Positions 1 to 64,000 of a stretch of 64,000 nucleotides of DNA are shown in pieces. The stretch lies in contig DAIDEE010000042.1 of NCBI GenBank assembly GCA_027308685.1, positions 1-64,000 on the forward strand, given 5' to 3'. This DNA comes from Acidocella sp. GTDB lineage: Bacteria > Pseudomonadota > Alphaproteobacteria > Acetobacterales > Acetobacteraceae. A program made the translations under genes and the position numbers. The notes beneath the pieces are model-generated. The model did no database searches, was not told where the DNA came from, and saw only the letters and a list, made by a program, of their open reading frames with translations. How positions within the stretch are numbered: position 1 is the stretch's first letter; each line of letters begins with the position of its first letter.

Positions 1-92
1 GCCGACGCAACACGAGACGACGCCGCTACAAGCGCACCACCCGCAGCAGCAGCTCCAAATTTAAACATCTTACGACGACTAGCTTGCGCCAT
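1..92 (-). CDS. Tat-exported protein, N-terminal fragment (runs off left edge)
   Basis: Only the first 30 codons are inside the window. They encode a twin-arginine signal peptide: an ASRRKMFKFG motif followed by a run of Ala, Gly and Val ending in a plausible signal peptidase site. The ATG at 92 is preceded by GGGGGAAGA, a good ribosome binding site. The mature part lies beyond base 1, so the function cannot be named. Tat export suggests a cofactor-bearing periplasmic protein, which is inference. It reads away from the ArsR gene at 390-800 on the same strand, with about 300 bases between them. Confidence 0.7.
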   Translation of the reverse strand, partial: MAQASRRKMFKFGAAAAGGALVAASSRVAS

Positions 93-389
93 CTTCGATC
101 TTCCCCCGTAATCAAAATTTATACGAAAACACTTGGTGAAACTAAACGTTCTTTTTTCATTTTTAAATTTGTGCTAAACTTGTCGAGCTAAAAAAAGTTT
201 TTGTCAATGCAATCAAGGGGCAATTATCAACGCTAGCTACAGGTTTTACGGCGAAAAAATTTCAGAATAACTTAACGATAAAGAAATAGAAACTTTTTTC
301 TCCTGAGGCTAGGTCGTTTTGTGGATGGTACTTAACTCGGTATCGTTAAGAGAATCATCGATATGTCGTGATCGCGGCTCAAGCTACAC
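93..389. other. Intergenic, AT-rich
   Basis: This 297-base stretch separates the Tat-signal gene and the ArsR gene, both on the minus strand. A TTGACA-like hexamer on the minus strand (complement of 202-207) could be a -35 element for the Tat gene, but no good -10 follows at the right distance. I see no gene or RNA here. Confidence 0.4.
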
Positions 390-800
390 CTACTGTGGGC
401 TTGTAGTCTCATCGAGAGGCGCTACCAACGCAAAGTACGCTGCGCCAACCCGGCGTTTGCCTTGTTGAGTCGAGTCAATAACAGTTACAAATTCATCGCG
501 ACCGATTACACTCAGCAGTAGGCTGATTAGTTTATGTACGCGCTCATTATCTAAACGATAGAAGACTGCCTTACCTCCGCGCCGCGCCGCCAAGGTCCCG
601 GTGCCACGTAATTCAGCCAATTGCTGCGACAGATTCGGCGGCCCAATACTCAATGATGCGTCAATTTGCGCAACATATCTTTCGCCAGACATCAAATAAT
701 TTAGAATCCCAAGCCGCGTACTGTTGGCTAGCACGCACAGCATCGAGACTGTTCGCGCCGTTGTTGCCGTATCGACGCAATGATTGGCGTTACTGGTCAT
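390..800 (-). CDS. ArsR-family winged-helix regulator
   Basis: A 136-residue protein with the ArsR/SmtB fold: helix pair around TVSMLCVLANSTRLGILNYL (residues ~17-36), recognition helix around GPPNLSQQLAELRGTG (~53-68), and a beta-wing RRGGKAVFYRL (~73-83). Cysteines occur only at about residues 8 and 22. The Cys pair 66 residues apart that marks BigR/SqrR persulfide sensors is missing, as is the ELCVCDL metal motif. The signal is therefore unknown. The very AT-rich DNA upstream of its start (about 820-890) is a likely self-operator region. Its target could be the Tat-signal gene downstream or the FadL and sulfurtransferase genes; context does not decide. Confidence 0.85.
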   Translation of the reverse strand: MTSNANHCVDTATTARTVSMLCVLANSTRLGILNYLMSGERYVAQIDASLSIGPPNLSQQLAELRGTGTLAARRGGKAVFYRLDNERVHKLISLLLSVIGRDEFVTVIDSTQQGKRRVGAAYFALVAPLDETTSPQ

Positions 801-1844
801 GGTTACGATATTGAACAGAGCCCATAATAAATGACACGTTATTATATCTTGCGTGCTAATTATAATACATATTTATATTATTTTTGTAAGTATTTATTTG
901 GGGTGGCCGGCTATCTTTTTGTAACGCATTTGTGGCCGCTTTTGCGATGCCGTAGCGTTGTAGGGGCTTTGCAAAGGCCCCACTGTTTGCGTCTGGAGAT
1001 CGACCTGATCGGCATTCACCGGATCGTCGAGACCCTTGACCGGGTTTTACTTGTAACGGGTCATTCGGCGTTTTTTTGACTACATGAACGAAAGTGTTGG
1101 CGTACCTTGAATATGTATGTGCCACAATTTCATGTCCTGGAGCGGGATCATGTTTTGACAATTTGGGTGCTGATTTGGTGGCAATTGCGTCAATCCCGTA
1201 ACATGGGGACGGGTGAACCCCTTATAATCATTTGAAATTATTTGGTTGATCTAGCGGTGGGCCTGTTTGGGCCGCTATCTGGCGGCACTATGGCTGGCTG
1301 TTTATTATACCATTTGTTTTAATAATTTAGTCGTCTTCAATTATGCTGGCACAAGGTATCGGCTTAGTTAGACCTCTCAAATCCAGAATTTTATTAGTAA
1401 AAATATTGTTGGGTTAGGCGTTTTGGGGACAACCAGCCCGGGCAATTTAACGGGTGTGAGTTGCTGACCTAAGTCACAGAAGCGGTTGAGACAATTTGAC
1501 CATTGGTCGTTGGGGGGGCGTGTTGTGTTATGCCAGACAGCTATAAATCGAGAAGATTTTGATACGACAAATTGTATTGACTTCTCGTAAATATAGTTTA
1601 TGATTTAATGAAATCGTTAAAATTTTCCGGGAAACGTCAGAATTTTGAAAATTGTGTTGGACGCAGAGCCCTATTGCGAAATCGTGGTAACAATTGGTTT
1701 GGGTTTATTTTTAGAGTGTTTCGGGCTTTGCTCTTGGCAATTAAAATCCGTGACGTTTTCTAGCCTCAAAAATGTTGGCCTATAAACTCACAATAGCGAA
1801 GACGCCTGACAATTCATAAGAACAGTTTTCAAAAAGGGGGGGTA
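801..1844. other. Long intergenic region, no convincing gene
   Basis: About 1 kb holding only two short open frames that overlap antisense to each other (82 codons at 831-1079 plus, 101 codons at 856-1161 minus). Neither has a ribosome binding site or recognisable domain. Local inverted repeats occur (for example the GGGGCTTT/AAAGGCCCC hairpin near 963-981), and the last 300 bases hold the likely promoter of the FadL gene. Composition varies along the stretch, as in decayed DNA. No insertion sequence ends were recognised. Confidence 0.5.
1577..1604 (+). promoter_or_regulatory. Candidate sigma70-type promoter for the FadL-like gene
   Basis: TTGACT (1577-1582) and TATGAT (1599-1604) are separated by 16 bases, each one or two bases from consensus. 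The predicted transcript would have a leader of about 235 bases before the start codon at 1845, which is long. A closer promoter is possible. Confidence 0.4.
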
Positions 1845-3119
1845 ATGATTAAAAATATTAAGGCCAATCATGGCTTGTCGTTTGCTGCCATTATTGCAGT
1901 GTTGACGCCTGGCGTTGCTAACGCGACAGATGGTTATTTTGCAGCTGGTTATGGTATGCAGAATATTGGCATGGGCGGGACTGCGTTCGCCGTAACAGGC
2001 GATGGATTATACGGTGCTAATAATCCTGCCAATGGTAGCTTCAGCGACAATGAGTTTGATTTTGGACTAAATTTTTTCGTTCCTGGTCGTACTGCAAGCC
2101 GTACGGGCAATGCGTATGGATTGAATGGTTCGGCCACCAGTCGCAGTACTTTGTTTCCGATACCTGAATTTGGCTACAACAACCATTTGAACGACCAGAT
2201 TACGATCGGTCTGAGTATTTATGGTAACGGCGGTATGGATACTGCTTATCCCGGTGGCCAGTTGAATTGCGGCTTCGGTCCAGCAAATCTGCTTTGTGGG
2301 CAGGGTGGTCTGGGTGTGTCGCTCACGCAGGTTATCGTAGCGCCAACTTTGTCCTACAAGGTTAACGATTCAGTTTCCCTTGGTGTTGCGCCTCAGTTTG
2401 CAGTGCAGCAGTTCTCAGCTTCAGGCTTGCAGGCTTTCACTTCGCCGTCCATCACGCAGTCGCCGAACAATGTGACTGATCGGGGTGATTCCTATTCGTT
2501 TGGCGCAGGATTGCGACTCGGCGGTTACTGGCGTGTCAACTCGCTTCTGGCGTTGGGCATTACCTATCAGACTCAGATTTATTCGACAAAGTTTACCCGG
2601 TACAGCGGCTTGTTTGCTGGTGGTGGTGCGTTCAATATTCCCGCGAATTTTGGCGCCGGTGTGGCACTGCACGTGACGCCAACCTTGTTGTTAGCGGCGG
2701 ATTACGAACGAATATTCTATTCCGGTGTTGCCGCCATAGGCAATTCCAGCGGAAATCATGCACAGCTGGGTGCGAGCAATGGGCCAGGTTTTGGTTGGCA
2801 AGATATTAACGTTTTCAAGATTGGCGTCGCTGATCAAGTATTGCCGAACCTAACACTAAGGGCGGGTTATAATCATAGCGACGACCCAGTGACAGCGAAG
2901 AATGTCACCTTTAATATTTTGGCACCTGGCGTTATTGAAAATCAGGTTGCTATTGGGGCGACGTATAACTTATCACCAACATCGAGTCTTACTGCATCCT
3001 ATACGCACGCTTTCAAGAATACCCTAAGTGGTGCCACAAGCCACTTGCCCGGAGGAGGTATTGATAGCATTAGCCTGACAGAAGATGAGTTGGGCATTTC
3101 ATATCAGAGAAAATTCTGA
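1845..3119 (+). CDS. OmpP1/FadL-family outer membrane transport protein
   Basis: A 424-residue outer membrane beta-barrel. The N-terminus is a Sec signal peptide (cleavage likely after ANA, near residue 27). The mature start, TDGYFAAGYGMQNIGMGGTAFAV, is the FadL/OmpP1 pattern in which the N-terminal hatch plugs the barrel. The rest alternates polar and hydrophobic residues in strands, ends in Phe (YQRKF) as barrel proteins do, and is rich in Gly, Asn and Ser. FadL proteins pass hydrophobic molecules such as fatty acids or aromatics. The substrate here is not visible. The strong ribosome binding site is a run of seven G just upstream. It is monocistronic and closed by a hairpin at 3124-3156. 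The sulfurtransferase and sulfur permeases downstream make uptake of hydrophobic sulfur species a possibility, by inference only. Confidence 0.85.
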   Translation: MIKNIKANHGLSFAAIIAVLTPGVANATDGYFAAGYGMQNIGMGGTAFAVTGDGLYGANNPANGSFSDNEFDFGLNFFVPGRTASRTGNAYGLNGSATSRSTLFPIPEFGYNNHLNDQITIGLSIYGNGGMDTAYPGGQLNCGFGPANLLCGQGGLGVSLTQVIVAPTLSYKVNDSVSLGVAPQFAVQQFSASGLQAFTSPSITQSPNNVTDRGDSYSFGAGLRLGGYWRVNSLLALGITYQTQIYSTKFTRYSGLFAGGGAFNIPANFGAGVALHVTPTLLLAADYERIFYSGVAAIGNSSGNHAQLGASNGPGFGWQDINVFKIGVADQVLPNLTLRAGYNHSDDPVTAKNVTFNILAPGVIENQVAIGATYNLSPTSSLTASYTHAFKNTLSGATSHLPGGGIDSISLTEDELGISYQRKF

Positions 3120-3123
3120 TGAC

Positions 3124-3156
3124 ACGCCGCCCTATATACTGCTTATAGGGCGGCGT
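3124..3156 (+). terminator. Intrinsic terminator after the FadL-like gene
   Basis: A perfect 13-base-pair stem (ACGCCGCCCTATA pairing with TATAGGGCGGCGT) with a 7-base loop starts 5 bases after the stop codon and is followed by the T-rich tail TTGGTTTA. Confidence 0.85.
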
Positions 3157-3258
3157 TTGGTTTACTCAATTTGCAAAAAACAGTTATGATTTTTCGGTAA
3201 GTATTTTGTGCCATAACTCGGTTTGTTAATGAATTTTAGAGGGTTTTTTCTAATTTTA

Positions 3259-3287
3259 TTGACAAAAATGCTCAGTCAGCGGTAACT
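3259..3287 (+). promoter_or_regulatory. Weak candidate promoter for the sulfurtransferase operon
   Basis: A consensus TTGACA at 3259-3264 is followed 17 bases later by GTAACT, a poor -10. It lies in the 245-base gap between the terminator of the previous gene and the start at 3364. The -35 match is good but the promoter as a whole is uncertain. Confidence 0.3.
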
Positions 3288-3363
3288 TTTCCGTGGATTA
3301 AAATGTGCGGGTAAGTTACAATTCACAGCATTATTTATAGCAACGCTCAGAGGTACTCAAGCA

Positions 3364-4332
3364 ATGACATTTTCCAATAAAAAAAATCGGCTGAATAATC
3401 TGTTTGCCAAGACCCTCGCTACTGTTTTTGTGGTGGGCGGCTTTGCCGCAAATGCGGGCGCCGCGACCGCACCAACACCGCTCGTGACCCCGGCGTGGCT
3501 AGCGCAACATTTGAACGATAAAAACCTCGTTATTATTGAGGTTTATGATCATGACAACCAGGCTGCTGAATATCAAGCGGCGCATGTTCCGGGCGCGGTG
3601 TTTACGGGTTTTCTTGACGATAAATGGCGGCTGCCGAATGGGGCCATGCCGGCGATGCTGCCGCCTCAAGCGGCCATTGCTAAAGTGATCGGTGACTTTG
3701 GTGTTGGAAATGCCTCCCGCGTCGTACTGGTGCCAGGTGGCGCCAAAAAAGGTGACTTTCCGGCTGTGACGCGAATTTACTGGACCCTCAAAGTGGAAGG
3801 CCAGAACAATGTATCGATTTTGAACGGCGGCGATGTCGCTTGGCAGGCCGATAAATCCAATCCGATTGCAACAGGCACTACTGCTCCGCAACCAGTGGTT
3901 TTCACGCCACATTTTAATTCCAGCATTATTGCAACGCGCGATATGGTTGCGAAAAACCTGACCACTAAGAGCAGTCAGTTGGTTGATGCAAGGCCAGTAC
4001 CGCAATATAACGGTAAGGTTCTCGCGCCAGTTGATGTGCGTGCCGGCACAATTCCGGGCGCTCTGAATCTGCCGTTCTCAACGCTGTTCACCGCCGACCT
4101 CGAAGGAGTGCAAGATCCTGCTAAACTGCAGGTCGCGCTGAATAAAGCGACGATTGACGACAAACAAGCGTCGACGATCGCCTTTTGCAATACGGGACAT
4201 TTGGCTTCGTCCGACTGGTTTGTGCTGCATGAAATTCTTGGCCTTAAGGGGGTCCGTTTGTATGATGGCTCGATGTCGGAATACACGCGTGATGCCTCTT
4301 TGCCAGTCGTAAATGGCGTATCAAACTTCTAA
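3364..4332 (+). CDS. Periplasmic two-domain sulfurtransferase (rhodanese/3-MST type)
   Basis: A 322-residue protein with a Sec signal peptide (hydrophobic segment ~17-30, cleavage after NAGA) and two rhodanese domains. The N-terminal domain (~40-170) lacks a catalytic Cys. The C-terminal domain (~185-310) holds VDARP and the active-site loop CNTGHLAS with Cys at residue 275. That loop differs from the usual CGSGVTA of 3-mercaptopyruvate enzymes, so the sulfur donor may be thiosulfate, a persulfide or something else. AGAGG precedes the ATG. It is the first gene of an operon with two YeeE/YedE permeases and a small NPCAP-repeat protein, which points to capture of periplasmic sulfane sulfur. The sequence around its active site recurs in the truncated copy at 40004-40324. 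Confidence 0.88.
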   Translation: MTFSNKKNRLNNLFAKTLATVFVVGGFAANAGAATAPTPLVTPAWLAQHLNDKNLVIIEVYDHDNQAAEYQAAHVPGAVFTGFLDDKWRLPNGAMPAMLPPQAAIAKVIGDFGVGNASRVVLVPGGAKKGDFPAVTRIYWTLKVEGQNNVSILNGGDVAWQADKSNPIATGTTAPQPVVFTPHFNSSIIATRDMVAKNLTTKSSQLVDARPVPQYNGKVLAPVDVRAGTIPGALNLPFSTLFTADLEGVQDPAKLQVALNKATIDDKQASTIAFCNTGHLASSDWFVLHEILGLKGVRLYDGSMSEYTRDASLPVVNGVSNF

Positions 4333-4347
4333 TCAGGGACCCACATC

Positions 4348-4869
4348 ATGTCTCAACCGCGTGCATTATGGAATCCCTATGTTGCCGGTGTTGCACTTGG
4401 CACCGTGCTGTTTTTGACGTTTATTGCGACCGGTCATGGGTTGGGTGTGACCGGCGCAACCACGTCAATTACGGCGGTAACCACGGCGGCGATCGCTCCC
4501 GGAGCAATTTCACCCCATGACTATCTCGCCGGGTACGTTCGGCGCGGTCTCGATCAATGGATCGTGTGGGAAGTGCTTGGTGTTGCGATAGGCGGTATGG
4601 CTGGTGCGATGCTAGGTCGGCGCTTTGCCAAAAGAATTGACGGGCCGCCGCAGGCTAGCACGCCAGCACGACTCGGCCTTGCCATATCAGGCGGGTTGGT
4701 GTCCGGCCTGGGCGCGCGCTTTGCGCTTGGTTGTACGAGTGGAATGGGGCTTTCCGGTTCAGCGCCTTTGGGGGCCGCCGGATTTTTGTTCTTGATCGGC
4801 TTTTTTGTAGCAGGCGCTGCTGCAGGCTTTATTTTGAAACCACTTTGGCGTCGGAGATCGGTGACATGA
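4348..4869 (+). CDS. YeeE/YedE-family sulfur permease, N-terminal-half type
   Basis: A 173-residue membrane protein with about four hydrophobic segments. It carries the family motif GARFALGCTSGMGLSGSAPLG (~125-145), whose Cys lies in the pore in the TsuA/YeeE thiosulfate transporters. It is a half-size protein. The other half is the next gene, overlapping by four bases (ATGA), as in PmpA/PmpB-type pairs. It probably moves a reduced sulfur species (thiosulfate or sulfide-level sulfur) across the inner membrane for the upstream sulfurtransferase. The substrate is inferred from family and neighbours only. Confidence 0.85.
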   Translation: MSQPRALWNPYVAGVALGTVLFLTFIATGHGLGVTGATTSITAVTTAAIAPGAISPHDYLAGYVRRGLDQWIVWEVLGVAIGGMAGAMLGRRFAKRIDGPPQASTPARLGLAISGGLVSGLGARFALGCTSGMGLSGSAPLGAAGFLFLIGFFVAGAAAGFILKPLWRRRSVT

Positions 4870-5486
4870 TTGCTCCCCTCGATTTTGTTGGTCCTATCTC
4901 AGGTATCCTCCTGGGTGTTGGCTTTGGGTTTGTTCTTGAGAATGCAGGCTTTGGGAATCCAGAAATTCTTACTGGCCAGTTGCGATTCACAAATTGGGCA
5001 GTTTTCCAGACCATGTTTACGGCCATTGTTGTCAGCTCAATATTACTAAATATCGCCGCGTATTTTGGCGTGATCTCGTTTTCAAATATTTTCATTCCCT
5101 CTGTGCTTTTTTGGGGCACTCTGTTGGGTGGGATGTTTGTGGGCATCGGCTTCGCGGTAGGTGGTTATTGCCCCGGAACGTCGGTTGTAGCCCTTATGTC
5201 AGGCCGGCTTGATGCCATCCTTTTCATTGTTGGTATCGGCGTTGGTACGCTGGTTTTTAATGCTATTTATCCAATGATTGGCTCGTGGATTTACACCCAG
5301 ACGGGACCGGATGCCCTGACCGTGCCACAATTACTGCATATGCCCGTATGGGCGGTGATTGCGCTACTGGCCGCTGTATTAATCGCGGTTGGATATTTTG
5401 TCTCGAGGGGTAAACTAACTGCGGGATGTCAAGTTTCTGCTTCAGTCGGAGTACCGTCTGGCGTCGCGGTTCATCACAAACAATAA
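4866..5486 (+). CDS. YeeE/YedE-family sulfur permease, C-terminal-half type
   Basis: A 206-residue polytopic protein starting at the ATG that overlaps the previous stop (ATGA). It has about five hydrophobic segments and the second family motif, GIGFAVGGYCPGTSVVALMSGR, whose Cys matches the pore Cys of YeeE/YedE proteins. A longer upstream frame exists but would run through the partner gene and is not membrane-like, so the overlapping start is preferred. With the preceding gene it should form one heteromeric transporter. A short soluble tail with one further Cys (LTAGCQVSAS) follows the last helix. Confidence 0.87.
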   Translation: MIAPLDFVGPISGILLGVGFGFVLENAGFGNPEILTGQLRFTNWAVFQTMFTAIVVSSILLNIAAYFGVISFSNIFIPSVLFWGTLLGGMFVGIGFAVGGYCPGTSVVALMSGRLDAILFIVGIGVGTLVFNAIYPMIGSWIYTQTGPDALTVPQLLHMPVWAVIALLAAVLIAVGYFVSRGKLTAGCQVSASVGVPSGVAVHHKQ

Positions 5487-5511
5487 TCCTCCACAATAAA
5501 GATTGAGTCAC

Positions 5512-5784
5512 ATGAAACCTAATAAGCGTATACTATCCCTTTTGGCTGTTACTGCTTCAATGGCTCCTATTATGCCATCAGCCATCGCAGCAAATATGCC
5601 GGGCCAGATAATATTAGCCTCAGCAACAAACCCCTGTGCACCTTCTAACCCTTGTGCTCCGACGAGCGGCCAAAAACCGACAACTGTGCAAAATCCTTGT
5701 GCACCAAGTGGCGCGCCGTCGAAGTCCGGTGGTGGTGCACAGAACCCTTGCGCGCCGAGCACGACACCGTCTAAGTCAAACTAA
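5512..5784 (+). CDS. Small secreted protein with four NPCAP repeats
   Basis: A 90-residue protein with a Sec signal peptide (MKPNKRIL..., hydrophobic core ~8-25, cleavage near AIAA). The mature part has four copies of NPCAP separated by Ser, Thr, Lys and Gly-rich linkers, so its only cysteines are four evenly distributed ones. The start is taken at the ATG at 5512; a TTG three codons earlier is also possible. It is the last gene of the sulfurtransferase-permease operon, 25 bases after the previous stop. No enzymatic fold is visible. Cys-Pro-type repeats could bind metal, carry persulfide sulfur or cross-link to the envelope. I do not recognise a characterised family. Confidence 0.75.
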   Translation: MKPNKRILSLLAVTASMAPIMPSAIAANMPGQIILASATNPCAPSNPCAPTSGQKPTTVQNPCAPSGAPSKSGGGAQNPCAPSTTPSKSN

Positions 5785-5825
5785 TCGATATAGTTTGCTA
5801 CTAGCGACGCATATCTCCGACTCAT

Positions 5826-5873
5826 CCCGGCCCTAGAATCGTTTCATGTATATTGTAATGAATCTAGGTCGGG
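5826..5873. terminator. Possible bidirectional terminator hairpin
   Basis: CCCGGCCCTAGA (5826-5837) pairs with TCTAGGTCGGG (5863-5873) with one mismatch and one bulge around a 25-base loop. It sits between the convergent NPCAP gene and the CbbR-like gene. The U-tract is weak, so this is tentative. Confidence 0.35.
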
Positions 5874-5958
5874 CTTAGTTTAGGCAGGAAATTTCTGACT
5901 CTGGAAATACAGAGCTATAATTTTCAGATGATGCCATTATTCTGGTAATAGAGCTAAG

Positions 5959-6927
5959 CTATATTTTACCGTCAAGCTTTTCGTTTTGATTCGTGTGAAA
6001 GCTTGCACTGATATCGGGTAAGTACGTATGGCATTCATCAACGAAAAATTTGCGGATTGAAGATACCGCTGGCATCGGATGACGTTGCCGCAGATGAACA
6101 ATATACCACTGGCGAATGATGGGCAGGCCATCGACGGGTAAAACTATAATACTCTTGTTCGCCAACGCCGCTTCTATTGTGTGGCCGGAAATAAACGCAA
6201 TGCCCAACCCTGCGATTACCGCCTGTTTGATGGTTTCATTGCTTCCAATTTGCATCCTTATTTGCGGTGCAATACCTGAATCAGCAAAAAATCTCTCCAT
6301 TAAAATCCTAGTACCACTACCAGGTTCACGGACGATAAATATTTCCTCAGCCAGCTGGCTCGGCTTAATGAGCTTCATGTTGGCCAATTTGTGGTCTGGA
6401 GGCGCGATAATGACGTGAGGATGATCGCCGATGTTAGTAACTTCGAGATCCAACTCCTCTGGCGGCCGACCAGTGACTGCTAAATCGAGCTTATAGTTTT
6501 GCAGACCTTCGATCATTTCTTCACGATTACCAATGGTAATCTTTAAATCAATTCCAGGATGTGACCGCATAAACGCGCCGAGCAGGCGGGGTACAAAATA
6601 TTTAGCAGTGGTGATAACGCCAACCGAAACACTACCTTGCTTGGTTCCGGCGATCGCAGCGAGCGTCGCATTACAATTCGCAAGAATGGTCTCGATCTGT
6701 TCGATGGCGTGCAAAATCTCGGCGCCAGCGTCCGTAGCCTTAGTTTGAGATCCTGAGCGTTCGACCAATGGTAGTCCTGCATGATCTTGGAGCAATTGCA
6801 TTTGCAACGTCACCGCTGGTGGCGAGACATTTAATTGATTGGCTGCTGCAGTTACGGACCCTGTCCGCACAACGGCGGCCAGAACACGGAGTTGCTTGAG
6901 CGTGACGTTTTTGAGATCTTGTTTCAT
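5959..6927 (-). CDS. cbbR: LysR-family regulator, CbbR-like
   Basis: A 322-residue LysR-type regulator. The N-terminal winged helix-turn-helix spans ~8-67 (TLKQLRVLAAVVRTGSVTAAA, then VSPPAVTLQMQLLQ). The effector domain (~95-300) has CbbR-like stretches such as SVGVITTAKYFVPRLLGAF and the REPGSGTR loop. CbbR proteins bind Calvin-cycle metabolites or NADPH and activate cbb operons. The gene lies downstream of nuoN on the same strand, separated by 183 bases, about 20 kb from the cbb promoter it would control. CbbR is more often divergent from its operon, so this position is unusual. Some nitrogen or sulfur regulators look similar, but the Calvin cycle genes nearby support the name. Confidence 0.85.
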   Translation of the reverse strand: MKQDLKNVTLKQLRVLAAVVRTGSVTAAANQLNVSPPAVTLQMQLLQDHAGLPLVERSGSQTKATDAGAEILHAIEQIETILANCNATLAAIAGTKQGSVSVGVITTAKYFVPRLLGAFMRSHPGIDLKITIGNREEMIEGLQNYKLDLAVTGRPPEELDLEVTNIGDHPHVIIAPPDHKLANMKLIKPSQLAEEIFIVREPGSGTRILMERFFADSGIAPQIRMQIGSNETIKQAVIAGLGIAFISGHTIEAALANKSIIVLPVDGLPIIRQWYIVHLRQRHPMPAVSSIRKFFVDECHTYLPDISASFHTNQNEKLDGKI

Positions 6928-7110
6928 TTATTCTTATTATATTCATAACAACTTTTGAATTTACTTTCAATAAGGCGATTTAACCTAATTGCTAAAAACC
7001 TACATGATACAAAATTTTTGAAAATTGAGGATATTTGGAGATCACGTTGATTCTAATCCACCAGTAATCGACCGTTCTTCCTGGATGTTTGACACAAGTT
7101 GTCTTTTTCT

Positions 7111-8541
7111 TCAGTCGAACATTAATTTCAGTAACGCTATCAGAGGGCTGGGGGCAACACCGAAGGCAAGGATAGGTAGGCTCACCATAGCGATTGCGAG
7201 TCGATTTGGAATGGAAATTGCCAAAATACTCACTGCCATCGCATCGTCACTCGGCTTCATCGACATAACCAGGATAATGTTGAGATAATAGAATAACCCG
7301 ATCACACCGCTGATGACCATGACGGCCAGCAAACTCCATAACTGAGTGTGCACACCGGCTGCCATGATATACATTTTTGCAATAAACCCGAGTGCTGGCG
7401 GAATTCCAGCCAATGAAAGCAAAAACAATGTCATTACCCCGGCGAGGGCAGGGCGGGTCCAAAACAAGCCACGCAATTCGGTAATCTTATCCACATCTCG
7501 CACATCACTGGCGTGTGAGAGCACAGCGATAACGCCGAAGGCGCCGATCATGGTAACTGCATAGGCGACGATATAAAATACCACTGCAACCTGACCAATA
7601 GAGCCGGCGGCAAGAATAGCGACGAGCAAGTAGCCGAGGTGCGCAATCGATGAATAGCCAAGAATACGTTTGAGATTGTCTTGCATGAGCGCGAGTAGAT
7701 TCCCCGACAGCATCGACAAAATAGCGATAGCTGTGGTCAAGGTACTCATACTGGCGGATAGATTGGCGCCAGGAAGATTGATTGTCCGGATCAATATTGC
7801 CAGCACCGCAATTTTTGCAATGACCGCGACATAGGCACCAGTTGGCGCGGGTGCTCCAACATAGACGTCGGGCACCCATATATGAAACGGAACCACGGAT
7901 AATTTAAATCCAGCGCCAATGGCGATCATCGCAAGCCCCGCCACCAACATTTGTTGGCTTGCGGCGTCTGCCGCAGATGATGCCACGATATGAGCGATGT
8001 TGAGGCTGCCGCTCGCAAGTTCCAGCAGTCCAATCCCGAACAATACGAAGGCCGAAGACATGCCCGACAAAACGAGATATTTAAGCCCAGCCTCTTCGGC
8101 AGCGGGTCGGAAATGCGGATAGGCGATCATGCCGATCATCGCCAGTGTCATGGTCTCCAAGCCAAGAAATAAAGTTATGAAACTGGCTGCAGAGGCAAGG
8201 GCCACCGCGCCCAATGTGCCGGCCGCAAACAACAACGGAAACTCTTCTCGGTATAACGGTGTTTCAGGTTGCCAATAGGAGTAGGCCAGGACCAATATCA
8301 ACAGGGCGCTTATCAAAATTAGCCCGATAAAGCCCAGTGATAATGCATTAAACGTGAATAACTCAGGTAAGGCTGGCGATGTTGCGCGCAATGCGTAAGG
8401 AATACTGAACAGCGCAGCCAAAAGCCCAAGCCCTGTAACTGCGCATATGAGTCTGTATGATCGCCGAATGGCAACAACCGCTGGCAAGCCTCCGGCCAGA
8501 ATTGTTAATATCACCAAAGGTACTGCACCTTGCAGGTTCAT
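7111..8541 (-). CDS. nuoN: NADH-quinone oxidoreductase subunit N
   Basis: A 476-residue polytopic antiporter-like subunit of complex I with about 14 membrane segments. Core motifs include ETMTLAMIGMIAY (conserved Glu), KLSVVPFHIWVPDVYVGAPAP and LLALMQDNLKRILGYSSIAHLGY, the Lys and His residues being those of the proton channel. It is the last gene of the nuo operon and its start overlaps the nuoM stop by four bases. The length matches the E. coli subunit. No strong terminator was found before cbbR. Confidence 0.96.
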   Translation of the reverse strand: MNLQGAVPLVILTILAGGLPAVVAIRRSYRLICAVTGLGLLAALFSIPYALRATSPALPELFTFNALSLGFIGLILISALLILVLAYSYWQPETPLYREEFPLLFAAGTLGAVALASAASFITLFLGLETMTLAMIGMIAYPHFRPAAEEAGLKYLVLSGMSSAFVLFGIGLLELASGSLNIAHIVASSAADAASQQMLVAGLAMIAIGAGFKLSVVPFHIWVPDVYVGAPAPTGAYVAVIAKIAVLAILIRTINLPGANLSASMSTLTTAIAILSMLSGNLLALMQDNLKRILGYSSIAHLGYLLVAILAAGSIGQVAVVFYIVAYAVTMIGAFGVIAVLSHASDVRDVDKITELRGLFWTRPALAGVMTLFLLSLAGIPPALGFIAKMYIMAAGVHTQLWSLLAVMVISGVIGLFYYLNIILVMSMKPSDDAMAVSILAISIPNRLAIAMVSLPILAFGVAPSPLIALLKLMFD

Positions 8542-10037
8542 CCCGCCCCCATTTCTTTAAGCATCGCCGTTGTCGGCTGTGGCTGCATGTTATTAAGTGC
8601 CGGTGAGGCAATGGTCAGTATCGGCTGTGGATTTACGCCAAGACAAATAATGGCGGAAGCCAGAACCAGCATCATTGAGGTCTCCCTCATTCCAAAATCA
8701 TGTTCGTCGCGGGTTTCATCCACCGGTCCGTGGAAGGCACGTTGAATAGCGACCAGCGAATATAGTGCCGCAGGGATAAGCCCAATTGCAGCGAAAATTG
8801 TGATGACCGGGGCGACGGCCCAGGCGCCTCGCAAAATAAGAAATTCGCCAACAAAATTTCCAAGGCCTGGTAATCCCATCGATGCCAGGATGAAGAACGC
8901 TCCAAAGGATGAGAGCCGAGGCATATCGCCCCACAATCCACCCATACGGCTAAGGTCGCGCGTATGCAAGCAGTGCTGCAAGCTACCAACGATAATGAAA
9001 AGTGCTCCGGTACTAATACCATGCGCCACTAGCAATATGACGACGCCTTGCCAGGCAATGATGTTAAAAGCAAACACTCCGATGAGCACAAAGCCCATGT
9101 GGCTGACGCTAGTGTAGGCAATGAGTCTTTTTAGGTCAGACTGCCCGTAGGCCAAAAATGCGCCGTAGAGTATGCTCGCGACACCGAGCCAGAGTGCTAT
9201 AGGTGCCAAGCTATGTGCCGCCGCTGGCATTAAGGGCACGACAAAACGCAATAGCCCATAGGCACCGGTTTTCAATAAAATACTCGCCAGAATAACGGAG
9301 CCAGCCGTTGGTGCTTCTGTATGGGTTTCCGGTAGCCAAACATGTACTGGAAAACTTGCCAGCTTTACAATAAACGCGATGAAAAGCCCAAGCGTAATGA
9401 GGATGCCGAACGTATGGGAGGTATGAGTTTGTATAAGTTCAAAATAATTGAAGGTAAGAACATTGGTTTGCTGTTGGTGCAAGAAAGCAAGCGCCAGAAT
9501 CGAAATTAATATCAGTAATCCAGAACCTTGGGTAAACAAGAAAAACTTTATTGCTGCGCGGCGGCGATTCTCGTGACCCCAGATGGCGATGATAAAATAC
9601 ATCGGTACCAGCATGAGTTCCCAAAAATAGAAAAACAGAAACATATCTAGCGCGATGAATACACCGATAGCGCCAGCTAGCGACCATAATAGGTTGGCAT
9701 GGAAAAAGCCGGCACCGTTATCGATCTCGTGCCATGAGACAATCACAGCGAAGAGCCCGATCAGAATCGTTAATACGCTTAGCAACCAACTCACCCCGTC
9801 CATGCCCAGCCGGAAGCTCATTCCAAAGGCTGGGATCCATGCTGCATTAAATCCAGCCATCCAGGTTCCGGGCATCGCGATATCGGCGCTGCTGTGCAGT
9901 AGTGGAATGGCGATCGCAAGGTCGGATAGTAAGGCGATCAGGCTGATAATACGTGGTGCTGTTGAATGAAAACGTCCTGCCGGCCAAGCCAGCAGGCCCC
10001 CCAGCATTGGGATAACCAGAAGCCATACGAGCATCAT
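8538..10037 (-). CDS. nuoM: NADH-quinone oxidoreductase subunit M
   Basis: A 499-residue antiporter-like membrane subunit. Visible are FFYFWELMLVPMYFII with the channel Glu, KLASFPVHVWLPETHTEAPTAGSV, and the discontinuous-helix region QSDLKRLIAYTSVSHMGFV. NuoL, NuoM and NuoN each carry a proton half-channel driven by electron transfer to quinone. It is translationally coupled to nuoL upstream and nuoN downstream through four-base overlaps. Confidence 0.97.
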   Translation of the reverse strand: MMLVWLLVIPMLGGLLAWPAGRFHSTAPRIISLIALLSDLAIAIPLLHSSADIAMPGTWMAGFNAAWIPAFGMSFRLGMDGVSWLLSVLTILIGLFAVIVSWHEIDNGAGFFHANLLWSLAGAIGVFIALDMFLFFYFWELMLVPMYFIIAIWGHENRRRAAIKFFLFTQGSGLLILISILALAFLHQQQTNVLTFNYFELIQTHTSHTFGILITLGLFIAFIVKLASFPVHVWLPETHTEAPTAGSVILASILLKTGAYGLLRFVVPLMPAAAHSLAPIALWLGVASILYGAFLAYGQSDLKRLIAYTSVSHMGFVLIGVFAFNIIAWQGVVILLVAHGISTGALFIIVGSLQHCLHTRDLSRMGGLWGDMPRLSSFGAFFILASMGLPGLGNFVGEFLILRGAWAVAPVITIFAAIGLIPAALYSLVAIQRAFHGPVDETRDEHDFGMRETSMMLVLASAIICLGVNPQPILTIASPALNNMQPQPTTAMLKEMGAG

Positions 10038-11905
10038 GAGAATAACAATATGGCTATGGTGGCAACTGAGCCTGCCATCATCCAGCTGGCATAGCGGCGG
10101 ATTTGTCCGATTTGCATGGCGCGCAAGCGCCGATGCGCGACGATTGCAAGATATTGTAATCCTGCGAACATGCTGTCGACAGGATCGTGCCGAAGCACTC
10201 GCACCAGAGTCATGTAGGGGACAACAAACAATTCATCATAGAGCATATCAAACCCACATCCCGATCGAATAAAAATTGTCAGCTTGCTGGGCATAGTGGT
10301 GGTGGCTCGCGCCCATGTGCCGTTGCGATGTAACACGTAGGCAATACCTATACCTAATAATGGTGCAGCAAATCCCAGTAGGGGTATCATGAACGATACC
10401 GGTAAATGGTGAAATACGCCGACGGCAGGCGTAAGAAACCTGGAGAAAATGGTTTGATTGCCTAAGCCCTCGGGTGTTTCAAGCCAGCCCACCACCAGGG
10501 CACCCACAGACAGCGTAACCAGCGGAACGGCAATTCGAACGCCGTACGACCCAGAAACTTCAGTTTTCAACGGGCCGAGAAACACTGTAAAAACGACTCT
10601 GAAAATATAGGTGGCAGTGAGTACCGCGCCCAAAATTCCACAAGCCCATAAAATAAGGCCCGGCATCGGTGCTGCTGCAACGGCCCCCAATATCATTTCC
10701 TTGCTGAAGAACCCGGCGCTGATAATTGGCAGGGCCGCCAACGACGCGCTGCCGATGAGGAAAGCCCAGAACGCCAGGGGTAATTTAGAGCGTAGCCCGC
10801 CCATGGCAAATATGTTTTGTTCGTGGTTAAGCCGCATGGCGATGGCGCCGGCAGTTAAAAACAATAACGCCTTGAATACGGCATGTGTCAAAAAATGAAA
10901 CATCGCGGCCGGCCAAGCTCCGACACCTAGCGCTAAAAACATATAGCCAATCTGGCTCATGGTAGAGTAGGCGAGGACCCGCTTGATATCAGATTGCACT
11001 AGCCCGGCAAATGCTGCGACTAGTAATGTAATGACCGCACCAACCGCAATCGCATCGAGGACATGGGGGGCTAGCAGAAACAGGGCGTGTGTGCGTACCA
11101 CCAGATAAACGCCGGCAGTAACCATTGTGGCTGCATGGATCAGCGCACTAACGGGCGTTGGGCCAGCCATTGCATCGGGTAGCCAGGTTTGTAATGGCAC
11201 CTGAGCCGACTTACCTAACCCGCCGATAAGCAACAGGCTCGTAGCCACTGTCGGCATGAGACTGCCTGCAGACCAGGTTGCGACTGCGCCCGTCAACATC
11301 GCTTGGATATTCAAGGTGCCAAGTTTGGTTGAGAGTAATAGTAGGCCTGCGAGCATGGCGATATCAGCGATTCGAGTGACCACGAACGACTTGCGTGCCG
11401 CGTAGCCGTTTGTGGGCTCTGAGAACCAAAATCCCACCAGCAAATAGCTGCATACGCCAACGCCTTCCCAACCCACAAAGAGTACGGCAAGGTCATCTGC
11501 GAGTACGAGCAGAAGCATGGCGGCCACAAACAAATTCAAATAGGCAAAGTAGCGTGAATAGCCATCTTCACCATGCATGTATTCGGTCGAAAATAAATGT
11601 ATTAGGCAGCCGATGACGGTAATGACAAGCACCATCAATAGCGAGACTGGGTCGAGATACAAGCCTAGATTAATACTAAATCCGGGCAAGGTAATCCACG
11701 CCCACAGAGTTTGCTCGTAAATGGAATTTGTGGGGGGGTGACTTATCCAGTGCAACCCGATTGAGACGGCGAGTACGGCAGCAAGACCAACACTAATGGT
11801 TCCGACCGCGCCACTTACTCTCGGCCCCATGACAGGACCAAATAGTCCCAGAATAACTGAACTGAATAAAGGCAGTGCTGGGATCAACCAGAGGTAAGTT
11901 ATCAT
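10034..11905 (-). CDS. nuoL: NADH-quinone oxidoreductase subunit L
   Basis: A 623-residue protein, the largest membrane subunit of complex I. It has the antiporter core (VGWEGVGVCSYLLVGFW with the channel Glu; KSAQVPLQTWLPDAMAGPTPVSALIHAATMVTAGVYL) and a C-terminal amphipathic helix region that spans the membrane arm. Length and motif order match other NuoL proteins. It overlaps nuoK and nuoM by four bases each. Confidence 0.97.
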   Translation of the reverse strand: MITYLWLIPALPLFSSVILGLFGPVMGPRVSGAVGTISVGLAAVLAVSIGLHWISHPPTNSIYEQTLWAWITLPGFSINLGLYLDPVSLLMVLVITVIGCLIHLFSTEYMHGEDGYSRYFAYLNLFVAAMLLLVLADDLAVLFVGWEGVGVCSYLLVGFWFSEPTNGYAARKSFVVTRIADIAMLAGLLLLSTKLGTLNIQAMLTGAVATWSAGSLMPTVATSLLLIGGLGKSAQVPLQTWLPDAMAGPTPVSALIHAATMVTAGVYLVVRTHALFLLAPHVLDAIAVGAVITLLVAAFAGLVQSDIKRVLAYSTMSQIGYMFLALGVGAWPAAMFHFLTHAVFKALLFLTAGAIAMRLNHEQNIFAMGGLRSKLPLAFWAFLIGSASLAALPIISAGFFSKEMILGAVAAAPMPGLILWACGILGAVLTATYIFRVVFTVFLGPLKTEVSGSYGVRIAVPLVTLSVGALVVGWLETPEGLGNQTIFSRFLTPAVGVFHHLPVSFMIPLLGFAAPLLGIGIAYVLHRNGTWARATTTMPSKLTIFIRSGCGFDMLYDELFVVPYMTLVRVLRHDPVDSMFAGLQYLAIVAHRRLRAMQIGQIRRYASWMMAGSVATIAILLFS

Positions 11906-12210
11906 GGGACATCCCTCAATATATTTGCCGCGTCGCCATCCAAATTGGTTATCCGATTGCGCAGCCGTAAAATAAGGATCAAGCCAAGTGCTAGCTCAGC
12001 ACCTGCAAGATTAAGCACCATGACAAGCATGATTTGGCCATCAGGATTTCCCCATCGCATACCAGCCGTGATGAATAGGAGACCAGCAGCATTAAGCATA
12101 ATTTCGATCGACATCAAAACGAAAACCAAACTGCGCCGCGCGAGCAATCCGAGAAGGCCAAGCATGAATAGCGCCAAAGCCAACCCTGCCGGCGTTTGCC
12201 AAATAATCAT
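11902..12210 (-). CDS. nuoK: NADH-quinone oxidoreductase subunit K
   Basis: A 102-residue protein with three transmembrane helices. It contains the conserved Glu-bearing stretch LVFVLMSIEIMLNAAGLLFI and the later Glu in NLAGAELALGLILILRLRN; both Glu residues belong to the E-channel proton path. Overlaps of four bases with nuoJ and nuoL show tight translational coupling. Confidence 0.96.
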   Translation of the reverse strand: MIIWQTPAGLALALFMLGLLGLLARRSLVFVLMSIEIMLNAAGLLFITAGMRWGNPDGQIMLVMVLNLAGAELALGLILILRLRNRITNLDGDAANILRDVP

Positions 12211-12695
12211 CGCTCCTTTCTTCCAAGATGAAAGGCTCCAATAAGGCCTGTAAGAAGTAAAACTGAAGCGAGCTCGACTGTACTGATATCGGTAGTAAAT
12301 AGCCGCACACCTACTTCCTGTGGTGACACCACCCGGATCATGCCAACTGAGCCACCTCCCAAAAATACACGTGCAAGTTCAGATCCAAGACCTGCAACGA
12401 GAAACAGTGGTAAAACCCAGACCGAACGCACGATCCAACCGGCTTCACGGTGGACAGTAACTTTGTTGAGGCTAAGCATCATGATAACAAATAGGAACAA
12501 AACCATGATGGCACCGGCATAGACAATGACCTCCATGGCCGCCGCAAAAGGCGCACCCAGGGTAAAAAATATAACGCCCATGCTCACCAATGAGATTACA
12601 AAATACAACAAAGCGTGAACGGGGTTGGAACGTGTGATTGCAAGCGCCGTAGTTAGTAGGGTCAGGCTGGCGGCAACATAAAAAGTTATCATCAT
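12207..12695 (-). CDS. nuoJ: NADH-quinone oxidoreductase subunit J
   Basis: A 162-residue membrane subunit with five hydrophobic segments. The third has the conserved [16 protein letters not shown] with the Tyr and Gly of the pi-bulge that gates the E-channel. Position between nuoI and nuoK and the four-base overlaps on both sides fit the standard operon. Confidence 0.95.
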
Positions 12696-13189
12696 GGCAG
12701 TAACCTATGTGGGCTCACTGGTTCGGCATTTGTGTTGGTAGCGCGGACGCCTGAAACGCGATAAAAATTGTAATCTGGTACCTTGCCGGTACCCGAAATT
12801 AGCAAATTTTCTTTTTCGTAAACTAAATTTTGCCTTGAATATTCGCTCATCTCAAAATCAGGAATTAACTGGATTGCTGAAGTCGGACAGGCTTCTTCGC
12901 AAAATCCACAAAAAATACAACGCGAGAAATTGATCCGAAAATACTCAGGTGACCAATCGTCAGGTTTACAGGTTTTTTGGAGATCAATGCAGTCCACTGG
13001 ACAAACTGCCGCACATAGATGGCAGGACACGCAGCGCTCTTCGCCATCAGGGTCCCGTGTCAGGATAATGCGTCCGCGGTAGCGTGGAGAAAGGTACGGC
13101 TTTTGCTCTGGATATTGTACGGTTACGGTACGGTGAAATAAATGTAAAAAAGTAAGCCAACAGGTCCGTAATGCGGAATAGATGTACAT
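12692..13189 (-). CDS. nuoI: NADH-quinone oxidoreductase subunit I (8Fe ferredoxin)
   Basis: A 165-residue peripheral-arm subunit. Two CxxCxxCxxxCP motifs, [15 protein letters not shown] and [15 protein letters not shown], bind clusters N6a and N6b. The start is taken at the ATG at 13189, which has GGAGCTGAA just upstream and leaves one base after the nuoH stop. A longer frame would overlap nuoH by more than 30 bases. The tail after the second cluster (YEKENLL) is typical of the family. Confidence 0.95.
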
Positions 13190-13190
13190 T

Positions 13191-14144
13191 TCAGCTCCAG
13201 GCCAACATTGCAGCGCCCGTGACAGCAAGGTTGAGGAGGGAAAGTGGTAGCATTAATTTCCAGCCATACGCCATCAGTTGATCGTAGCGCGGCCTGGGCA
13301 AAGCAGCACGTAGAAGAATAAAAAATATGATAAAGCCGGTTGACTTAAAGAGAAACCAAACGACCGGCGGAAATATGGGGCCGTTCCAGCCACCGAAATA
13401 AAGCACAACGGTCATCATTGAAATTAAAATAATTCCTGCATATTCACCAACAAAAAACATACCAAACTTCATGCTCGAGTACTCTGTATGAAATCCCGCT
13501 CCTAGTTCATTCTCTCCCTCTGGGAGATCAAAAGGTAAACGATGCGCTTCGGCGATGCCGGCGATTAAGAAAAGAACGAAGCCTAAAAACTGTGGTACAA
13601 CAAACCACAAGTGAGTTTGGGCCTGAACTATATCGGTTAAGTTAAAACTACCGGTAAGCATTACTACGCCTGTCACAGCCAGTCCCATGAACACTTCATA
13701 ACTGATCATTTGGGCGGCAGCGCGCATCCCACCGAGGAGCGAAAACTTACTATTAGATGCCCAGCCGGCGAGAACCACACCATAGACGGAAAGTGACGTC
13801 ATCCCCAGAAAAAATAATAACCCAATATTCAAATTCAGATCGATACCAAAGTGAGTAGTAAACGGAATGACAGCAAAGCCCATCAAAACAGTAGCCATCA
13901 CAATTGCAGGCGCTATCGTAAAAATTATCTTGTCAGCAAACGGTGGGGTCCAATCCTGTTTGAAAAAAATTTTTACCATATCCGCAACAATCTGTAGTGT
14001 GCCCTCCCACCCGACGCGATTTGGCCCAAGACGGTCTTGCCAAAAACCAAGGAGACGGCGCTCTACCCAGGTGAGCGTAGCCGCGGCTATAACAATACTG
14101 AGTAAGATAAAAATGGCTTCAAGGAGCGTCAAAACAATCGTCAT
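13191..14144 (-). CDS. nuoH: NADH-quinone oxidoreductase subunit H
   Basis: A 317-residue membrane subunit that forms the quinone-access chamber together with NuoB and NuoD. Conserved stretches include [49 protein letters not shown] (acidic loop facing the quinone tunnel) and [14 protein letters not shown]. Eight hydrophobic segments are visible. It overlaps nuoG by four bases. Confidence 0.97.
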
Positions 14145-16543
14145 GACGTACTCATTGACCTATGATACGCGATAATGGCCGGAGACAATTCGCTCACTTC
14201 CTCAATCCCAAGGTTCCGATGATCCTCCGCAACATTTTGTACGTCAGCAAAGAACACATTATAACCTGTCGGAGATTGAAATAAAAATCTTTCTTCAACC
14301 CCTGAAAGAGCGCCACCAATCGTATCTTGAAATTTATTGACTGCCTGTACTGAATTCCATCCCGGCGACCACACAACTGGCTTAAGAGCCGATTGGAGGT
14401 GAATTGGGGGGCCTTCCATTGTGGTACTAAGGGGGGAATCGTTATGTTGCGCGGGTAACTGTTCACGGACCTCAATATGCGCGCTCGCTGCCGTCCGGCC
14501 ACTATGGCGGTAAGGCAAAGTTGGGGGTCGTGTTGTTGGCGGCACGGTTGGTGACGCATCACTACATGCCGCAAGCTCTGGTATAGCCGCACTCATCGAC
14601 GTAAGTAATTGAGCATACGTTCCCCATGTGGTGGCCTTATCTCGGCTAGCCATTACGCCTGCGTCTCGAAGCAGAACCCAACTCTGGGGAGCCTCTTCAA
14701 CACCAAATATTCCTTTATAAAAACGCTGTACTCGACCTTCAAAATTTATAAATGTCCCGTCACTGTCGGCGAAGCTACCTACTGCGACAGTTAAAGATGC
14801 ATGTTTTGTCGTCGATGTTTCAATATGATCTAGTACACATAACTGGGCCACTTCGGCGATCATTTCATCAGCCAAAATTGGGGATCGTAATTGGATGTCG
14901 TTTTCAAGAACTATGACGCTTCGTCCTTTCGATACCTCAAGTGAGGCCGACAAAGGCCGATTATCGATAAGTCCGAGACCGAGACTGTTAGCTTCGGGCA
15001 GCAGAATACTTAGCTTGGCGTGTACGTTTACTTGACGTAGGGCAACAACAATATTTGCGCCCGCGCGTAGTAGTGCAGCATTACCACTCACCACTATGAT
15101 TGGTTTTTTGGCTTTGCGCAGAGCATCTGATATCGCTGATTCCTCTGTAGTATCGAGAATTGAATTACTAATTCGAATGGACGCAGCGGTGATTTCGAGT
15201 GCGGACAAGCGAATCACCTGGGTTGCCATCGAATCCAACCAACTCGGGCATTCGGTTATAACGAATAACGGATTCATAACGTCATGTGACGCAAGCTTAG
15301 CGGCTCCGGCATCCCATGTTGGGATGCCTCTGTTAGCCAAAATTGCTGATGGCACACGCTGCGTGGCTTGTCGCAGTGCTAATGCCAACCGCGGTGCGAC
15401 CGCGGTTGGGTCATCGCCAAGCACCAGTATCGCGTCAGCCTGCTCGGCGTCCTTGACACGCGCTAAGCCAAGGTCTCGCGCAATCTCAATTGCACTACGA
15501 ACTAATTCAGAATCGAAATCTGAAATTCCTGCGTAGAAGTTCTCTGCGCCAACGAGTTCGCGAAGGGCATAATTTGATTCCAGTGACGCACGAGGCGAGC
15601 CAATACCAACGACCCTATCAGACTTCAATATTTCGGCAAGATCCTTGCAGGCGGCCGCATGTGATAAGGCTAAGCCCGATCCTGTACGGGACGTCCTGAG
15701 GCGGGAATTGCTTTCGACGAAGCCTACACCGAATCGTCCACGGTCACAAAGAAAATACCCGTTAAGTGTCTCATTATAACGATTTAGAACGCGGCGCAAT
15801 TGCCCGCCACGTTCCTGTATTGTGATATTACACCCTACCGCGCAGTGCGGGCACACGGATGGCGTTGCCCGCATGTCCCATTTGCGACGAAACTTCGTTG
15901 AAAATGGCTTGTCAACAAATACACCAGTCGGGCATACCTCGACTAAGTTGCCGGCAAACGGGCTTTCTAAGGTACCGCTCTCATCGCGACCAAAATATAT
16001 ATTTCGGCTAGATCCGAATACGCCAAAATCATTACCGCCAGCATAATCCTGATAGAATCTAACACACCGATAACAACCTATGCAGCGGTTCATTTCATGG
16101 CGAATAAATGGTCCCAGGTTTTGATTGAGGTGAGTACGTTTTTCATAGCGATAGCGTCGCGCGCTATGGCCAGTCATTACTGTCATGTCTTGTAAGTGGC
16201 ATTCGCCGCCTACCTCACAGACTGGGCAGTCATGGGGGTGGTTGGTGAGAACAGTTTCTACAATCGCCTCTCGAAATTTGGTTGCCTGCCCATCCGCTAT
16301 AGAAACGCGCATCGCGGGCGTCATTTTGGTCATACAAGCCATAACAATGCGGCCTGTAGTATCTTCAGGCCCCTGATATACTTTGACAGCGCATTGACGG
16401 CACGAGCCTACGGAACCGAGCGCCGGGTGCCAGCAAAAATAGGGAACATCCTGCTTCGCGGTAAGACAAGCAGCGAGCAAATTATCGTTTTCATTGACGA
16501 GAACAACTTGATCTTCAATTGTAATTTTTATGTCCATGGGCAT
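14141..16543 (-). CDS. nuoG: NADH-quinone oxidoreductase subunit G
   Basis: An 800-residue iron-sulfur subunit. N-terminal ferredoxin domain: CWHPALGSVGSCRQCAVK and a following Cys (cluster N1b). Next come HDCPVCEVGGECHLQDM (N3) and the 4Fe ferredoxin-like CIGCYRCVRFYQDYAGG (N4). At about 225-240, CPHCAVGCNI begins the molybdopterin-oxidoreductase-like domain with cluster N7. The C-terminal third is divergent and has a Pro/Thr-rich stretch near 680-710. Two ATG codons lie six bases apart at the start; the first is used here. It overlaps nuoF by 16 bases. Confidence 0.95.
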   Translation of the reverse strand: MPMDIKITIEDQVVLVNENDNLLAACLTAKQDVPYFCWHPALGSVGSCRQCAVKVYQGPEDTTGRIVMACMTKMTPAMRVSIADGQATKFREAIVETVLTNHPHDCPVCEVGGECHLQDMTVMTGHSARRYRYEKRTHLNQNLGPFIRHEMNRCIGCYRCVRFYQDYAGGNDFGVFGSSRNIYFGRDESGTLESPFAGNLVEVCPTGVFVDKPFSTKFRRKWDMRATPSVCPHCAVGCNITIQERGGQLRRVLNRYNETLNGYFLCDRGRFGVGFVESNSRLRTSRTGSGLALSHAAACKDLAEILKSDRVVGIGSPRASLESNYALRELVGAENFYAGISDFDSELVRSAIEIARDLGLARVKDAEQADAILVLGDDPTAVAPRLALALRQATQRVPSAILANRGIPTWDAGAAKLASHDVMNPLFVITECPSWLDSMATQVIRLSALEITAASIRISNSILDTTEESAISDALRKAKKPIIVVSGNAALLRAGANIVVALRQVNVHAKLSILLPEANSLGLGLIDNRPLSASLEVSKGRSVIVLENDIQLRSPILADEMIAEVAQLCVLDHIETSTTKHASLTVAVGSFADSDGTFINFEGRVQRFYKGIFGVEEAPQSWVLLRDAGVMASRDKATTWGTYAQLLTSMSAAIPELAACSDASPTVPPTTRPPTLPYRHSGRTAASAHIEVREQLPAQHNDSPLSTTMEGPPIHLQSALKPVVWSPGWNSVQAVNKFQDTIGGALSGVEERFLFQSPTGYNVFFADVQNVAEDHRNLGIEEVSELSPAIIAYHRSMSTS

Positions 16544-17802
16544 TTCCCATCACGGATATGCCGCTCGAATTCGTCTCGAAAATAACTAAGACCTGTCATC
16601 AAGGACGCCATCGCACCCGGGGCTAAAGCACAAAAAGTTCTTCCTGGAGCCATGGTGTCGGAAATATCGGTTAACAAATCCAGATCATCCATTTTCCCTT
16701 CACCGATTTCGATAGCCTTAAGTGTTCGTTCAACCCAAGGGAGGCCGTCGCGGCATGGAGCACACCAGCCGCATGATTCTTGGGCGAAAAAATGCTGCAA
16801 ATTAGCGATGAGTCCAATTGGGCATGTTTGATCGTCAAGAATAATCGCGGTACCAGTTCCTAAGCGATTACCCTTGGCGGCGAATGCGGCAAAACTCATT
16901 GGTATATCGAGGTCTTCCGCAAGCATAAATCCAGTCGATGCCCCACCAGGTAACACTGCACGCAACTTATATCCGTGCTGCATCCCTCCAGCATAATTTT
17001 CAATCATGTCTTGCATTGGTGTTCCCATTGGCAATTCATAGGCGCCAGGTTTTTTCACACGCCCGCTAACACCAAAAATTTTTGTGCCAACGGCACCATT
17101 TTGTCCGAGGTTGCGATACCAATCTGCACCATTTGCAATAATATGTGGTATGTTACACACAGTCTCGACATTATTCACGACAGTTGGCGCTCCAAATAAG
17201 CCACTTGTCATTGGTAATGGTGGCTTGGAACGCGGAACCGCCCGTCGTCCTTCAAGTGAATTCAAGAGAGCCGTTTCTTCCCCACAAATATATCGCCCAG
17301 CACCGCCATGCACATGGATCACCAGGTTGTAGCCAGAACCTAAAATATTTAGCCCTAATAGGCCTGCAGCTTCCGCCTCAGATACGGCATGTTCGATTAA
17401 AGTAATTGCACGATGATATTCTCCGCGGATAAAAATATATGAATGATCCGCTTGAACGGCATAGGCGCTGAGGATAATGCCTTCGATTAACTGATGTGGA
17501 TCACCCTCCAGAAGTAATCTGTCTTTAAATGTGCCGGGCTCCATTTCATCGGCATTCACAATAAAATAGTGAGTTCCAGGACGTTCTTCCCGACTTGGCA
17601 TGGCCTGCCATTTACGACCGGTAGGAAAGCCGCCACCACCGCATCCGCCAAGACCTGAATCAACAACTATTTCCAGCACCTTCGTGGGGTCGATGCGTCC
17701 AATGGTCTGCAGTACAGCTTGATACCCGCCGACAGCCTGATAGGCAGCCAAGTCATATGGCTCCTGGTTGGCGATAATATTTTTTGTCAGCGGCCGTTCC
17801 AT
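16528..17802 (-). CDS. nuoF: NADH-quinone oxidoreductase subunit F (NADH-binding)
   Basis: A 424-residue flavoprotein subunit. Visible are the glycine-rich GLGGCGGGGFPTGRKWQ at the FMN/NADH site, NADEMEPGTFKDR, the RGEY segment, GGAGRYICGEETALLNSLEG, and the cluster N3-type ligands SCGWCAPCRDG with a later Cys. It oxidises NADH and passes electrons to NuoE and NuoG. It starts three bases after the nuoE stop. Confidence 0.97.
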   Translation of the reverse strand: MERPLTKNIIANQEPYDLAAYQAVGGYQAVLQTIGRIDPTKVLEIVVDSGLGGCGGGGFPTGRKWQAMPSREERPGTHYFIVNADEMEPGTFKDRLLLEGDPHQLIEGIILSAYAVQADHSYIFIRGEYHRAITLIEHAVSEAEAAGLLGLNILGSGYNLVIHVHGGAGRYICGEETALLNSLEGRRAVPRSKPPLPMTSGLFGAPTVVNNVETVCNIPHIIANGADWYRNLGQNGAVGTKIFGVSGRVKKPGAYELPMGTPMQDMIENYAGGMQHGYKLRAVLPGGASTGFMLAEDLDIPMSFAAFAAKGNRLGTGTAIILDDQTCPIGLIANLQHFFAQESCGWCAPCRDGLPWVERTLKAIEIGEGKMDDLDLLTDISDTMAPGRTFCALAPGAMASLMTGLSYFRDEFERHIRDGKCPWT

Positions 17803-17807
17803 TTTGC

Positions 17808-18287
17808 TTAAGCCTTCGGCAGCAGTTTATTGATTTTAGTAGAGTCGAGATCTCCGACGAGAGTCTGACCCATCAGCATGGCGGGTGCATGATCACAATG
17901 ACCGAGGCACACGATGGGGAGCAGAGTATATTTACCATCTGCAGTTGTCTCTCCATCTTTAATTGTAAGATTGTCCATAATACTTTTGGCAATTTTGTTT
18001 CTTCCCATCATCCAGCAGGTTACGCTGTCACATAGTAAAATAACGGTTTCGCCAACGGGTTGGCGATATATTAGATTATAGAAAGTCGCTACTTCATCAA
18101 GTTCAGAAATTGACATCCCAAGGATTCTGGCAACTTCAGCGAGTATATCATCGCTGATATACCGACGATTTTTTTGAACAAGCTTTAGGACATCAATACA
18201 TGCAGCACGTGCGACTGGATAATGTGCAACGAGCTTTGCGATTTCGTAAAGTTCAGTGGTGGTCATCATATCTTTAGCGATCAACAT
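17808..18287 (-). CDS. nuoE: NADH-quinone oxidoreductase subunit E
   Basis: A 159-residue thioredoxin-fold [2Fe-2S] subunit (cluster N1a). The ligands are CDSVTC and, about 35 residues later, CLGHC. N-terminal helices around ILGMSISELDEVATFYN are typical. It overlaps the nuoCD stop by 14 bases and leads directly into nuoF. Confidence 0.95.
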   Translation of the reverse strand: MLIAKDMMTTTELYEIAKLVAHYPVARAACIDVLKLVQKNRRYISDDILAEVARILGMSISELDEVATFYNLIYRQPVGETVILLCDSVTCWMMGRNKIAKSIMDNLTIKDGETTADGKYTLLPIVCLGHCDHAPAMLMGQTLVGDLDSTKINKLLPKA

Positions 18288-19995
18288 CAGCCATCACAAA
18301 GTCTATGCTCCCGATAATTGCAATTAAATCTGCCAGAAATACTCCGCGCGAAATGAAAGGTATTGTCTGTAAATGCGCAAAAGATGGTGTACGAATTCTT
18401 ACCCGGTACGGGCATGTGCTTCCATCGCTGATCAGATAGTAGGTATTTAGCCCCTTCGTTGCCTCAATTGTGACAGACGCCTCGCCGGCTGGAATCACAG
18501 CGCCCCACGTAGCATTGATGAAATGCGGTATGAGGGTGTCGATATCTCTCAGTATCGCTTCACGCGGCATTGGCATAGCCAGAGGATGCATCGCTTTAAC
18601 CGGCCCAGATGGCATATTATCAACGCATTGCCTAATGATGCGCAGGCTCTCGCGCATCTCATCTAGCCTTAGCTTTACCCGGTTATAACAGTCACTACGT
18701 GTTGCGATGGGCACATCGAATTCAAGCTGATCGTACCCAGAGTATGGTTTGATTTTACGATAGTCGAAATTAACCCCCGTAGCGCGCAACCCCGGCCCGG
18801 TAATGCCCCAGTTGAGCGCTTCGGTTGATGTATATTCGCCAATACCAATCGTTCGGGCTTTGAAAATATGGTTACGCATAACCATTACTTCATACTCATC
18901 GAGACGTTTAGGCAGATAATTGATAAATTCACGTATTAGTCCTTCCCAGCCAATGGGCAAATCACCAGCGACACCACCAATACGGAACCACGCGGGATGC
19001 ATCCGAAAACCACAGATCGCCTCAATAATCTCCAGTGCACGTTCACGGTCACTGAAGGCATAAAAAACTGGTGACAGTTGCCCAACGTCCTGAACCATGG
19101 TTCCAAAAAATACCAAGTGGCTGATGATACGGAACATCTCAGCAAGTAATACTCGTATCATCTGGGCCCGGGCAGGTACCGTTATTCCAGCGAGTGTCTC
19201 GACGGCCATTACATACGGAAAGTTATTCATGACTCCAGCAACATAATCAATCCGATCACTGTACGGGATGAAACTATGCCATGACTGGCGCTCTCCAATT
19301 TTCTCGACGCCACGGTGGTGAAAGCCGATATCGGGTAACACATCGACAATTTCCTCACCACGAATTTTAATGACAAGGCGAAGAACTCCGTGAAGACTTG
19401 GATGATTGGGGCCAAGGTTCAAAATCATGGTTTCAGGGTCTTCGTCGTTGGTCAAACCAGCCATTACCGGAAGATTTTGCATAGCCGCCAATTCGGTGTT
19501 CATCATCTCATCAGACATAATAAACGGACCATTTTCGGTAGCTCGCGAAAATTGATCTTTGCGTAGTGGGTGTCCAACCCAACTTTCCGGCATAAGCATA
19601 CGCCGTAGGTCGGGGTGTCCTTCAAAGCAGATACCGAACATGTCCCAAACTTCACGTTCGTACCAATTTGCGTTAGGCCACAAATCTGTGAGGGTTGGAG
19701 CCGATAATGAGTCTGCGCGGAGTGGAACTTTAACCCTCATCTCAGCGCCGTCCTCAATGCGTAAGATGTGATAGACCAAAGTGAAATCGGTCATTTGCGG
19801 ATGCGTCATATGTACGCGTGCACGTTCATCGACGGCTGTAATATCCAGCAATGTACGATAATGTTGATCAATATTTGTTTTGATTGCAGTCATAAACGCA
19901 ACCAACTTTTCGGTCTCAACCCATACCGTATCAATGCCATCCTTCGTGGTCCTGGATGGAAATTTATATGTTAAGCGGGACACATCATCGGGCAT
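18274..19995 (-). CDS. nuoCD: NADH-quinone oxidoreductase fused subunit C/D
   Basis: A 573-residue fusion of the 30-kDa NuoC domain (~1-170, with WYEREVWDMFGICFEGHPDLRR) and the 49-kDa NuoD domain (~185-573, with LNLGPNHPSLHGVLRLV, GFHHRGVEKIGE and YSDRIDYVAG). NuoD lines the quinone site and is related to the NiFe hydrogenase large subunit. Its C-terminus VMADVDR is conserved. The fusion is typical of E. coli-type nuo operons. Many alphaproteobacteria keep two genes, so this helps narrow the host. It is two bases from nuoB. Confidence 0.96.
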   Translation of the reverse strand: MPDDVSRLTYKFPSRTTKDGIDTVWVETEKLVAFMTAIKTNIDQHYRTLLDITAVDERARVHMTHPQMTDFTLVYHILRIEDGAEMRVKVPLRADSLSAPTLTDLWPNANWYEREVWDMFGICFEGHPDLRRMLMPESWVGHPLRKDQFSRATENGPFIMSDEMMNTELAAMQNLPVMAGLTNDEDPETMILNLGPNHPSLHGVLRLVIKIRGEEIVDVLPDIGFHHRGVEKIGERQSWHSFIPYSDRIDYVAGVMNNFPYVMAVETLAGITVPARAQMIRVLLAEMFRIISHLVFFGTMVQDVGQLSPVFYAFSDRERALEIIEAICGFRMHPAWFRIGGVAGDLPIGWEGLIREFINYLPKRLDEYEVMVMRNHIFKARTIGIGEYTSTEALNWGITGPGLRATGVNFDYRKIKPYSGYDQLEFDVPIATRSDCYNRVKLRLDEMRESLRIIRQCVDNMPSGPVKAMHPLAMPMPREAILRDIDTLIPHFINATWGAVIPAGEASVTIEATKGLNTYYLISDGSTCPYRVRIRTPSFAHLQTIPFISRGVFLADLIAIIGSIDFVMADVDR

Positions 19996-19997
19996 TT

Positions 19998-20594
19998 TTA
20001 AATATGGTCCGGCAACCGTTGTGTTGTCATGGCCATCCGTTCTGTTTGTTTTAAATCTCTTTGTGATGATTTTGTATATTCAACAGGACCACTATCGCCA
20101 ATAGTCCAGCTAAGCGGCCGCCGCGTTGTGCCGATTGACTTCTGCAGGAGAATCAAACCTTCAAACAAGGCCTCAGGGCGTGGTGGGCAACCAGGCACAT
20201 AAACATCAACAGGTAGAATGCTATCAACCCCTTGGACTACGCTATAAACGTCGTACATGCCGCCCGAATTGGCGCACGAGCCCATTGAGATAACCCAGCG
20301 AGGTTCTAGCATTTGCTCATAGAGCAGCTTGACTACAGGGGCCATTTTTAAAAAAACTGTTCCTGCGATAACCATCACATCGGCCTGCCGGGGTGTCGCG
20401 CGCATCACTTCCGCGCCGTATCGGGCAATGTCGAACTTTGAAGTGAATGAGGTTGCCATTTCCACATAGCAGCACGATAGCCCGAAGTTGAATGGCCAAA
20501 GCGAGTTTTTACGTCCCCAACAGACAAGATCTTCTAATTTTCCAAACAAGATTTTTTGATGACCCGTCTCGGTAATTTGTGGCCTGTCATTCAT
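19998..20594 (-). CDS. nuoB: NADH-quinone oxidoreductase subunit B
   Basis: A 198-residue subunit that carries cluster N2, the last electron carrier before quinone. Ligand motifs are GLSCCYVEM (adjacent Cys pair), [12 protein letters not shown] and [13 protein letters not shown]. The start is the ATG overlapping the nuoA stop by four bases; a longer frame upstream runs through nuoA and is not conserved. The C-terminal ~35 residues are polar and variable, as in other NuoB proteins. Confidence 0.96.
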
Positions 20595-20956
20595 TTGCGT
20601 ATCCTTGCAACCGGGCCCCACTCCAATGCGCCCGATCTCCACAAGTAGGCGAGCGCGGCTAGTAACAATAATAGAAATGCCATCATGCCGGCGTAGCCGG
20701 TCCAGCCAGCTGGATATACGGCAAGCGCCCAAGCAAAAACAAAAACCATTTCTAAATCGAATATAACATAAAACATTGCGACCAGAAAAAATTGGCTTGG
20801 AAATCTGATGGTGGTGTCGTGAAGAGGTAGAATGCCTGATTCAAACGGGTTAGGATCAGCCGGTCCTCGCCGCCTCGGTCCCAACAACCACGAAGCGCCT
20901 ATCATGACGCTTACCATGACGCAGATTGCCAACGTGTATAAACCGAGTCCTAACAT
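20591..20956 (-). CDS. nuoA: NADH-quinone oxidoreductase subunit A
   Basis: A 121-residue protein with three transmembrane helices and the loop [37 protein letters not shown], which has the conserved Glu-Ser-Gly and the Asp-Leu-Glu of the quinone-proximal loop. The ATG at 20956 shares its A with the TAA stop of the epimerase gene upstream (TAATG). Its translation is therefore probably coupled to the Calvin-cycle genes. No room exists for a separate nuo promoter or terminator at this junction. Confidence 0.95.
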
Positions 20957-21618
20957 TACACCACCGCACCACGTATAGCTGCTATGTTCGCGGCATACAT
21001 ACTCGGGCCGCCTTTGAAGATTGCTGACCCTGCAACCAATACGTCGGCTCCTGCGGCGACACATTGTGCGGCATTGTCGGAGGTAACACCGCCATCAAGT
21101 TCTAGCCGAATATCGCGATTACCGATCATTTGACGAACACGGCTGATTTTTGGCAGTTGCGATTTTAAGAAGCTTTGTCCACCAAATCCAGGATTTACGG
21201 TCATGATCAAAATCAGATCTACGCTGTCGATTACGTAGCGCAACACATCCTCATGTGTAGCTGGGCACAGTGAGACGCCAGCTTTTTTTCCAAGCGCCTT
21301 AATGGCTTGGATTGAACGATCAAGATGCACAACTGCTTCGGCATGAATAGTTATAATATCGGCACCTGCGTCTGCGAAGGCGGTAAAATATTGATCAGCC
21401 GGAGTGATCATCAGATGTACATCAAATATAGCATTAGTGTGTTTGCGCAGAGCTTTAACGACTGCGGGACCAATAGTAATGTTTGGTACAAAATGGCCAT
21501 CCATAACATCCACATGCACCCAGTCTGCGCCAGCGGCCACAATTGCACGGGTTTCTTCACCCAAGGCTGCAAAATCTGCAGATAAAATTGAAGGGGAGAT
21601 TAAAGGCGTTTTAGACAT
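20956..21618 (-). CDS. rpe: Ribulose-phosphate 3-epimerase
   Basis: A 220-residue TIM barrel that interconverts xylulose 5-phosphate and ribulose 5-phosphate in the regenerative part of the Calvin cycle (also called cbbE). Motifs are [33 protein letters not shown] (metal-binding His and Asp), [19 protein letters not shown] and [11 protein letters not shown]. The ATG at 21618 gives the standard N-terminus and overlaps cbbX by eight bases. The longer upstream frame is not conserved. It is the last cbb gene before nuoA. Confidence 0.96.
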
Positions 21619-22531
21619 TGTTTGGCCCTGCGCTGTCAGGCTGACCGCGGAATACGCGGCTTGCAAATATATCCTCGGGCTCAATTAACATCAGAGCTTC
21701 AGCGGCTACCGAACCCTCTTGTGCCATTAATCGTCCGGCTTGACGCAATCGTGCCCGATCCAATGCATTTCGGATCGATCTCGCATTAGAAAAATAGGGC
21801 TGTTCCCGCCGCAATTTAATATATTCTCCCATCGCGTCCTTGGCGGCGTTGCTCAAGCGATAATTTTGTCGCTGCAGCATAGTCTCACTGATATGCAATA
21901 GCTCTTCGTTATTATAGTCAGGAAAGTCGATATGATGAGCAATACGCGAACGAAACCCAGGGTTGAGTGAGAAAAAATTGTCCATGCGATCAGCATAACC
22001 AGCCAATATCACGACAAGATCTTCGCGTTGATTCTCCATCACCTGTAGTAATATCTCGATCGCTTCTTGACCGTAATCACGTTCATTGTCAGGCCTATAA
22101 AGATAATAGGCTTCATCGATGAACAAAACGCCTCCAATGGCTTTTTTCAGAATCTCTTTTGTTTTAGGAGCGGTATGACCAATATACTGCCCTACCAGAT
22201 CATCGCGCGTTACTGAGATCAGCTGTCCTTGCCGTACAAACCCAAGAGCTTTCAAAATTCCTGCCATACGCAGCGCTACGGTAGTTTTACCAGTTCCTGG
22301 GTTGCCAGTGAAAGACATATGTAATGTTGGAGTCTCGGTTGCGAACCCAAGCCGTTGTCGCACACGTTCGATCAGTAACAAGGAAGCTATCTCCCTGATA
22401 CGCGACTTGACAGGCTTTAAGCCGACCAGGTCTTGATCGAGGCCATAGAGGTACGTCTCCAAACCTGCGCCCGCAAATTCTGCGCGCAGGTCTATCAGTG
22501 TTTCCGATTTCGGTATTTGCGCAAAAGACAT
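21611..22531 (-). CDS. cbbX: Red-type RuBisCO activase CbbX (AAA+ ATPase)
   Basis: A 306-residue AAA+ ATPase. Walker A is [13 protein letters not shown], Walker B is [13 protein letters not shown], and the arginine-finger region is [17 protein letters not shown]. CbbX pulls the C-terminus of red-type RuBisCO large subunits to release inhibitory sugar phosphates, and is itself activated by ribulose bisphosphate. The start at 22531 has GAGGAA at good distance; a TTG start seven codons earlier is less likely. It follows cbbS by 63 bases, the usual red-type order cbbLSX. Confidence 0.95.
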
Positions 22532-22594
22532 TTCTAGAGTTTCCTCATCCAACGTTTATTTGCTGGATATTTGGGTCAGTCGAGACATAAATGG

Positions 22595-23014
22595 TTATTT
22601 GTATCGGGAGCCTTCTGGCTTTTCCATCACATAAGCACGGGTTTCATAGCGCAAATTCCGACCATCGGTTTCCTGACGGGTCAACATGAAGCCTGGCTCG
22701 GTAGTAGGCCGCTGAACAATAAATGACATGCGCAGAGACTCCCACGTATGCGTAGCGTCGAAGGCGCACATACGAATATAGGATTCTTCTTTCATTCTTC
22801 GACACTCGTTAAGTTCACCCATAATCGCTTTTGCATCCTTGATATCAAACATCGGATGGCCCCACATCTCCCAATAAGTGTTGCGCGGGTGCGGGTCGTC
22901 GGTATATTCTAGGCTCACAGCCCAGCCATTATCCAGGCAATATTGAATTTGTTTTGATATCTGTAAATCTGTTAAATCCGGTAGGTACGAAAAACAACCT
23001 TGAGTAATACGCAT
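22595..23014 (-). CDS. cbbS: RuBisCO small subunit, red-type
   Basis: A 139-residue small subunit starting MRITQGCFSYLPDLTD, the N-terminus typical of form IC/ID proteins. It carries the C-terminal extension (ending in the segment around RYETRAYVMEKPEGSRYK) that forms the beta-barrel around the central pore of red-type enzymes. WEMWGHPMFDIKDAKAIM is conserved. AGGAG precedes the start and only 11 bases separate it from cbbL. Confidence 0.96.
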   Translation of the reverse strand: MRITQGCFSYLPDLTDLQISKQIQYCLDNGWAVSLEYTDDPHPRNTYWEMWGHPMFDIKDAKAIMGELNECRRMKEESYIRMCAFDATHTWESLRMSFIVQRPTTEPGFMLTRQETDGRNLRYETRAYVMEKPEGSRYK

Positions 23015-23025
23015 TGTAAATCTCC

Positions 23026-24516
<1,491 letters not shown>

Positions 24517-25596
24517 TTATGCAGCGTGTTCGGCAGCAAAAACGTGATCCAGGCAGCCGCTTGTGTATTGTTTTGCCATTGTTGCTAGTGAAATTGGCTT
24601 GATTTTGGATGCCTTGCCCGCTGTTCCAAAAGCCTCAAACCGGTTCGCACACAAATCGCGCAGGGCCGTCATTGACGGCTTCATGAACGCCCGTGGATCG
24701 AATTCGGATTTTTTGTGCATCGCCACACTTCGGATTGCCGCTGCCATCGCGATTCTGCAATCAGTGTCGATATTAACCTTGCGAACGCCATGCTTGATGC
24801 CGATCAGTATTTCTTCAATTGGCACGCCCCAGGTCTGCGGCATTTCACCGCCAGCAGCGTTAAAGGCGTCCTGCAGCTCCTGCGGCACCGACGATGATCC
24901 ATGCATGACCAGATGCAATCCCGGCATACGATCATGAATCGTACGAACTACGTCTAGGGCCAAAATTGCGCCGTCAGGCCTACGTGAGAATTTATAGGCG
25001 CCGTGCGATGTTCCCATGGCAACGGCCAGGGCATCGACCTTGGTGGCGCGAACAAAATCAACTGCTAGGTCGGGGTCGGTTAGTAACTGGTCGTGCGATA
25101 ATTTTCCCTCTGCGCCATGTCCATCTTCAGCTTCACCCATGCCGGTTTCGAGACTGCCTAGAACGCCGAGCTCGCCTTCCACCGAGACGCCGATGCGATG
25201 CGCCATGTCTGCAACCCGTGTTGTAATGGCCACGTTATAGTCATAGCTTGCAGGCGTTTTAGCATCACCCATCAGCGAGCCATCCATCATAACGCTAGTG
25301 TATCCGTGCTGTATCGCCGAGAGGCAGGTGGTCTCATCGTTACCGTGATCCTGATGCAAGCAGATCGGAATTTGTGGATTCATAATTTCCGCAGCTTCGA
25401 TCATTTTTGTCAGCATCACATCCCCTGCATAAGCACGCGCCCCACGAGACGCTTGCAAAATTATCGGCGCGTCAGTAACGGCTGCGGCTGCCATGATGGC
25501 CAACACCTGCTCCATACTGTTTATGTTGAACGCCGGGATGCCGTAATTATATTCCGCGGCGTGATCTAATAATTGTCGAAGGCTTACCCTTGCCAT
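24517..25596 (-). CDS. fba: Fructose-bisphosphate aldolase, class II
   Basis: A 359-residue zinc-dependent aldolase (cbbA) that condenses triose phosphates to fructose 1,6-bisphosphate and also makes sedoheptulose bisphosphate. Class II motifs are [20 protein letters not shown] (zinc-ligand His), [32 protein letters not shown] and [16 protein letters not shown] precedes the ATG. It lies between prk and cbbL in the operon. Confidence 0.96.
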
Positions 25597-25617
25597 TATA
25601 ATCTCCTGTCGAGTGGA

Positions 25618-26496
25618 TTACCGCTTAGCGCGTCGTTTGCGTTCCACGAGTTGCAGAATCAGGGGCGTTAAAATCAGTTGCATCGCGAGATCAAACTTAT
25701 TTCCTGGCACTGCGATTGAGTTTGCCCGGGACATGAAACTGTTATGCAACATCGACAACAAATAAGGAAAATCAATCCCATGTGGATCTTTGAAGCGGAT
25801 GACTACGATTGATTCGTCTGGTGTTGGAATCGTGCGTGCAATAAACGGGTTTGATGTATCGACAGTGGGGACGCGTTGGAAGTTCACATCGGTCTCAGTA
25901 AATTGCGGGCAGATATAATGGACATAATCTGGCATCCGCCGTAAAATTGTATCCATAACGGCTTCGGTGGTATAATGCCTGGCTTTTTTGTCACGATGGA
26001 TTTTTTGAATCCATTCGAGATTGATGACAGGCACAACGCCAATTTTCAAATCAGCATGCATTCCTGTGTCGATATTCTCGTGTTTAACGGCGCCGTGCAG
26101 GCCTTCATACAACAGTATATCGGTAGGTGATGGCAGGTCTTTCCAATCAGTGAACGTGCCCGGCTTTCCACCATATTGCTCTGCCTCAAGTTCATCATGA
26201 ACATAATGCCGATGCCGACCAGTGCCGGTTTCGCCATAACTACGAAAAACATCCTGCAATTCGGCTAACAAGTTAGTTTCAGGACTAAAATGACTAAAAT
26301 GATTATTACCTTTGGCACTTGCTTCAGCCATTTGCTTTTTCATTTCAGCGCGGTTGTAACGATGAAAAGAGTCACCTTCCAAGTATGCAGCGGTGATATT
26401 TTCTCGCCGGAATATTTGCACGAACACGTCGCGGACTGACGAAGTGCCCGCGCCAGATGATCCGGTAACGGATATAATTGGATGTTCCTGGCTCAT
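25618..26496 (-). CDS. prk: Phosphoribulokinase
   Basis: A 292-residue octameric-type phosphoribulokinase (cbbP) that makes the RuBisCO substrate from ribulose 5-phosphate and ATP. The P-loop reads GSSGAGTSSV; the Thr where many P-loops have Lys is normal for proteobacterial forms. Other motifs are EGDSFHRYNRAEM, FSPETNLL and LLYEGLHGAV. Such enzymes are activated by NADH, which would tie it to complex I. The start overlaps the fbp stop by four bases (ATGA). Confidence 0.96.
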   Translation of the reverse strand: MSQEHPIISVTGSSGAGTSSVRDVFVQIFRRENITAAYLEGDSFHRYNRAEMKKQMAEASAKGNNHFSHFSPETNLLAELQDVFRSYGETGTGRHRHYVHDELEAEQYGGKPGTFTDWKDLPSPTDILLYEGLHGAVKHENIDTGMHADLKIGVVPVINLEWIQKIHRDKKARHYTTEAVMDTILRRMPDYVHYICPQFTETDVNFQRVPTVDTSNPFIARTIPTPDESIVVIRFKDPHGIDFPYLLSMLHNSFMSRANSIAVPGNKFDLAMQLILTPLILQLVERKRRAKR

Positions 26497-27542
26497 GCAA
26501 GCGACGCCGCCGCAACGGCGCCTTTTCTGAAGAGTGAACGAGTTTGAAATAGCGGCGACTCTTGTGGTGTTGGAGACATGTACGCCGCCGTGACGCGGGC
26601 CACCTCATTGGCTGAGCCGAATACAAGAGGGCTTCGCTGATGCAGTTCGGTTGGTACGATGTCTAAAATTGGTTTACGGCCATCAGTCGCAGCGGCACCA
26701 GCCTGCTCCATGAGCATTGCAACAGGATTAGCCTCGTAAATCAGCCGTAAGCGGCCGCGGGCATATCCGCGGCGGTAGTCACCCGGATATAAGTAGATGC
26801 CGCCACGCACCAAAATCCGGAAGGCATCGCCAACCATGGAAGCCAGCCAACGGGTATTGAAGTCCTGGCCACGCGGCCCGCCAGCGCCCATCATTAATTC
26901 TGAAACATACGCGCGAATTTCGGGTTCCCAGTGGCGTTGGTTGGAACTGTTAATTGCGTATTCCTTGGTGTCCACAGGCACCTGGACATTCCCACCATTG
27001 CACATATACGCCCCGCTCTCGGGGTCTAGTGTAAAAATCCGGGTACCGTCGCCCAACGTGAGGGCTAGGGCTGTTTGCGGTCCATATATCAAGTATCCAG
27101 CCGCCAACTGTTTCCGGCCTGTCTGTAAAAACGGATTTTCGCCAATGGCAGGCAGAATTGAAAAAATTGTGCCGATCGGCGCCAAAGTGTCGATGTTGGA
27201 GGACCCGTCCAGCGGGTCGACAGCCACCGCAATTGACCCTGACGGGTCTAAAACTTCAAAGTCCAAAGCCTCTTCAGAAGCAAATTGTCGCACGCCGGCT
27301 TCACGTAATGCGTCGCGAACAATGTCGTGCGTCATCACGTCCATGGTTTTTTGACCATCACCATCTAAGGATTCGCCAACCCGGCCCGACAGTGCGCCTG
27401 CCAGAGACCCACGCGCCAAAATTTTTGCGATTTTGCGTCCGGCATTAGAGAGCTCAAGAACTGCTCGGCATACGGGCAATACCTGGGGCTTGCGCGCAGC
27501 ACACATATCCAAATAGGATTCGAGCCTTAATGCGTCTTTCAT
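26493..27542 (-). CDS. fbp: Fructose-1,6-bisphosphatase, class I
   Basis: A 349-residue class I phosphatase (cbbF). The metal-binding motif [22 protein letters not shown] is intact, as are the earlier acidic segment ([19 protein letters not shown]) and the substrate-binding region [37 protein letters not shown]-like stretch around residues 255-290. The ATG at 27542 has GAGGAAA ten bases upstream; an earlier in-frame ATG is possible. It is the promoter-proximal gene of the cbb-nuo operon. Confidence 0.95.
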   Translation of the reverse strand: [349 protein letters not shown]

Positions 27543-27628
27543 TGTCGTTTCCTCTAGCCGTTTCAACTGTTTTTGGTTTTATCAAAGCAGCTGGTTTTTA
27601 GATTTTCTATAACATTAACCTTATGCTG

Positions 27629-27647
27629 CTTATTTCGAGGAAATAAG
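27629..27647. promoter_or_regulatory. Inverted repeat, candidate CbbR operator
   Basis: CTTATTT and AAATAAG flank a five-base spacer CGAGG, a perfect 7-base-pair dyad. Within it TTA-N11-TAA resembles LysR-type sites. It lies 87-105 bases upstream of the fbp start codon. Binding by CbbR is inferred from position only. Confidence 0.4.
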
Positions 27648-27901
27648 TAAAGTTGAATTATCTTTTAATACTATTCAGAATTGCTTAATCGTATTGCTTG
27701 GAGAGTGCGGGCTGTGCCGTGTCTCTGTCGGCCTCAAGGCTGCGCTCGGACCCGATATCGTCGTTAAGCCTTGAATTATTGGTGATCTTATCAGTCGTAA
27801 ACGCCCGTCACGCCTGTCATCTCGTGCTGGTTTTTCTGCCATCGCCCGCATAACAGTTTCATAACAAAGCTAATTAACTACCCAACGCGCTGTCAGTGCC
27901 C

Positions 27902-27915
27902 TTGATATGGGTCAA
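27902..27915 (+). promoter_or_regulatory. FNR/FixK-type box upstream of hypC
   Basis: TTGATATGGGTCAA differs from the palindromic TTGAT-N4-ATCAA consensus at one base. A possible extended -10 (TGCTATGCA, hexamer 27938-27943) begins exactly 22 bases after the box, the class II activation geometry. The hypC start is at 27996. Confidence 0.6.
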
Positions 27916-27995
27916 TGTAAAAAAATACCCTGTTTGCTATGCAGTGAGTTGAGCAGGCAGGGTAAATGACGCGGCCTGCCACTGGGGGATATGGC

Positions 27996-28226
27996 ATGTG
28001 CCTAAGCGTTCCGATGCAGATTATCGCAATTGATGGGTTCAGCGCTGAATGCGAGGCGCGTGGCGTTCGGCGTACCGTGAGCCTGTTTATGATCGAGGAT
28101 GACGAGGTGGCGGTCGGTGATTTCGTCATGGTTCATGTTGGTTACGCGTTGCGGAAAATTTCCGCGGACGATGCCCGTACGAGTTGGCAGTTAATCGACG
28201 AAATTTTGGCTGTTACCGCATCATGA
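27996..28226 (+). CDS. hypC: Hydrogenase maturation chaperone HypC
   Basis: A 76-residue protein starting MCLSVPMQI. The Cys after the initiator Met binds the Fe(CN)2CO precursor and the hydrogenase large subunit with HypD. The start at 27996 follows a GGGGGA site; an upstream in-frame ATG would bury the essential Cys. The body (GVRRTVSLFMI, VGDFVMVHVGYALRKIS) is typical. Its stop overlaps the hypD start (ATGA). Confidence 0.95.
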   Translation: MCLSVPMQIIAIDGFSAECEARGVRRTVSLFMIEDDEVAVGDFVMVHVGYALRKISADDARTSWQLIDEILAVTAS

Positions 28227-29320
28227 CCGAGGATATGGCGGCGGCTAGGTTATGGTTGTCGCGGATCCACGAATTGCCGATCCGTGAGTCGATTGCCGTG
28301 ATGAACGTATGCGGCGGGCATGAGCGAAGCCTTACGATGTTGGGTTTGCGAGCGGTGTTACCGGAGACAGTAAGGCTGATTCCCGGTCCTGGCTGTCCGG
28401 TCTGCGTCTGCCCCGAGGAAGATATTGCAGACGCCATTGCGATTGCGATGAGCGGCAATGCTACTTTGGTCGCGTTTGGCGATATGCTGCGGGTGCCGAT
28501 GAATGCTTCAAAAGATGCAATTAATACTCTGGCAGGCGCACGTGCCGCTGGTGCCGATGTCAGGCCGATTAGCAGCCCGCAGGAAGCCCTGGCCACCGCC
28601 CGGGAGCATTCAGAGCGTCAGGTGGTATTTTTTGTGGCGGGGTTTGAAACAACCATCGCGCCAGTCGCAGCAATGTTGGCAGAGGGCGTGCCGGATAATT
28701 TGTCGGTGTTGCTGGCCGCCCGGCTTACCTGGCCGGCGGTGAACATGCTGCTGCAAGACCCCGAAGCCGCGCTGGATGCGCTGATCGCCCCCGGTCATGT
28801 GGCCACTGTGATGGGGGCTGAGGAGTGGCGGTTTATTGCGGATACCTATCATTTGCCGGTAGCTGTGGCCGGATTCACGGCCGTGAGTCTGCTGGCGGCG
28901 TTGTATTCGGTGTTGCGTCAAAAGCTCGAAAATCGGCCTTTTCTCGATAATTGCTACCCTGAATTGGTGCGGCCGCAGGGTAACCAAAGGGCGCGGCGAT
29001 GGTTGAACGAGGTGTTGGAGGTCGTACCTGCCAACTGGCGCGGTATTGGGGTGATTCCAGCTTCTGGTTTTGGTTTGCGTGGCGTTTGGCAGCGTTACGA
29101 CGCGCGCCAGCGCTTCGAGGTTCTTGCTGCACCGCGCAAGCGGATCGGCGAGATGCCACCGGGTTGCGATTGTGCGGCTGTAGTGTTGGGTAAGCGTACC
29201 CCCGAGCAATGCCGCTTATACGGTAAGGCCTGTACCCCACCTCATCCGGTAGGGCCGTGCATGGTTTCTGATGAGGGCGCGTGCCACATTTGGTGGCAAG
29301 CTGGTTTGCGCGCGGCCTGA
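28223..29320 (+). CDS. hypD: Hydrogenase maturation iron-sulfur protein HypD
   Basis: A 365-residue scaffold on which the Fe(CN)2CO group is assembled. Motifs include MNVCGGHERSLT (iron-binding Cys), LIPGPGCPVCVCPEEDI (redox Cys pair) and the C-terminal cluster region around MPPGCDCAAVVLGKRTPEQCRLYGKACTP with 4Fe-4S ligands. The ATG at 28223 overlaps the hypC stop. It is followed four bases later by hypF. Confidence 0.95.
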   Translation: MTEDMAAARLWLSRIHELPIRESIAVMNVCGGHERSLTMLGLRAVLPETVRLIPGPGCPVCVCPEEDIADAIAIAMSGNATLVAFGDMLRVPMNASKDAINTLAGARAAGADVRPISSPQEALATAREHSERQVVFFVAGFETTIAPVAAMLAEGVPDNLSVLLAARLTWPAVNMLLQDPEAALDALIAPGHVATVMGAEEWRFIADTYHLPVAVAGFTAVSLLAALYSVLRQKLENRPFLDNCYPELVRPQGNQRARRWLNEVLEVVPANWRGIGVIPASGFGLRGVWQRYDARQRFEVLAAPRKRIGEMPPGCDCAAVVLGKRTPEQCRLYGKACTPPHPVGPCMVSDEGACHIWWQAGLRAA

Positions 29321-29324
29321 ACCA

Positions 29325-31559
29325 ATGCCTACCTGGCGGATCGATGTAGGTGGAATTGTGCAGGGCGTGGGGTTTCGGCCGTTTGTGTATCGGTTGGCAA
29401 CTCAGTACGGGCTGAACGGTTGGGTACGTAATGGTGCTGGAATCGTCGAAATTTTGCTGGCGGGCAGCGACGCCGCTGTGGCTGATTTTCAAGACGGGTT
29501 ACTTACCAAGGCACCGCCGGCAGCAAAGCCAGTATTATTGTCACGTCGTGTCGCGGCGGCGATTCCTCAAGGGTTTTCAATTTTACCGAGCACAGGTGGC
29601 GGGACGGTGATGAGCGGGCTGCCGCCAGACCTGGGGCCGTGCGCCGATTGTCTGCGCGAGTTAGCCAACCCTGCTGATCGGCGTTACCGGTATCCGTTTA
29701 TTAGCTGCACCCAATGCGGACCGCGCTATAGTTTGATCGGGTCGTTGCCGTACGACCGCGCCACCACCAGCATGGCCGGGTTTGCAATGTGCCCGGCTTG
29801 CGCTGCCGAATACGCCGACCCTGGAAACCGCCGTTTTCATGCCGAGCCAATAGCTTGCCCTGATTGTGGGCCGACGTGTTGGTTCGTTAGCCCTGCAGGA
29901 GAAGACCTTCATCACGATGCCGCGCTGGTTGGCTGTGTTGCCGCTTTACGCTCAGGCAAAATTATTGCGGTAAAAGGGGTGGGAGGATACCACTTGCTGT
30001 GCGATGCCACGTCGGAACAGGCGGTTGCGGCACTTCGGGTCCGTAAGCGCCGTCCTGACAAGCCTCTGGCCGTTTTGTATCCCGATAATCCGGCGTTGTT
30101 GGAAAACTGCGTCACGCTGAACCCCATTGCACATGCAATGCTGCGTGGTACGGCGAGACCAATTATCTTAGCGTCGCGCCACGGCGGGTTTTTAGCGGCT
30201 TCGGTGGCTCCTGGTTTGCGCGATATTGGGGTGATGTTGGCCGACAGCCCGTTGCATCATTTATTGGTGGAGGCGTTTGGCGGCCCGCTGGTAGCCACCT
30301 CTGCCAACCGCTCTGGGGAACCAATGTTAATCGACCCGGTGGAGGCGGAGCGAGAATTATCTCGCATTGCTGATGGTTTCTTGCACCACAATCGCCCTAT
30401 CGAGCGAGCGGTCGATGATAGTGTGCTCCGGGAAATTGGCGGCAAGGTGCGCTGTATTCGTGTGGCGCGTGGCTTAAGCCCGCTGGAATTTCATCTTCCT
30501 CGTCCGTTGGCGCGACCCGTACTGGCAGTGGGCGGGCACATGAAATCCACTATCGCGCTTGGATTTGGCGACAAAGTGGTGATCTCGCCGCATCTGGGCG
30601 ATCTTGATCATCCGGGGACATTAGCACAATTTTCGCGCATGGCGGCGGATTTGCAAGCACTCTACGGCGTGAAGGCTGAGTCGCTGCTGATGGATGCTCA
30701 CGCTGGCTATGGCAGTACCCGCTGGGCGAAAAGTCAAAATCTACCGGCGCAGCGTATCTGGCACCACCATGCTCACGCATCGGCGGTGGCGGGGGAATTT
30801 GGTGTTAATGAGACAATGCTGGTGTTCACCTGGGACGGTGTCGGGCTCGGGCCGGACGGCGCTCTCTGGGGCGGCGAGGCATTACTAGGTACCCCCGGCC
30901 ATTGGCAGGTTGTGGCGCGTCTCAAACGAATAAAGCTGCAAGGTAGCGATGCGGCGGCGCGGGAACCTTGGCGCAGCGGCGCTGCGCTTTGCTGGCAAAC
31001 GGCTTGCCCTTCGCCGGCGGGGTTGGTGCCGCCCGGTGGCCTGGCTGAGTCGGCTTGGGCGAATGGGCTGAATTGTCACATGACCTCAGCGGTGGGGCGC
31101 CTGTTCGACGGTGCTGCGGCATTGCTTGGACTATGCCGCATTGCAAGTTACGAAGGGCAGGGGCCGACACTGTTGGAAGCCTGCGCGGGCGACGTAGTGT
31201 CGGCGGCGGGTATGGCATTAACCAGCCAAGACAATGTGCTTGAGGCAAACTGGGCAGAACTGGTGCCAATACTCCTTGATTCCAGGAAATCTCAGATGAA
31301 CCGGGCAGCGCAGTTTCATGGGGTGCTGGCGCAGACAGCGCTTGAGATATCCCGCGTTATTCGCACCACACATGGCGTTAATCGTATCGGACTGGCAGGC
31401 GGTGTATTTCAGAACCGGCTATTGACCGAGGCGTTGCTGAGGATGTTGCAGGCCGATGGGTTCACCGTCTGTTTCGGCGAGAATATTCCGTGCAACGACG
31501 CTGGGTTAAGCTTCGGTCAAATCATTGAATTTTTAGGAGACGGTGATGAGCATTCGTGA
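29325..31559 (+). CDS. hypF: Carbamoyltransferase HypF
   Basis: A 744-residue protein that converts carbamoyl phosphate to carbamoyl-AMP and loads HypE for CN ligand synthesis. Domains in order: acylphosphatase-like (~1-90, GIVQGVGFRPFVYRLA), two zinc fingers (~105-190, CADC...CTQCGPRYS and CPAC...CPDCGP), YrdC-like (~200-380, RKRRPDKPLAVLY) and Kae1-like (~390-744, HHHAHASAVAGEF, LAGGVFQNRLL). Length is typical. Its 3' end overlaps hypE by 14 bases. Confidence 0.95.
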   Translation: MPTWRIDVGGIVQGVGFRPFVYRLATQYGLNGWVRNGAGIVEILLAGSDAAVADFQDGLLTKAPPAAKPVLLSRRVAAAIPQGFSILPSTGGGTVMSGLPPDLGPCADCLRELANPADRRYRYPFISCTQCGPRYSLIGSLPYDRATTSMAGFAMCPACAAEYADPGNRRFHAEPIACPDCGPTCWFVSPAGEDLHHDAALVGCVAALRSGKIIAVKGVGGYHLLCDATSEQAVAALRVRKRRPDKPLAVLYPDNPALLENCVTLNPIAHAMLRGTARPIILASRHGGFLAASVAPGLRDIGVMLADSPLHHLLVEAFGGPLVATSANRSGEPMLIDPVEAERELSRIADGFLHHNRPIERAVDDSVLREIGGKVRCIRVARGLSPLEFHLPRPLARPVLAVGGHMKSTIALGFGDKVVISPHLGDLDHPGTLAQFSRMAADLQALYGVKAESLLMDAHAGYGSTRWAKSQNLPAQRIWHHHAHASAVAGEFGVNETMLVFTWDGVGLGPDGALWGGEALLGTPGHWQVVARLKRIKLQGSDAAAREPWRSGAALCWQTACPSPAGLVPPGGLAESAWANGLNCHMTSAVGRLFDGAAALLGLCRIASYEGQGPTLLEACAGDVVSAAGMALTSQDNVLEANWAELVPILLDSRKSQMNRAAQFHGVLAQTALEISRVIRTTHGVNRIGLAGGVFQNRLLTEALLRMLQADGFTVCFGENIPCNDAGLSFGQIIEFLGDGDEHS

Positions 31560-32565
31560 CGATGATTTGGGCGATACGGTTACACTGGCGCATGGCAATG
31601 GCGGGCGATTGATGCGGCTGCTCATTACGCGGTTGTTCAAACCGCATCTCGGTAACCCGGCTCTCGATACGGAATCAGATGCCGCCAGCATCAGCCTGCC
31701 ACCTGGTGATGTTATGGTGACGACCGATGGCTTCACGGTGCAGCCGTTGCAGTTTCCCGGAGGCGATATTGGCGCGTTAGCCATTGACGGCGTGATAAAT
31801 GATTTAGCGGTTTCTGGCGCTATGCCGGTTTATGTCACCTTGGCGGCGTTCATTGAGGAAGGGCTGGAGATGGCGGTGCTCGAGACGATCGTCAAAAGTC
31901 TGGGCGCGGCGGCTCGGGAGGCGGGCGTGCAGGTGGTGGCAGGCGACACCAAGGTGGTCCCGCGTGGCCATGGCGGTGGTTTGTATCTGGCGCTCACCGC
32001 CATCGGTGTGCGTGCGCCGGGTTGCGAGCTTGGCGTGGGGCGGATTCAGGCGGGCGATAAAATACTGGTCAGCGGTACCGTTGGCGACCATGGCATTGCG
32101 GTAATGCTGGCGCGGGAGGCTTTCGGTTTGCGCGGCGACATCGCCTCGGATGCAGCCATTGTTTTGCCTCTGACCAAAGCATTGCTGGAAGTCCCTGGTT
32201 TGCGTTTCATGCGAGACCCAACGCGCGGTGGGCTGGCGACAGTGGCGCATGAAATCGCACAAGCCTGTCGCCTTGGCGTAATTCTGGAGGAAGCGGTTAT
32301 CCCGATCAGCCCTGCAACCGCCTCGGTTTGCGACATTTTAGGTTATGATGCCTTGTATCTGGCCAGTGAAGGCCGGGTAGTGGCGGTGCTGGCCCCTGCA
32401 GCAGCCCCCGCCGCTTTGGCGGCATGGCAGGCGCTGGAAGCGGGACAAAATGCCGCAATCATCGGGACTGTAGGAGTGGGGCGGGGTGTGCAACTATGCA
32501 CACCCATCGGCGGGGCGCGTTATTTACCGGAACTGGAAGCTGATGCGCTGCCGCGGATTTGCTAG
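31546..32565 (+). CDS. hypE: Hydrogenase maturation protein HypE
   Basis: A 339-residue PurM-like ATPase that dehydrates the carbamoyl group to thiocyanate on its C-terminal Cys. The protein ends PRIC with that Cys last, so it looks functional. Other motifs: LAHGNGGRLMRLLI, VMVTTDGFTVQPL, DPTRGGLATVAHEIA. The ATG at 31546 lies within the end of hypF; a GTG codon directly before it could also start. Its TAG stop overlaps the oppositely oriented hypB stop in a CTAG tetramer at 32562-32565. Confidence 0.95.
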   Translation: MSIRDDDLGDTVTLAHGNGGRLMRLLITRLFKPHLGNPALDTESDAASISLPPGDVMVTTDGFTVQPLQFPGGDIGALAIDGVINDLAVSGAMPVYVTLAAFIEEGLEMAVLETIVKSLGAAAREAGVQVVAGDTKVVPRGHGGGLYLALTAIGVRAPGCELGVGRIQAGDKILVSGTVGDHGIAVMLAREAFGLRGDIASDAAIVLPLTKALLEVPGLRFMRDPTRGGLATVAHEIAQACRLGVILEEAVIPISPATASVCDILGYDALYLASEGRVVAVLAPAAAPAALAAWQALEAGQNAAIIGTVGVGRGVQLCTPIGGARYLPELEADALPRIC

Positions 32566-33344
32566 CGTTGCATGGTGACGCGGGCAACGCCGGCACGGAG
32601 CCAGCCGTACCACGCCTCCAACCCGTCGCCGGAGCGGGCTGATAGGGTGAAGCTGGTAATGCCCGGATGCACCTGCTGTGCATAAGCCTCGGCCTTCGCG
32701 ACGCTAAAATCCACATACGCCAGGAGGTCGGATTTATTCAGGATCATTAAATCGGCGGCGTGGAACATGTCGGGGTATTTCAGCGGTTTGTCCTCGCCTT
32801 CGGTGGTTGAGAGCACCACCACCTTATGAGCCTCGCCCAGATCAAACCCGGCTGGACAGACCAGATTGCCAACGTTTTCGATGAACAATACACCGTTTTG
32901 AATTTCTGGCAGATGCTCCATGGCGTGGCCCACGGCGTGCGCATCAAGGTGACACCCCTTTCCGGTGTTTATCTGCCAGGCTGGCACACCGGTGGCCTGA
33001 ATTCGTGCCGCATCTAGTCCGGTTTGCTGGTCGCCCTCAATCACTGCCACCCGCATCTCGGATTTCAGGGCTTCAACGGTTTTCACTAACAGTGAGGTTT
33101 TGCCAGAGCCGGGGCTGGAAACCAAATTGACCACAAACAAATTCTGGCTCGCAAAAAACCGCCGGTTGGCATCGGCATAGCGCTGGTTTTTCGCCATAAT
33201 GTCCTGTTCGATCTGCACCATGCGCGTCGCCGGCATGCCCGCAGCATGAGCGTGCAAAGGAGCGCGATCATGGGGGTGATCATGATGGTGATCATCATGT
33301 TCCAGGGTGTCGTGTTCGCCGCAGCCACAAATACTACACATCAC
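32562..33344 (-). CDS. hypB: Hydrogenase nickel incorporation GTPase HypB
   Basis: A 260-residue GTPase that delivers nickel to the large subunit. The N-terminus has the high-affinity site MCSICGCGE followed by a His/Asp-rich stretch (~15-33) typical of nickel storage in HypB of some proteobacteria. The GTPase core has SSPGSGKTSLLVKT, EGDQQTGLD, TGKGCHLDAH (metal-site Cys and His), ENVGNLVCPAGFDLGE and NKSDLL. Two tandem ATG codons begin the gene; the second gives the standard CxxCGC start. It overlaps the hypA stop. Confidence 0.95.
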   Translation of the reverse strand: MMCSICGCGEHDTLEHDDHHHDHPHDRAPLHAHAAGMPATRMVQIEQDIMAKNQRYADANRRFFASQNLFVVNLVSSPGSGKTSLLVKTVEALKSEMRVAVIEGDQQTGLDAARIQATGVPAWQINTGKGCHLDAHAVGHAMEHLPEIQNGVLFIENVGNLVCPAGFDLGEAHKVVVLSTTEGEDKPLKYPDMFHAADLMILNKSDLLAYVDFSVAKAEAYAQQVHPGITSFTLSARSGDGLEAWYGWLRAGVARVTMQR

Positions 33345-33682
33345 GCCACCTCAATTTGTTTGATCCGCATCTGCTCACCATCGAGCACCTGCAACTGGTA
33401 ACTGCCGCATGTGGGGCAACCATCGCCCCGGCGGGTGATGGGCACGCTGGTTGAACAGTTCATGCACCAGGCTTCTCCTGCGACAGGAATAATTTCAAGC
33501 CTGGCATCTTCAGCCACAGTGCCGCGCGCCACGATCTCGAAATTGAACGTCATGGCGTCGGGTTCAACTGTCGCCAGCGCCCCGATTTCCAGCCACACGG
33601 CAAAGATTTTTGCAAACCCTTTGCTCATCGCCTGATCCTCAAGCGATTGCACCAGCCCCTCGCAGAGTGCCAGTTCATGCAT
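33341..33682 (-). CDS. hypA: Hydrogenase nickel incorporation metallochaperone HypA
   Basis: A 113-residue nickel chaperone starting MHELALCEGLVQ, where the His after Met ligates nickel. The zinc site is C-x2-C...C-x2-C (CMNC and CPTCGS). The start at 33682 overlaps the rubredoxin stop by eight bases; the longer frame runs through the rubredoxin gene. It works with HypB in the next gene. Confidence 0.95.
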   Translation of the reverse strand: MHELALCEGLVQSLEDQAMSKGFAKIFAVWLEIGALATVEPDAMTFNFEIVARGTVAEDARLEIIPVAGEAWCMNCSTSVPITRRGDGCPTCGSYQLQVLDGEQMRIKQIEVA

Positions 33683-33863
33683 CGGTGTGACCGGTATCAA
33701 TGAGGAGGAACTGCGCTTTTGGCGCCTCGCACACCGGACAGCACCAATCCTCGGGTAGTTCGATAAAGGGCTTGCCAGGTTCGATTTGTGCGGCATCGTC
33801 GCCTATCGCCGGATCGTAAATTGTCCAGCAAATCCGGCATTCAAATTGTGCCAACAGGGTCAT
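33675..33863 (-). CDS. Rubredoxin of the hydrogenase operon (HupI/HoxR-like)
   Basis: A 62-residue rubredoxin with iron ligands CRIC (~9-12) and CCPVC (~42-46). The usual Gly after the first CxxC is Trp here (CRICWTIYDP), followed by the GDDA and PEDWCCPVC segments of the family. Rubredoxins in hup/hox operons help make oxygen-tolerant hydrogenase under air, probably by protecting the iron-sulfur clusters of the small subunit. Four-base overlap with the preceding gene. Confidence 0.9.
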   Translation of the reverse strand: MTLLAQFECRICWTIYDPAIGDDAAQIEPGKPFIELPEDWCCPVCEAPKAQFLLIDTGHTDA

Positions 33864-34681
33864 TGATAAACGCTGCCGACTGAACGCAGCCTATCTGCAG
33901 AATCGGCGATGTCATCGGCAGCAGCGCATGCCACCGCAGGGATACTGGCGATTTCGAGAGAGTTGAGTATCAACGCATCACTGGCGTTGGAATATTGCAC
34001 CCACCAGGTACCGGCAAGGTTGGTGCTGCGAATACGGCATGAGCCATAGCCCCCGGAGATAATCACCACCGGGCCTTCCCCCAGCATTCTCACTAGCCAA
34101 GTAAGTTCGTCGTCACTCATCGGCACCAGGTCAAGATTGATCATGTGTGGTCGACCGCTGGCTTCAAATTCAGCACTGCGGGCAATTAACTCGGCCAGGA
34201 TATGCGGTGCGTTAACAATATTGTCGGGAATACACTCAGGGGCCGGCAGCGGTAGCGGGCCGGCTTTGGCGCGCGTGCGGAGTATGGTGGGAATATCGGC
34301 CACCTCCAACATATCAACTGCTACGCCAGCATTAGCATCGCTGCGGATGCGCCAAAGGCCGGTGAAGATGGTTTCCTCCACTTGCAGTAATGGCTCTCCC
34401 ATCGCCAAGGCGCTGACCTCGCCAGGGCGGAGCACCTCGTTCAGGAAGCGCCGCTCTTCGGGCGTGATATCGGTAAGATCAAGCATTTGCACCGGACCAT
34501 CAACGAGATACGCTTCCAGGGCTGCGGCAATCCGCGGCAACCAACCTGCTCCGGCAGCGCGCAGAGCTGGGTCATCAGGTAAAACTGGCGGGATATAAAC
34601 TGCGACGGTTTTTGCAAGCGGTAGATAATCCGGCCCGTTTTCTAGCGGCAGGCCCGGCGGTGGATTAGGAAGGCCGAGCAT
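33860..34681 (-). CDS. Hydrogenase expression/formation protein HyaF/HupH-like
   Basis: A 273-residue protein. The C-terminal half matches the HupH domain (LLQVEETIFTGLWRIR, VDMLEVADIPTILRTRA, and GYGSCRIRSTNLAGTWWVQYSNASDALILNSLEIASIP). Members of this family assist small-subunit iron-sulfur assembly in uptake hydrogenases. The ATG at 34681, one base after the HyaE stop, is preferred over a longer frame that would overlap. Its place in the hyaABCDEF order supports the name. Confidence 0.88.
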   Translation of the reverse strand: MLGLPNPPPGLPLENGPDYLPLAKTVAVYIPPVLPDDPALRAAGAGWLPRIAAALEAYLVDGPVQMLDLTDITPEERRFLNEVLRPGEVSALAMGEPLLQVEETIFTGLWRIRSDANAGVAVDMLEVADIPTILRTRAKAGPLPLPAPECIPDNIVNAPHILAELIARSAEFEASGRPHMINLDLVPMSDDELTWLVRMLGEGPVVIISGGYGSCRIRSTNLAGTWWVQYSNASDALILNSLEIASIPAVACAAADDIADSADRLRSVGSVYQ

Positions 34682-34682
34682 T

Positions 34683-35084
34683 TTAGTTTGTCTCCGTAAC
34701 ATATTGTGGGGCTGCATTGTACAATGCGTTAATTTCGTCGAGGTAAACAGCCCAGTCACGTACGCGCGGCAAAACGCCTAGTGTTACGCCTTCACGTAAA
34801 AACACCAGGCTGGGGCGGATGCCGACCTGGAATCGTTTGGCAATGGCGCGTTCGGTATCGGGGTTGATAGCGCCAACTTTGAAACGTTTATGAAAGGCTA
34901 CCATTAGTTCAGGCAGAATCACCGCTACGTCGTCGATTTCAGGATAGCGTACGGCATCACCGGTGAAGAACAACACGCAATCCCCATGGGCGATAAACGC
35001 TTCTATATTTTCGCCAGAAATTTGTACAATATCAGGACGGCCAAATAGCCGTTGCAGGGCTGGCGTTAGAGTGGTGGTCGTCAT
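34683..35084 (-). CDS. Hydrogenase accessory protein HyaE/HupG-like
   Basis: A 133-residue thioredoxin-fold protein without the catalytic Cys pair. The segment CVLFFTGDAVRYPEIDDVAVILPELM is family-typical. HyaE-type proteins are chaperones that bind the Tat-signal small subunit before export. The ATG at 35084 overlaps the HupD stop (ATGA). A longer frame of about 100 extra codons upstream is the antisense-like shadow inside hupD and is rejected. Confidence 0.88.
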   Translation of the reverse strand: MTTTTLTPALQRLFGRPDIVQISGENIEAFIAHGDCVLFFTGDAVRYPEIDDVAVILPELMVAFHKRFKVGAINPDTERAIAKRFQVGIRPSLVFLREGVTLGVLPRVRDWAVYLDEINALYNAAPQYVTETN

Positions 35085-35641
35085 GCGAAACACCCCGATT
35101 CGTAGGCGGCGAGGCCAACGCAGAGTGGTCCGAGCGGTTCCACTTGTTGGTCCGGCGGCCGGGCGTTCACAACAACACCTTGACCGATCAAAAAGGCCAC
35201 CGTCTCGGCCACTGCAGGGTCGATTTGGGCCTTCACCGAGGGTGTCACACTGGCGCCATAGTTTTCTAAATTCAAAGGCTGTACGCCGATCAAGCGCATT
35301 CGTGCCGGTAAGCGGCCATTCAGTCGTGCGAGCCCCAATACGTCGAGCATACTTGTTTGGTGCAGGCTCATTTTTTTGGCAGATAAGCAATAGGGCACCG
35401 CATCGTCATCCACCAGATGCAAACTACCAGGACTCAGGCCGTAATCGACTGCATCGAGGATAACCAGCACTTCGGCGTCTTCAATGATCGGCAGTAAGGT
35501 TAACCCCTGCGTGCCGCCATCGATGAGCCGAACATTCTCAGGAAACTCGTAGCGCTCATGCAAGGCCTCTACCGCTCGTACGCCGAAGCCTTCATCGGCC
35601 CATAGAATATTACCGACCCCGAGAATAATGATTTGTTTCAC
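35081..35641 (-). CDS. hupD: Hydrogenase large-subunit maturation protease
   Basis: A 186-residue endopeptidase (HyaD/HupD family) that removes the C-terminal tail of the large subunit after nickel insertion. Start MKQIIILGVGNILWADEGFG, with nickel-sensing residues Glu17, Asp63 (ILDAVDYG) and His94 (SLHQTSML), matching the E16/D62/H93 set of the E. coli enzymes. It overlaps the cytochrome b stop by four bases and hyaE by four. Confidence 0.94.
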   Translation of the reverse strand: MKQIIILGVGNILWADEGFGVRAVEALHERYEFPENVRLIDGGTQGLTLLPIIEDAEVLVILDAVDYGLSPGSLHLVDDDAVPYCLSAKKMSLHQTSMLDVLGLARLNGRLPARMRLIGVQPLNLENYGASVTPSVKAQIDPAVAETVAFLIGQGVVVNARPPDQQVEPLGPLCVGLAAYESGCFA

Positions 35642-36342
35642 GGACGATTATCCTTAAAGAAACGCCAGCCGTTGATCATCGTGCTGATGATGGTCTGGCG
35701 TGACATAATATCCTCACGGATGGCCATATAAACATGGACCATTACGAAGATGATAATGTACCACATACCGAGATGATGCCATGTGTGCACATCCTGACTG
35801 CTACCGAAGGCAGGGATCACCCAACTGGAGAAAACAATATTGGCCCAGGACCCAGGACCCGTGCCTTCACCATAGAGTGCGAAGCCGGTAACGATTTGGA
35901 ACAATACGCCAAGTACGAACATAGTGAACATCGCCACCTGCGCGAGCGGATTGTGGCCAACTTCCTTAGCAGTTTCGCGTTCGATCAGCAGATACCAGCG
36001 GATAGTACGGAAAAAAGAACTGCGCCATTCCCGTTTCCACACGTGTGGCATAAAAATCTCCCGTGCATAGGCATTGCCGGCAAATGCCCAATAGATGCGC
36101 ACCAGCATTCCGATGGCCAACACATAGCCGGAGGTAAAATGGATGAACCTGATATCGCCCATGATATAATGGTTATACGGTTCCCCAGTGATCAACGGCC
36201 AAGCTGGGTTACCAATTAAAAAACCGGTTACAGCCAGTAATGTGATCGCGAGCGCGGTCGTCCAGTGCCAGAGACGTACCGGTAGTTCATACACATAGAC
36301 CGGTGCGGTTACTTCGGGGGCGGGCGTTACTTGTGCGTCCAT
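35638..36342 (-). CDS. hyaC: Hydrogenase cytochrome b subunit
   Basis: A 234-residue membrane cytochrome b with four transmembrane helices. Conserved His residues include the RLWHWTTALAI segment, the GDIRFIHFTSGYVL segment and the VHTWHHLGMWYIIIF region; several of these bind two b hemes. It anchors the hydrogenase dimer at the periplasmic face and passes electrons from H2 to quinone. The gene starts two bases after the hyaB stop. Confidence 0.94.
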   Translation of the reverse strand: MDAQVTPAPEVTAPVYVYELPVRLWHWTTALAITLLAVTGFLIGNPAWPLITGEPYNHYIMGDIRFIHFTSGYVLAIGMLVRIYWAFAGNAYAREIFMPHVWKREWRSSFFRTIRWYLLIERETAKEVGHNPLAQVAMFTMFVLGVLFQIVTGFALYGEGTGPGSWANIVFSSWVIPAFGSSQDVHTWHHLGMWYIIIFVMVHVYMAIREDIMSRQTIISTMINGWRFFKDNRP

Positions 36343-36344
36343 GG

Positions 36345-38138
36345 CTACCGGACCTTCACGCTGATCAACTCGCCGCCATCAGGCGCGATGACGTGGGTGG
36401 AGCAGGCGAGGCAGGGGTCAAAACTATGCAGGGTACGTAAAATTTCGAGCGGTTGATTGGGGTCGGCCAACGGGGTGTTCAAAAGCGCAGCCTCAAAAGC
36501 GCCGATGGAGCCCGATGGATCGCGTGGCGAACCATTCCAGGTTGTCGGTACCACTGCTTGATAGGATTCAATTTTGGCATCTTTGATATGAATCCAGTGT
36601 CCCAAGGCACCGCGAGGGGCTTCAGCGAAGCCAACGCCTTTGGCATCGGCAGGCCACGTCGAAGGGTCCCATTTATCGGTGTTGGCGGTAGCCAAGTCCC
36701 CGGCGGCGAGGTTGGCCATAAGTTGATCGAAAAAACGGCGCATATGATGCGCTGCCCATGAGGCCTCGAGGCCACGCGCTGCGGTCCGGCCCAATGTGGT
36801 AAACAAAGCGGCCAGGGGCAGCTTTAAGTTGGTAAGTAACCTGTCAACCGGGTCTTTGAATTCAGCAATCCCCATGGCGTAACCCAGCGTAAAGCGCGAT
36901 AATGGTCCCACTTCCATTGCTTGGCCCCGCCACCGTGCAGCTTTGATAAAGGAGTATTTTGCATCTTCATCAAGTTGCTTGATGTTGGTCTTCGTGCCGA
37001 TGGTTTTTGGCCCCAGCACAAAATTAGGTTCTGTGACGCCGGCCCAGGGGTGCAGACCCTTGGCTTCATCCGGGTACGTGTACCAGGAATGATCAACGAA
37101 CTCCTGCACTTGATCAGGGTCGGTGAGGTCGACATCATGAATTTCGTTGAGGTTACCATTGATGATGGCGCCGCGCGGCATAAGTAGGCTGTTATTGGAA
37201 TAGTCATTGGCTTTGCCAGGGAATTCACCATACGATAAAATATTTTTACCAGCCAGGCCACCGCCGAAATCCCAGCCTTTATAGAAACTAGCGATTGCGG
37301 TGAGGTCGGGAAGATAAACTTCATCGATGAATTTGATCGTGCGGTCGATGATATCCGAGACGAGGTTTAATTGTACTATATTCACCGGCGCACCGGCAGC
37401 CATTGGTCCATCGAGATTTATGGCACACGCCATACCACCCACCAACCAATTCGGATGCGGATTTTTACCGCCAAATACGGTATGAATTTTTACAATTTCG
37501 CGCTGAAAATCAAGAGCTTCCAGATAATGCGCCACCGCCATCAAATTCGCTTCGGGCGGTAGCAAATACGCTGGGTTACCCCAGTAGCCGTTCATGAAGG
37601 GCCCAAGTTGACCAGACGAGATAAAACGTTGCAGTTTGGCCTGCACATCGGAGAAATACCCGGGCGAAGAATTTGGCCAAGGTGAGATGCTCTGCGCTAG
37701 TGCGCTGGTGGCTTTAGGGTCAGCCTTCAGAGTGCTGACAACATCGACCCAATCAAGCGCGTGCAGATGGTAGAAATGCACCAGATGGTCATGCGCGTAC
37801 AGCGTAGCTTGCATCAAATTTCGGATGATATTCGCATTGTTTGGTATTTTAATCCCCAGTGCGTTTTCAACGGTGCGCACCGATGCCAGCGCGTGAGTGC
37901 CAGTGCAAACGCCACAGATGCGTTCACAGAAAGCCCATGCGTCTCGCGGGTCGCGGCCTTTGAGAATAATCTCAAGCCCACGCCACATGGTGCCGGAGGA
38001 TACTGCATTACGGATAACGTTGTTGGAGTCGAGATTAACCTCGCAGCGCATATGACCTTCGATCCGCGTGACCGGATCGACCACCATGCGGCGGCCACTG
38101 TCGTCCAGATTAAAGCCGTTGGGGGTTGCAAAATTCAT
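36345..38138 (-). CDS. hyaB: NiFe uptake hydrogenase large subunit, group 1
   Basis: A 597-residue catalytic subunit. The L1 motif [12 protein letters not shown] gives nickel ligands Cys75 and Cys78, and the L2 motif DPCLACSTH at the C-terminus gives Cys576 and Cys579. After His582 there is a 15-residue tail ([15 protein letters not shown]) that HupD should remove. The N-terminus [15 protein letters not shown] is standard. It overlaps hyaA by four bases. Together with HyaA it oxidises H2 in the periplasm. Confidence 0.97.
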
Positions 38139-39253
38139 GACTGGTCTCCCTTTGGCGCCGCCGGCGGTTCTGGTTTTTTCCGGTTGTGCTGTTTGATCGC
38201 GCTCAATCCGGCATGGACGACGACACCCGCGCCAGCCACAGCAGCGCCGGTCAGGCCGATCTCATCTGCCGTCGCCTCGATGCCAAGCCCGGCACCAACA
38301 TACGAGAGGCGTTTGTAGAACGGACCATTGTCCCAAAAATTATCTTCTGAACAACCGATACAGCCATGACCCGCCTGAATGGGGAATGACACACCACCAT
38401 TCCAGCGGATGGTTGAACAGGCGTTGTAAGTGGTCGGGCCTTTGCAGCCCATTTTATACAGGCAGTAGCCGGCCCGCGCCCCTTCATCGTCCCATGATTG
38501 CACAAACTCGCCAGCATCGAAATGCGGACGGCGGTAGCATTTGTCGTGAATGCGTTGGCCGTAAAACATCACCGGACGCCCACGGCTATCAAGTTCCGGT
38601 AATTGGTTGAACGTGAGAATATAGCTGATCACACCGGTCATAACTTCGGCAATCGGCGGACAACCCGGTACTTTGATGATTGGTTTGTCAGTAATCACCT
38701 TATCAATCGGCACCGCATTGGTTGGGTTAGGCCGGGCAGCCTGCACGCAACCCCATGAGGCACATGCCCCCCAGGCAATAACCGCCTTGGCATTTGCGGC
38801 CACGGCCTTCAGACGATCAACGAAGGGCTGACCACCAACGATACAATACATGCCATCTTCATTGAGCGGTGGGTTCCCCTCGACCGCTAGAATATATTCA
38901 CCTGGATATTTGGCGGGGATTTCATTCAGGATCGATTCAGCTTGTTCGCCGGCGGCAGCCATCAACGTGTCGTCGTAGTCGAGCGAGATCATCTTCAGAA
39001 TAACGTCGCTGGAGAGTGGGTTGCCGGAGCGAATGAAGGACTCAGAGCAGCAGGTGCACTCCAACCCGTGCATCCATAACACGGGTAGCCGCGGCTTGGT
39101 CTCCATGGCGTAAGCAATTTGAGATGCATAAAGCGGTTCTAGCCCAAGGGCCGCCGCAGTGAGACTGCAGAACTTCAAAAACGAGCGTCGACTGGTCCCC
39201 TGGGCGCGCATCATCTCGTAGAAAGTTTGAATATTTGGCATGGCCGGCGTCAC
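38135..39253 (-). CDS. hyaA: NiFe uptake hydrogenase small subunit, oxygen-tolerant type
   Basis: A 372-residue iron-sulfur subunit with a Tat signal (TSRRSFLKF, residues ~20-28) that carries both subunits across the membrane. The GTG at 39253 is chosen because AGGAG lies seven bases before it; an ATG four codons later is the alternative. The proximal-cluster region reads [10 protein letters not shown] and [10 protein letters not shown]. It therefore has the two extra cysteines (~68 and ~169) that replace Gly in standard enzymes and build the [4Fe-3S] cluster of oxygen-tolerant group 1d hydrogenases. A C-terminal hydrophobic helix (~325-350) anchors it. It is the first gene of the hya operon. 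Confidence 0.95.
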
Positions 39254-39350
39254 CCTGATTCTCCTTGATTGTAGGCCGCAACCGGACACTCAAGAATCGC
39301 TCGGCGACCTTACATGACGCGTAGTGTCCTAAAAAATTTCAGGTGTATCA

Positions 39351-39364
39351 TTGATATAGATCAA
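39351..39364 (-). promoter_or_regulatory. Perfect FNR/FixK-type box upstream of hyaA
   Basis: TTGATATAGATCAA is an exact match to the palindrome TTGAT-N4-ATCAA bound by FNR, ANR, FnrN and FixK proteins. It lies 98 bases upstream of the hyaA GTG start in the 126-base gap behind the 39380-39994 gene. The -10 at the class II distance (GACACT) is weak. Confidence 0.7.
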
Positions 39365-39379
39365 AGCCTTGCGCTCCCG

Positions 39380-39994
39380 TCACAAATTGATATCGTACCG
39401 GCTTAATTTACGGATTAAATTGATCGGTACTTGTGAAGGCATCCGAAGTCGACGATCGTCAAATTTCCTGGGGGGGAATTGCTCCATGCGTGCATCGCGG
39501 GCACGGATAAGGGATTTTATTTCAGTATTAAAAAGAATGAGAATATGTTCGAGCCAATTTGCGACATCTCTCGGAGGCGCATGTGCCAACATCGGATGAT
39601 CAAGATACGACTCCAGAATTCCAGCGGGTTGCCAGACCTCGCCAGTGACCCAGCGATTGGTGGTAAAAAGCCGGATCGGAAAGCCCTTATTACTGACCGA
39701 AACGCCAATTAGGTGTGAAAATTGCTCTGTTGGGGCGGGAACAAAGATATGAAAATGGCCGTGCTCAGCCCGTAACCGCTGTTCGGGTGGATGAGCATGA
39801 TAGTAAAACCTCCAGCCAGACCGCGGGTCAACTGCATCTGGCTGGGGGTAGTGCGCCCATTCAACAAATTCTTGTCCGACTCCTAATAAGCGCGAAGGAG
39901 CATTTTGTCCGACAGCCGCCCAGGCCGCAATTTGAGTCACGATGTAAGTTGCGTCAGGCGCCAAATGTGAGTGCGTTGAGGCCGATGTGTCCAT
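39380..39994 (-). CDS. Conserved hypothetical protein, last gene of the sqr operon
   Basis: A 204-residue soluble protein without signal peptide or membrane helix. It has a mixed alpha/beta look with a His/Trp/Phe-rich middle (WRFYYHAHPP, EHGHFHIFVPAP, TTNRWVTGEVW). This resembles DUF6969-type proteins as I remember them, a weak assignment. It begins nine bases after the truncated sulfurtransferase and so belongs to the sqr-trx cluster. Its His-rich segments could bind metal. The function is unknown. Confidence 0.7.
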   Translation of the reverse strand: MDTSASTHSHLAPDATYIVTQIAAWAAVGQNAPSRLLGVGQEFVEWAHYPQPDAVDPRSGWRFYYHAHPPEQRLRAEHGHFHIFVPAPTEQFSHLIGVSVSNKGFPIRLFTTNRWVTGEVWQPAGILESYLDHPMLAHAPPRDVANWLEHILILFNTEIKSLIRARDARMEQFPPRKFDDRRLRMPSQVPINLIRKLSRYDINL

Positions 39995-40003
39995 TGCCGA
40001 CTC

Positions 40004-40324
40004 TTAGAATGCTGAGGTTCCGATGACCACGGGATGCGCTGGATTTTGAGCCCAGTCGGCCATCGACCCATCGTATAAAGCAACATTTTGATTATTCAAC
40101 ACCTCGTGCATTACAAACCAGCCCCCTGAAGCCAGGTGGCCTGTATTACAGAATGTAAATGCCGGTTTTGTTAATGAGATGCCCGCCTTCGCCAGTGCAG
40201 CCAGCGAAGCGAGCTTATCAAGTACGCCCTCATGGTCAGGTGTCTCCAGTGCATCGGTCGGCAGATTCATGGCTCCCGGAATTGTGCCAACATTATTTGA
40301 AAGCGCAACCGGATTTGAAGCCAA
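40004..40324 (-). CDS. Truncated sulfurtransferase (C-terminal rhodanese part only)
   Basis: A 106-residue frame whose residues ~14-106 align with the last third of the two-domain sulfurtransferase at 3364-4332: GTIPGAMNLP, FCNTGHLASGGWFVMHEVL and ALYDGSMADW. The active-site Cys59 loop CNTGHLAS is identical, but the N-terminal rhodanese domain and the first half of the catalytic domain are missing. The only start is a TTG inside the preceding membrane-protein gene, with which it overlaps by 32 bases in another frame. It may be a translated mini-rhodanese or a remnant of a deletion. Confidence 0.6.
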   Translation of the reverse strand: MASNPVALSNNVGTIPGAMNLPTDALETPDHEGVLDKLASLAALAKAGISLTKPAFTFCNTGHLASGGWFVMHEVLNNQNVALYDGSMADWAQNPAHPVVIGTSAF

Positions 40325-40496
40325 GTTTTTTGAAAATCATCGCAGCAGGGCAGACACCGGTGAAGCCGGTTTGTAGCAAATTCAGGCCAACGAACGCGGT
40401 AAATAAATAGAACCAAGGCGAGATCAGCCAGCCCAGCAACAGGCTGAGCAGGATCATGAAGCCAGCAAACGAAAGTACGGCGTTATCGATTGTCAT
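40293..40496 (-). CDS. Small membrane protein, DUF2892/YgaP-like
   Basis: A 67-residue protein with two hydrophobic helices (~8-25 and ~27-47) followed by GLNLLQTGFTGVCPAAMIFKKLG, the hallmark of DUF2892 proteins. In YgaP the same helices anchor a rhodanese domain in the membrane. Here a separate rhodanese fragment follows directly, suggesting a split version of that arrangement. It is 10 bases downstream of the thioredoxin gene. Confidence 0.85.
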   Translation of the reverse strand: MTIDNAVLSFAGFMILLSLLLGWLISPWFYLFTAFVGLNLLQTGFTGVCPAAMIFKKLGFKSGCAFK

Positions 40497-40506
40497 TTTA
40501 GGTCCT

Positions 40507-40944
40507 TTAAGTGGTGGTTTGGCAGCGCACCCATTGCAGAATTTGCTGCGCTGTCATCGCGCCGACCTTTTGAGATTTAAGGGCACCGCCTGAGAACAGC
40601 AGCAAGGTGGGGATAGAGCGCACGGCATATTTGGTCATGGAGGCAGGCGCCGTGTCGGCATTCAGCTTTAACAACCGCATCCGCGGCTCTAACTGCGCCG
40701 CCGCTTGCTCAAAATGCGGTGCCATTGAGTTACAGGGGCCGCACCAGGGCGCCCAAATGTCCACCAGCAGGTCAATGCCGTCATTTTGAATATGACGCGC
40801 CAGAGCATTTTCATTCACTGACAGCGGATGCGCCGTGAAGAGCGGCTTATGGCAAGCGCCGCAGATGGGCACTTGCGCAAGCCGCTCGGCCGGCACACGG
40901 TTTATGCTGGAACATGCAGGGCAAACCAGGGTTATTGCGGCCAT
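40507..40944 (-). CDS. trxC: Thioredoxin 2 (TrxC-like)
   Basis: A 145-residue thioredoxin with an N-terminal zinc ribbon (CPACSS and CGACHKPL, ~9-40) and a thioredoxin domain whose active site is WAPWCGPCNSMAPHF. TrxC proteins reduce disulfides and persulfides. In this operon it may reduce persulfides made by the sulfide:quinone oxidoreductase, from which it is separated by 22 bases. Confidence 0.92.
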   Translation of the reverse strand: MAAITLVCPACSSINRVPAERLAQVPICGACHKPLFTAHPLSVNENALARHIQNDGIDLLVDIWAPWCGPCNSMAPHFEQAAAQLEPRMRLLKLNADTAPASMTKYAVRSIPTLLLFSGGALKSQKVGAMTAQQILQWVRCQTTT

Positions 40945-40966
40945 GGTAAGATAACTTCTACCCCTT

Positions 40967-42247
40967 TTATGGAACCCGGTCTAATAATTTCGGGATTTTC
41001 AACTGCTTTAACAGGTAGCGTTCATAGAACGGTTCGCTCTTGCCGACCTTGATCTTGCGCAAGAAATATTTCTCGAACCCAACTTTCGCTAGATGCACCC
41101 ATTTGCCGCTGCCAGACCAGTTGACGTTACGGGGCGGAATTTGTGGCTGGGCGACGAATGCCACGCCGCCATCGCCAAAGTCAGCCAGACAGATGGCGTT
41201 CCAGCTTGGTTTGATGTCCGGTTGCTGGCCCCGCAGCAAGCCACCTATGTTGTGGGCGGTAGCGGTGACCATGGATTCAATCATGAAGCCGGTTTTGGGT
41301 ACGCCAACTGGCACCGGGGTTTTGCCAGTGGGCGGAATGGCAACGCAAACCCCGATGGAAAATACATTCGGGAAGGCAGTGTTGCGCTGATAGGCATCGG
41401 CCAGAATGAAGCCGCGCGGGTTGGTCAGCCCCTCAATACCGTACACCGCCGGTACGCCGCGGAATGGTGGCATCATCATGCTGTATGAGAAATCCAGCGT
41501 ATGCGTGGTTTTCAGGCTGGCGTCCTCGTTCAGTTCCTCGACCATCATCTGCCCTGGCGTGACTTTCTTAACCCGCGCGTTGGTGACCCACTTGATGTGG
41601 CGGTTGCGTAGTTCGCTCTCCAACAAACTCTTGGTGTCGCCTACGCCATCCAGCCCGAGGTGGCCGATATAGGGTTCAGGGGTCACAAAGGTCATCGGCA
41701 CCTTGTTCCGGATTTTGCGCTTACGCAGTTCGGTGTCCAGAATCAGGGCAAATTCATAGGCTGGACCGAAGCAAGAAACCCCCTGCACAGCACCGACCAC
41801 AATGGGGCCGGGGTTTTTGCAAAATTCTTCAAATGCCATGAAGGCTTGCTCGGCATGGCCGGTTTCGCAGATCGATTGGGTATGGGCATCCGGGCCCAGG
41901 CCTGAAATTTCGTCAAAGGCCAGTTCAGGGCCGGTGGCGATGACCAGATAGTCGTAGGAAACAGTCTCACCGCTGGTCAGTGTGATCTGGTTCTGTCCAG
42001 GCATCACCCGGGCTGCACCCTCGGTAACGAACTTAATTTTTTTCTTCGCCATAATTTTGGTGAGATCCACTTCAATATCCTTCCGTTCCCGCCAGCCGAT
42101 GGCGACCCAAGGATTTGAAGGATAAAATTGATATGAAGGACCTTTTCCAATCACGGTAATCCGGTCTTCCGGCCTCAACTGCTCAGACATTTCGTAAGCC
42201 ATCAGCGTTCCGCCGAGGCCAGACCCCAAAACAACGATCTCAGACAT
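40967..42247 (-). CDS. sqr: Sulfide:quinone oxidoreductase, type I
   Basis: A 426-residue membrane-associated flavoprotein that oxidises sulfide to sulfane sulfur and reduces quinone. The FAD-binding GSGLGGTLMAYEM is at the N-terminus and DYLVIATGPEL follows. The three redox Cys are at 127 (SICETGHAEQ), 159 (GVSCFGPAYEF) and 353 (NAICLADFGD), matching Cys128, Cys160 and Cys356 of the Acidithiobacillus ferrooxidans enzyme as I recall it. A C-terminal amphipathic region (WVHLAKVGFEKYFLRKIKVG) should bind the membrane. It is the first gene of an operon with trxC and rhodanese-like genes and divergent from a persulfide-type regulator. Confidence 0.93.
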   Translation of the reverse strand: MSEIVVLGSGLGGTLMAYEMSEQLRPEDRITVIGKGPSYQFYPSNPWVAIGWRERKDIEVDLTKIMAKKKIKFVTEGAARVMPGQNQITLTSGETVSYDYLVIATGPELAFDEISGLGPDAHTQSICETGHAEQAFMAFEEFCKNPGPIVVGAVQGVSCFGPAYEFALILDTELRKRKIRNKVPMTFVTPEPYIGHLGLDGVGDTKSLLESELRNRHIKWVTNARVKKVTPGQMMVEELNEDASLKTTHTLDFSYSMMMPPFRGVPAVYGIEGLTNPRGFILADAYQRNTAFPNVFSIGVCVAIPPTGKTPVPVGVPKTGFMIESMVTATAHNIGGLLRGQQPDIKPSWNAICLADFGDGGVAFVAQPQIPPRNVNWSGSGKWVHLAKVGFEKYFLRKIKVGKSEPFYERYLLKQLKIPKLLDRVP

Positions 42248-42281
42248 AGATTAACCCCCATTCAATTTTTGCTGTTGCACA

Positions 42282-42303
42282 TATATTCGTTTATTCGTAT
42301 ATA
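42282..42303. promoter_or_regulatory. Dyad in the sqr/regulator divergent promoter, candidate operator
   Basis: TATATNCG and CGNATATA are arranged as an inverted repeat around a six-base AT spacer, in a 63-base gap between sqr and the ArsR gene. A 10-base perfect palindrome CGTATATACG (42296-42305) overlaps its right arm. The site ends eight bases before the regulator ATG, fit for autorepression and control of sqr. Confidence 0.5.
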
Positions 42304-42310
42304 CGCAACT

Positions 42311-42697
42311 ATGAAAATTAACCCTGAGCTCATGCATAGCGCTGCCGGTCAGGCGAGCGAGGTTTTGAAGTCTCTGGCGAACCCGCACCGCTTGGTGATC
42401 CTTTGTCAGTTGATCAATGGCGAGCGCTCAGTGGGGGAACTGGCAGCGTTCCTGGAACTACGCAGCTCAACTGTCTCGCAGCATTTGTCGTTGTTACGGC
42501 GTGATGGGCTGGTCTCCGCCAGGCGTGATGGGCAAACGATCTGGTACGGTATCGCCAGTGTAGCTGCCCAGAAAATTTTAGAAACCTTGTTTACTATATA
42601 CTGTTCACCCACCGAAGCAGGTTCAGAGTCAATTGCCTTGATTTGTGCGAGCGATATGCCTTCGCAACCTCGTTCTTCTGTTAAATTGAAAGGTTAA
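42311..42697 (+). CDS. ArsR-family persulfide-type regulator, BigR/SqrR-like
   Basis: A 128-residue winged-helix repressor: helix pair SEVLKSLANPHRLVILCQL, recognition helix LRSSTVSQHLSLLRRDGLV, wing RRDGQTIWYGI. Cys32 (VILCQL) and Cys98 (TIYCSP) lie 66 residues apart, the same spacing as Cys42/Cys108 of BigR and Cys41/Cys107 of SqrR. In those proteins persulfide links the pair by a tetrasulfide bridge and releases DNA. The ATG at 42311 is used; no strong ribosome binding site precedes it. It is divergent from sqr and heads an operon with a rhodanese and an RND pump. Confidence 0.88.
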   Translation: MKINPELMHSAAGQASEVLKSLANPHRLVILCQLINGERSVGELAAFLELRSSTVSQHLSLLRRDGLVSARRDGQTIWYGIASVAAQKILETLFTIYCSPTEAGSESIALICASDMPSQPRSSVKLKG

Positions 42698-42700
42698 GCT

Positions 42701-43072
42701 ATGTTTTTCGGATCGAAAAAATCAGAGATTAAAAATTACACGCCGGCGGAATTGCACGACGCACTTGCAAAACATGCTGTGACACTGGTTGACGTTAGGG
42801 AGCCAGGTGAATTTGCCGGGGCTCGAATTCATGGAGCCGTGCTGTTTCCGCTTTCCAGCTTCGACCCCGCTGCTCTGCCACGCGACCCGGCGCGGCCGAT
42901 TGTTCTGCAATGTGGCTCCGGCAAGCGGTCGCTTACCGCGGCTGAAATGTGCCGCAAGGCAGGTGTTGAAGTTGCTGGGCATCTGGCTGGTGGCATCGGT
43001 GCCTGGGCGCACGCCGGGCTGCCGGTAACGAGCATGGATCCTGCAACGGGCAAAATTATCGACCGCGCCTGA
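42701..43072 (+). CDS. Single-domain rhodanese
   Basis: A 123-residue cytoplasmic rhodanese. VTLVDVREPGEFAGARIHGAVLFPL is the CH2A-type region, and the active loop is CGSGKRS with the catalytic Cys at about 68. It has no signal peptide. Only three bases separate it from the upstream regulator. It likely carries or transfers sulfane sulfur released by sulfide oxidation. Confidence 0.92.
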   Translation: MFFGSKKSEIKNYTPAELHDALAKHAVTLVDVREPGEFAGARIHGAVLFPLSSFDPAALPRDPARPIVLQCGSGKRSLTAAEMCRKAGVEVAGHLAGGIGAWAHAGLPVTSMDPATGKIIDRA

Positions 43073-43097
43073 TCTGGCGTTTTCTGGAGTAGCCCTC

Positions 43098-44114
43098 ATG
43101 CGTATCTTTCCAATAGCCATGGGGCTGAGCTTTTGGGTCTGGGTGTTAAGTGCCCAGGCCGAGCCGGCGCCGGGGAGTTTCATCGTTAATACGATTGAAA
43201 TCGCTGATCAAAAAGCGGTTTTTGCGACGGTGGAGAGCGCGCATGTGGTGGCTGCCCGGAGCCGAATCGGGGGGACTGTAACGACACTAACGGTTCAGGA
43301 TGGCGATACCGTTACCGCCGGACAAACCATTGCGGTTGTTGCGGACCCTACTTTGGTGCAGCAATTGCGGGCGCTCGAGGCTGAGATAGCCGGGCTTAAG
43401 GCGCAGTTAGCACAGTCTAAAATTGACTTTGCGCGCGCCCAAGGGTTGATCCACAGCGGAGCAATTTCTCGTTCGACGCTTGATCAGACACAAACCGGCG
43501 TGAGGGTGGCTGCCAGCAGCCTGATGGCAAAAATTGCCGCCCGCGATGCCTTAAACCAGCAGATCGGCGAGGGCGCGGTGCTGGCGCCGGTCTCCGGGCG
43601 CGTGCTCCTGACCCCGGTCACTCAAGGTGCCGTGGTGTTGAATGGCGATACTTTGGCAACGATCGCCGAGCAGGATTATGTGTTACGACTGGACGTGCCA
43701 GAATATCATACAGGATTTCTGCAATTAGGTGATCTGGTGCGCATTGATACGCGCGATGCCAAAACGACATCGCCAGAATTTGGCAAAATCATCTTGATAT
43801 ACCCGCAGATTCAAAATGGTCGGGTGGAGGCTGATGCCACGGCGCCAAACCTTGGTTCGTATTTTGTCGGCCAGCGTGTTGAGGTTTGGGTCTATGCCGG
43901 CTCGCGTCCTGGTATCGTGATTCCGGCACGTTACATTGAGACGCGGTTTGGTCTTAATTATGTCGATATGCGAGTAGCGAACGGCGGCCGGATAACGGTG
44001 CCGATACAGCGAGGCGAGTCGCAGCCAACACCTGCAATGCCGGATGGCGTTGAAATTCTATCAGGGCTGCATGAAGGCGACGAACTGTTACTGCCAAACG
44101 TAAACGCGCCATGA
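43098..44114 (+). CDS. RND efflux periplasmic adaptor (HlyD/MFP family)
   Basis: A 338-residue adaptor with a Sec signal peptide (cleavage after AQA ~22). Domains: lipoyl half-motifs (GGTVTTLTVQDGDTVTAGQTIAVVAD and later LAPVSGRVLLTPVTQGAVVLNGDTLATI), an alpha-hairpin coiled coil (~90-150), a beta-barrel and a membrane-proximal domain. It lacks a lipobox Cys. Its stop overlaps the start of the RND permease (ATGA). It belongs to the persulfide-regulator operon. Confidence 0.92.
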   Translation: MRIFPIAMGLSFWVWVLSAQAEPAPGSFIVNTIEIADQKAVFATVESAHVVAARSRIGGTVTTLTVQDGDTVTAGQTIAVVADPTLVQQLRALEAEIAGLKAQLAQSKIDFARAQGLIHSGAISRSTLDQTQTGVRVAASSLMAKIAARDALNQQIGEGAVLAPVSGRVLLTPVTQGAVVLNGDTLATIAEQDYVLRLDVPEYHTGFLQLGDLVRIDTRDAKTTSPEFGKIILIYPQIQNGRVEADATAPNLGSYFVGQRVEVWVYAGSRPGIVIPARYIETRFGLNYVDMRVANGGRITVPIQRGESQPTPAMPDGVEILSGLHEGDELLLPNVNAP

Positions 44115-47100
44115 GTCTTGGAATCTCAGGAGCGATCTCAAAGCGCTTCATCCGCTCGCCATTAACGCCGCTATTTCTTATCGCTGCCCTGATGGCGGGG
44201 ATGATCGCACTCATGACAATTCCGCGTGAGGAAGATCCACAGATTCATGTTCCTATGGTCGATGTCGTCGTCAATGCTGACGGGCTGAAAGCTGGCGATG
44301 CGGTCGAGCTTATTACCAAACCGCTTGAAATTATTTTGCGTGGAATTCCAGGTGTTGAGCATATTTATAGCACGACTGTGGATAATCAGGTAGTTGTTAC
44401 CGCGCGATTTGTTGTTGGCACGAATGAAGACAACGCGGTATTGCTGGTAAACGATAAGATCAATGATAACCTCAACCGCATCCCGATTGGTATTCCACAG
44501 CCGTTGATCGTGGGCCATGGTATTGATGATGTCGCGATTGTCACCCTAACCCTCACCCCCAAACCAGCTGCAGCGCAACATTGGGATCCCGCAGCGCTAA
44601 CCCAGCTTGCGACAAAATTACAAGGCGAGTTGATCAAGGTTCCGAATGTAGGGTTAACATATATCGCAGGCGAGGACCCGGAGCAGATCAGAGTCGAACC
44701 AGATCCCGAAAAGCTGATGCTGTACGGCGTGACACTCCAGCAACTGGTGGCACGGCTACAGGAGGCCAACAAGGCCTTCAGTACGAATATGGTGCGCAAT
44801 GACGGCACGATGGATGGCGTGGATATCGGCGGCAGTTTGCAGGGGATTCCTGATATCGGATTGTTGCTTGTCACCACGCGCGATAATCGCCCCGTGTACG
44901 TTCGTGATGTAGCCCATGTGGTGCTGGCCCCGACTCCTCTGGAAAACCAAGTCTGGGCCTATACGCGCAACGGAACGCAATGGACGCGCACGCCAGCCGT
45001 CACGCTTGCCATCGCCAAGCGGGCAGGTGCCAATGCCGTTACTGTTTCGCACGATGTACTGACACAACTTAACACCCTGCAAGGTCAATTAATTCCTAGT
45101 GATATTCAGGTGCAGGTGACCCGTAATTATGGTCAGACGGCGACGCAGAAGGCCAATGAATTACTCTTCCATTTGGCGCTGGCGACCGTGTCTATTGTAG
45201 TTCTTATTGGCCTCACCATTGGTTGGCGCGAGGCGGCCGTTACGGCAGTAGTCATTCCCACCACGATTCTTCTGACTCTCTTCGCCGCAGAGTTGATGGG
45301 ATACACGATTAATCGCGTAAGCCTATTTGCACTGATATTCTCGATCGGTATTCTGGTTGATGATGCGATTGTTGTCGTTGAGAACATCGACCGACATTGG
45401 GCTATGCGTGATGGCCGAAGCCGGTTGACAAGCGCTATTGAGGCAGTGGCCGAAGTCGGTAACCCCACCATCATCGCTACCTTGACCGTGGTAACAGCGC
45501 TACTGCCAATGTTGTTTGTTAGTGGTCTGATGGGGCCATATATGGGCCCAATACCTGCAGTAGCGTCGGCCGCTATGGTATTTTCATTCTTTGTTGCCAT
45601 GACCATTGTGCCATGGTTGATGATGAAATTTTCTAAAAATTTAACTTCAGAGGCCGCACATGAGGATCACGAAGGCCGGTTGAGCCGGTTATATGTTGCC
45701 ATTGCAAACCCGGTGTTGAAGACGCGCAGGCGCGCTTTAAATTTTTTATTGCTGGTTGGCGCCGCAACATTAATTGCATGTTCAATGTTTTATTTCGATC
45801 TGGTGAAGGTAAAGTTATTGCCTTTCGATAATAAATCAGAGCTGGACGTCGTACTGAATCTGCCGCCGGGTGCCACGCTGGAAGATAGTGCGCGAACCAT
45901 TTTTGCGATGTCACGGGTGGCAGGTAAAATGCCGGAGGTAGTTTCCATGCAAGCGTATGTTGGTACCGCGGCGCCTTTCGATTTCAATGGATTGGTACGC
46001 CATTATTACGCGCGCCAGACCCCTGAATTGGCCGAGCTGCATATCGTGCTAAGTGACAAAAGCCAGCGTAGCCGTGAGAGCCACGCCATCGCCGTAGATT
46101 TACGCACTCAACTTGACGCGCAGGTGTTGCTGCCCCCTGGCGGTGTCGTTAAGGTGGTTGAGGTACCGCCGGGACCGCCTGTGATAGCGACTTTGCTGGC
46201 TGAAATATATGGCCCGGACCAAGCCACCCGCTTGGCTGAAGCTCAGAAGGTAAAAGCATTATTCAAATCCATTCCGTTTATCGTTGATGTGGATGATAGT
46301 TACGGGCGACCGCCGCCTCGGTTGCAGATCACTGTGGATCAGGATGAGCTTGAGTATTTTGGTGTTCAGCAAAGTGATGTGAATGACACGATCCGCGATC
46401 TGTTCAATGGGGTAGGCGTTGGATATTCGTACCGTGGCGTTGACCGGCCACCTTTAGAAATTGCCTTCGGATTACCAAAAACTGGCCTGACGTGGAATCA
46501 ATCGGTTGCATCCACGCCAATTCCTGCAAACAACCTACCAGGTGCGCGTGGCGTGGTTGAACTGGGGCAAGTTGTCAGTGTCAGTCAGACCCTGGGTTCA
46601 CGTTCGATTTTTCGCCGAGATGGGCATTTTGCTGATATGATTACGGGCGAATTAGCGGGTGAATTTGAAGCGCCGATCTACGGGATGTTTGCTGTAGATA
46701 AGGCAATCGAAAAAACTGATTGGGGCAGCATGCCCAAGCCGGATATTCGCTTCTTCAGTCAACCAGATAATGAAGCAAAGCCCTCGATATTGTGGGATGG
46801 CGAATGGCAAATTACTTTTGTAACCTTCCGGGATATGGGCATAGCCTTTGGTGTGGCGATCCTGGGCATTTATGTGCTGGTTGTTGGCTTGTTCGGCAGT
46901 TTCAAACTGCCGTTGGTCGTCCTGACCCCTATCCCGCTGACGCTCATCGGGATTATGTTGGGGCATTGGCTGCTAGGTGCAGATTTTACCGCCACCTCGA
47001 TGATTGGATTTATTGCGCTCGCCGGTATTATTGTGCGGAATTCGATCTTGCTGGTAGATTTTATCCGTAACCGGCAAACCGTCGGTAAGCCGCTACGTGA

Positions 47101-47320
47101 TGTATTGCTGGACGCCGGTGCCATTCGTGCCAAGCCCATTTTGCTAACGGCTGTGGCGGCGATGATCAGCGCGGCGACGATATTGTCCGACCCAATCTTT
47201 CAGGGCTTGGCAGTATCATTGTTGTTCGGTTTAGTGTCGTCAACCTTGCTAACCTTGTTAGTCATTCCAGCGATCTACGTGGTACTGCGCGATGATGGAA
47301 AACCTGCAACCGAGAAATAA
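44111..47320 (+). CDS. RND efflux transporter permease (AcrB/MdtC family)
   Basis: A 1069-residue inner membrane pump with the RND layout: helix 1, large periplasmic loop, helices 2-6, second loop, helices 8-12. The proton-relay Asp pair lies in GILVDDAIVVVENIDRH (TM4), and a conserved helix GFIALAGIIVRNSILLVDFI is near the C-terminus. Proton motive force drives export through the adaptor. No TolC-type outer membrane gene follows, so it must borrow one. Linkage to a BigR/SqrR-like regulator and rhodanese suggests a reduced-sulfur or sulfur-stress-induced substrate, which is inference. Confidence 0.93.
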   Translation: MSLGISGAISKRFIRSPLTPLFLIAALMAGMIALMTIPREEDPQIHVPMVDVVVNADGLKAGDAVELITKPLEIILRGIPGVEHIYSTTVDNQVVVTARFVVGTNEDNAVLLVNDKINDNLNRIPIGIPQPLIVGHGIDDVAIVTLTLTPKPAAAQHWDPAALTQLATKLQGELIKVPNVGLTYIAGEDPEQIRVEPDPEKLMLYGVTLQQLVARLQEANKAFSTNMVRNDGTMDGVDIGGSLQGIPDIGLLLVTTRDNRPVYVRDVAHVVLAPTPLENQVWAYTRNGTQWTRTPAVTLAIAKRAGANAVTVSHDVLTQLNTLQGQLIPSDIQVQVTRNYGQTATQKANELLFHLALATVSIVVLIGLTIGWREAAVTAVVIPTTILLTLFAAELMGYTINRVSLFALIFSIGILVDDAIVVVENIDRHWAMRDGRSRLTSAIEAVAEVGNPTIIATLTVVTALLPMLFVSGLMGPYMGPIPAVASAAMVFSFFVAMTIVPWLMMKFSKNLTSEAAHEDHEGRLSRLYVAIANPVLKTRRRALNFLLLVGAATLIACSMFYFDLVKVKLLPFDNKSELDVVLNLPPGATLEDSARTIFAMSRVAGKMPEVVSMQAYVGTAAPFDFNGLVRHYYARQTPELAELHIVLSDKSQRSRESHAIAVDLRTQLDAQVLLPPGGVVKVVEVPPGPPVIATLLAEIYGPDQATRLAEAQKVKALFKSIPFIVDVDDSYGRPPPRLQITVDQDELEYFGVQQSDVNDTIRDLFNGVGVGYSYRGVDRPPLEIAFGLPKTGLTWNQSVASTPIPANNLPGARGVVELGQVVSVSQTLGSRSIFRRDGHFADMITGELAGEFEAPIYGMFAVDKAIEKTDWGSMPKPDIRFFSQPDNEAKPSILWDGEWQITFVTFRDMGIAFGVAILGIYVLVVGLFGSFKLPLVVLTPIPLTLIGIMLGHWLLGADFTATSMIGFIALAGIIVRNSILLVDFIRNRQTVGKPLRDVLLDAGAIRAKPILLTAVAAMISAATILSDPIFQGLAVSLLFGLVSSTLLTLLVIPAIYVVLRDDGKPATEK

Positions 47321-47400
47321 ATCTCGGGTGAATTGGATGATTTTACACCATTAAAAGCCTGTACCCAACTTACAAAACGACAGCAATAATTGTATTAAAG

Positions 47401-47435
47401 GTGATTATTTGTTCTTAAAAAGAACAAATAATCAC
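47401..47435. repeat. Perfect 16-bp inverted repeat with AAA loop
   Basis: GTGATTATTTGTTCTT pairs fully with AAGAACAAATAATCAC across a three-base loop, 81 bases after the RND stop. It lacks a proper U-tract, so it may be a weak terminator for the RND operon, a protein-binding site or an extruding cruciform. Confidence 0.8.
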
Positions 47436-47490
47436 AGTTTCGTTAAAACGCCATGTAAGTTTGTCTAATCGGTCATTTCGTATTGATTAG

Positions 47491-47518
47491 TTGACGTATG
47501 ATAGAATACTGTTACGAT
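47491..47518 (+). promoter_or_regulatory. Candidate promoter for the patatin gene
   Basis: TTGACG (47491-47496), 16-base spacer, TACGAT (47513-47518). The start codon is about 185 bases downstream at 47707. Moderate match only. Confidence 0.35.
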
Positions 47519-47706
47519 TATGTCATTTTGGCGCAGTAATCGCCAAGGCGCTGAAATTTTTGTCGTAGCTCTGATGTGTAATATCTGAAAGGCAAATCAA
47601 AAAACAAAGTTGGAAGATTTCGATACATTATCTCAAATAGTGACGTTGCTCGGTTAATAATCGTACGGAGCATCATAAGTCATATAAATACCGGTGGAAA
47701 CGTCTC

Positions 47707-49527
47707 ATGAATCAAAAACTACTCAATACACTTCTGCGTGATTTTTTTGAAATTGAGGATCCTGCATTTCTTGAAACGGTCAGCGGGCAGCTTGCGTTTG
47801 TTGAACTGCCCGTGGGTGCGGCTTTGTTTCGACAGGGTGATACAGCCTCGGATGTTTATTTTTTAATTCATGGTCGTCTGCGGGTTTTGGTTGCTGGACC
47901 AGATGGTCGCGCGACACCATCGGGTGATATGACTCCGGGTGATACAGTAGGAGAGTCGGCTCTATTAAGTGACGCACCGCGTGACTCTACCATTATCGCA
48001 ATACGAAATAGCACGTTAATTCGTATGACACGCCAGCAATTTGAACAGACTTTGCAAGAACATCCAGAAGTCGCTATTTCGGTGATGCGCACCATGATGG
48101 CCCGGTCACGTGATGCAAAAACGGTGCGTCAGATTCCCACACCACCCGGAACGATCTGTATTATTCCAATTTCAGATAATATTGATGCATTGCAATTTGC
48201 TCGCGAATTTTATCAAACTCGAATTGATCTCGGTGATCATGCCACTTTGTTGCATGAGCAGGACCCCGTGGGAACTCGCTCTGCAGTCACTGATATGGAA
48301 GAGCAGCCAAGGCAAGCCCATAACAGTTTTATTATGGTGGCTGATCGTACAGTCACTGATTGGTCTCAGACGTGTATCGACCTTGCAGATGAAATTGTCT
48401 TGGTTGCCGATGCCGCAGCAAAACCTGATGTAACCGAGATTGAATTGGCACTGCCGACGAGTTCCGAATTTTGTTCTGTCGATCGTACCCTAGTCCTGCT
48501 TCACCAACCTGAAGTTCGTAGTCCATCAGGCACCGCGCTTTGGTTAAATGGGCGAACTCTCAAGCGCCATATTCACGTTCGGCGAAATAATCCCAGTGAC
48601 ATGCGCCGTTTCACTAGGCTCATTACGGGCCGTGGTGTCGGCATCGTGCTCTCAGGCGGTGGTGCAAGGGGGCTCGCGCATATTGGCGTATTAGATGGCT
48701 TGGCAGAAGCTGGAATAGAAATTGACATTGTTGGTGGCACCAGCATCGGGTCAATCATTGGAACATTGTATGCCATGGAAATACGCGGCGCTGCAATGCG
48801 TGACGCTGCAAAGCGGGCTTTCATCGACGGGGGCAATCCAGTAGGAGATTATAATATCTTGCCCTTCGTTTCAATCTCGCGTGGCGAGCGGGCGCGTCGG
48901 GTTAATGAGTCAGTGGTCGATGAGGTCTTGGGCCGGCACGCTGGAATTGAAGATTGTTGGATAAATCTATTCATGATCGCAGCAGATTATTCCGCATCAA
49001 CTGAGGCGGTATTGTGCCAAGGCCCTCTGGTAAAATCGTTACTCGCTAGCTACGCAATACCTGGTATCTTGCCTCCCATTGTCATTGATACCCACTTATA
49101 TATTGATGGTGGCACCGTTAATAATTTACCTATCGATGTCATGGAACGCCAAGGAGTTGGTCAGATTATCGCGGTGGATGTGCTCTCGGAGACCGTGCAT
49201 ACATATGATTTCGAGAGGGTTCCATCACAGACAACAATGCTGTTGTATAAGTTAGGTCGTATGCTGGGCAGGCGACCAAAGCACCGGGTTCCAGGCATCA
49301 CTGAAATTATGCTGAAATCCAGCTTTATTAACGCAATCGTTCGGCAACGTTACCTGCGTGATCGCGCCGATTTGAATATAGCGCCGGCACTTTCTCGAAT
49401 TAGATTTTTGGATTGGAAAAAGTTGGATTTGTCGATCGAGGGGGGTTTAGCGACAACCCGTAGCCAGATTGCCGCCCTCAGTGCCGATGCGTTAGCGCGG
49501 ATACGCGGTAAGATATCATTAGAGTAA
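47707..49527 (+). CDS. Cyclic-nucleotide-binding patatin-like phospholipase (NTE family)
   Basis: A 606-residue protein. The N-terminal domain (~15-130) is a cNMP-binding barrel (LFRQGDTASDVYFLIHGRL, PGDTVGESALLSDAPRDS). A middle Rossmann-like segment (~145-285) resembles the linker of neuropathy-target-esterase homologues. The patatin domain (~305-480) has the oxyanion loop GGGARGLAHIG, nucleophile motif GGTSIGS and the Asp of YIDGGTVNNLP, so the Ser-Asp dyad is intact. It should hydrolyse phospholipids or lysophospholipids under control of a nucleotide or ligand. It stands alone, not in an operon with its neighbours. Confidence 0.9.
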   Translation: MNQKLLNTLLRDFFEIEDPAFLETVSGQLAFVELPVGAALFRQGDTASDVYFLIHGRLRVLVAGPDGRATPSGDMTPGDTVGESALLSDAPRDSTIIAIRNSTLIRMTRQQFEQTLQEHPEVAISVMRTMMARSRDAKTVRQIPTPPGTICIIPISDNIDALQFAREFYQTRIDLGDHATLLHEQDPVGTRSAVTDMEEQPRQAHNSFIMVADRTVTDWSQTCIDLADEIVLVADAAAKPDVTEIELALPTSSEFCSVDRTLVLLHQPEVRSPSGTALWLNGRTLKRHIHVRRNNPSDMRRFTRLITGRGVGIVLSGGGARGLAHIGVLDGLAEAGIEIDIVGGTSIGSIIGTLYAMEIRGAAMRDAAKRAFIDGGNPVGDYNILPFVSISRGERARRVNESVVDEVLGRHAGIEDCWINLFMIAADYSASTEAVLCQGPLVKSLLASYAIPGILPPIVIDTHLYIDGGTVNNLPIDVMERQGVGQIIAVDVLSETVHTYDFERVPSQTTMLLYKLGRMLGRRPKHRVPGITEIMLKSSFINAIVRQRYLRDRADLNIAPALSRIRFLDWKKLDLSIEGGLATTRSQIAALSADALARIRGKISLE

Positions 49528-49668
49528 TTCCTCCGCGTCATTGGTCACGGCACATTATGCGGTGAACCAAAATTTCAAAAGATGTGTTCATCATCACGTA
49601 TCGGATCCGACGGTATTATGGCTTGGTACAGTCTGGTCAGATGGTCTAAAATTTTGGTTGGATTCCCG

Positions 49669-50460
49669 CTAAAATATGGCTCCATGCCGGTGACCGCGAC
49701 GACGCAACTTAATCAGTTCGGCGACGATTGAAAACGCGATCTCATCGGGCGTAATGGCACCCAGGTCTAATCCTGCTGGCGCATGCAGGCTGGCCAGACG
49801 GTTTCCTGAAATACCGGAGTCTTTAAGTTTCGCTGTCAGTACAGCTGCTTTTTTTTGTGAAGCGACCAAGGCGATATAGTTACACTCGATGTTCATGGCG
49901 GCCGTAAGTGCGGCATAGTCGCCCGCACCTTGAGTGGCAATCACGATGTAATTCACGGGATGTGGTAAATCAATTAAATGCAAATCTTCTGCAAGACAAT
50001 CATCTACTGCGGAAATATAAAATCCCATTCGTGAGGCAATTTCGGCTAAGGCCACAGCGACCGGTGATGCGCCATAAATTGCCAAGTGCGGCTTTGGCAA
50101 ATAAGGCTCAATGAAGATATCCATAGTACCTTTGCTTGGACAGGCATTTTTGGCAAACTGTATGCCGTCTTTTGCATCACCTGATCGCACACCTTGCGCG
50201 GTTAGAACATCTTCAGGTTGAACACTGAGCAAGCGTGGCTGGCCGTCCGCCAAACATGCGGCAGCGGCTTTGAGTACCGCGGAACGTGCGCAGCCACCGC
50301 CAATCCATCCGCCGGAGATCGCGCCATTAGCGCCTATCAAGGCCTTGGCGCCTGCTTTGGCTGCGGTAGCGGCTACAGTGCGTACCACAGTAGCTATGGC
50401 GAAGGACTCACCTTTAGCCTTCATGCCGTTCGCGATTTCCAGAATATTTTCAAGCTGCAT
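49669..50460 (-). CDS. coxF: XdhC/CoxF-family molybdenum cofactor maturation protein
   Basis: A 263-residue protein. N-terminal XdhC domain with AIATVVRTVAATAAKAGAKALI and GGWIGGGCARSAV (the conserved Cys probably handles cofactor sulfuration), and a C-terminal Rossmann domain (PHLAIYGASPVAVALAEIASRMGF, HAPAGLDLGAITPDEIAFSIVAEL). XdhC/CoxF proteins bind and help insert sulfurated Mo cofactor in xanthine dehydrogenase and CO dehydrogenase. The ATG at 50460 has GGAG upstream; one six codons earlier is possible. It is the last gene of the cox cluster and overlaps mocA. Confidence 0.9.
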   Translation of the reverse strand: MQLENILEIANGMKAKGESFAIATVVRTVAATAAKAGAKALIGANGAISGGWIGGGCARSAVLKAAAACLADGQPRLLSVQPEDVLTAQGVRSGDAKDGIQFAKNACPSKGTMDIFIEPYLPKPHLAIYGASPVAVALAEIASRMGFYISAVDDCLAEDLHLIDLPHPVNYIVIATQGAGDYAALTAAMNIECNYIALVASQKKAAVLTAKLKDSGISGNRLASLHAPAGLDLGAITPDEIAFSIVAELIKLRRRGHRHGAIF

Positions 50461-51088
50461 CGTGGGAGCTTTCTCCATTATGATGCGCGGTAAAATGGGC
50501 GATGAGTGCAGCATAGTCGGCTGGGTTATCGCAGTCTGTAGTAAATGATTTAAAGGGAAACTCCATACGCGCAACATCCGCACCATTGGTTTCTATCAGG
50601 CGGCGGCATCCTATATTCACACCGCCCGAGACCACATGTGGGATAAAATGAGCAGCGAAGATAATGGGGTTACCGCGTTGACCGTTATGAAATGGAACCA
50701 GAATGGAGCGGTCGCAAGTGGTATAGGCGGCGATGAGGCTTTGCAAATCTGCTGGTTTCAGCAGCGCCTGGTCGCCGGGTATAATCATAACGGCGTGGCA
50801 ATACTCATGCAGAGATTTAACCCCGGCGGCCACCGAGCTAGGCTGGCCGCTGGTGTAATCCGCATTACAGACAAACCTCACATCCAGCCCGGCCAATGCC
50901 TCTTGCACCGCCTCGGCGGCAAATCCGGTGACGATGATTGTTTCTACCGGCGCAACGCCCAGCACGGCCTCTACGGTACGCCGCACCAAGGGCTCGCCTG
51001 CGACATCAAGGGTAAGTTTATGTGCCCCTTCCATGCGGGTGGACATACCCGCTGCCAGCACCACCGCCGAGATCAGAGGCTTACTCAT
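50450..51088 (-). CDS. mocA: Molybdenum cofactor cytidylyltransferase (MocA-like)
   Basis: A 212-residue nucleotidyltransferase with the signature VVLAAGMSTRMEGAHKLTLDVAGEPLV and MIIPGDQALLKPADLQSLI. MocA enzymes join CTP to molybdopterin to give the cytosine dinucleotide that CO dehydrogenase requires. Its location inside the cox operon supports CTP over GTP (MobA). It overlaps coxE by four bases (ATGA) and coxF by 11. Confidence 0.88.
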   Translation of the reverse strand: MSKPLISAVVLAAGMSTRMEGAHKLTLDVAGEPLVRRTVEAVLGVAPVETIIVTGFAAEAVQEALAGLDVRFVCNADYTSGQPSSVAAGVKSLHEYCHAVMIIPGDQALLKPADLQSLIAAYTTCDRSILVPFHNGQRGNPIIFAAHFIPHVVSGGVNIGCRRLIETNGADVARMEFPFKSFTTDCDNPADYAALIAHFTAHHNGESSHDAA

Positions 51089-52233
51089 AGCACATCCATA
51101 ATGGCTGAAAATGTCGTATCTAAACTGGCAAGGTCGTGCCCGGCGGCAAACAGGTCCAGATGTGGCAAGGCTTCGGCCATGCCACGTGCGGTGGGGGCGT
51201 AGCCTGGTTGGGCCTTGAGCGGATTCAGCCAGATGAGGCGTTTCGCCCGTCTTGCCAACGATGTCATCTCGCGTTCCAGCATACCGGCCTCACCGGTATC
51301 GTAGCCATCACTGACAATAATAACGGCGGTGCGCCCATGCACCAGCCGGCCTGCGTGCTGACGGTTGAAGGCCGCAATACAATCGCCAATGCGCGTGCCA
51401 CCGGCCCAGCCCGCTGAGAGGATAGCCAGGCGTTCCTGTGCGCGCCAAGGGTCGGGGTCGGTAAGAGCTTCTGAGATAGGCGTCAGGTGGGTGTGGTAGA
51501 GAAACACATGAATGTCTGAAAGTTCGGCAGCCAAAGCGCGGGCCACGCGCAAATAGAAAAAACTATAGAGCGACATGGAGCGGCTGACATCAAGTAACAA
51601 AACCAACCGTGGCCGCACCCGGCGAGGGGCGATGTAACTCAAGCGGGCAGGGGCGCCGCCAGCCCCCACACTGCGTCGCAAAGTGCGACGCAAATCCAGC
51701 CGTCTGCCGACTTTATCCGCTGTCTCCCGGCGGGTTTTCAAACGTTGCAACCGGCGGGCAAAGCGGCGGATGACAGCCTCGATGGCGCGGGTTTGCTCGG
51801 GCTGAGTCAGGCTGCTGAAATCGGCGGTTTCCATTGAGGGAGCTGCACTGGCACCTTCCTTGGTGGCGCGGTCATCGCCACTGGCCCCGGCTTCGTCCAT
51901 TCCCGTTTGCAGTACCGGCCCAGCTTTGCCACCAGCAGCCTCGTTGGCCGTATCGCGCTCTATCTGCCCAGCACCGCCTGTGCGAGTTTCTACCAATTTC
52001 TGACGGTTCGGCTTTTGCCAATATGAGTCAAATAAATCATCAAACCGATGCCACTCATCGACGCGGGCGCATAGCAAACCCCGCCAGCCATCGCGCAGTA
52101 ATTTTGGCTTCAACACGCCAAGCTGTTCAGCCACGCGCATTGTGTCGCCGGCCTCATCAATCCCCACCGCAAAGCCGTTTTCGCGCAAGATGGCTACAAA
52201 CCCGGTGATCTTGGCGGTGAGGATCGTCTCCAT
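51085..52233 (-). CDS. coxE: CoxE-like VWA-domain protein
   Basis: A 382-residue protein with a C-terminal von Willebrand A domain. The MIDAS motif is DVSRSMS within RPRLVLLLDVSRSMSLYSFFYLRVA, and IIVSDGYDTGE follows. The middle is a low-complexity stretch rich in Gly, Ala and Asp (~95-150). CoxE partners the AAA+ protein CoxD to mature the Cu-Mo site of CO dehydrogenase. The ATG at 52233, four bases after the coxD stop, gives the standard length. Confidence 0.9.
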   Translation of the reverse strand: METILTAKITGFVAILRENGFAVGIDEAGDTMRVAEQLGVLKPKLLRDGWRGLLCARVDEWHRFDDLFDSYWQKPNRQKLVETRTGGAGQIERDTANEAAGGKAGPVLQTGMDEAGASGDDRATKEGASAAPSMETADFSSLTQPEQTRAIEAVIRRFARRLQRLKTRRETADKVGRRLDLRRTLRRSVGAGGAPARLSYIAPRRVRPRLVLLLDVSRSMSLYSFFYLRVARALAAELSDIHVFLYHTHLTPISEALTDPDPWRAQERLAILSAGWAGGTRIGDCIAAFNRQHAGRLVHGRTAVIIVSDGYDTGEAGMLEREMTSLARRAKRLIWLNPLKAQPGYAPTARGMAEALPHLDLFAAGHDLASLDTTFSAIMDVL

Positions 52234-52237
52234 GCGG

Positions 52238-53125
52238 CTACCCTGCCGCCGCAACCAGGCGGCTGATGGTGGTGTGGTCCATCGCGAGCACATCCTCGCG
52301 GGTTTTCAGCAAGGTGGCGAGCGAATCCACAATCTGCTCAGCCCCGGCGTCATCAAGTGTGCTGATCCCCATGCCCAGCAGGGCGGCGGCCCAGTCCAAT
52401 GTTTCTGCAATGCCGGGTTTTTTCTTCAAATCAAAGCGCCGCAGGCTTTGCGCGAACTCCACAATCTGCCCCGCCAGCTTTCGGCTTAACGAAGGCAGAC
52501 GGGTTTGTACGATGGCAAGCTCTTTCTCGAAGCTCGGGTAATCGAGGAAATGATACAAGCAGCGTCGCCGAAGCGCATCGGATAAATCGCGCGTGCCGTT
52601 GGAGGTTAGTACCACAAAGGGAATTGTCTGCGCGGTGATCGTGCCCATTTCCGGGATACTCACCTGATAATCCGAAAGTAATTCGAGCAAAAATGCTTCA
52701 AAGGCGGCGTCAGCTCGGTCGATCTCATCGATGAGCAATACCGGGGAAATGGGTTGCGTCAGCGCTTCCAGTAAGGGCCGCTTGAGCAGATATTTGGCGC
52801 TGAACAACTCATTATCATCAAGCGCTGCTGCACCAGAGGATTCCGCGCGTTTAATGGCCAGCAATTGGCGTTGGTAGTTCCACTCATACAGGGCGTTGTA
52901 TGTATCCAACCCTTCATAGCATTGCAGGCGAATCAGCTTAGTGTTGCGCACCTTCGCCAGCGCCTTTGCCACTTCGGTTTTGCCGGTACCAGGGTCGCCT
53001 TCAATGAGCAGCGGACGGCTGATGCTTTCCATCAGCAGCATGGTGACGGTCAGATTCCGCTCGGCCACATAGCCGGCCTGTGCGAGTTGGGTTTGCAGGC
53101 CGGCAGTGGCGTTTCGTTGGTCCAT
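52238..53125 (-). CDS. coxD: CoxD-like AAA+ ATPase (MoxR family)
   Basis: A 295-residue MoxR-type ATPase: Walker A EGDPGTGKTEVAKAL, Walker B PVLLIDEIDRAD, and sensor LTSNGTRDLSDALRRRC. In Oligotropha, CoxD is needed to introduce sulfur and copper into the CO dehydrogenase active site. It is directly followed by coxE, the usual MoxR-VWA pair. Confidence 0.93.
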   Translation of the reverse strand: MDQRNATAGLQTQLAQAGYVAERNLTVTMLLMESISRPLLIEGDPGTGKTEVAKALAKVRNTKLIRLQCYEGLDTYNALYEWNYQRQLLAIKRAESSGAAALDDNELFSAKYLLKRPLLEALTQPISPVLLIDEIDRADAAFEAFLLELLSDYQVSIPEMGTITAQTIPFVVLTSNGTRDLSDALRRRCLYHFLDYPSFEKELAIVQTRLPSLSRKLAGQIVEFAQSLRRFDLKKKPGIAETLDWAAALLGMGISTLDDAGAEQIVDSLATLLKTREDVLAMDHTTISRLVAAAG

Positions 53126-53135
53126 AACCTGCGGC

Positions 53136-53723
53136 TCAGCCGGTCTTGGGGCGGCCGAACAGCCCGGCGATGAAGTCCTTCAAGATCGCCCAAGCGAAGG
53201 ACAGTGCATTGAACTTGGCTTCAACCGTCGGCGTCGCTGTGGTTGTTCCGCTGGCCACATCGGTTTTCAAAGCCTCAGCCTTGGCAAGCACATTATCAAA
53301 AAATATTTTCAACAACTGGTCCGTTACCGTACCCATCATGCGCGAGCCAAACGCGGCGACCTTGCCGGTAACATTCACCACCGAAACGCCGGATAATTCG
53401 CAAGTGCCTACCCCTGTTTCCTTTACAGCCGCATTCAAATCCAGTGATGCACCAGACCCACCGCCGGTATCCGCTCCTTTGCCAATCACATGAATGGTGC
53501 GGGCCACAGGGTCCATCGCCACCACTTCGAGCTCACCTTTGAATGACACGGTAGCAGGGCCAAGCTTGACAGTGATGACCCCCTTATAATGCGTAGCATC
53601 GACCCGTTCGGTGATTTTGGCACCCGGCATACAGGCTGCCATCTCCTCGATGTTTTCAACCAAGCTCCAACCGGCCGCAGCGGCGACCGGCAGAGCGAGG
53701 CTTTTTTCCAACTCAACTTTCAT
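53136..53723 (-). CDS. coxG: CoxG, SRPBCC-fold membrane-recruiting protein
   Basis: A 195-residue protein with an N-terminal CoxG/SRPBCC domain (~1-150: WSLVENIEEMAACMPGAKITERVD, YKGVITVKLGPATVSFKGE) and a C-terminal amphipathic tail. CoxG tethers CO dehydrogenase to the membrane and may move quinone or lipid. It sits between coxL and coxD. In Oligotropha it comes after coxF, so the order differs here. The start is five bases after the coxL stop. Confidence 0.92.
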   Translation of the reverse strand: MKVELEKSLALPVAAAAGWSLVENIEEMAACMPGAKITERVDATHYKGVITVKLGPATVSFKGELEVVAMDPVARTIHVIGKGADTGGGSGASLDLNAAVKETGVGTCELSGVSVVNVTGKVAAFGSRMMGTVTDQLLKIFFDNVLAKAEALKTDVASGTTTATPTVEAKFNALSFAWAILKDFIAGLFGRPKTG

Positions 53724-53727
53724 ATAC

Positions 53728-56139
53728 TCAAATTCCTAGTGATTGCGCGTGCTGCCATACGCGGTAGCTATTGTACGGCATGTTGAAATGGGTGGTACCC
53801 AGATGCGCGAAGGCATCCACCATCGCGCTGGAAAAACAGGGGATGGAGCCCACATGAGGAGATTCCGCGACCCCCTTGGCACCAATGGGATGATGCGGTG
53901 ATGGCGTAACAGTAAAGTCGGTTTCCCAATGCGGGGTTTCCATCGAGGTGGGCAGGAAGTAATCCATCAAGGTGCCGCCCAGCACGTTGCCTTGTTCATC
54001 GTAGGGCAACTCCTGACCCATGGCGACGGCAAAACCTTCTGTGAGGCCGCCATGAATCTGCCCTTCAATAATCATCGGGTTGATCCGCGTGCCGCAATCG
54101 TCAAGCGCATAGAAGCGCCGCACTTTGGTTTCGCCGGTTTTTTTCGTCACATCCAGTACGCATAAATACGCGCCGAAGGGAAAAGTGAAGTTGGGTGGGT
54201 CGTAATAATCCACGGCTTCCAGCCCCATCTCCATACCTTCCGGCACATTGTTATAAGCAGCCCAGGCGATTTCCTTCATGCTCTTAGTTTTGGCAGGATT
54301 ACCTTTCACCTTGAACTGATCAAGATCGAATTCAAGATCATCGGGCGAGACTTCCAATAAATGCGCGGCAATTTTGCGAGCCTTTTCGCGTATTTTACGG
54401 CTGGCGCGCGCCACGGCGGCGCCGGCCACCGGGGTTGACCGTGAACCGTAGGTGCCAAGCCCGTAGGGGGCGGTTGAAGTATCACCCTCCTCGACCGCGA
54501 TCTGCGATGCCGCGATGCCGGATTCTGAAGCGATGATCTGCGCATAGGTGGTCTGGTGGCCCTGACCCTGACTGATCGTTCCCATGCGTGCAATCGCCGA
54601 ACCATCCGGATGCACCCGGATTTCGCAGCTATCGAACATGCCGATGCCAAGAATATCGCATGATTTAGATGGTCCAGCCCCAACGATTTCAGTGAAGGTG
54701 GTGATCCCGATGCCCATCAGGGTCGGGCAGTTTGGGTCGGCGCGTTTTTGCGCTTGCTCGGCCCGCAGCGCCTTATAGTCAACCGCGTCCAGCACCTTGT
54801 CCAACGCCGGCAAATAATTGCCAGAGTCAAATTCCAGCCCGAGCGGCGTAAGATAAGGGAATTGCTCATGCTTGATGAAATTGCGTTTGCGTATTTCAGC
54901 TTTGTCGATGCCCAGTTTCTGTGCGAGCACATCGATCATCCGCTCGACGAGATACACCGCCTCAGTTACCCGAAACGAGCAGCGATACGCCACGCCGCCG
55001 GGGAACTTATTGGTATAAACACCATCTACGGAAACATGGGCGTTGGGAATGTCATAGGAACCCGTGCAGACATGGAACATCCCCGCCGGCCATTTAGTGG
55101 GGTCGGCGCAGGCATCAAACGCGCCATGGTCGGCGGTCACATTCACCCGCAGCGCTTTGATCCTACCATTTTTGTCAGCGGCCAATTCGCCGCTCATCCA
55201 GTAATCCCGCGCGAAGGCAGTGGTGGTGAGATTTTCTGAACGTGATTCAATCCATTTTACCGGCCGCCCAAGCACAATGGAAGCCACAATGGCACACACG
55301 TAACCCGGATACACGCCAACTTTGTTGCCGAAGCCACCGCCAATGTCAGGCGAGATAATGCGGATTTTTGACTCAGGGATGCTAGAGAGCATACCAACCA
55401 CCGTACGCACGACATGCGGCGCTTGGCTGGTAATCCATACAGTCAAATCGCCCCTGATGGCATCATAACTCGCTACCGAACCGCAGGTTTCCAGCGGGCA
55501 GTGGTGCACGCGCGGATAGTGCATATCCTGCGCGACCGTTACCTCGGCATCGGAGAAAGCACGGTCGGTTTTATCCTTATCGCCAATTTGCCAGTTGAAA
55601 ATATGGTTGTGGTGTTTACGCGCTCCATGTGCGCCCACATCCTTGCCGTCCAAGTCCGGGCGGATCACCGGCGCATCAGGGGCCAATGCCTTGAATGGGT
55701 CCACAATGACAGGAAGTTCTTCGTAATCCACTTCCACGAGTTCAGCAGCATCGGCAGCGATGTAGCGATCATCTGCCACCACGAATGCCACTTCCTGGTT
55801 TTGGAAGCTAACGTGACCATCAGCCAGCACCGCTTGCACATCGCCGGCCAAAGTAGGCATCCAATGCAGTTTCAGCGGCTTCAAATCCTCGGCAGTAAGC
55901 ACCGCATGAACGCCCGGATAGGCCTTGGCCTTGGAGGTATCAATGGAATTGATTTTAGCGTGGGCATAGGGGCTGCGTACCATCACGGCAAACAACATGC
56001 CGGGCAGCTTAATGTCATCGACATAATTACCTTTGCCCTGAATAAAGCGCGGGTCTTCGCGGCGTTTACGCGAGCAGCCAATGCCTTCAAGCTTTTCTAA
56101 ACGCCCTTGATTTTCAACATTCTGATCCATGTTCGTCAA
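53728..56139 (-). CDS. coxL: Aerobic CO dehydrogenase large subunit, form I
   Basis: An 803-residue molybdenum subunit that oxidises CO to CO2. The active-site loop is VAYRCSFR with Cys387, the diagnostic AYxCSFR of form I enzymes; it corresponds to Cys388 that bridges copper in Oligotropha. Cofactor-binding stretches include PDIGGGFGNKVGVYPGY, the MGTISQGQGHQTTYAQI segment and the C-terminal GAKGVAESPHVGS with the catalytic Glu. Length matches true CoxL (about 800-810). Form II proteins have AYRGAGR instead, so CO is the expected substrate. Confidence 0.97.
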   Translation of the reverse strand: MTNMDQNVENQGRLEKLEGIGCSRKRREDPRFIQGKGNYVDDIKLPGMLFAVMVRSPYAHAKINSIDTSKAKAYPGVHAVLTAEDLKPLKLHWMPTLAGDVQAVLADGHVSFQNQEVAFVVADDRYIAADAAELVEVDYEELPVIVDPFKALAPDAPVIRPDLDGKDVGAHGARKHHNHIFNWQIGDKDKTDRAFSDAEVTVAQDMHYPRVHHCPLETCGSVASYDAIRGDLTVWITSQAPHVVRTVVGMLSSIPESKIRIISPDIGGGFGNKVGVYPGYVCAIVASIVLGRPVKWIESRSENLTTTAFARDYWMSGELAADKNGRIKALRVNVTADHGAFDACADPTKWPAGMFHVCTGSYDIPNAHVSVDGVYTNKFPGGVAYRCSFRVTEAVYLVERMIDVLAQKLGIDKAEIRKRNFIKHEQFPYLTPLGLEFDSGNYLPALDKVLDAVDYKALRAEQAQKRADPNCPTLMGIGITTFTEIVGAGPSKSCDILGIGMFDSCEIRVHPDGSAIARMGTISQGQGHQTTYAQIIASESGIAASQIAVEEGDTSTAPYGLGTYGSRSTPVAGAAVARASRKIREKARKIAAHLLEVSPDDLEFDLDQFKVKGNPAKTKSMKEIAWAAYNNVPEGMEMGLEAVDYYDPPNFTFPFGAYLCVLDVTKKTGETKVRRFYALDDCGTRINPMIIEGQIHGGLTEGFAVAMGQELPYDEQGNVLGGTLMDYFLPTSMETPHWETDFTVTPSPHHPIGAKGVAESPHVGSIPCFSSAMVDAFAHLGTTHFNMPYNSYRVWQHAQSLGI

Positions 56140-56145
56140 TCCTAT

Positions 56146-56667
56146 TTAAGCGCTGAGTTCAGCCATGAGAGGGTGCGAAGTCGTGACAGTTTCGCCGCGC
56201 ATTTTGGCAGCGGCGTACTGAATCGCTTTCACGATATTCTGATAGCCGGTGCAACGGCATAAATTCCCAGCCATCCAGAAACGAATGTCTTCCTCGGTGG
56301 GGCTGGGGTTTTCCTGCAACAGTCGGTAAGCGCGGGTGATCATACCTGGCGTACAGAAGCCGCATTGTAGCCCGTGCTCTTGGGTAAAACCTTCCTGCAA
56401 TGGATGCAGCACGCCGCCTTTGGCAAAGCCCTCGATGGTGAGAAGTTCCGAGCCCTCGCATTGCACGGTTAATACCGTGCAGGATTTTACCGAAGCCCCG
56501 TCAATATCAACGGTGCAAGCGCCACAATGCGAGGTCTCGCAGCCGATATGCGGGCCAGTGATGGAAAGTTTATCCCGAAGCGTATGGATCAGCAACTCAC
56601 GCGGCTCGACCATCACATCAGTGGACGCGCCATTCAGCTTAAAATTAACGATGGTTTTTTTGGACAT
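56146..56667 (-). CDS. coxS: CO dehydrogenase small iron-sulfur subunit
   Basis: A 173-residue protein with two [2Fe-2S] clusters. The plant-type ligands are [11 protein letters not shown] and a later Cys, and the helical-domain ligands are QCGFCTPG and NLCRCTGYQ. It moves electrons from the Mo site to the CoxM flavin. The start at 56667 is taken at the MSKKTIVNF methionine behind a short alternative start. It lies 11 bases after coxM. Confidence 0.96.
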
Positions 56668-56678
56668 TTTTATCTCCC

Positions 56679-57545
56679 TTATATGGCGCAACGGGCGGCA
56701 GCGGTGCGCAAGGCGCGTTCCACCATCTGCCCGGCCATGGCGGTTTTATATGCCTCATCGCCGCGCAAATCCGGCGTTGGGTCACAAATTTTCATCGCCA
56801 ATGCGGCGGCGTGGCCAATGGCGGCTTCATCGATGGTTTTGCCCACCAGCGAGGCTGCGGCGTCGCCGGCCAACAGGGCGGTTGGCCCCACATTGGTTAA
56901 AGCGATACGGGCTTGCACGCACACGCTATTTTTCACCTGCACCACGGCGGCGGCTGCGGCCGTGGCATAATCGCCAGTCTTGCGTTTCAGTTTGGCATAG
57001 CTCGAACCTGTACCGGCGGGCGGCAAGGGCAACCGGATTTGCGTCATCACCTCGCCGGGGGTGAGAGCCGTATCATACAGGCCATGGAAAAATTCGCTGG
57101 CTTTCACCAACCGCTCGCCATGGGCACCAGCAAGAACAAAAGTGGCATCCATGGCCATCATCACCGCCGGATGGTCATTGCCTGGGTCACCATGTGAAAT
57201 ATCGCCGCCGAGCGTGCCCTTATAGCGCACTTGCGGGTCAGCAATCTGGCGTGCCACCTCAGCCAGCAGGGGGAGATGCTTAGCCAGCAGCGTCGAGAAG
57301 ATCAGCTCATTTTCGGTGGTCATGGCCCCGATGTGAATTTCCCCCCCAACCAAGGCGATGCCTTTGAGTTCCGCAACTTTGCGCAGGTCAATCAAATGCC
57401 CCGGTCCGGCAAAACGCAATTTCATCATGGGCAGCAAGCTATGGCCGCCGGCGAGCAATTTCGCCTCGTCCCCATACTGCCCAAGCAGCGCGATCACCTC
57501 TGGCAGGGCGGTCGGCGCGTGATATTCAAATGGACGTGGAATCAT
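56679..57545 (-). CDS. coxM: CO dehydrogenase medium FAD subunit
   Basis: A 288-residue flavoprotein. FAD pyrophosphate-binding motifs are [15 protein letters not shown] (~35-49) and [14 protein letters not shown] (~112-125), followed by the C-terminal CODH-flavoprotein domain. It passes electrons to the quinone pool. It is the first gene of the cox operon, with a GAGGGGGAAG ribosome binding site. The order M-S-L matches Oligotropha. Confidence 0.95.
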
Positions 57546-57683
57546 TTTTCTTCCCCCTCGTGTTTTCTCTCACTTTGCGGACTGCGCCTTGGAACACAGC
57601 CGAACAAAGGGCACCTGATTTAAGCCAGGCACCGTTCATAAGGTACGCTAAGCGTCTCGTGGGAGGGGGGGCAATAAACAATG

Positions 57684-57758
57684 CACGAAAGCCCCACAGA
57701 CGTGCGCGAACCGCCTGGAATGAAACCTAAACTCAGCCATTGCTGTCTCCCGCGAACC
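57684..57758. promoter_or_regulatory. Repeated TTCG(T/C)G elements upstream of coxM, candidate RcoM sites
   Basis: In the 294-base gap between coxM and the PAS-LytTR gene, the minus strand carries TTCGTG (complement near 57684-57689) and TTCGCG (complements near 57705-57710 and 57751-57756). The first two are 21 bases apart, two helical turns; the third is 46 bases further on. TTnnnG direct repeats are what I recall for RcoM binding. Assignment rests on position and this weak consensus. Confidence 0.35.
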
Positions 57759-57839
57759 AAGGCTGGCAAAACTGCGGGTTTAAGAATAGATAATCGATCA
57801 TAAATATACAGCTAATCAGTTGGTGAGAAAAAACGTTGA

Positions 57840-58697
57840 ATGTCCAAGCCGTTAACCCGAACGCCTGACTATAACCCGCTTCCGGTGGAAGCAGACCGCG
57901 AGTCCTGGCGGGATTCGGCGTTTCAGCACAAGCTGGAGCAGTTCAACCCCGGGATGGTATGGCTGGATGGCAACCAATGTATTACCGCACTGAATGACGT
58001 GGCCATTGCCATTTTGGCTCCAGCCGTTCAGGCGTCCATGGGTATTTTACCCGCCTCTTTGATCGGTTCGAACATTCTGCAGGTCCATCCGCCCAAAAGC
58101 CGCGAGAAAATTGAGTTTCTGCTTCGCAGCAACGGCCCCCCCGGCCACATAGCGCCTAATCCACACGGTCATGGTATGTTTTCACCGCCACCGGTGGCCA
58201 TGATGATCAACATTCCCGAACGGTTGTTGATGATAAAGGTCTCTCAAATGATGGGAGCCGAAGGCATCGCCGGCACCTGCATGATCTTCTATGACCTTAC
58301 CGATGCCACAACCTCGCCTGCTAGTCCTGCAAAAACTCATGGCGGCCCGACAGAGCCGCGTCTGCTCAACCGCATCCCCGTCTATCGGCGTGACCGGATT
58401 GTGCTGGTCGATGTAAAGGACATCGCACGTTTTGAGGGAAGCGGCCATTATACCACCATCGTCACCGCTTCGGAGCGGTATTTATGCAATTTTTCGATGG
58501 CGGTGCTGGAGGAGCGCTTGAACCCAGAGCAGTTCCTACGTGTTCATCGTAGTCATATCGTCAACCTTGATTATGCGGTGGAACTGATGCGCGTCGATGA
58601 CGGCATGATGGTGGTCATGCCACCAAGTATCGGCGCCCCAATTCCGGTAAGCAAGAATAATCTGGCCAAACTAAAATCACGGTTTTTCCTTGCCTGA
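57840..58697 (+). CDS. PAS-LytTR regulator, RcoM-like CO sensor
   Basis: A 285-residue protein with an N-terminal PAS domain (~30-155) and a LytTR DNA-binding domain (~178-283: IPVYRRDRIVLVDVKDIARFEGSGHYT, FLRVHRSHIVNLDY). This is the RcoM layout rather than the MHYT-LytTR layout of CoxC/CoxH. His83 (VHPPKSREK) and Met113 (HGHGMFSP) are 30 residues apart, like the heme ligands His74 and Met104 recalled for Burkholderia RcoM-2. The position of the Cys94 ligand is occupied by His103. It is divergent from coxM and so is the likely CO-dependent activator of the cox operon. Confidence 0.88.
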   Translation: MSKPLTRTPDYNPLPVEADRESWRDSAFQHKLEQFNPGMVWLDGNQCITALNDVAIAILAPAVQASMGILPASLIGSNILQVHPPKSREKIEFLLRSNGPPGHIAPNPHGHGMFSPPPVAMMINIPERLLMIKVSQMMGAEGIAGTCMIFYDLTDATTSPASPAKTHGGPTEPRLLNRIPVYRRDRIVLVDVKDIARFEGSGHYTTIVTASERYLCNFSMAVLEERLNPEQFLRVHRSHIVNLDYAVELMRVDDGMMVVMPPSIGAPIPVSKNNLAKLKSRFFLA

Positions 58698-58718
58698 GGC
58701 CGATCATCAACCATGGTA

Positions 58719-58742
58719 ATCCCCCTCTGCATTTAAGGGGAT
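58719..58742. terminator. Short hairpin between convergent genes
   Basis: ATCCCC (58719-58724) pairs with GGGGAT (58737-58742) around a 12-base loop, between the stops of the LytTR gene and the GH1 gene. The stem is short and no U-tract follows on the plus strand. Tentative. Confidence 0.3.
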
Positions 58743-58794
58743 AGATTAGTAGAATTTTCTCGTCCAAAACTGTGGGGGGCTCGCATCGGATACT

Positions 58795-60240
58795 TTACAA
58801 CGTGCTGGCTTCCAAAGATTTACCTGCGTGGGAACGGATAAGGTCGGCGTACCAATAATATGAGTGTTTGGGTGTGCGAACGAGGGTTATAAAATCCACT
58901 TTTACCAGACCAAAATGCCACTTCATGCCATCATTCCACTCAAACGAGTCCATCATGGACCAAACGAAGTAGCCTGAAACATTAACTCCAGCATCGATGG
59001 CCTGCTTCACGAACATCAAATGATCGGAGATATAGGCGATCCGTCCCTCGTCATCGAGCCCAGATCCCTTGCTGTTGTCAGTACTAGCAAAGCCATTTTC
59101 CGAGATGAAAATTTCTGGCTGCCCGTACGTATCGTGAATATGCTTCAGAATTTCAAAAACGCCATCGGGCTCGATCGGCCATCCCATAACCGTATAGCGC
59201 GAGGCTTCATGGTCCGGTCCGAAATAGGCACCGATCGGGTTGGTTGCATCAGCTTGGATATGCAGACGGCTATAATAATTTACACCGAGAATATCGATTT
59301 TCTGATGAATATTTGTAAGATCATTGGTGTAGCAAAGCGGAGCAAAATCTTCTTGTACAAGCTCCGGGTAAGATCCATGAAATAATGGTTTTAATACCGA
59401 CCCGTTCCAGATCGCGTCAAATTTTAATGCTGCCGTGGTGTCAGCCTCGCTATTAGTGCTTGGCCGCACTGGTTCACAGCACGCTACTGTCCCGATGCGT
59501 CCAGGAACGTTATTGGCACGTAGCGCCTGAATGGAGAGTCCTTGACCGAGGTTAAGGTGATGCAACGCTGCAAACCATGAAACCCTTCCGCGTTGTCCGG
59601 GAGCGTGCATACCGTTGCCATAGCCAAATATCGCTTGTACGGTCGCCTCATTCAGGATCAGCCAGTTTGCCACGCGGTCCCTGAAATGATGGCTGACAGC
59701 ACTTGAAAATTCTGCGAGCCTTGCCGAGGTGTCCCTGTTGGTCCATCCACCTTTATCCTGCAAGGCCTGTGGCAAATCCCAATGATACAGGCACAGCCAA
59801 GGGGTAATGTTATGCGCGTGTAATTCGTCTATTAAGCGGTCGTAGAAGGCAAAACCCCTCGGATTGACGGTAGCGTTGCCATCAGGGAATAGCCGAGGCC
59901 AGGAAACTGAAAATCGGTAATTTTTAATTCCTGCACCCGCAATAAGTGCAATATCAGCCGGCATTTTATGGTAATGATCACACGCGATATCGCCGTTCCC
60001 GTGTTTAGATATGTGGCCAGGTTGGTGGGTAAAAATGTCCCATATTCCAGGACCTCGTCCATCCTCATGCACAGCCCCTTCAATCTGATAAGCCGACGAT
60101 GAGACGCCGAACTTAAAATGAGGGCCAAAATGGAGTGTGTTTGGTGAAACAGGAGACGCTGTTGTGGCCAGCGCCTTTGAGGCGGCTAGAGTTTGTAATG
60201 GTAGCGCCAGAGCTTGTCGTCGCGTGAAAGGATGGTGCAT
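58795..60240 (-). CDS. Secreted glycoside hydrolase family 1 (beta-glucosidase type)
   Basis: A 481-residue GH1 enzyme. The N-terminal FTRRQALALPLQTLA with a following Ala/Thr stretch is a Tat-like signal, unusual for GH1, which is mostly cytoplasmic. Signature GVSSSAYQIEGAVHEDGRGPGIWD is standard. The acid/base Glu is in LILNEATV (Pro of the usual NEP replaced by Ala) and the nucleophile is in FISENGF. YHWDLPQALQDKGGW and the ending FVWSMMDSFEWNDGM fit. Substrate is probably a beta-glucoside or related sugar. It stands apart from the lithotrophy genes. Confidence 0.93.
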   Translation of the reverse strand: MHHPFTRRQALALPLQTLAASKALATTASPVSPNTLHFGPHFKFGVSSSAYQIEGAVHEDGRGPGIWDIFTHQPGHISKHGNGDIACDHYHKMPADIALIAGAGIKNYRFSVSWPRLFPDGNATVNPRGFAFYDRLIDELHAHNITPWLCLYHWDLPQALQDKGGWTNRDTSARLAEFSSAVSHHFRDRVANWLILNEATVQAIFGYGNGMHAPGQRGRVSWFAALHHLNLGQGLSIQALRANNVPGRIGTVACCEPVRPSTNSEADTTAALKFDAIWNGSVLKPLFHGSYPELVQEDFAPLCYTNDLTNIHQKIDILGVNYYSRLHIQADATNPIGAYFGPDHEASRYTVMGWPIEPDGVFEILKHIHDTYGQPEIFISENGFASTDNSKGSGLDDEGRIAYISDHLMFVKQAIDAGVNVSGYFVWSMMDSFEWNDGMKWHFGLVKVDFITLVRTPKHSYYWYADLIRSHAGKSLEASTL

Positions 60241-60242
60241 AT

Positions 60243-60563
60243 TTACTTTTCTGATCCTATAACATGCGCGAGATCTCTAGAGATACGCGCGCTGAGGTTG
60301 AGACTAATCGGCATTGGCGGTGGACAGTTCATTACAGTTACGGCGCAGACCAGACCAGCCAAAGTTGCCGCAGCTTTGGTAAAGTCATCATGCGCAGCCT
60401 GATTATTATTCTGCAATACCTTTACCTCGCCTTCCTCGTCATAAAAATCTGTCAGCCGCCAATATTCCCAGTTGCCCTCGCGCAAAATCCGGAGGGTCAG
60501 ACTGGCGGCCTGAGCAAAATCTTTAACGGCATCGGTTGGGTCATGCTCTGATACTGCTTGCAA
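60243..60563 (-). CDS. Hypothetical protein, possibly the end of a decayed gene
   Basis: A 106-residue frame from a TTG start. The composition is protein-like: an acidic, aromatic N-terminal two thirds (LRILREGNWEYWRLTDFYDEEGEVKVL) and a hydrophobic stretch near AAATLAGLVCAVTVM. The frame stays open upstream to a stop in a run of seven T (minus strand). A second open frame on the same strand above that run (near 60620-60750, reading GNGFDAFSQWSRDY) could be its continuation after a frameshift. No family recognised. Confidence 0.35.
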   Translation of the reverse strand: MQAVSEHDPTDAVKDFAQAASLTLRILREGNWEYWRLTDFYDEEGEVKVLQNNNQAAHDDFTKAAATLAGLVCAVTVMNCPPPMPISLNLSARISRDLAHVIGSEK

Positions 60564-60989
60564 CTGTTGGGCAGCGGCGAGAGCCGTTATAGCATTTGCT
60601 CGCCAATTTTTTGTGCCGTTTTCGACACAAAAAAATTAACAAAGCCGTTATAATCGCGTGACCATTGGCTGAATGCATCAAAACCGTTGCCGCTGGTCTT
60701 CCACGTAGCAAGGACAAATGTCTTACTCGTGCGGCGCGAATATTTTTATCTCCCGGTTCGAGACTTGGCGGAGATACTGCCATGCTTGAGCCAGTTGCTA
60801 AAATTTTCATTGAATATCATGAACGTGAAAATTGGTTGCGAGCCGATGTGGATACCGTATGGCTTAAACGACTAGAGAAAAATCTGCTGCCCATAAAAAA
60901 ACTAAAGCGCGGAATAGCAAAATATTTATCTACGGTGTTTTAGTGTTTTTTGGCATCAATTTTTTGAACATCAATCGTTGAACATTGTG
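60564..60989. other. Gap with small unassigned frames, possible gene remnants
   Basis: About 430 bases between the hypothetical gene at 60243-60563 and the TadE-like gene at 60990. On the minus strand a stop-bounded fragment around 60620-60750 (SGNGFDAFSQWSRDYNGF) faintly resembles a primase C-terminal helix pattern. On the plus strand lies a 53-codon frame (60782-60943). Nothing intact is certain. Confidence 0.35.
60782..60943 (+). CDS. Small hypothetical protein
   Basis: A 53-residue charged, basic peptide (EYHERENWLRADVDTVWLKRLEKNLLPIKKLKRG) with ATG preceded by GGAGA. It is helical in character with no signal peptide. The reading could be chance. No family is recognised, and it is oriented opposite to its neighbours. 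Confidence 0.25.
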   Translation: MLEPVAKIFIEYHERENWLRADVDTVWLKRLEKNLLPIKKLKRGIAKYLSTVF

Positions 60990-61505
60990 TCACTTCGTTT
61001 GAATCGTTGCGGTAGCGTTCATTTGGTATGGTGATTTAACTGTCGGCAATGGTACGGGTAGAGTGACACTCGTGGTGATTTCGTACGATACGAAAGTTTG
61101 TTGTGTATCTGTGGTGGCACATGCCGAGGTCTGATATGTGGGAGTGGTTGAAGCTGTAGCGGGGGCTAAAAAGCAACCATAGCTCACAGAGCCATTACTG
61201 TAGGTGCCGAGGCTCGTCGTCACGTTCGATGGCAGGGTTATTTGGTAAACTGAATTCGCGTTGATCAGAGATATGATATAACCTACATTGGTTGTACCGC
61301 TCGTTCCCGACGCAGCTGTTGGGTTGGTGATGGCGAAATAGTCTATAGCCTGCATAGCGGTATTCAATTGCGCTTGCGCCGTAATGATAACAACAAAATC
61401 TGTGGCGCCTGCGAATAGTGGCAACAGCAGAAACGATGTAACGAGAGCAAATTCGACTGCCGCAGAACTGCGACGGGTGCGCGTGAATTTTTGGATTAGC
61501 TGCAT
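60990..61505 (-). CDS. TadE/TadF-like pseudopilin
   Basis: A 171-residue protein with the TadE signature near the N-terminus, RRSSAAVEFALVTSFLLLPLFAG, where a basic stretch is followed by a Glu-containing hydrophobic helix (~13-45). The rest is an extracytoplasmic Thr/Ser/Ala-rich domain with two Cys (~115 and ~128) that may form a disulfide. Such minor pseudopilins support Flp/Tad pili or related secretion. It overlaps the next TadE-like gene by 10 bases. Confidence 0.85.
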   Translation of the reverse strand: MQLIQKFTRTRRSSAAVEFALVTSFLLLPLFAGATDFVVIITAQAQLNTAMQAIDYFAITNPTAASGTSGTTNVGYIISLINANSVYQITLPSNVTTSLGTYSNGSVSYGCFLAPATASTTPTYQTSACATTDTQQTFVSYEITTSVTLPVPLPTVKSPYQMNATATIQTK

Positions 61506-62095
61506 GATGCGGCCGTTATAGTAATTGTGGATGTGGTCTCGGGGGTGCCCATAACTGTGGCAACCGTGGTGATGCGTAACGGAATACCTTTAAAGAAACC
61601 TTCAAAGCCAAAGGGGGTCCAGTTATAGCTACCTGTCAGTGTCAGGATGACACCGGGGGGATAATTCGCAACAGTGCTGTTATAATTATTTGTCCAGTTG
61701 ACGGTGAGTAAGGGGTTGCTATCGCCGCTGGTGCCTGCCGTTGGCAATGGCCCACCGATAGCGCTGTTGAAATAGCCCGTGGTGGTCGCGCACGATGGTG
61801 TAACGAATGATTTGGTGGTGGCAAACTGTGCAGACGTATAAACAACCGATGCCCTGGCCGCTGTTTGTACGCCGCGTGCCAGCGCCGATAGTGAGAAGCC
61901 CAGCAAACCTAAGTTGATGATGGCTAACAGAAACGCCAACAGGGCAATGGCGCTAAGGGCAAACTCCACCGCAGCTGCGCCTCGCCGATTATGCCAGAGC
62001 TTTCGGCCAGCCGTCGCCTCAGTCTTGACGCGAAGGAAAGAGGACAACCAGCGAGCACCTTGCCAGAGCCTTTGTTGCGGCGGTGGGAAATTCAT
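61496..62095 (-). CDS. TadE-like minor pseudopilin
   Basis: A 199-residue protein with a cytoplasmic basic N-terminus, then RRGAAAVEFALSAIALLAFLLAIINLG (~37-63), the TadE signature, and a periplasmic domain with two Cys. It lies 15 bases after the TadG-like gene. The tad ATPase, prepilin peptidase and secretin are not in the window and could lie to the right of base 64000. Confidence 0.86.
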   Translation of the reverse strand: MNFPPPQQRLWQGARWLSSFLRVKTEATAGRKLWHNRRGAAAVEFALSAIALLAFLLAIINLGLLGFSLSALARGVQTAARASVVYTSAQFATTKSFVTPSCATTTGYFNSAIGGPLPTAGTSGDSNPLLTVNWTNNYNSTVANYPPGVILTLTGSYNWTPFGFEGFFKGIPLRITTVATVMGTPETTSTITITAASCS

Positions 62096-62110
62096 TGCAT
62101 TCGTCAGGAA

Positions 62111-64000
62111 TTAATTAACAAGTACAATAGTAGAATTTGCGGTACTGCTGCCACCTGACGAACCAGTAACGGTTTCAGTAACCGAAACATTTCCGCTTCC
62201 AGAATCATTTATGGAGCCAACCTCCAGCCCCGGAACGTTCGTCGAAGAAATCGTCAACGAACCAGCGCCTGAAAGGGTAAGTGGCGCACCAGCGGCATAG
62301 ATGCCGCCATTAAATGTACCAGCAGCGCCCTCATTCACTGTATCCGCTGCTGTATTATTTGCTTCCTGATAGATCACAATGCCGCAAATTCCTTGCCCGT
62401 TAGTGCCGTCATACGGTGATGTGGATTGGTATTGCGGGACCGGATATACATTTGTACCCTTACCGACGGGCTGAACACAGTTCGTGGTGGGAGCCGAGAG
62501 GCTGATCGTGGCGCCACCATTGATGATGAACGCAGCACCGGTGGACCCAGAGCCTTCCAAAACAAAGGTTACGCCAGTCCCAGTCACTGTTGGCCCTGAG
62601 CCAATGGTCAGATTACCGTTTCGGATATAATAAATGCCAGGGTTAAAAACCACGCTTGAGGCGCCACCGCTGATCGTAAGGCCGCCGTCAAAATAATAAG
62701 TTGCCGGTGCTGGTGCCGAGCCATCAGTAGGCGGCGTATTGCCGAACACATAGGTACCTTGCCCTGCATAAAAAGCGCCTGTTGAACCGCAATAATAAAT
62801 TCCGCAGGCGGAGTTGGAGTTACCTGCATAGTCCGAAAGTTCATAGAGGCCGGAGCTTAGTGATACTTTCGGGCTGCCATTGGTAATGCCGATGCCGCCG
62901 TTCACATAATAGGTCGATCCATCCAAAGAAACGGTCGAGGAAATATTGGTCGATAAACCCCAACCCGTGTATGAACTACCCGATTTTGCGCCGTTAAAAT
63001 AATACGTGCCTGGATACATCGTGGCATTGCCGTTCGTGAGGTATGTTCCTCCGTTGACGACCATGGTCATCGCGGCGGTGCTGCTGCCAATGGTTAGGGA
63101 AGTGTCGGATGCGTAATTCATCCCACCGTTGATGTAGTAGTCATTGCCGTTCATCACCGTTGTTGTATTTGACTGGCCTGAGAACCCGCCAGTGATGAAC
63201 GTGGTGCCGGAGGCCGTACCCTCATTCAACAATAATGAATTAACGCCGATATTGGTCATCCCAGTCAGGTAATTAGGGTATAGTTCGCACTTGGCATTGT
63301 AGGCTCCACCTACCAAACAATCTCCCACGCCGGATTGGTTCCATTTATTGTAACCCAAATTTGGCGTGACGGCTCCGCCACTCTCTGTCGGGGCTGATGG
63401 AACAGTCCACCCCGGGTTCCAAGGTGCCGTATTGTCCTTATTGAACCCGGCCATCGGGTCTGGCGAAACTGAATCAGTTGTAACTGTAGAAGTGGAACCT
63501 GGTGGCGTTGCCGATTGGTTGGTGCCGATGTAACCGGAATATTGTGGTGCCGAAACACATGGGCCGGCAGCTCCGACCTGAGTACCAATGATCTCCCCAC
63601 TGCCGCTCACCGACATTGAGCACCCGTTTGTACCCGGCACGGACGTGCCCTGTGCCGCCGTGCCATTCGCTGTTACCGGGCAATTTTTGCCATCAATTTT
63701 ACCACCGCCTGAGACCACGATCGAGCCGTTCGCGAACACGCATCCCTGAGGGGCGGCGCCCGGAAGAACATCGGCAGACCCGGAAGCCCCCTGGTGTCCT
63801 GCGGCTATGCCAAACATGCCTGGCCCGTTCGCAGCGGAGAAAAAACTGGCGCGTGGAATTTGGACAGAAGCGGTCCATTGCGTGCTGGCCGTTCCGTTCA
63901 CCGTAATTGCCACCGGCGTCACCGTTACCGACGAGGCGGTTAGCGAGAACTGGTCATTCGTTGCCTTATTGGCAGCAATCACAGCAAAATTTTGTGCAAT
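62111..64000 (-). CDS. TadG-like pilus-associated protein with repeat-rich C-terminal region (5' end outside window)
   Basis: At least 629 residues, open to the right edge, so the start lies beyond 64000. The visible N-terminal part (AQNFAVIAANKATNDQF, SVTVTPVAITVNG) resembles TadG-family pilus-assembly proteins. The rest is very rich in Gly, Ser, Thr and Asn and has repeats built around Tyr-Tyr and Asn-Gly: DYYINGGM, TYYFNGAK, TYYVNGGIGITNGS, TYYFDGGLTISGG and IYYIRNGNLTIGSG, about 30-40 residues apart. This suggests a beta-helix or stacked solenoid exposed at the surface. It forms an operon with the two TadE-like genes. Confidence 0.8.
   Translation of the reverse strand: MAQNFAVIAANKATNDQFSLTASSVTVTPVAITVNGTASTQWTASVQIPRASFFSAANGPGMFGIAAGHQGASGSADVLPGAAPQGCVFANGSIVVSGGGKIDGKNCPVTANGTAAQGTSVPGTNGCSMSVSGSGEIIGTQVGAAGPCVSAPQYSGYIGTNQSATPPGSTSTVTTDSVSPDPMAGFNKDNTAPWNPGWTVPSAPTESGGAVTPNLGYNKWNQSGVGDCLVGGAYNAKCELYPNYLTGMTNIGVNSLLLNEGTASGTTFITGGFSGQSNTTTVMNGNDYYINGGMNYASDTSLTIGSSTAAMTMVVNGGTYLTNGNATMYPGTYYFNGAKSGSSYTGWGLSTNISSTVSLDGSTYYVNGGIGITNGSPKVSLSSGLYELSDYAGNSNSACGIYYCGSTGAFYAGQGTYVFGNTPPTDGSAPAPATYYFDGGLTISGGASSVVFNPGIYYIRNGNLTIGSGPTVTGTGVTFVLEGSGSTGAAFIINGGATISLSAPTTNCVQPVGKGTNVYPVPQYQSTSPYDGTNGQGICGIVIYQEANNTAADTVNEGAAGTFNGGIYAAGAPLTLSGAGSLTISSTNVPGLEVGSINDSGSGNVSVTETVTGSSGGSSTANSTIVLVN

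Follow-up and report, generated by a model that had tools for sequence, protein, structure and literature searches.

Here we show that the NPCAP-repeat miniprotein encoded in a sulfur operon of an Acidocella species belongs to a gene module that spans two bacterial classes: true orthologues (secreted proteins whose (N/S)PCxP motifs number three or four) adjoin the gene for a YeeE2-type half permease in 12 of the 12 genomes in which they were detected, four of Acidocella and eight from the family of genome G599. The new elements are this cross-class module, fusions of the NPC segment to sulfurtransferase-like domains, and a link to the domain family DUF6969. Judged from gene content, a role in sulfur metabolism is supported where the true orthologues are concerned, but this support does not extend to the whole NPC class. 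We favour the specific reading that the miniprotein shuttles sulfane sulfur through the periplasm on several arms, from a sulfurtransferase to a YeeE importer; in our estimation this has slightly less than an even chance of being correct.

Sulfur import requires YeeE-like SoxT proteins, whereas the hand-over of sulfur to them by a periplasmic carrier is treated as no more than a possibility (PMC11582611). The miniprotein, being small and easy to express and having conserved partners, is a candidate carrier with which this hand-over can be put to the test, and the link to secreted NPC-repeat proteins provides a handle on the DUF6969 family. DUF6969, the closest partner of the miniprotein, was invisible to the first-pass annotation because the operon in the window (the whole stretch of 64,000 nucleotides analysed here) lacks it.

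The miniprotein gene and its operon

The open reading frame assigned to the miniprotein was borne out (Table 1), and a Sec-like N-terminus, read by eye, fits the claim of export. The product has exactly four Cys (42, 48, 63, and 80), all inside NPCAP motifs as had been claimed; their description as regularly spaced does not hold, the actual spacings being 6, 15, and 17 residues. Chance origin of the motifs is ruled out by cross-class conservation and by shuffling of the 63-residue mature part, which yielded one NPCAP motif in 387 of 200,000 shuffles and more than one in none. The four motifs are written in four different codon sets, which rules out a fresh tandem duplication of DNA as their origin and indicates that the repeat is held at the protein level.

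Against Pfam and NCBIfam the miniprotein matched no family at E up to 1, and membership of SoxY was rejected on this ground. Membership of TusA/TsuB was likewise rejected, the motif being PCxP rather than CPxP and the N-terminus signal-like, and the Cys spacing differs from the clustered C-x-C or C-x2-C of metallothionein-like proteins. A plasmid search with the miniprotein gave no match, and a search of open-licence literature for NPC-repeat motif strings gave nothing relevant among the matches listed.

Table 1. Position and strand of the features discussed, in coordinates of the window.
Feature	Position	Strand	Remarks
ArsR-family regulator, weakly BigR-like	390..800	-	BigR model 56.2 bits, cut-off 155
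FadL/OMPP1-like outer-membrane protein	1845..3119	+	Pfam; also near miniprotein loci of three sister Acidocella
Two-domain rhodanese/mercaptopyruvate-sulfurtransferase-like protein, signal-like N-terminus	3364..4332	+	PRK11493 129.6 bits, below cut-off 250
YeeE1-type half permease (PF04143)	4348..4869	+	Conserved GCTSG Cys
YeeE2-type half permease (Sulf_transp PF04143)	4866..5486	+	Conserved GGYCPGT Cys
NPCAP miniprotein	5512..5784	+	90 aa, secreted-type, four NPCAP motifs, stop TAA
CbbR-like LysR regulator	5959..6927	-	345.2 bits, cut-off 450; convergent with miniprotein gene
DUF6969 gene, second locus	39380..39994	-	Partner family of miniprotein
C-terminal remnant of rhodanese-like protein, adjoins DUF6969	40004..40324	-	Longer 316-aa homologue precedes DUF6969 in G010

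The rhodanese, YeeE1, YeeE2, and NPCAP genes follow one another on the same strand with gaps of 15, -4, and 25 bp. The first three products are all over the Pfam cut-off, the YeeE halves scoring 57.5 and 53.5 bits against Sulf_transp (cut-off 27). Of the earlier claim of cotranscription the compact same-strand run stands, while the shared transcript itself is predicted from these gaps only. A terminator-like hairpin of 13 pairs (3124-3156), detected by consensus scan 3' of the FadL-like gene, suggests that the latter probably has its own transcript and lies outside that of the rhodanese-YeeE-NPCAP genes. The interval between the miniprotein and CbbR-like genes measures 174 bp and is without DUF6969, which in the Acidocella MAG loci L031 and L032 lies between these two genes; the NPC/DUF6969 pair is broken in the window, DUF6969 being 34 kb from the miniprotein.

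Pfam matches in the window include RuBisCO, phosphoribulokinase, FBPase, and [NiFe] hydrogenase, and complex I-like genes can be read from the sequence. From the Calvin-cycle genes, the [NiFe] hydrogenase, the complex I-like genes, and the CbbR-like neighbour we infer that the host is an autotroph, which would suit a dissimilatory sulfur module. A second, sulfur-like patch (39380-43072) adjoins the [NiFe] hydrogenase genes and holds DUF6969, the rhodanese remnant, thioredoxin 2, and a rhodanese, together with a type-III-SQR-like flavoprotein and a BigR-like ArsR gene, both below cut-off.

Conservation of the module

A YeeE2 relative is present in 4 of 38 Acidocella genomes, and the same four carry an adjoining miniprotein (37 of the 38 were searched for the latter). 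Three motifs occur in the miniprotein of G020 and four in the other three, and DUF6969 follows the miniprotein in three of the four loci, the window being the exception. A miniprotein alignment gave 107 pattern matches against named genomes, of which two were confirmed, both in Acidocella with this operon. In a search of 61 genomes, 30 had a match at E up to 0.1; the best five of these loci were examined (L001 and L003-L006, E up to 1.5e-4) and the rest were taken as chance. In a separate search, two of the five non-own matches, G072 and G083, were without any NPC repeat. In G020 (L062:5836-7727) the DUF6969 stop and the start of a FadL-like gene share 4 bp, so the module can include an outer-membrane channel.

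At the level of the phylum, a profile of seven YeeE2 proteins matched 7 of 349 genomes, its own included; of the other six, G599 and G685 carry the miniprotein. Among 120 genomes of the family of G599, which belongs to a second class, YeeE2 was found in eight, and in all eight it is followed downstream by a secreted protein with four (N/S)PCxP motifs and then by DUF6969 (Pfam profile, 8/8), giving the order YeeE1-YeeE2-miniprotein-DUF6969; the eight come from two genera, seven from the first and a single genome from the second, and are not independent events. A miniprotein profile applied independently of YeeE produced eight strong matches in the 120 genomes, which are the same eight that carry YeeE2. 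Six weak matches (E 0.0017-0.0099) were discarded, five having no ORF with three PC pairs and one being an unrelated ORF, and the YeeE motif is absent from all six loci. DUF6969 itself was sought in 85 genomes of the family, five of the eight among them, and occurs in 5 of the 85, namely those five.

Rhodanese genes were recognised in the vicinity for three of these genomes (G599, G685, and G837), the other five being covered for 1.5 kb on each side. The order in G599 is rhodanese, YeeE1, YeeE2, miniprotein, DUF6969, two-domain rhodanese, and an ArsR gene (BigR model 102 bits, cut-off 155), with soxC 2.5 kb beyond the latter (604 bits, cut-off 420), and soxY is found 8-11 kb from YeeE2 in five of the seven genomes of this genus. 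Across the seven miniproteins of the genus the four Cys are invariant and their codons vary; a crude pN/pS for the mature protein is ~0.09, with synonymous differences near saturation. Motif identity is better kept than the linkers between motifs among miniprotein orthologues, and the mature proteins contain three or four Cys, zero C-x2-C, and zero His.

YeeE2 relatives and fusions of the NPC segment

Directly 3' of YeeE2 in G175, G405, and G270, the three best of 16 class-level YeeE2 matches outside Acidocella, the NPC segment is fused to a BLH_phosphatase (DUF442)-type domain (48.1, 37.5, and 46.0 bits, respectively; cut-off 26.1). The fused domain is also over the cut-off for the phosphatase family PF22741, which in G405 is the better match (58.3 vs 37.5 bits); these phosphatase matches count against the carrier reading. 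In G270 it scores 66.9 against the sulfurtransferase family TIGR01244 (NCBIfam), below the cut-off of 85.85. The active-site loop of the fused domain is C-x4-R, spanning six residues; that of tyrosine phosphatases is C-x5-R. The loop of the DUF442 rhodanese is CRTGTR (PMC8533005), equal in length to C-x4-R, and DUF442 has been described as a sulfurtransferase in other bacteria (PMC5823870, PMC6441731, PMC8533005).

NPC-repeat ORFs were not found within ~1.5 kb of YeeE2 at 13 of the 16 class-level matches, nor near YeeE2 at four of the six phylum-level matches, so that such importers generally need no such carrier. The YeeE2 relatives of G639 and G642 each carry a fused rhodanese, and no miniprotein was detected at these loci. 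In a YeeE2 tree of 27 of 32 rows (L038, L040, L205, L206, and L207 were dropped, being without the cutting motif), the 15 NPC-linked rows and G639 fall on one side of a 100/100 branch and the 11 other rows on the opposite side; the dropped row L205 (G642) is a near relative without miniprotein, and the bootstrap is not quite settled. All 15 NPC-linked loci that were scanned have both Cys motifs of the importer, GCTSG and GGYCPGT. Among 30 hand-chosen genomes, SoxY was found in 11 of the 15 that carry the module or an NPC-DUF442 fusion vs 2 of the 15 that carry neither; those of the first group in which it was not found are G000 (the window's own), G010 (83% complete), G020, and G175.

A candidate sulfane-sulfur carrier

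In the reading that we favour, the miniprotein would be exported to the periplasm and be largely unfolded there, each of its four Pro-framed Cys serving as a short arm that would take up sulfane sulfur (as Cys-SSH) from the secreted sulfurtransferase. The arms would then offer this sulfur to YeeE1/YeeE2, if persulfide is indeed formed and transfer runs in this direction, and the two importer Cys would relay it to the cytoplasm, there to feed lithotrophic sulfur oxidation or to serve in signalling. DUF6969 would be auxiliary, either in maturation or folding (as a chaperone) of the peptide or by acting on imported sulfur. Zero-valent sulfur is imported by the paired short permease YedE1E2, one Cys in each of its halves being required (PMC10812762). 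With a secreted sulfurtransferase nearby or fused, and with an importer, carriage of sulfane sulfur between the two is what an exported chain of Pro-framed Cys would most simply do. Weighing against it are the absence of YeeE2 from 34 of 38 Acidocella genomes, by which the module is dispensable, the failure to find SoxY in 4 of the 15 module or fusion genomes, and the fact that a carrier alone leaves DUF6969 unexplained.

Known systems offer partial likenesses. SoxYZ is a periplasmic carrier that holds sulfur on the Cys of a mobile arm (PMC5336275), and its hand-over to the YeeE-type SoxT is discussed as conceivable (PMC11582611). The miniprotein is proposed to resemble it as a periplasmic carrier with a Cys arm, but has several such arms and no family match, whereas SoxY has one arm on a folded heterodimer. 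TusA/TsuB (YeeD) proteins share with the miniprotein small size, a Pro-framed Cys, which in TsuB lies in CPxP (PMC11073785), and a YeeE partner; they are, however, cytoplasmic and folded, whereas the miniprotein has repeated PCxP in an exported, low-complexity chain. The window's YeeE1 and YeeE2 are split, half-size, and furnished with one conserved Cys each, like YedE1E2/PmpAB (PMC10812762, PMC11582611), but the YeeE2 group of the window lies across the 100/100 branch and has a miniprotein partner. The likeness to Blh/DUF442 consists in the fused domain being over the BLH_phosphatase cut-off in G175, G405, and G270; unlike Blh, the NPC fusions are secreted-type, no dioxygenase domain was matched, and phosphatase families also match.

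NPC repeats and DUF6969 beyond the sulfur operon

DUF6969 occurs in 90 of 385 genomes of the class. We surveyed 80 loci (L097-L176), corresponding to the 81 best of 103 DUF6969 places, with flanks of up to ~4 kb; the 22 lowest-scoring places were left out, and some of the 80 loci end at contig ends. As controls, 20 of these genomes also supplied a 20-kb stretch each (646.5 kb of loci vs 400 kb). An ORF with at least three NPC was found at 37 of the 80 loci vs 0 of the 20 controls, and a relaxed motif gave 36 of 80 vs 0 of 20. Neighbours were counted by BLAST with named representatives, at the level of the domain only. A P460-like domain, with matches that straddle the cut-off, was present at 25 of 80 loci and at 19 of the 37 with NPC repeats, 19 ORFs being fused to the repeats. 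FGE-sulfatase-like proteins were found at 28 of 80 (20/37), a rhodanese homologue at 8 of 80 (5/37, within ~4 kb), and cytochrome c, which is not enriched, at 25 of 80 (9/37); YeeE and DUF442 homologues were found at none of the 80. DUF2336 and TRAP-like genes also occur in some of these neighbourhoods, a conserved setting of which the open-licence literature yielded no account.

From these counts NPC repeats emerge, as predicted proteins, as a broad exported module of which most members examined lie away from obvious sulfur genes. They belong to a wider NPC/DUF6969 association in which the sulfur operon forms a single branch. The first-pass annotation had named homologues lying mostly away from sulfur genes as the outcome that would tell against its carrier proposal, and this is the situation of the wider NPC-repeat class. 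The proposal keeps its footing in the true orthologues beside YeeE2 and in the DUF442-type fusions of three lineages, and loses it in the wider class, where 32 of 37 NPC loci are without rhodanese, 80 of 80 loci are without YeeE, and 19 ORFs are fused to P460-like domains; judging by these counts, sulfur carriage may not be the ancestral chemistry of the Cys. The wider association may concern modified or metal-binding peptides.

Along these lines, the NPC segment could be a substrate peptide whose Cys are modified by DUF6969 before export, the mature peptide then having a metal or redox role, and the sulfur operon being one setting among others. We regard this as unlikely, though deserving of serious attention. 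It is favoured by the enrichment of NPC-repeat ORFs over controls, by the FGE-sulfatase-like genes, and by stretches of G302 and Skermanella mucosa in which NPC repeats adjoin DUF6969 and YeeE is absent by tblastn; the S. mucosa pair comprises WP_202685272.1 (NPC repeats) and WP_202685273.1 (DUF6969). The five invariant His of DUF6969 (22 sequences, no invariant Cys) also count in its favour; the N-terminus of DUF6969 is without a signal-like start. Against this reading, DUF6969 has no known activity and no solved relative, a PDB profile search giving chance-level matches only (best E 0.84), and no usable model, the predicted structure having a pLDDT of 48 and not being used for a fold search; no description of DUF6969/PF22308 was found in open-licence literature. 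NPC repeats are moreover absent near 43 of the 80 loci and near 10 of 10 further Acidocella loci (10 of 20 DUF6969 places, three of the other ten being operon copies). Conversely, the NPC proteins of L063, L064, and L066 have neither DUF6969 nor YeeE within 12-14 kb, and the three DUF442 fusions are without DUF6969 within 14 kb.

Bufferins are modified Cys-rich exported peptides, to which the miniprotein bears a likeness in being small, secreted, Cys-rich, and beside a gene for a His-rich protein; it differs in that DUF6969 matched no other Pfam family and that modification of its Cys is putative. A broader possibility, to which we give little credence, is that DUF6969 is a hitherto unrecognised peptide-modifying enzyme family with (N/S)PC repeats as substrate, producing exported activated-Cys chains in Pseudomonadota, one branch of which would have become a sulfane-sulfur shuttle to YeeE that replaces SoxYZ where the latter is missing.

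A periplasmic thiol or soft-metal buffer against metal-rich acid water or reactive sulfur, for which the Cys-rich, secreted nature of the miniprotein and its Acidocella host (a genus of acid-mine habit) could be adduced, is improbable. Extended NPC proteins at other loci do carry CNPC (C-x2-C) stretches as a buffer might, but the mature miniproteins contain no more than three or four Cys, with neither C-x2-C nor His; none of the conserved neighbours was recognised as a metal transporter, and the YeeE2 partnership is constant. A role as periplasmic tether or scaffold that joins the sulfurtransferase to the YeeE pair, with Cys for disulfides or anchoring instead of sulfur carriage, is highly improbable: the DUF442-type fusion does make the NPC segment an N-terminal extension of a presumed sulfurtransferase, but the motifs are kept better than the linkers, which is more than a spacer needs.

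Further loci may be recorded. The NPC miniproteins at L063:7337-7573 and L064:7492-7734, from two lineages, follow a pyridine-nucleotide-disulfide oxidoreductase. On a plasmid of Ciceribacter thiooxidans (L200, ~6510-6870), a secreted (A/N)PC-repeat ORF, at which the PLSDB table has no feature, stands directly before a DUF6969 homologue. The target motif of the formylglycine-generating enzyme is C-x-P-x-R; in the G831 protein (L211:1124-1441) three of the four SPCxP motifs also read C-x-P-x-R, and FGE-like genes are common near DUF6969 elsewhere.
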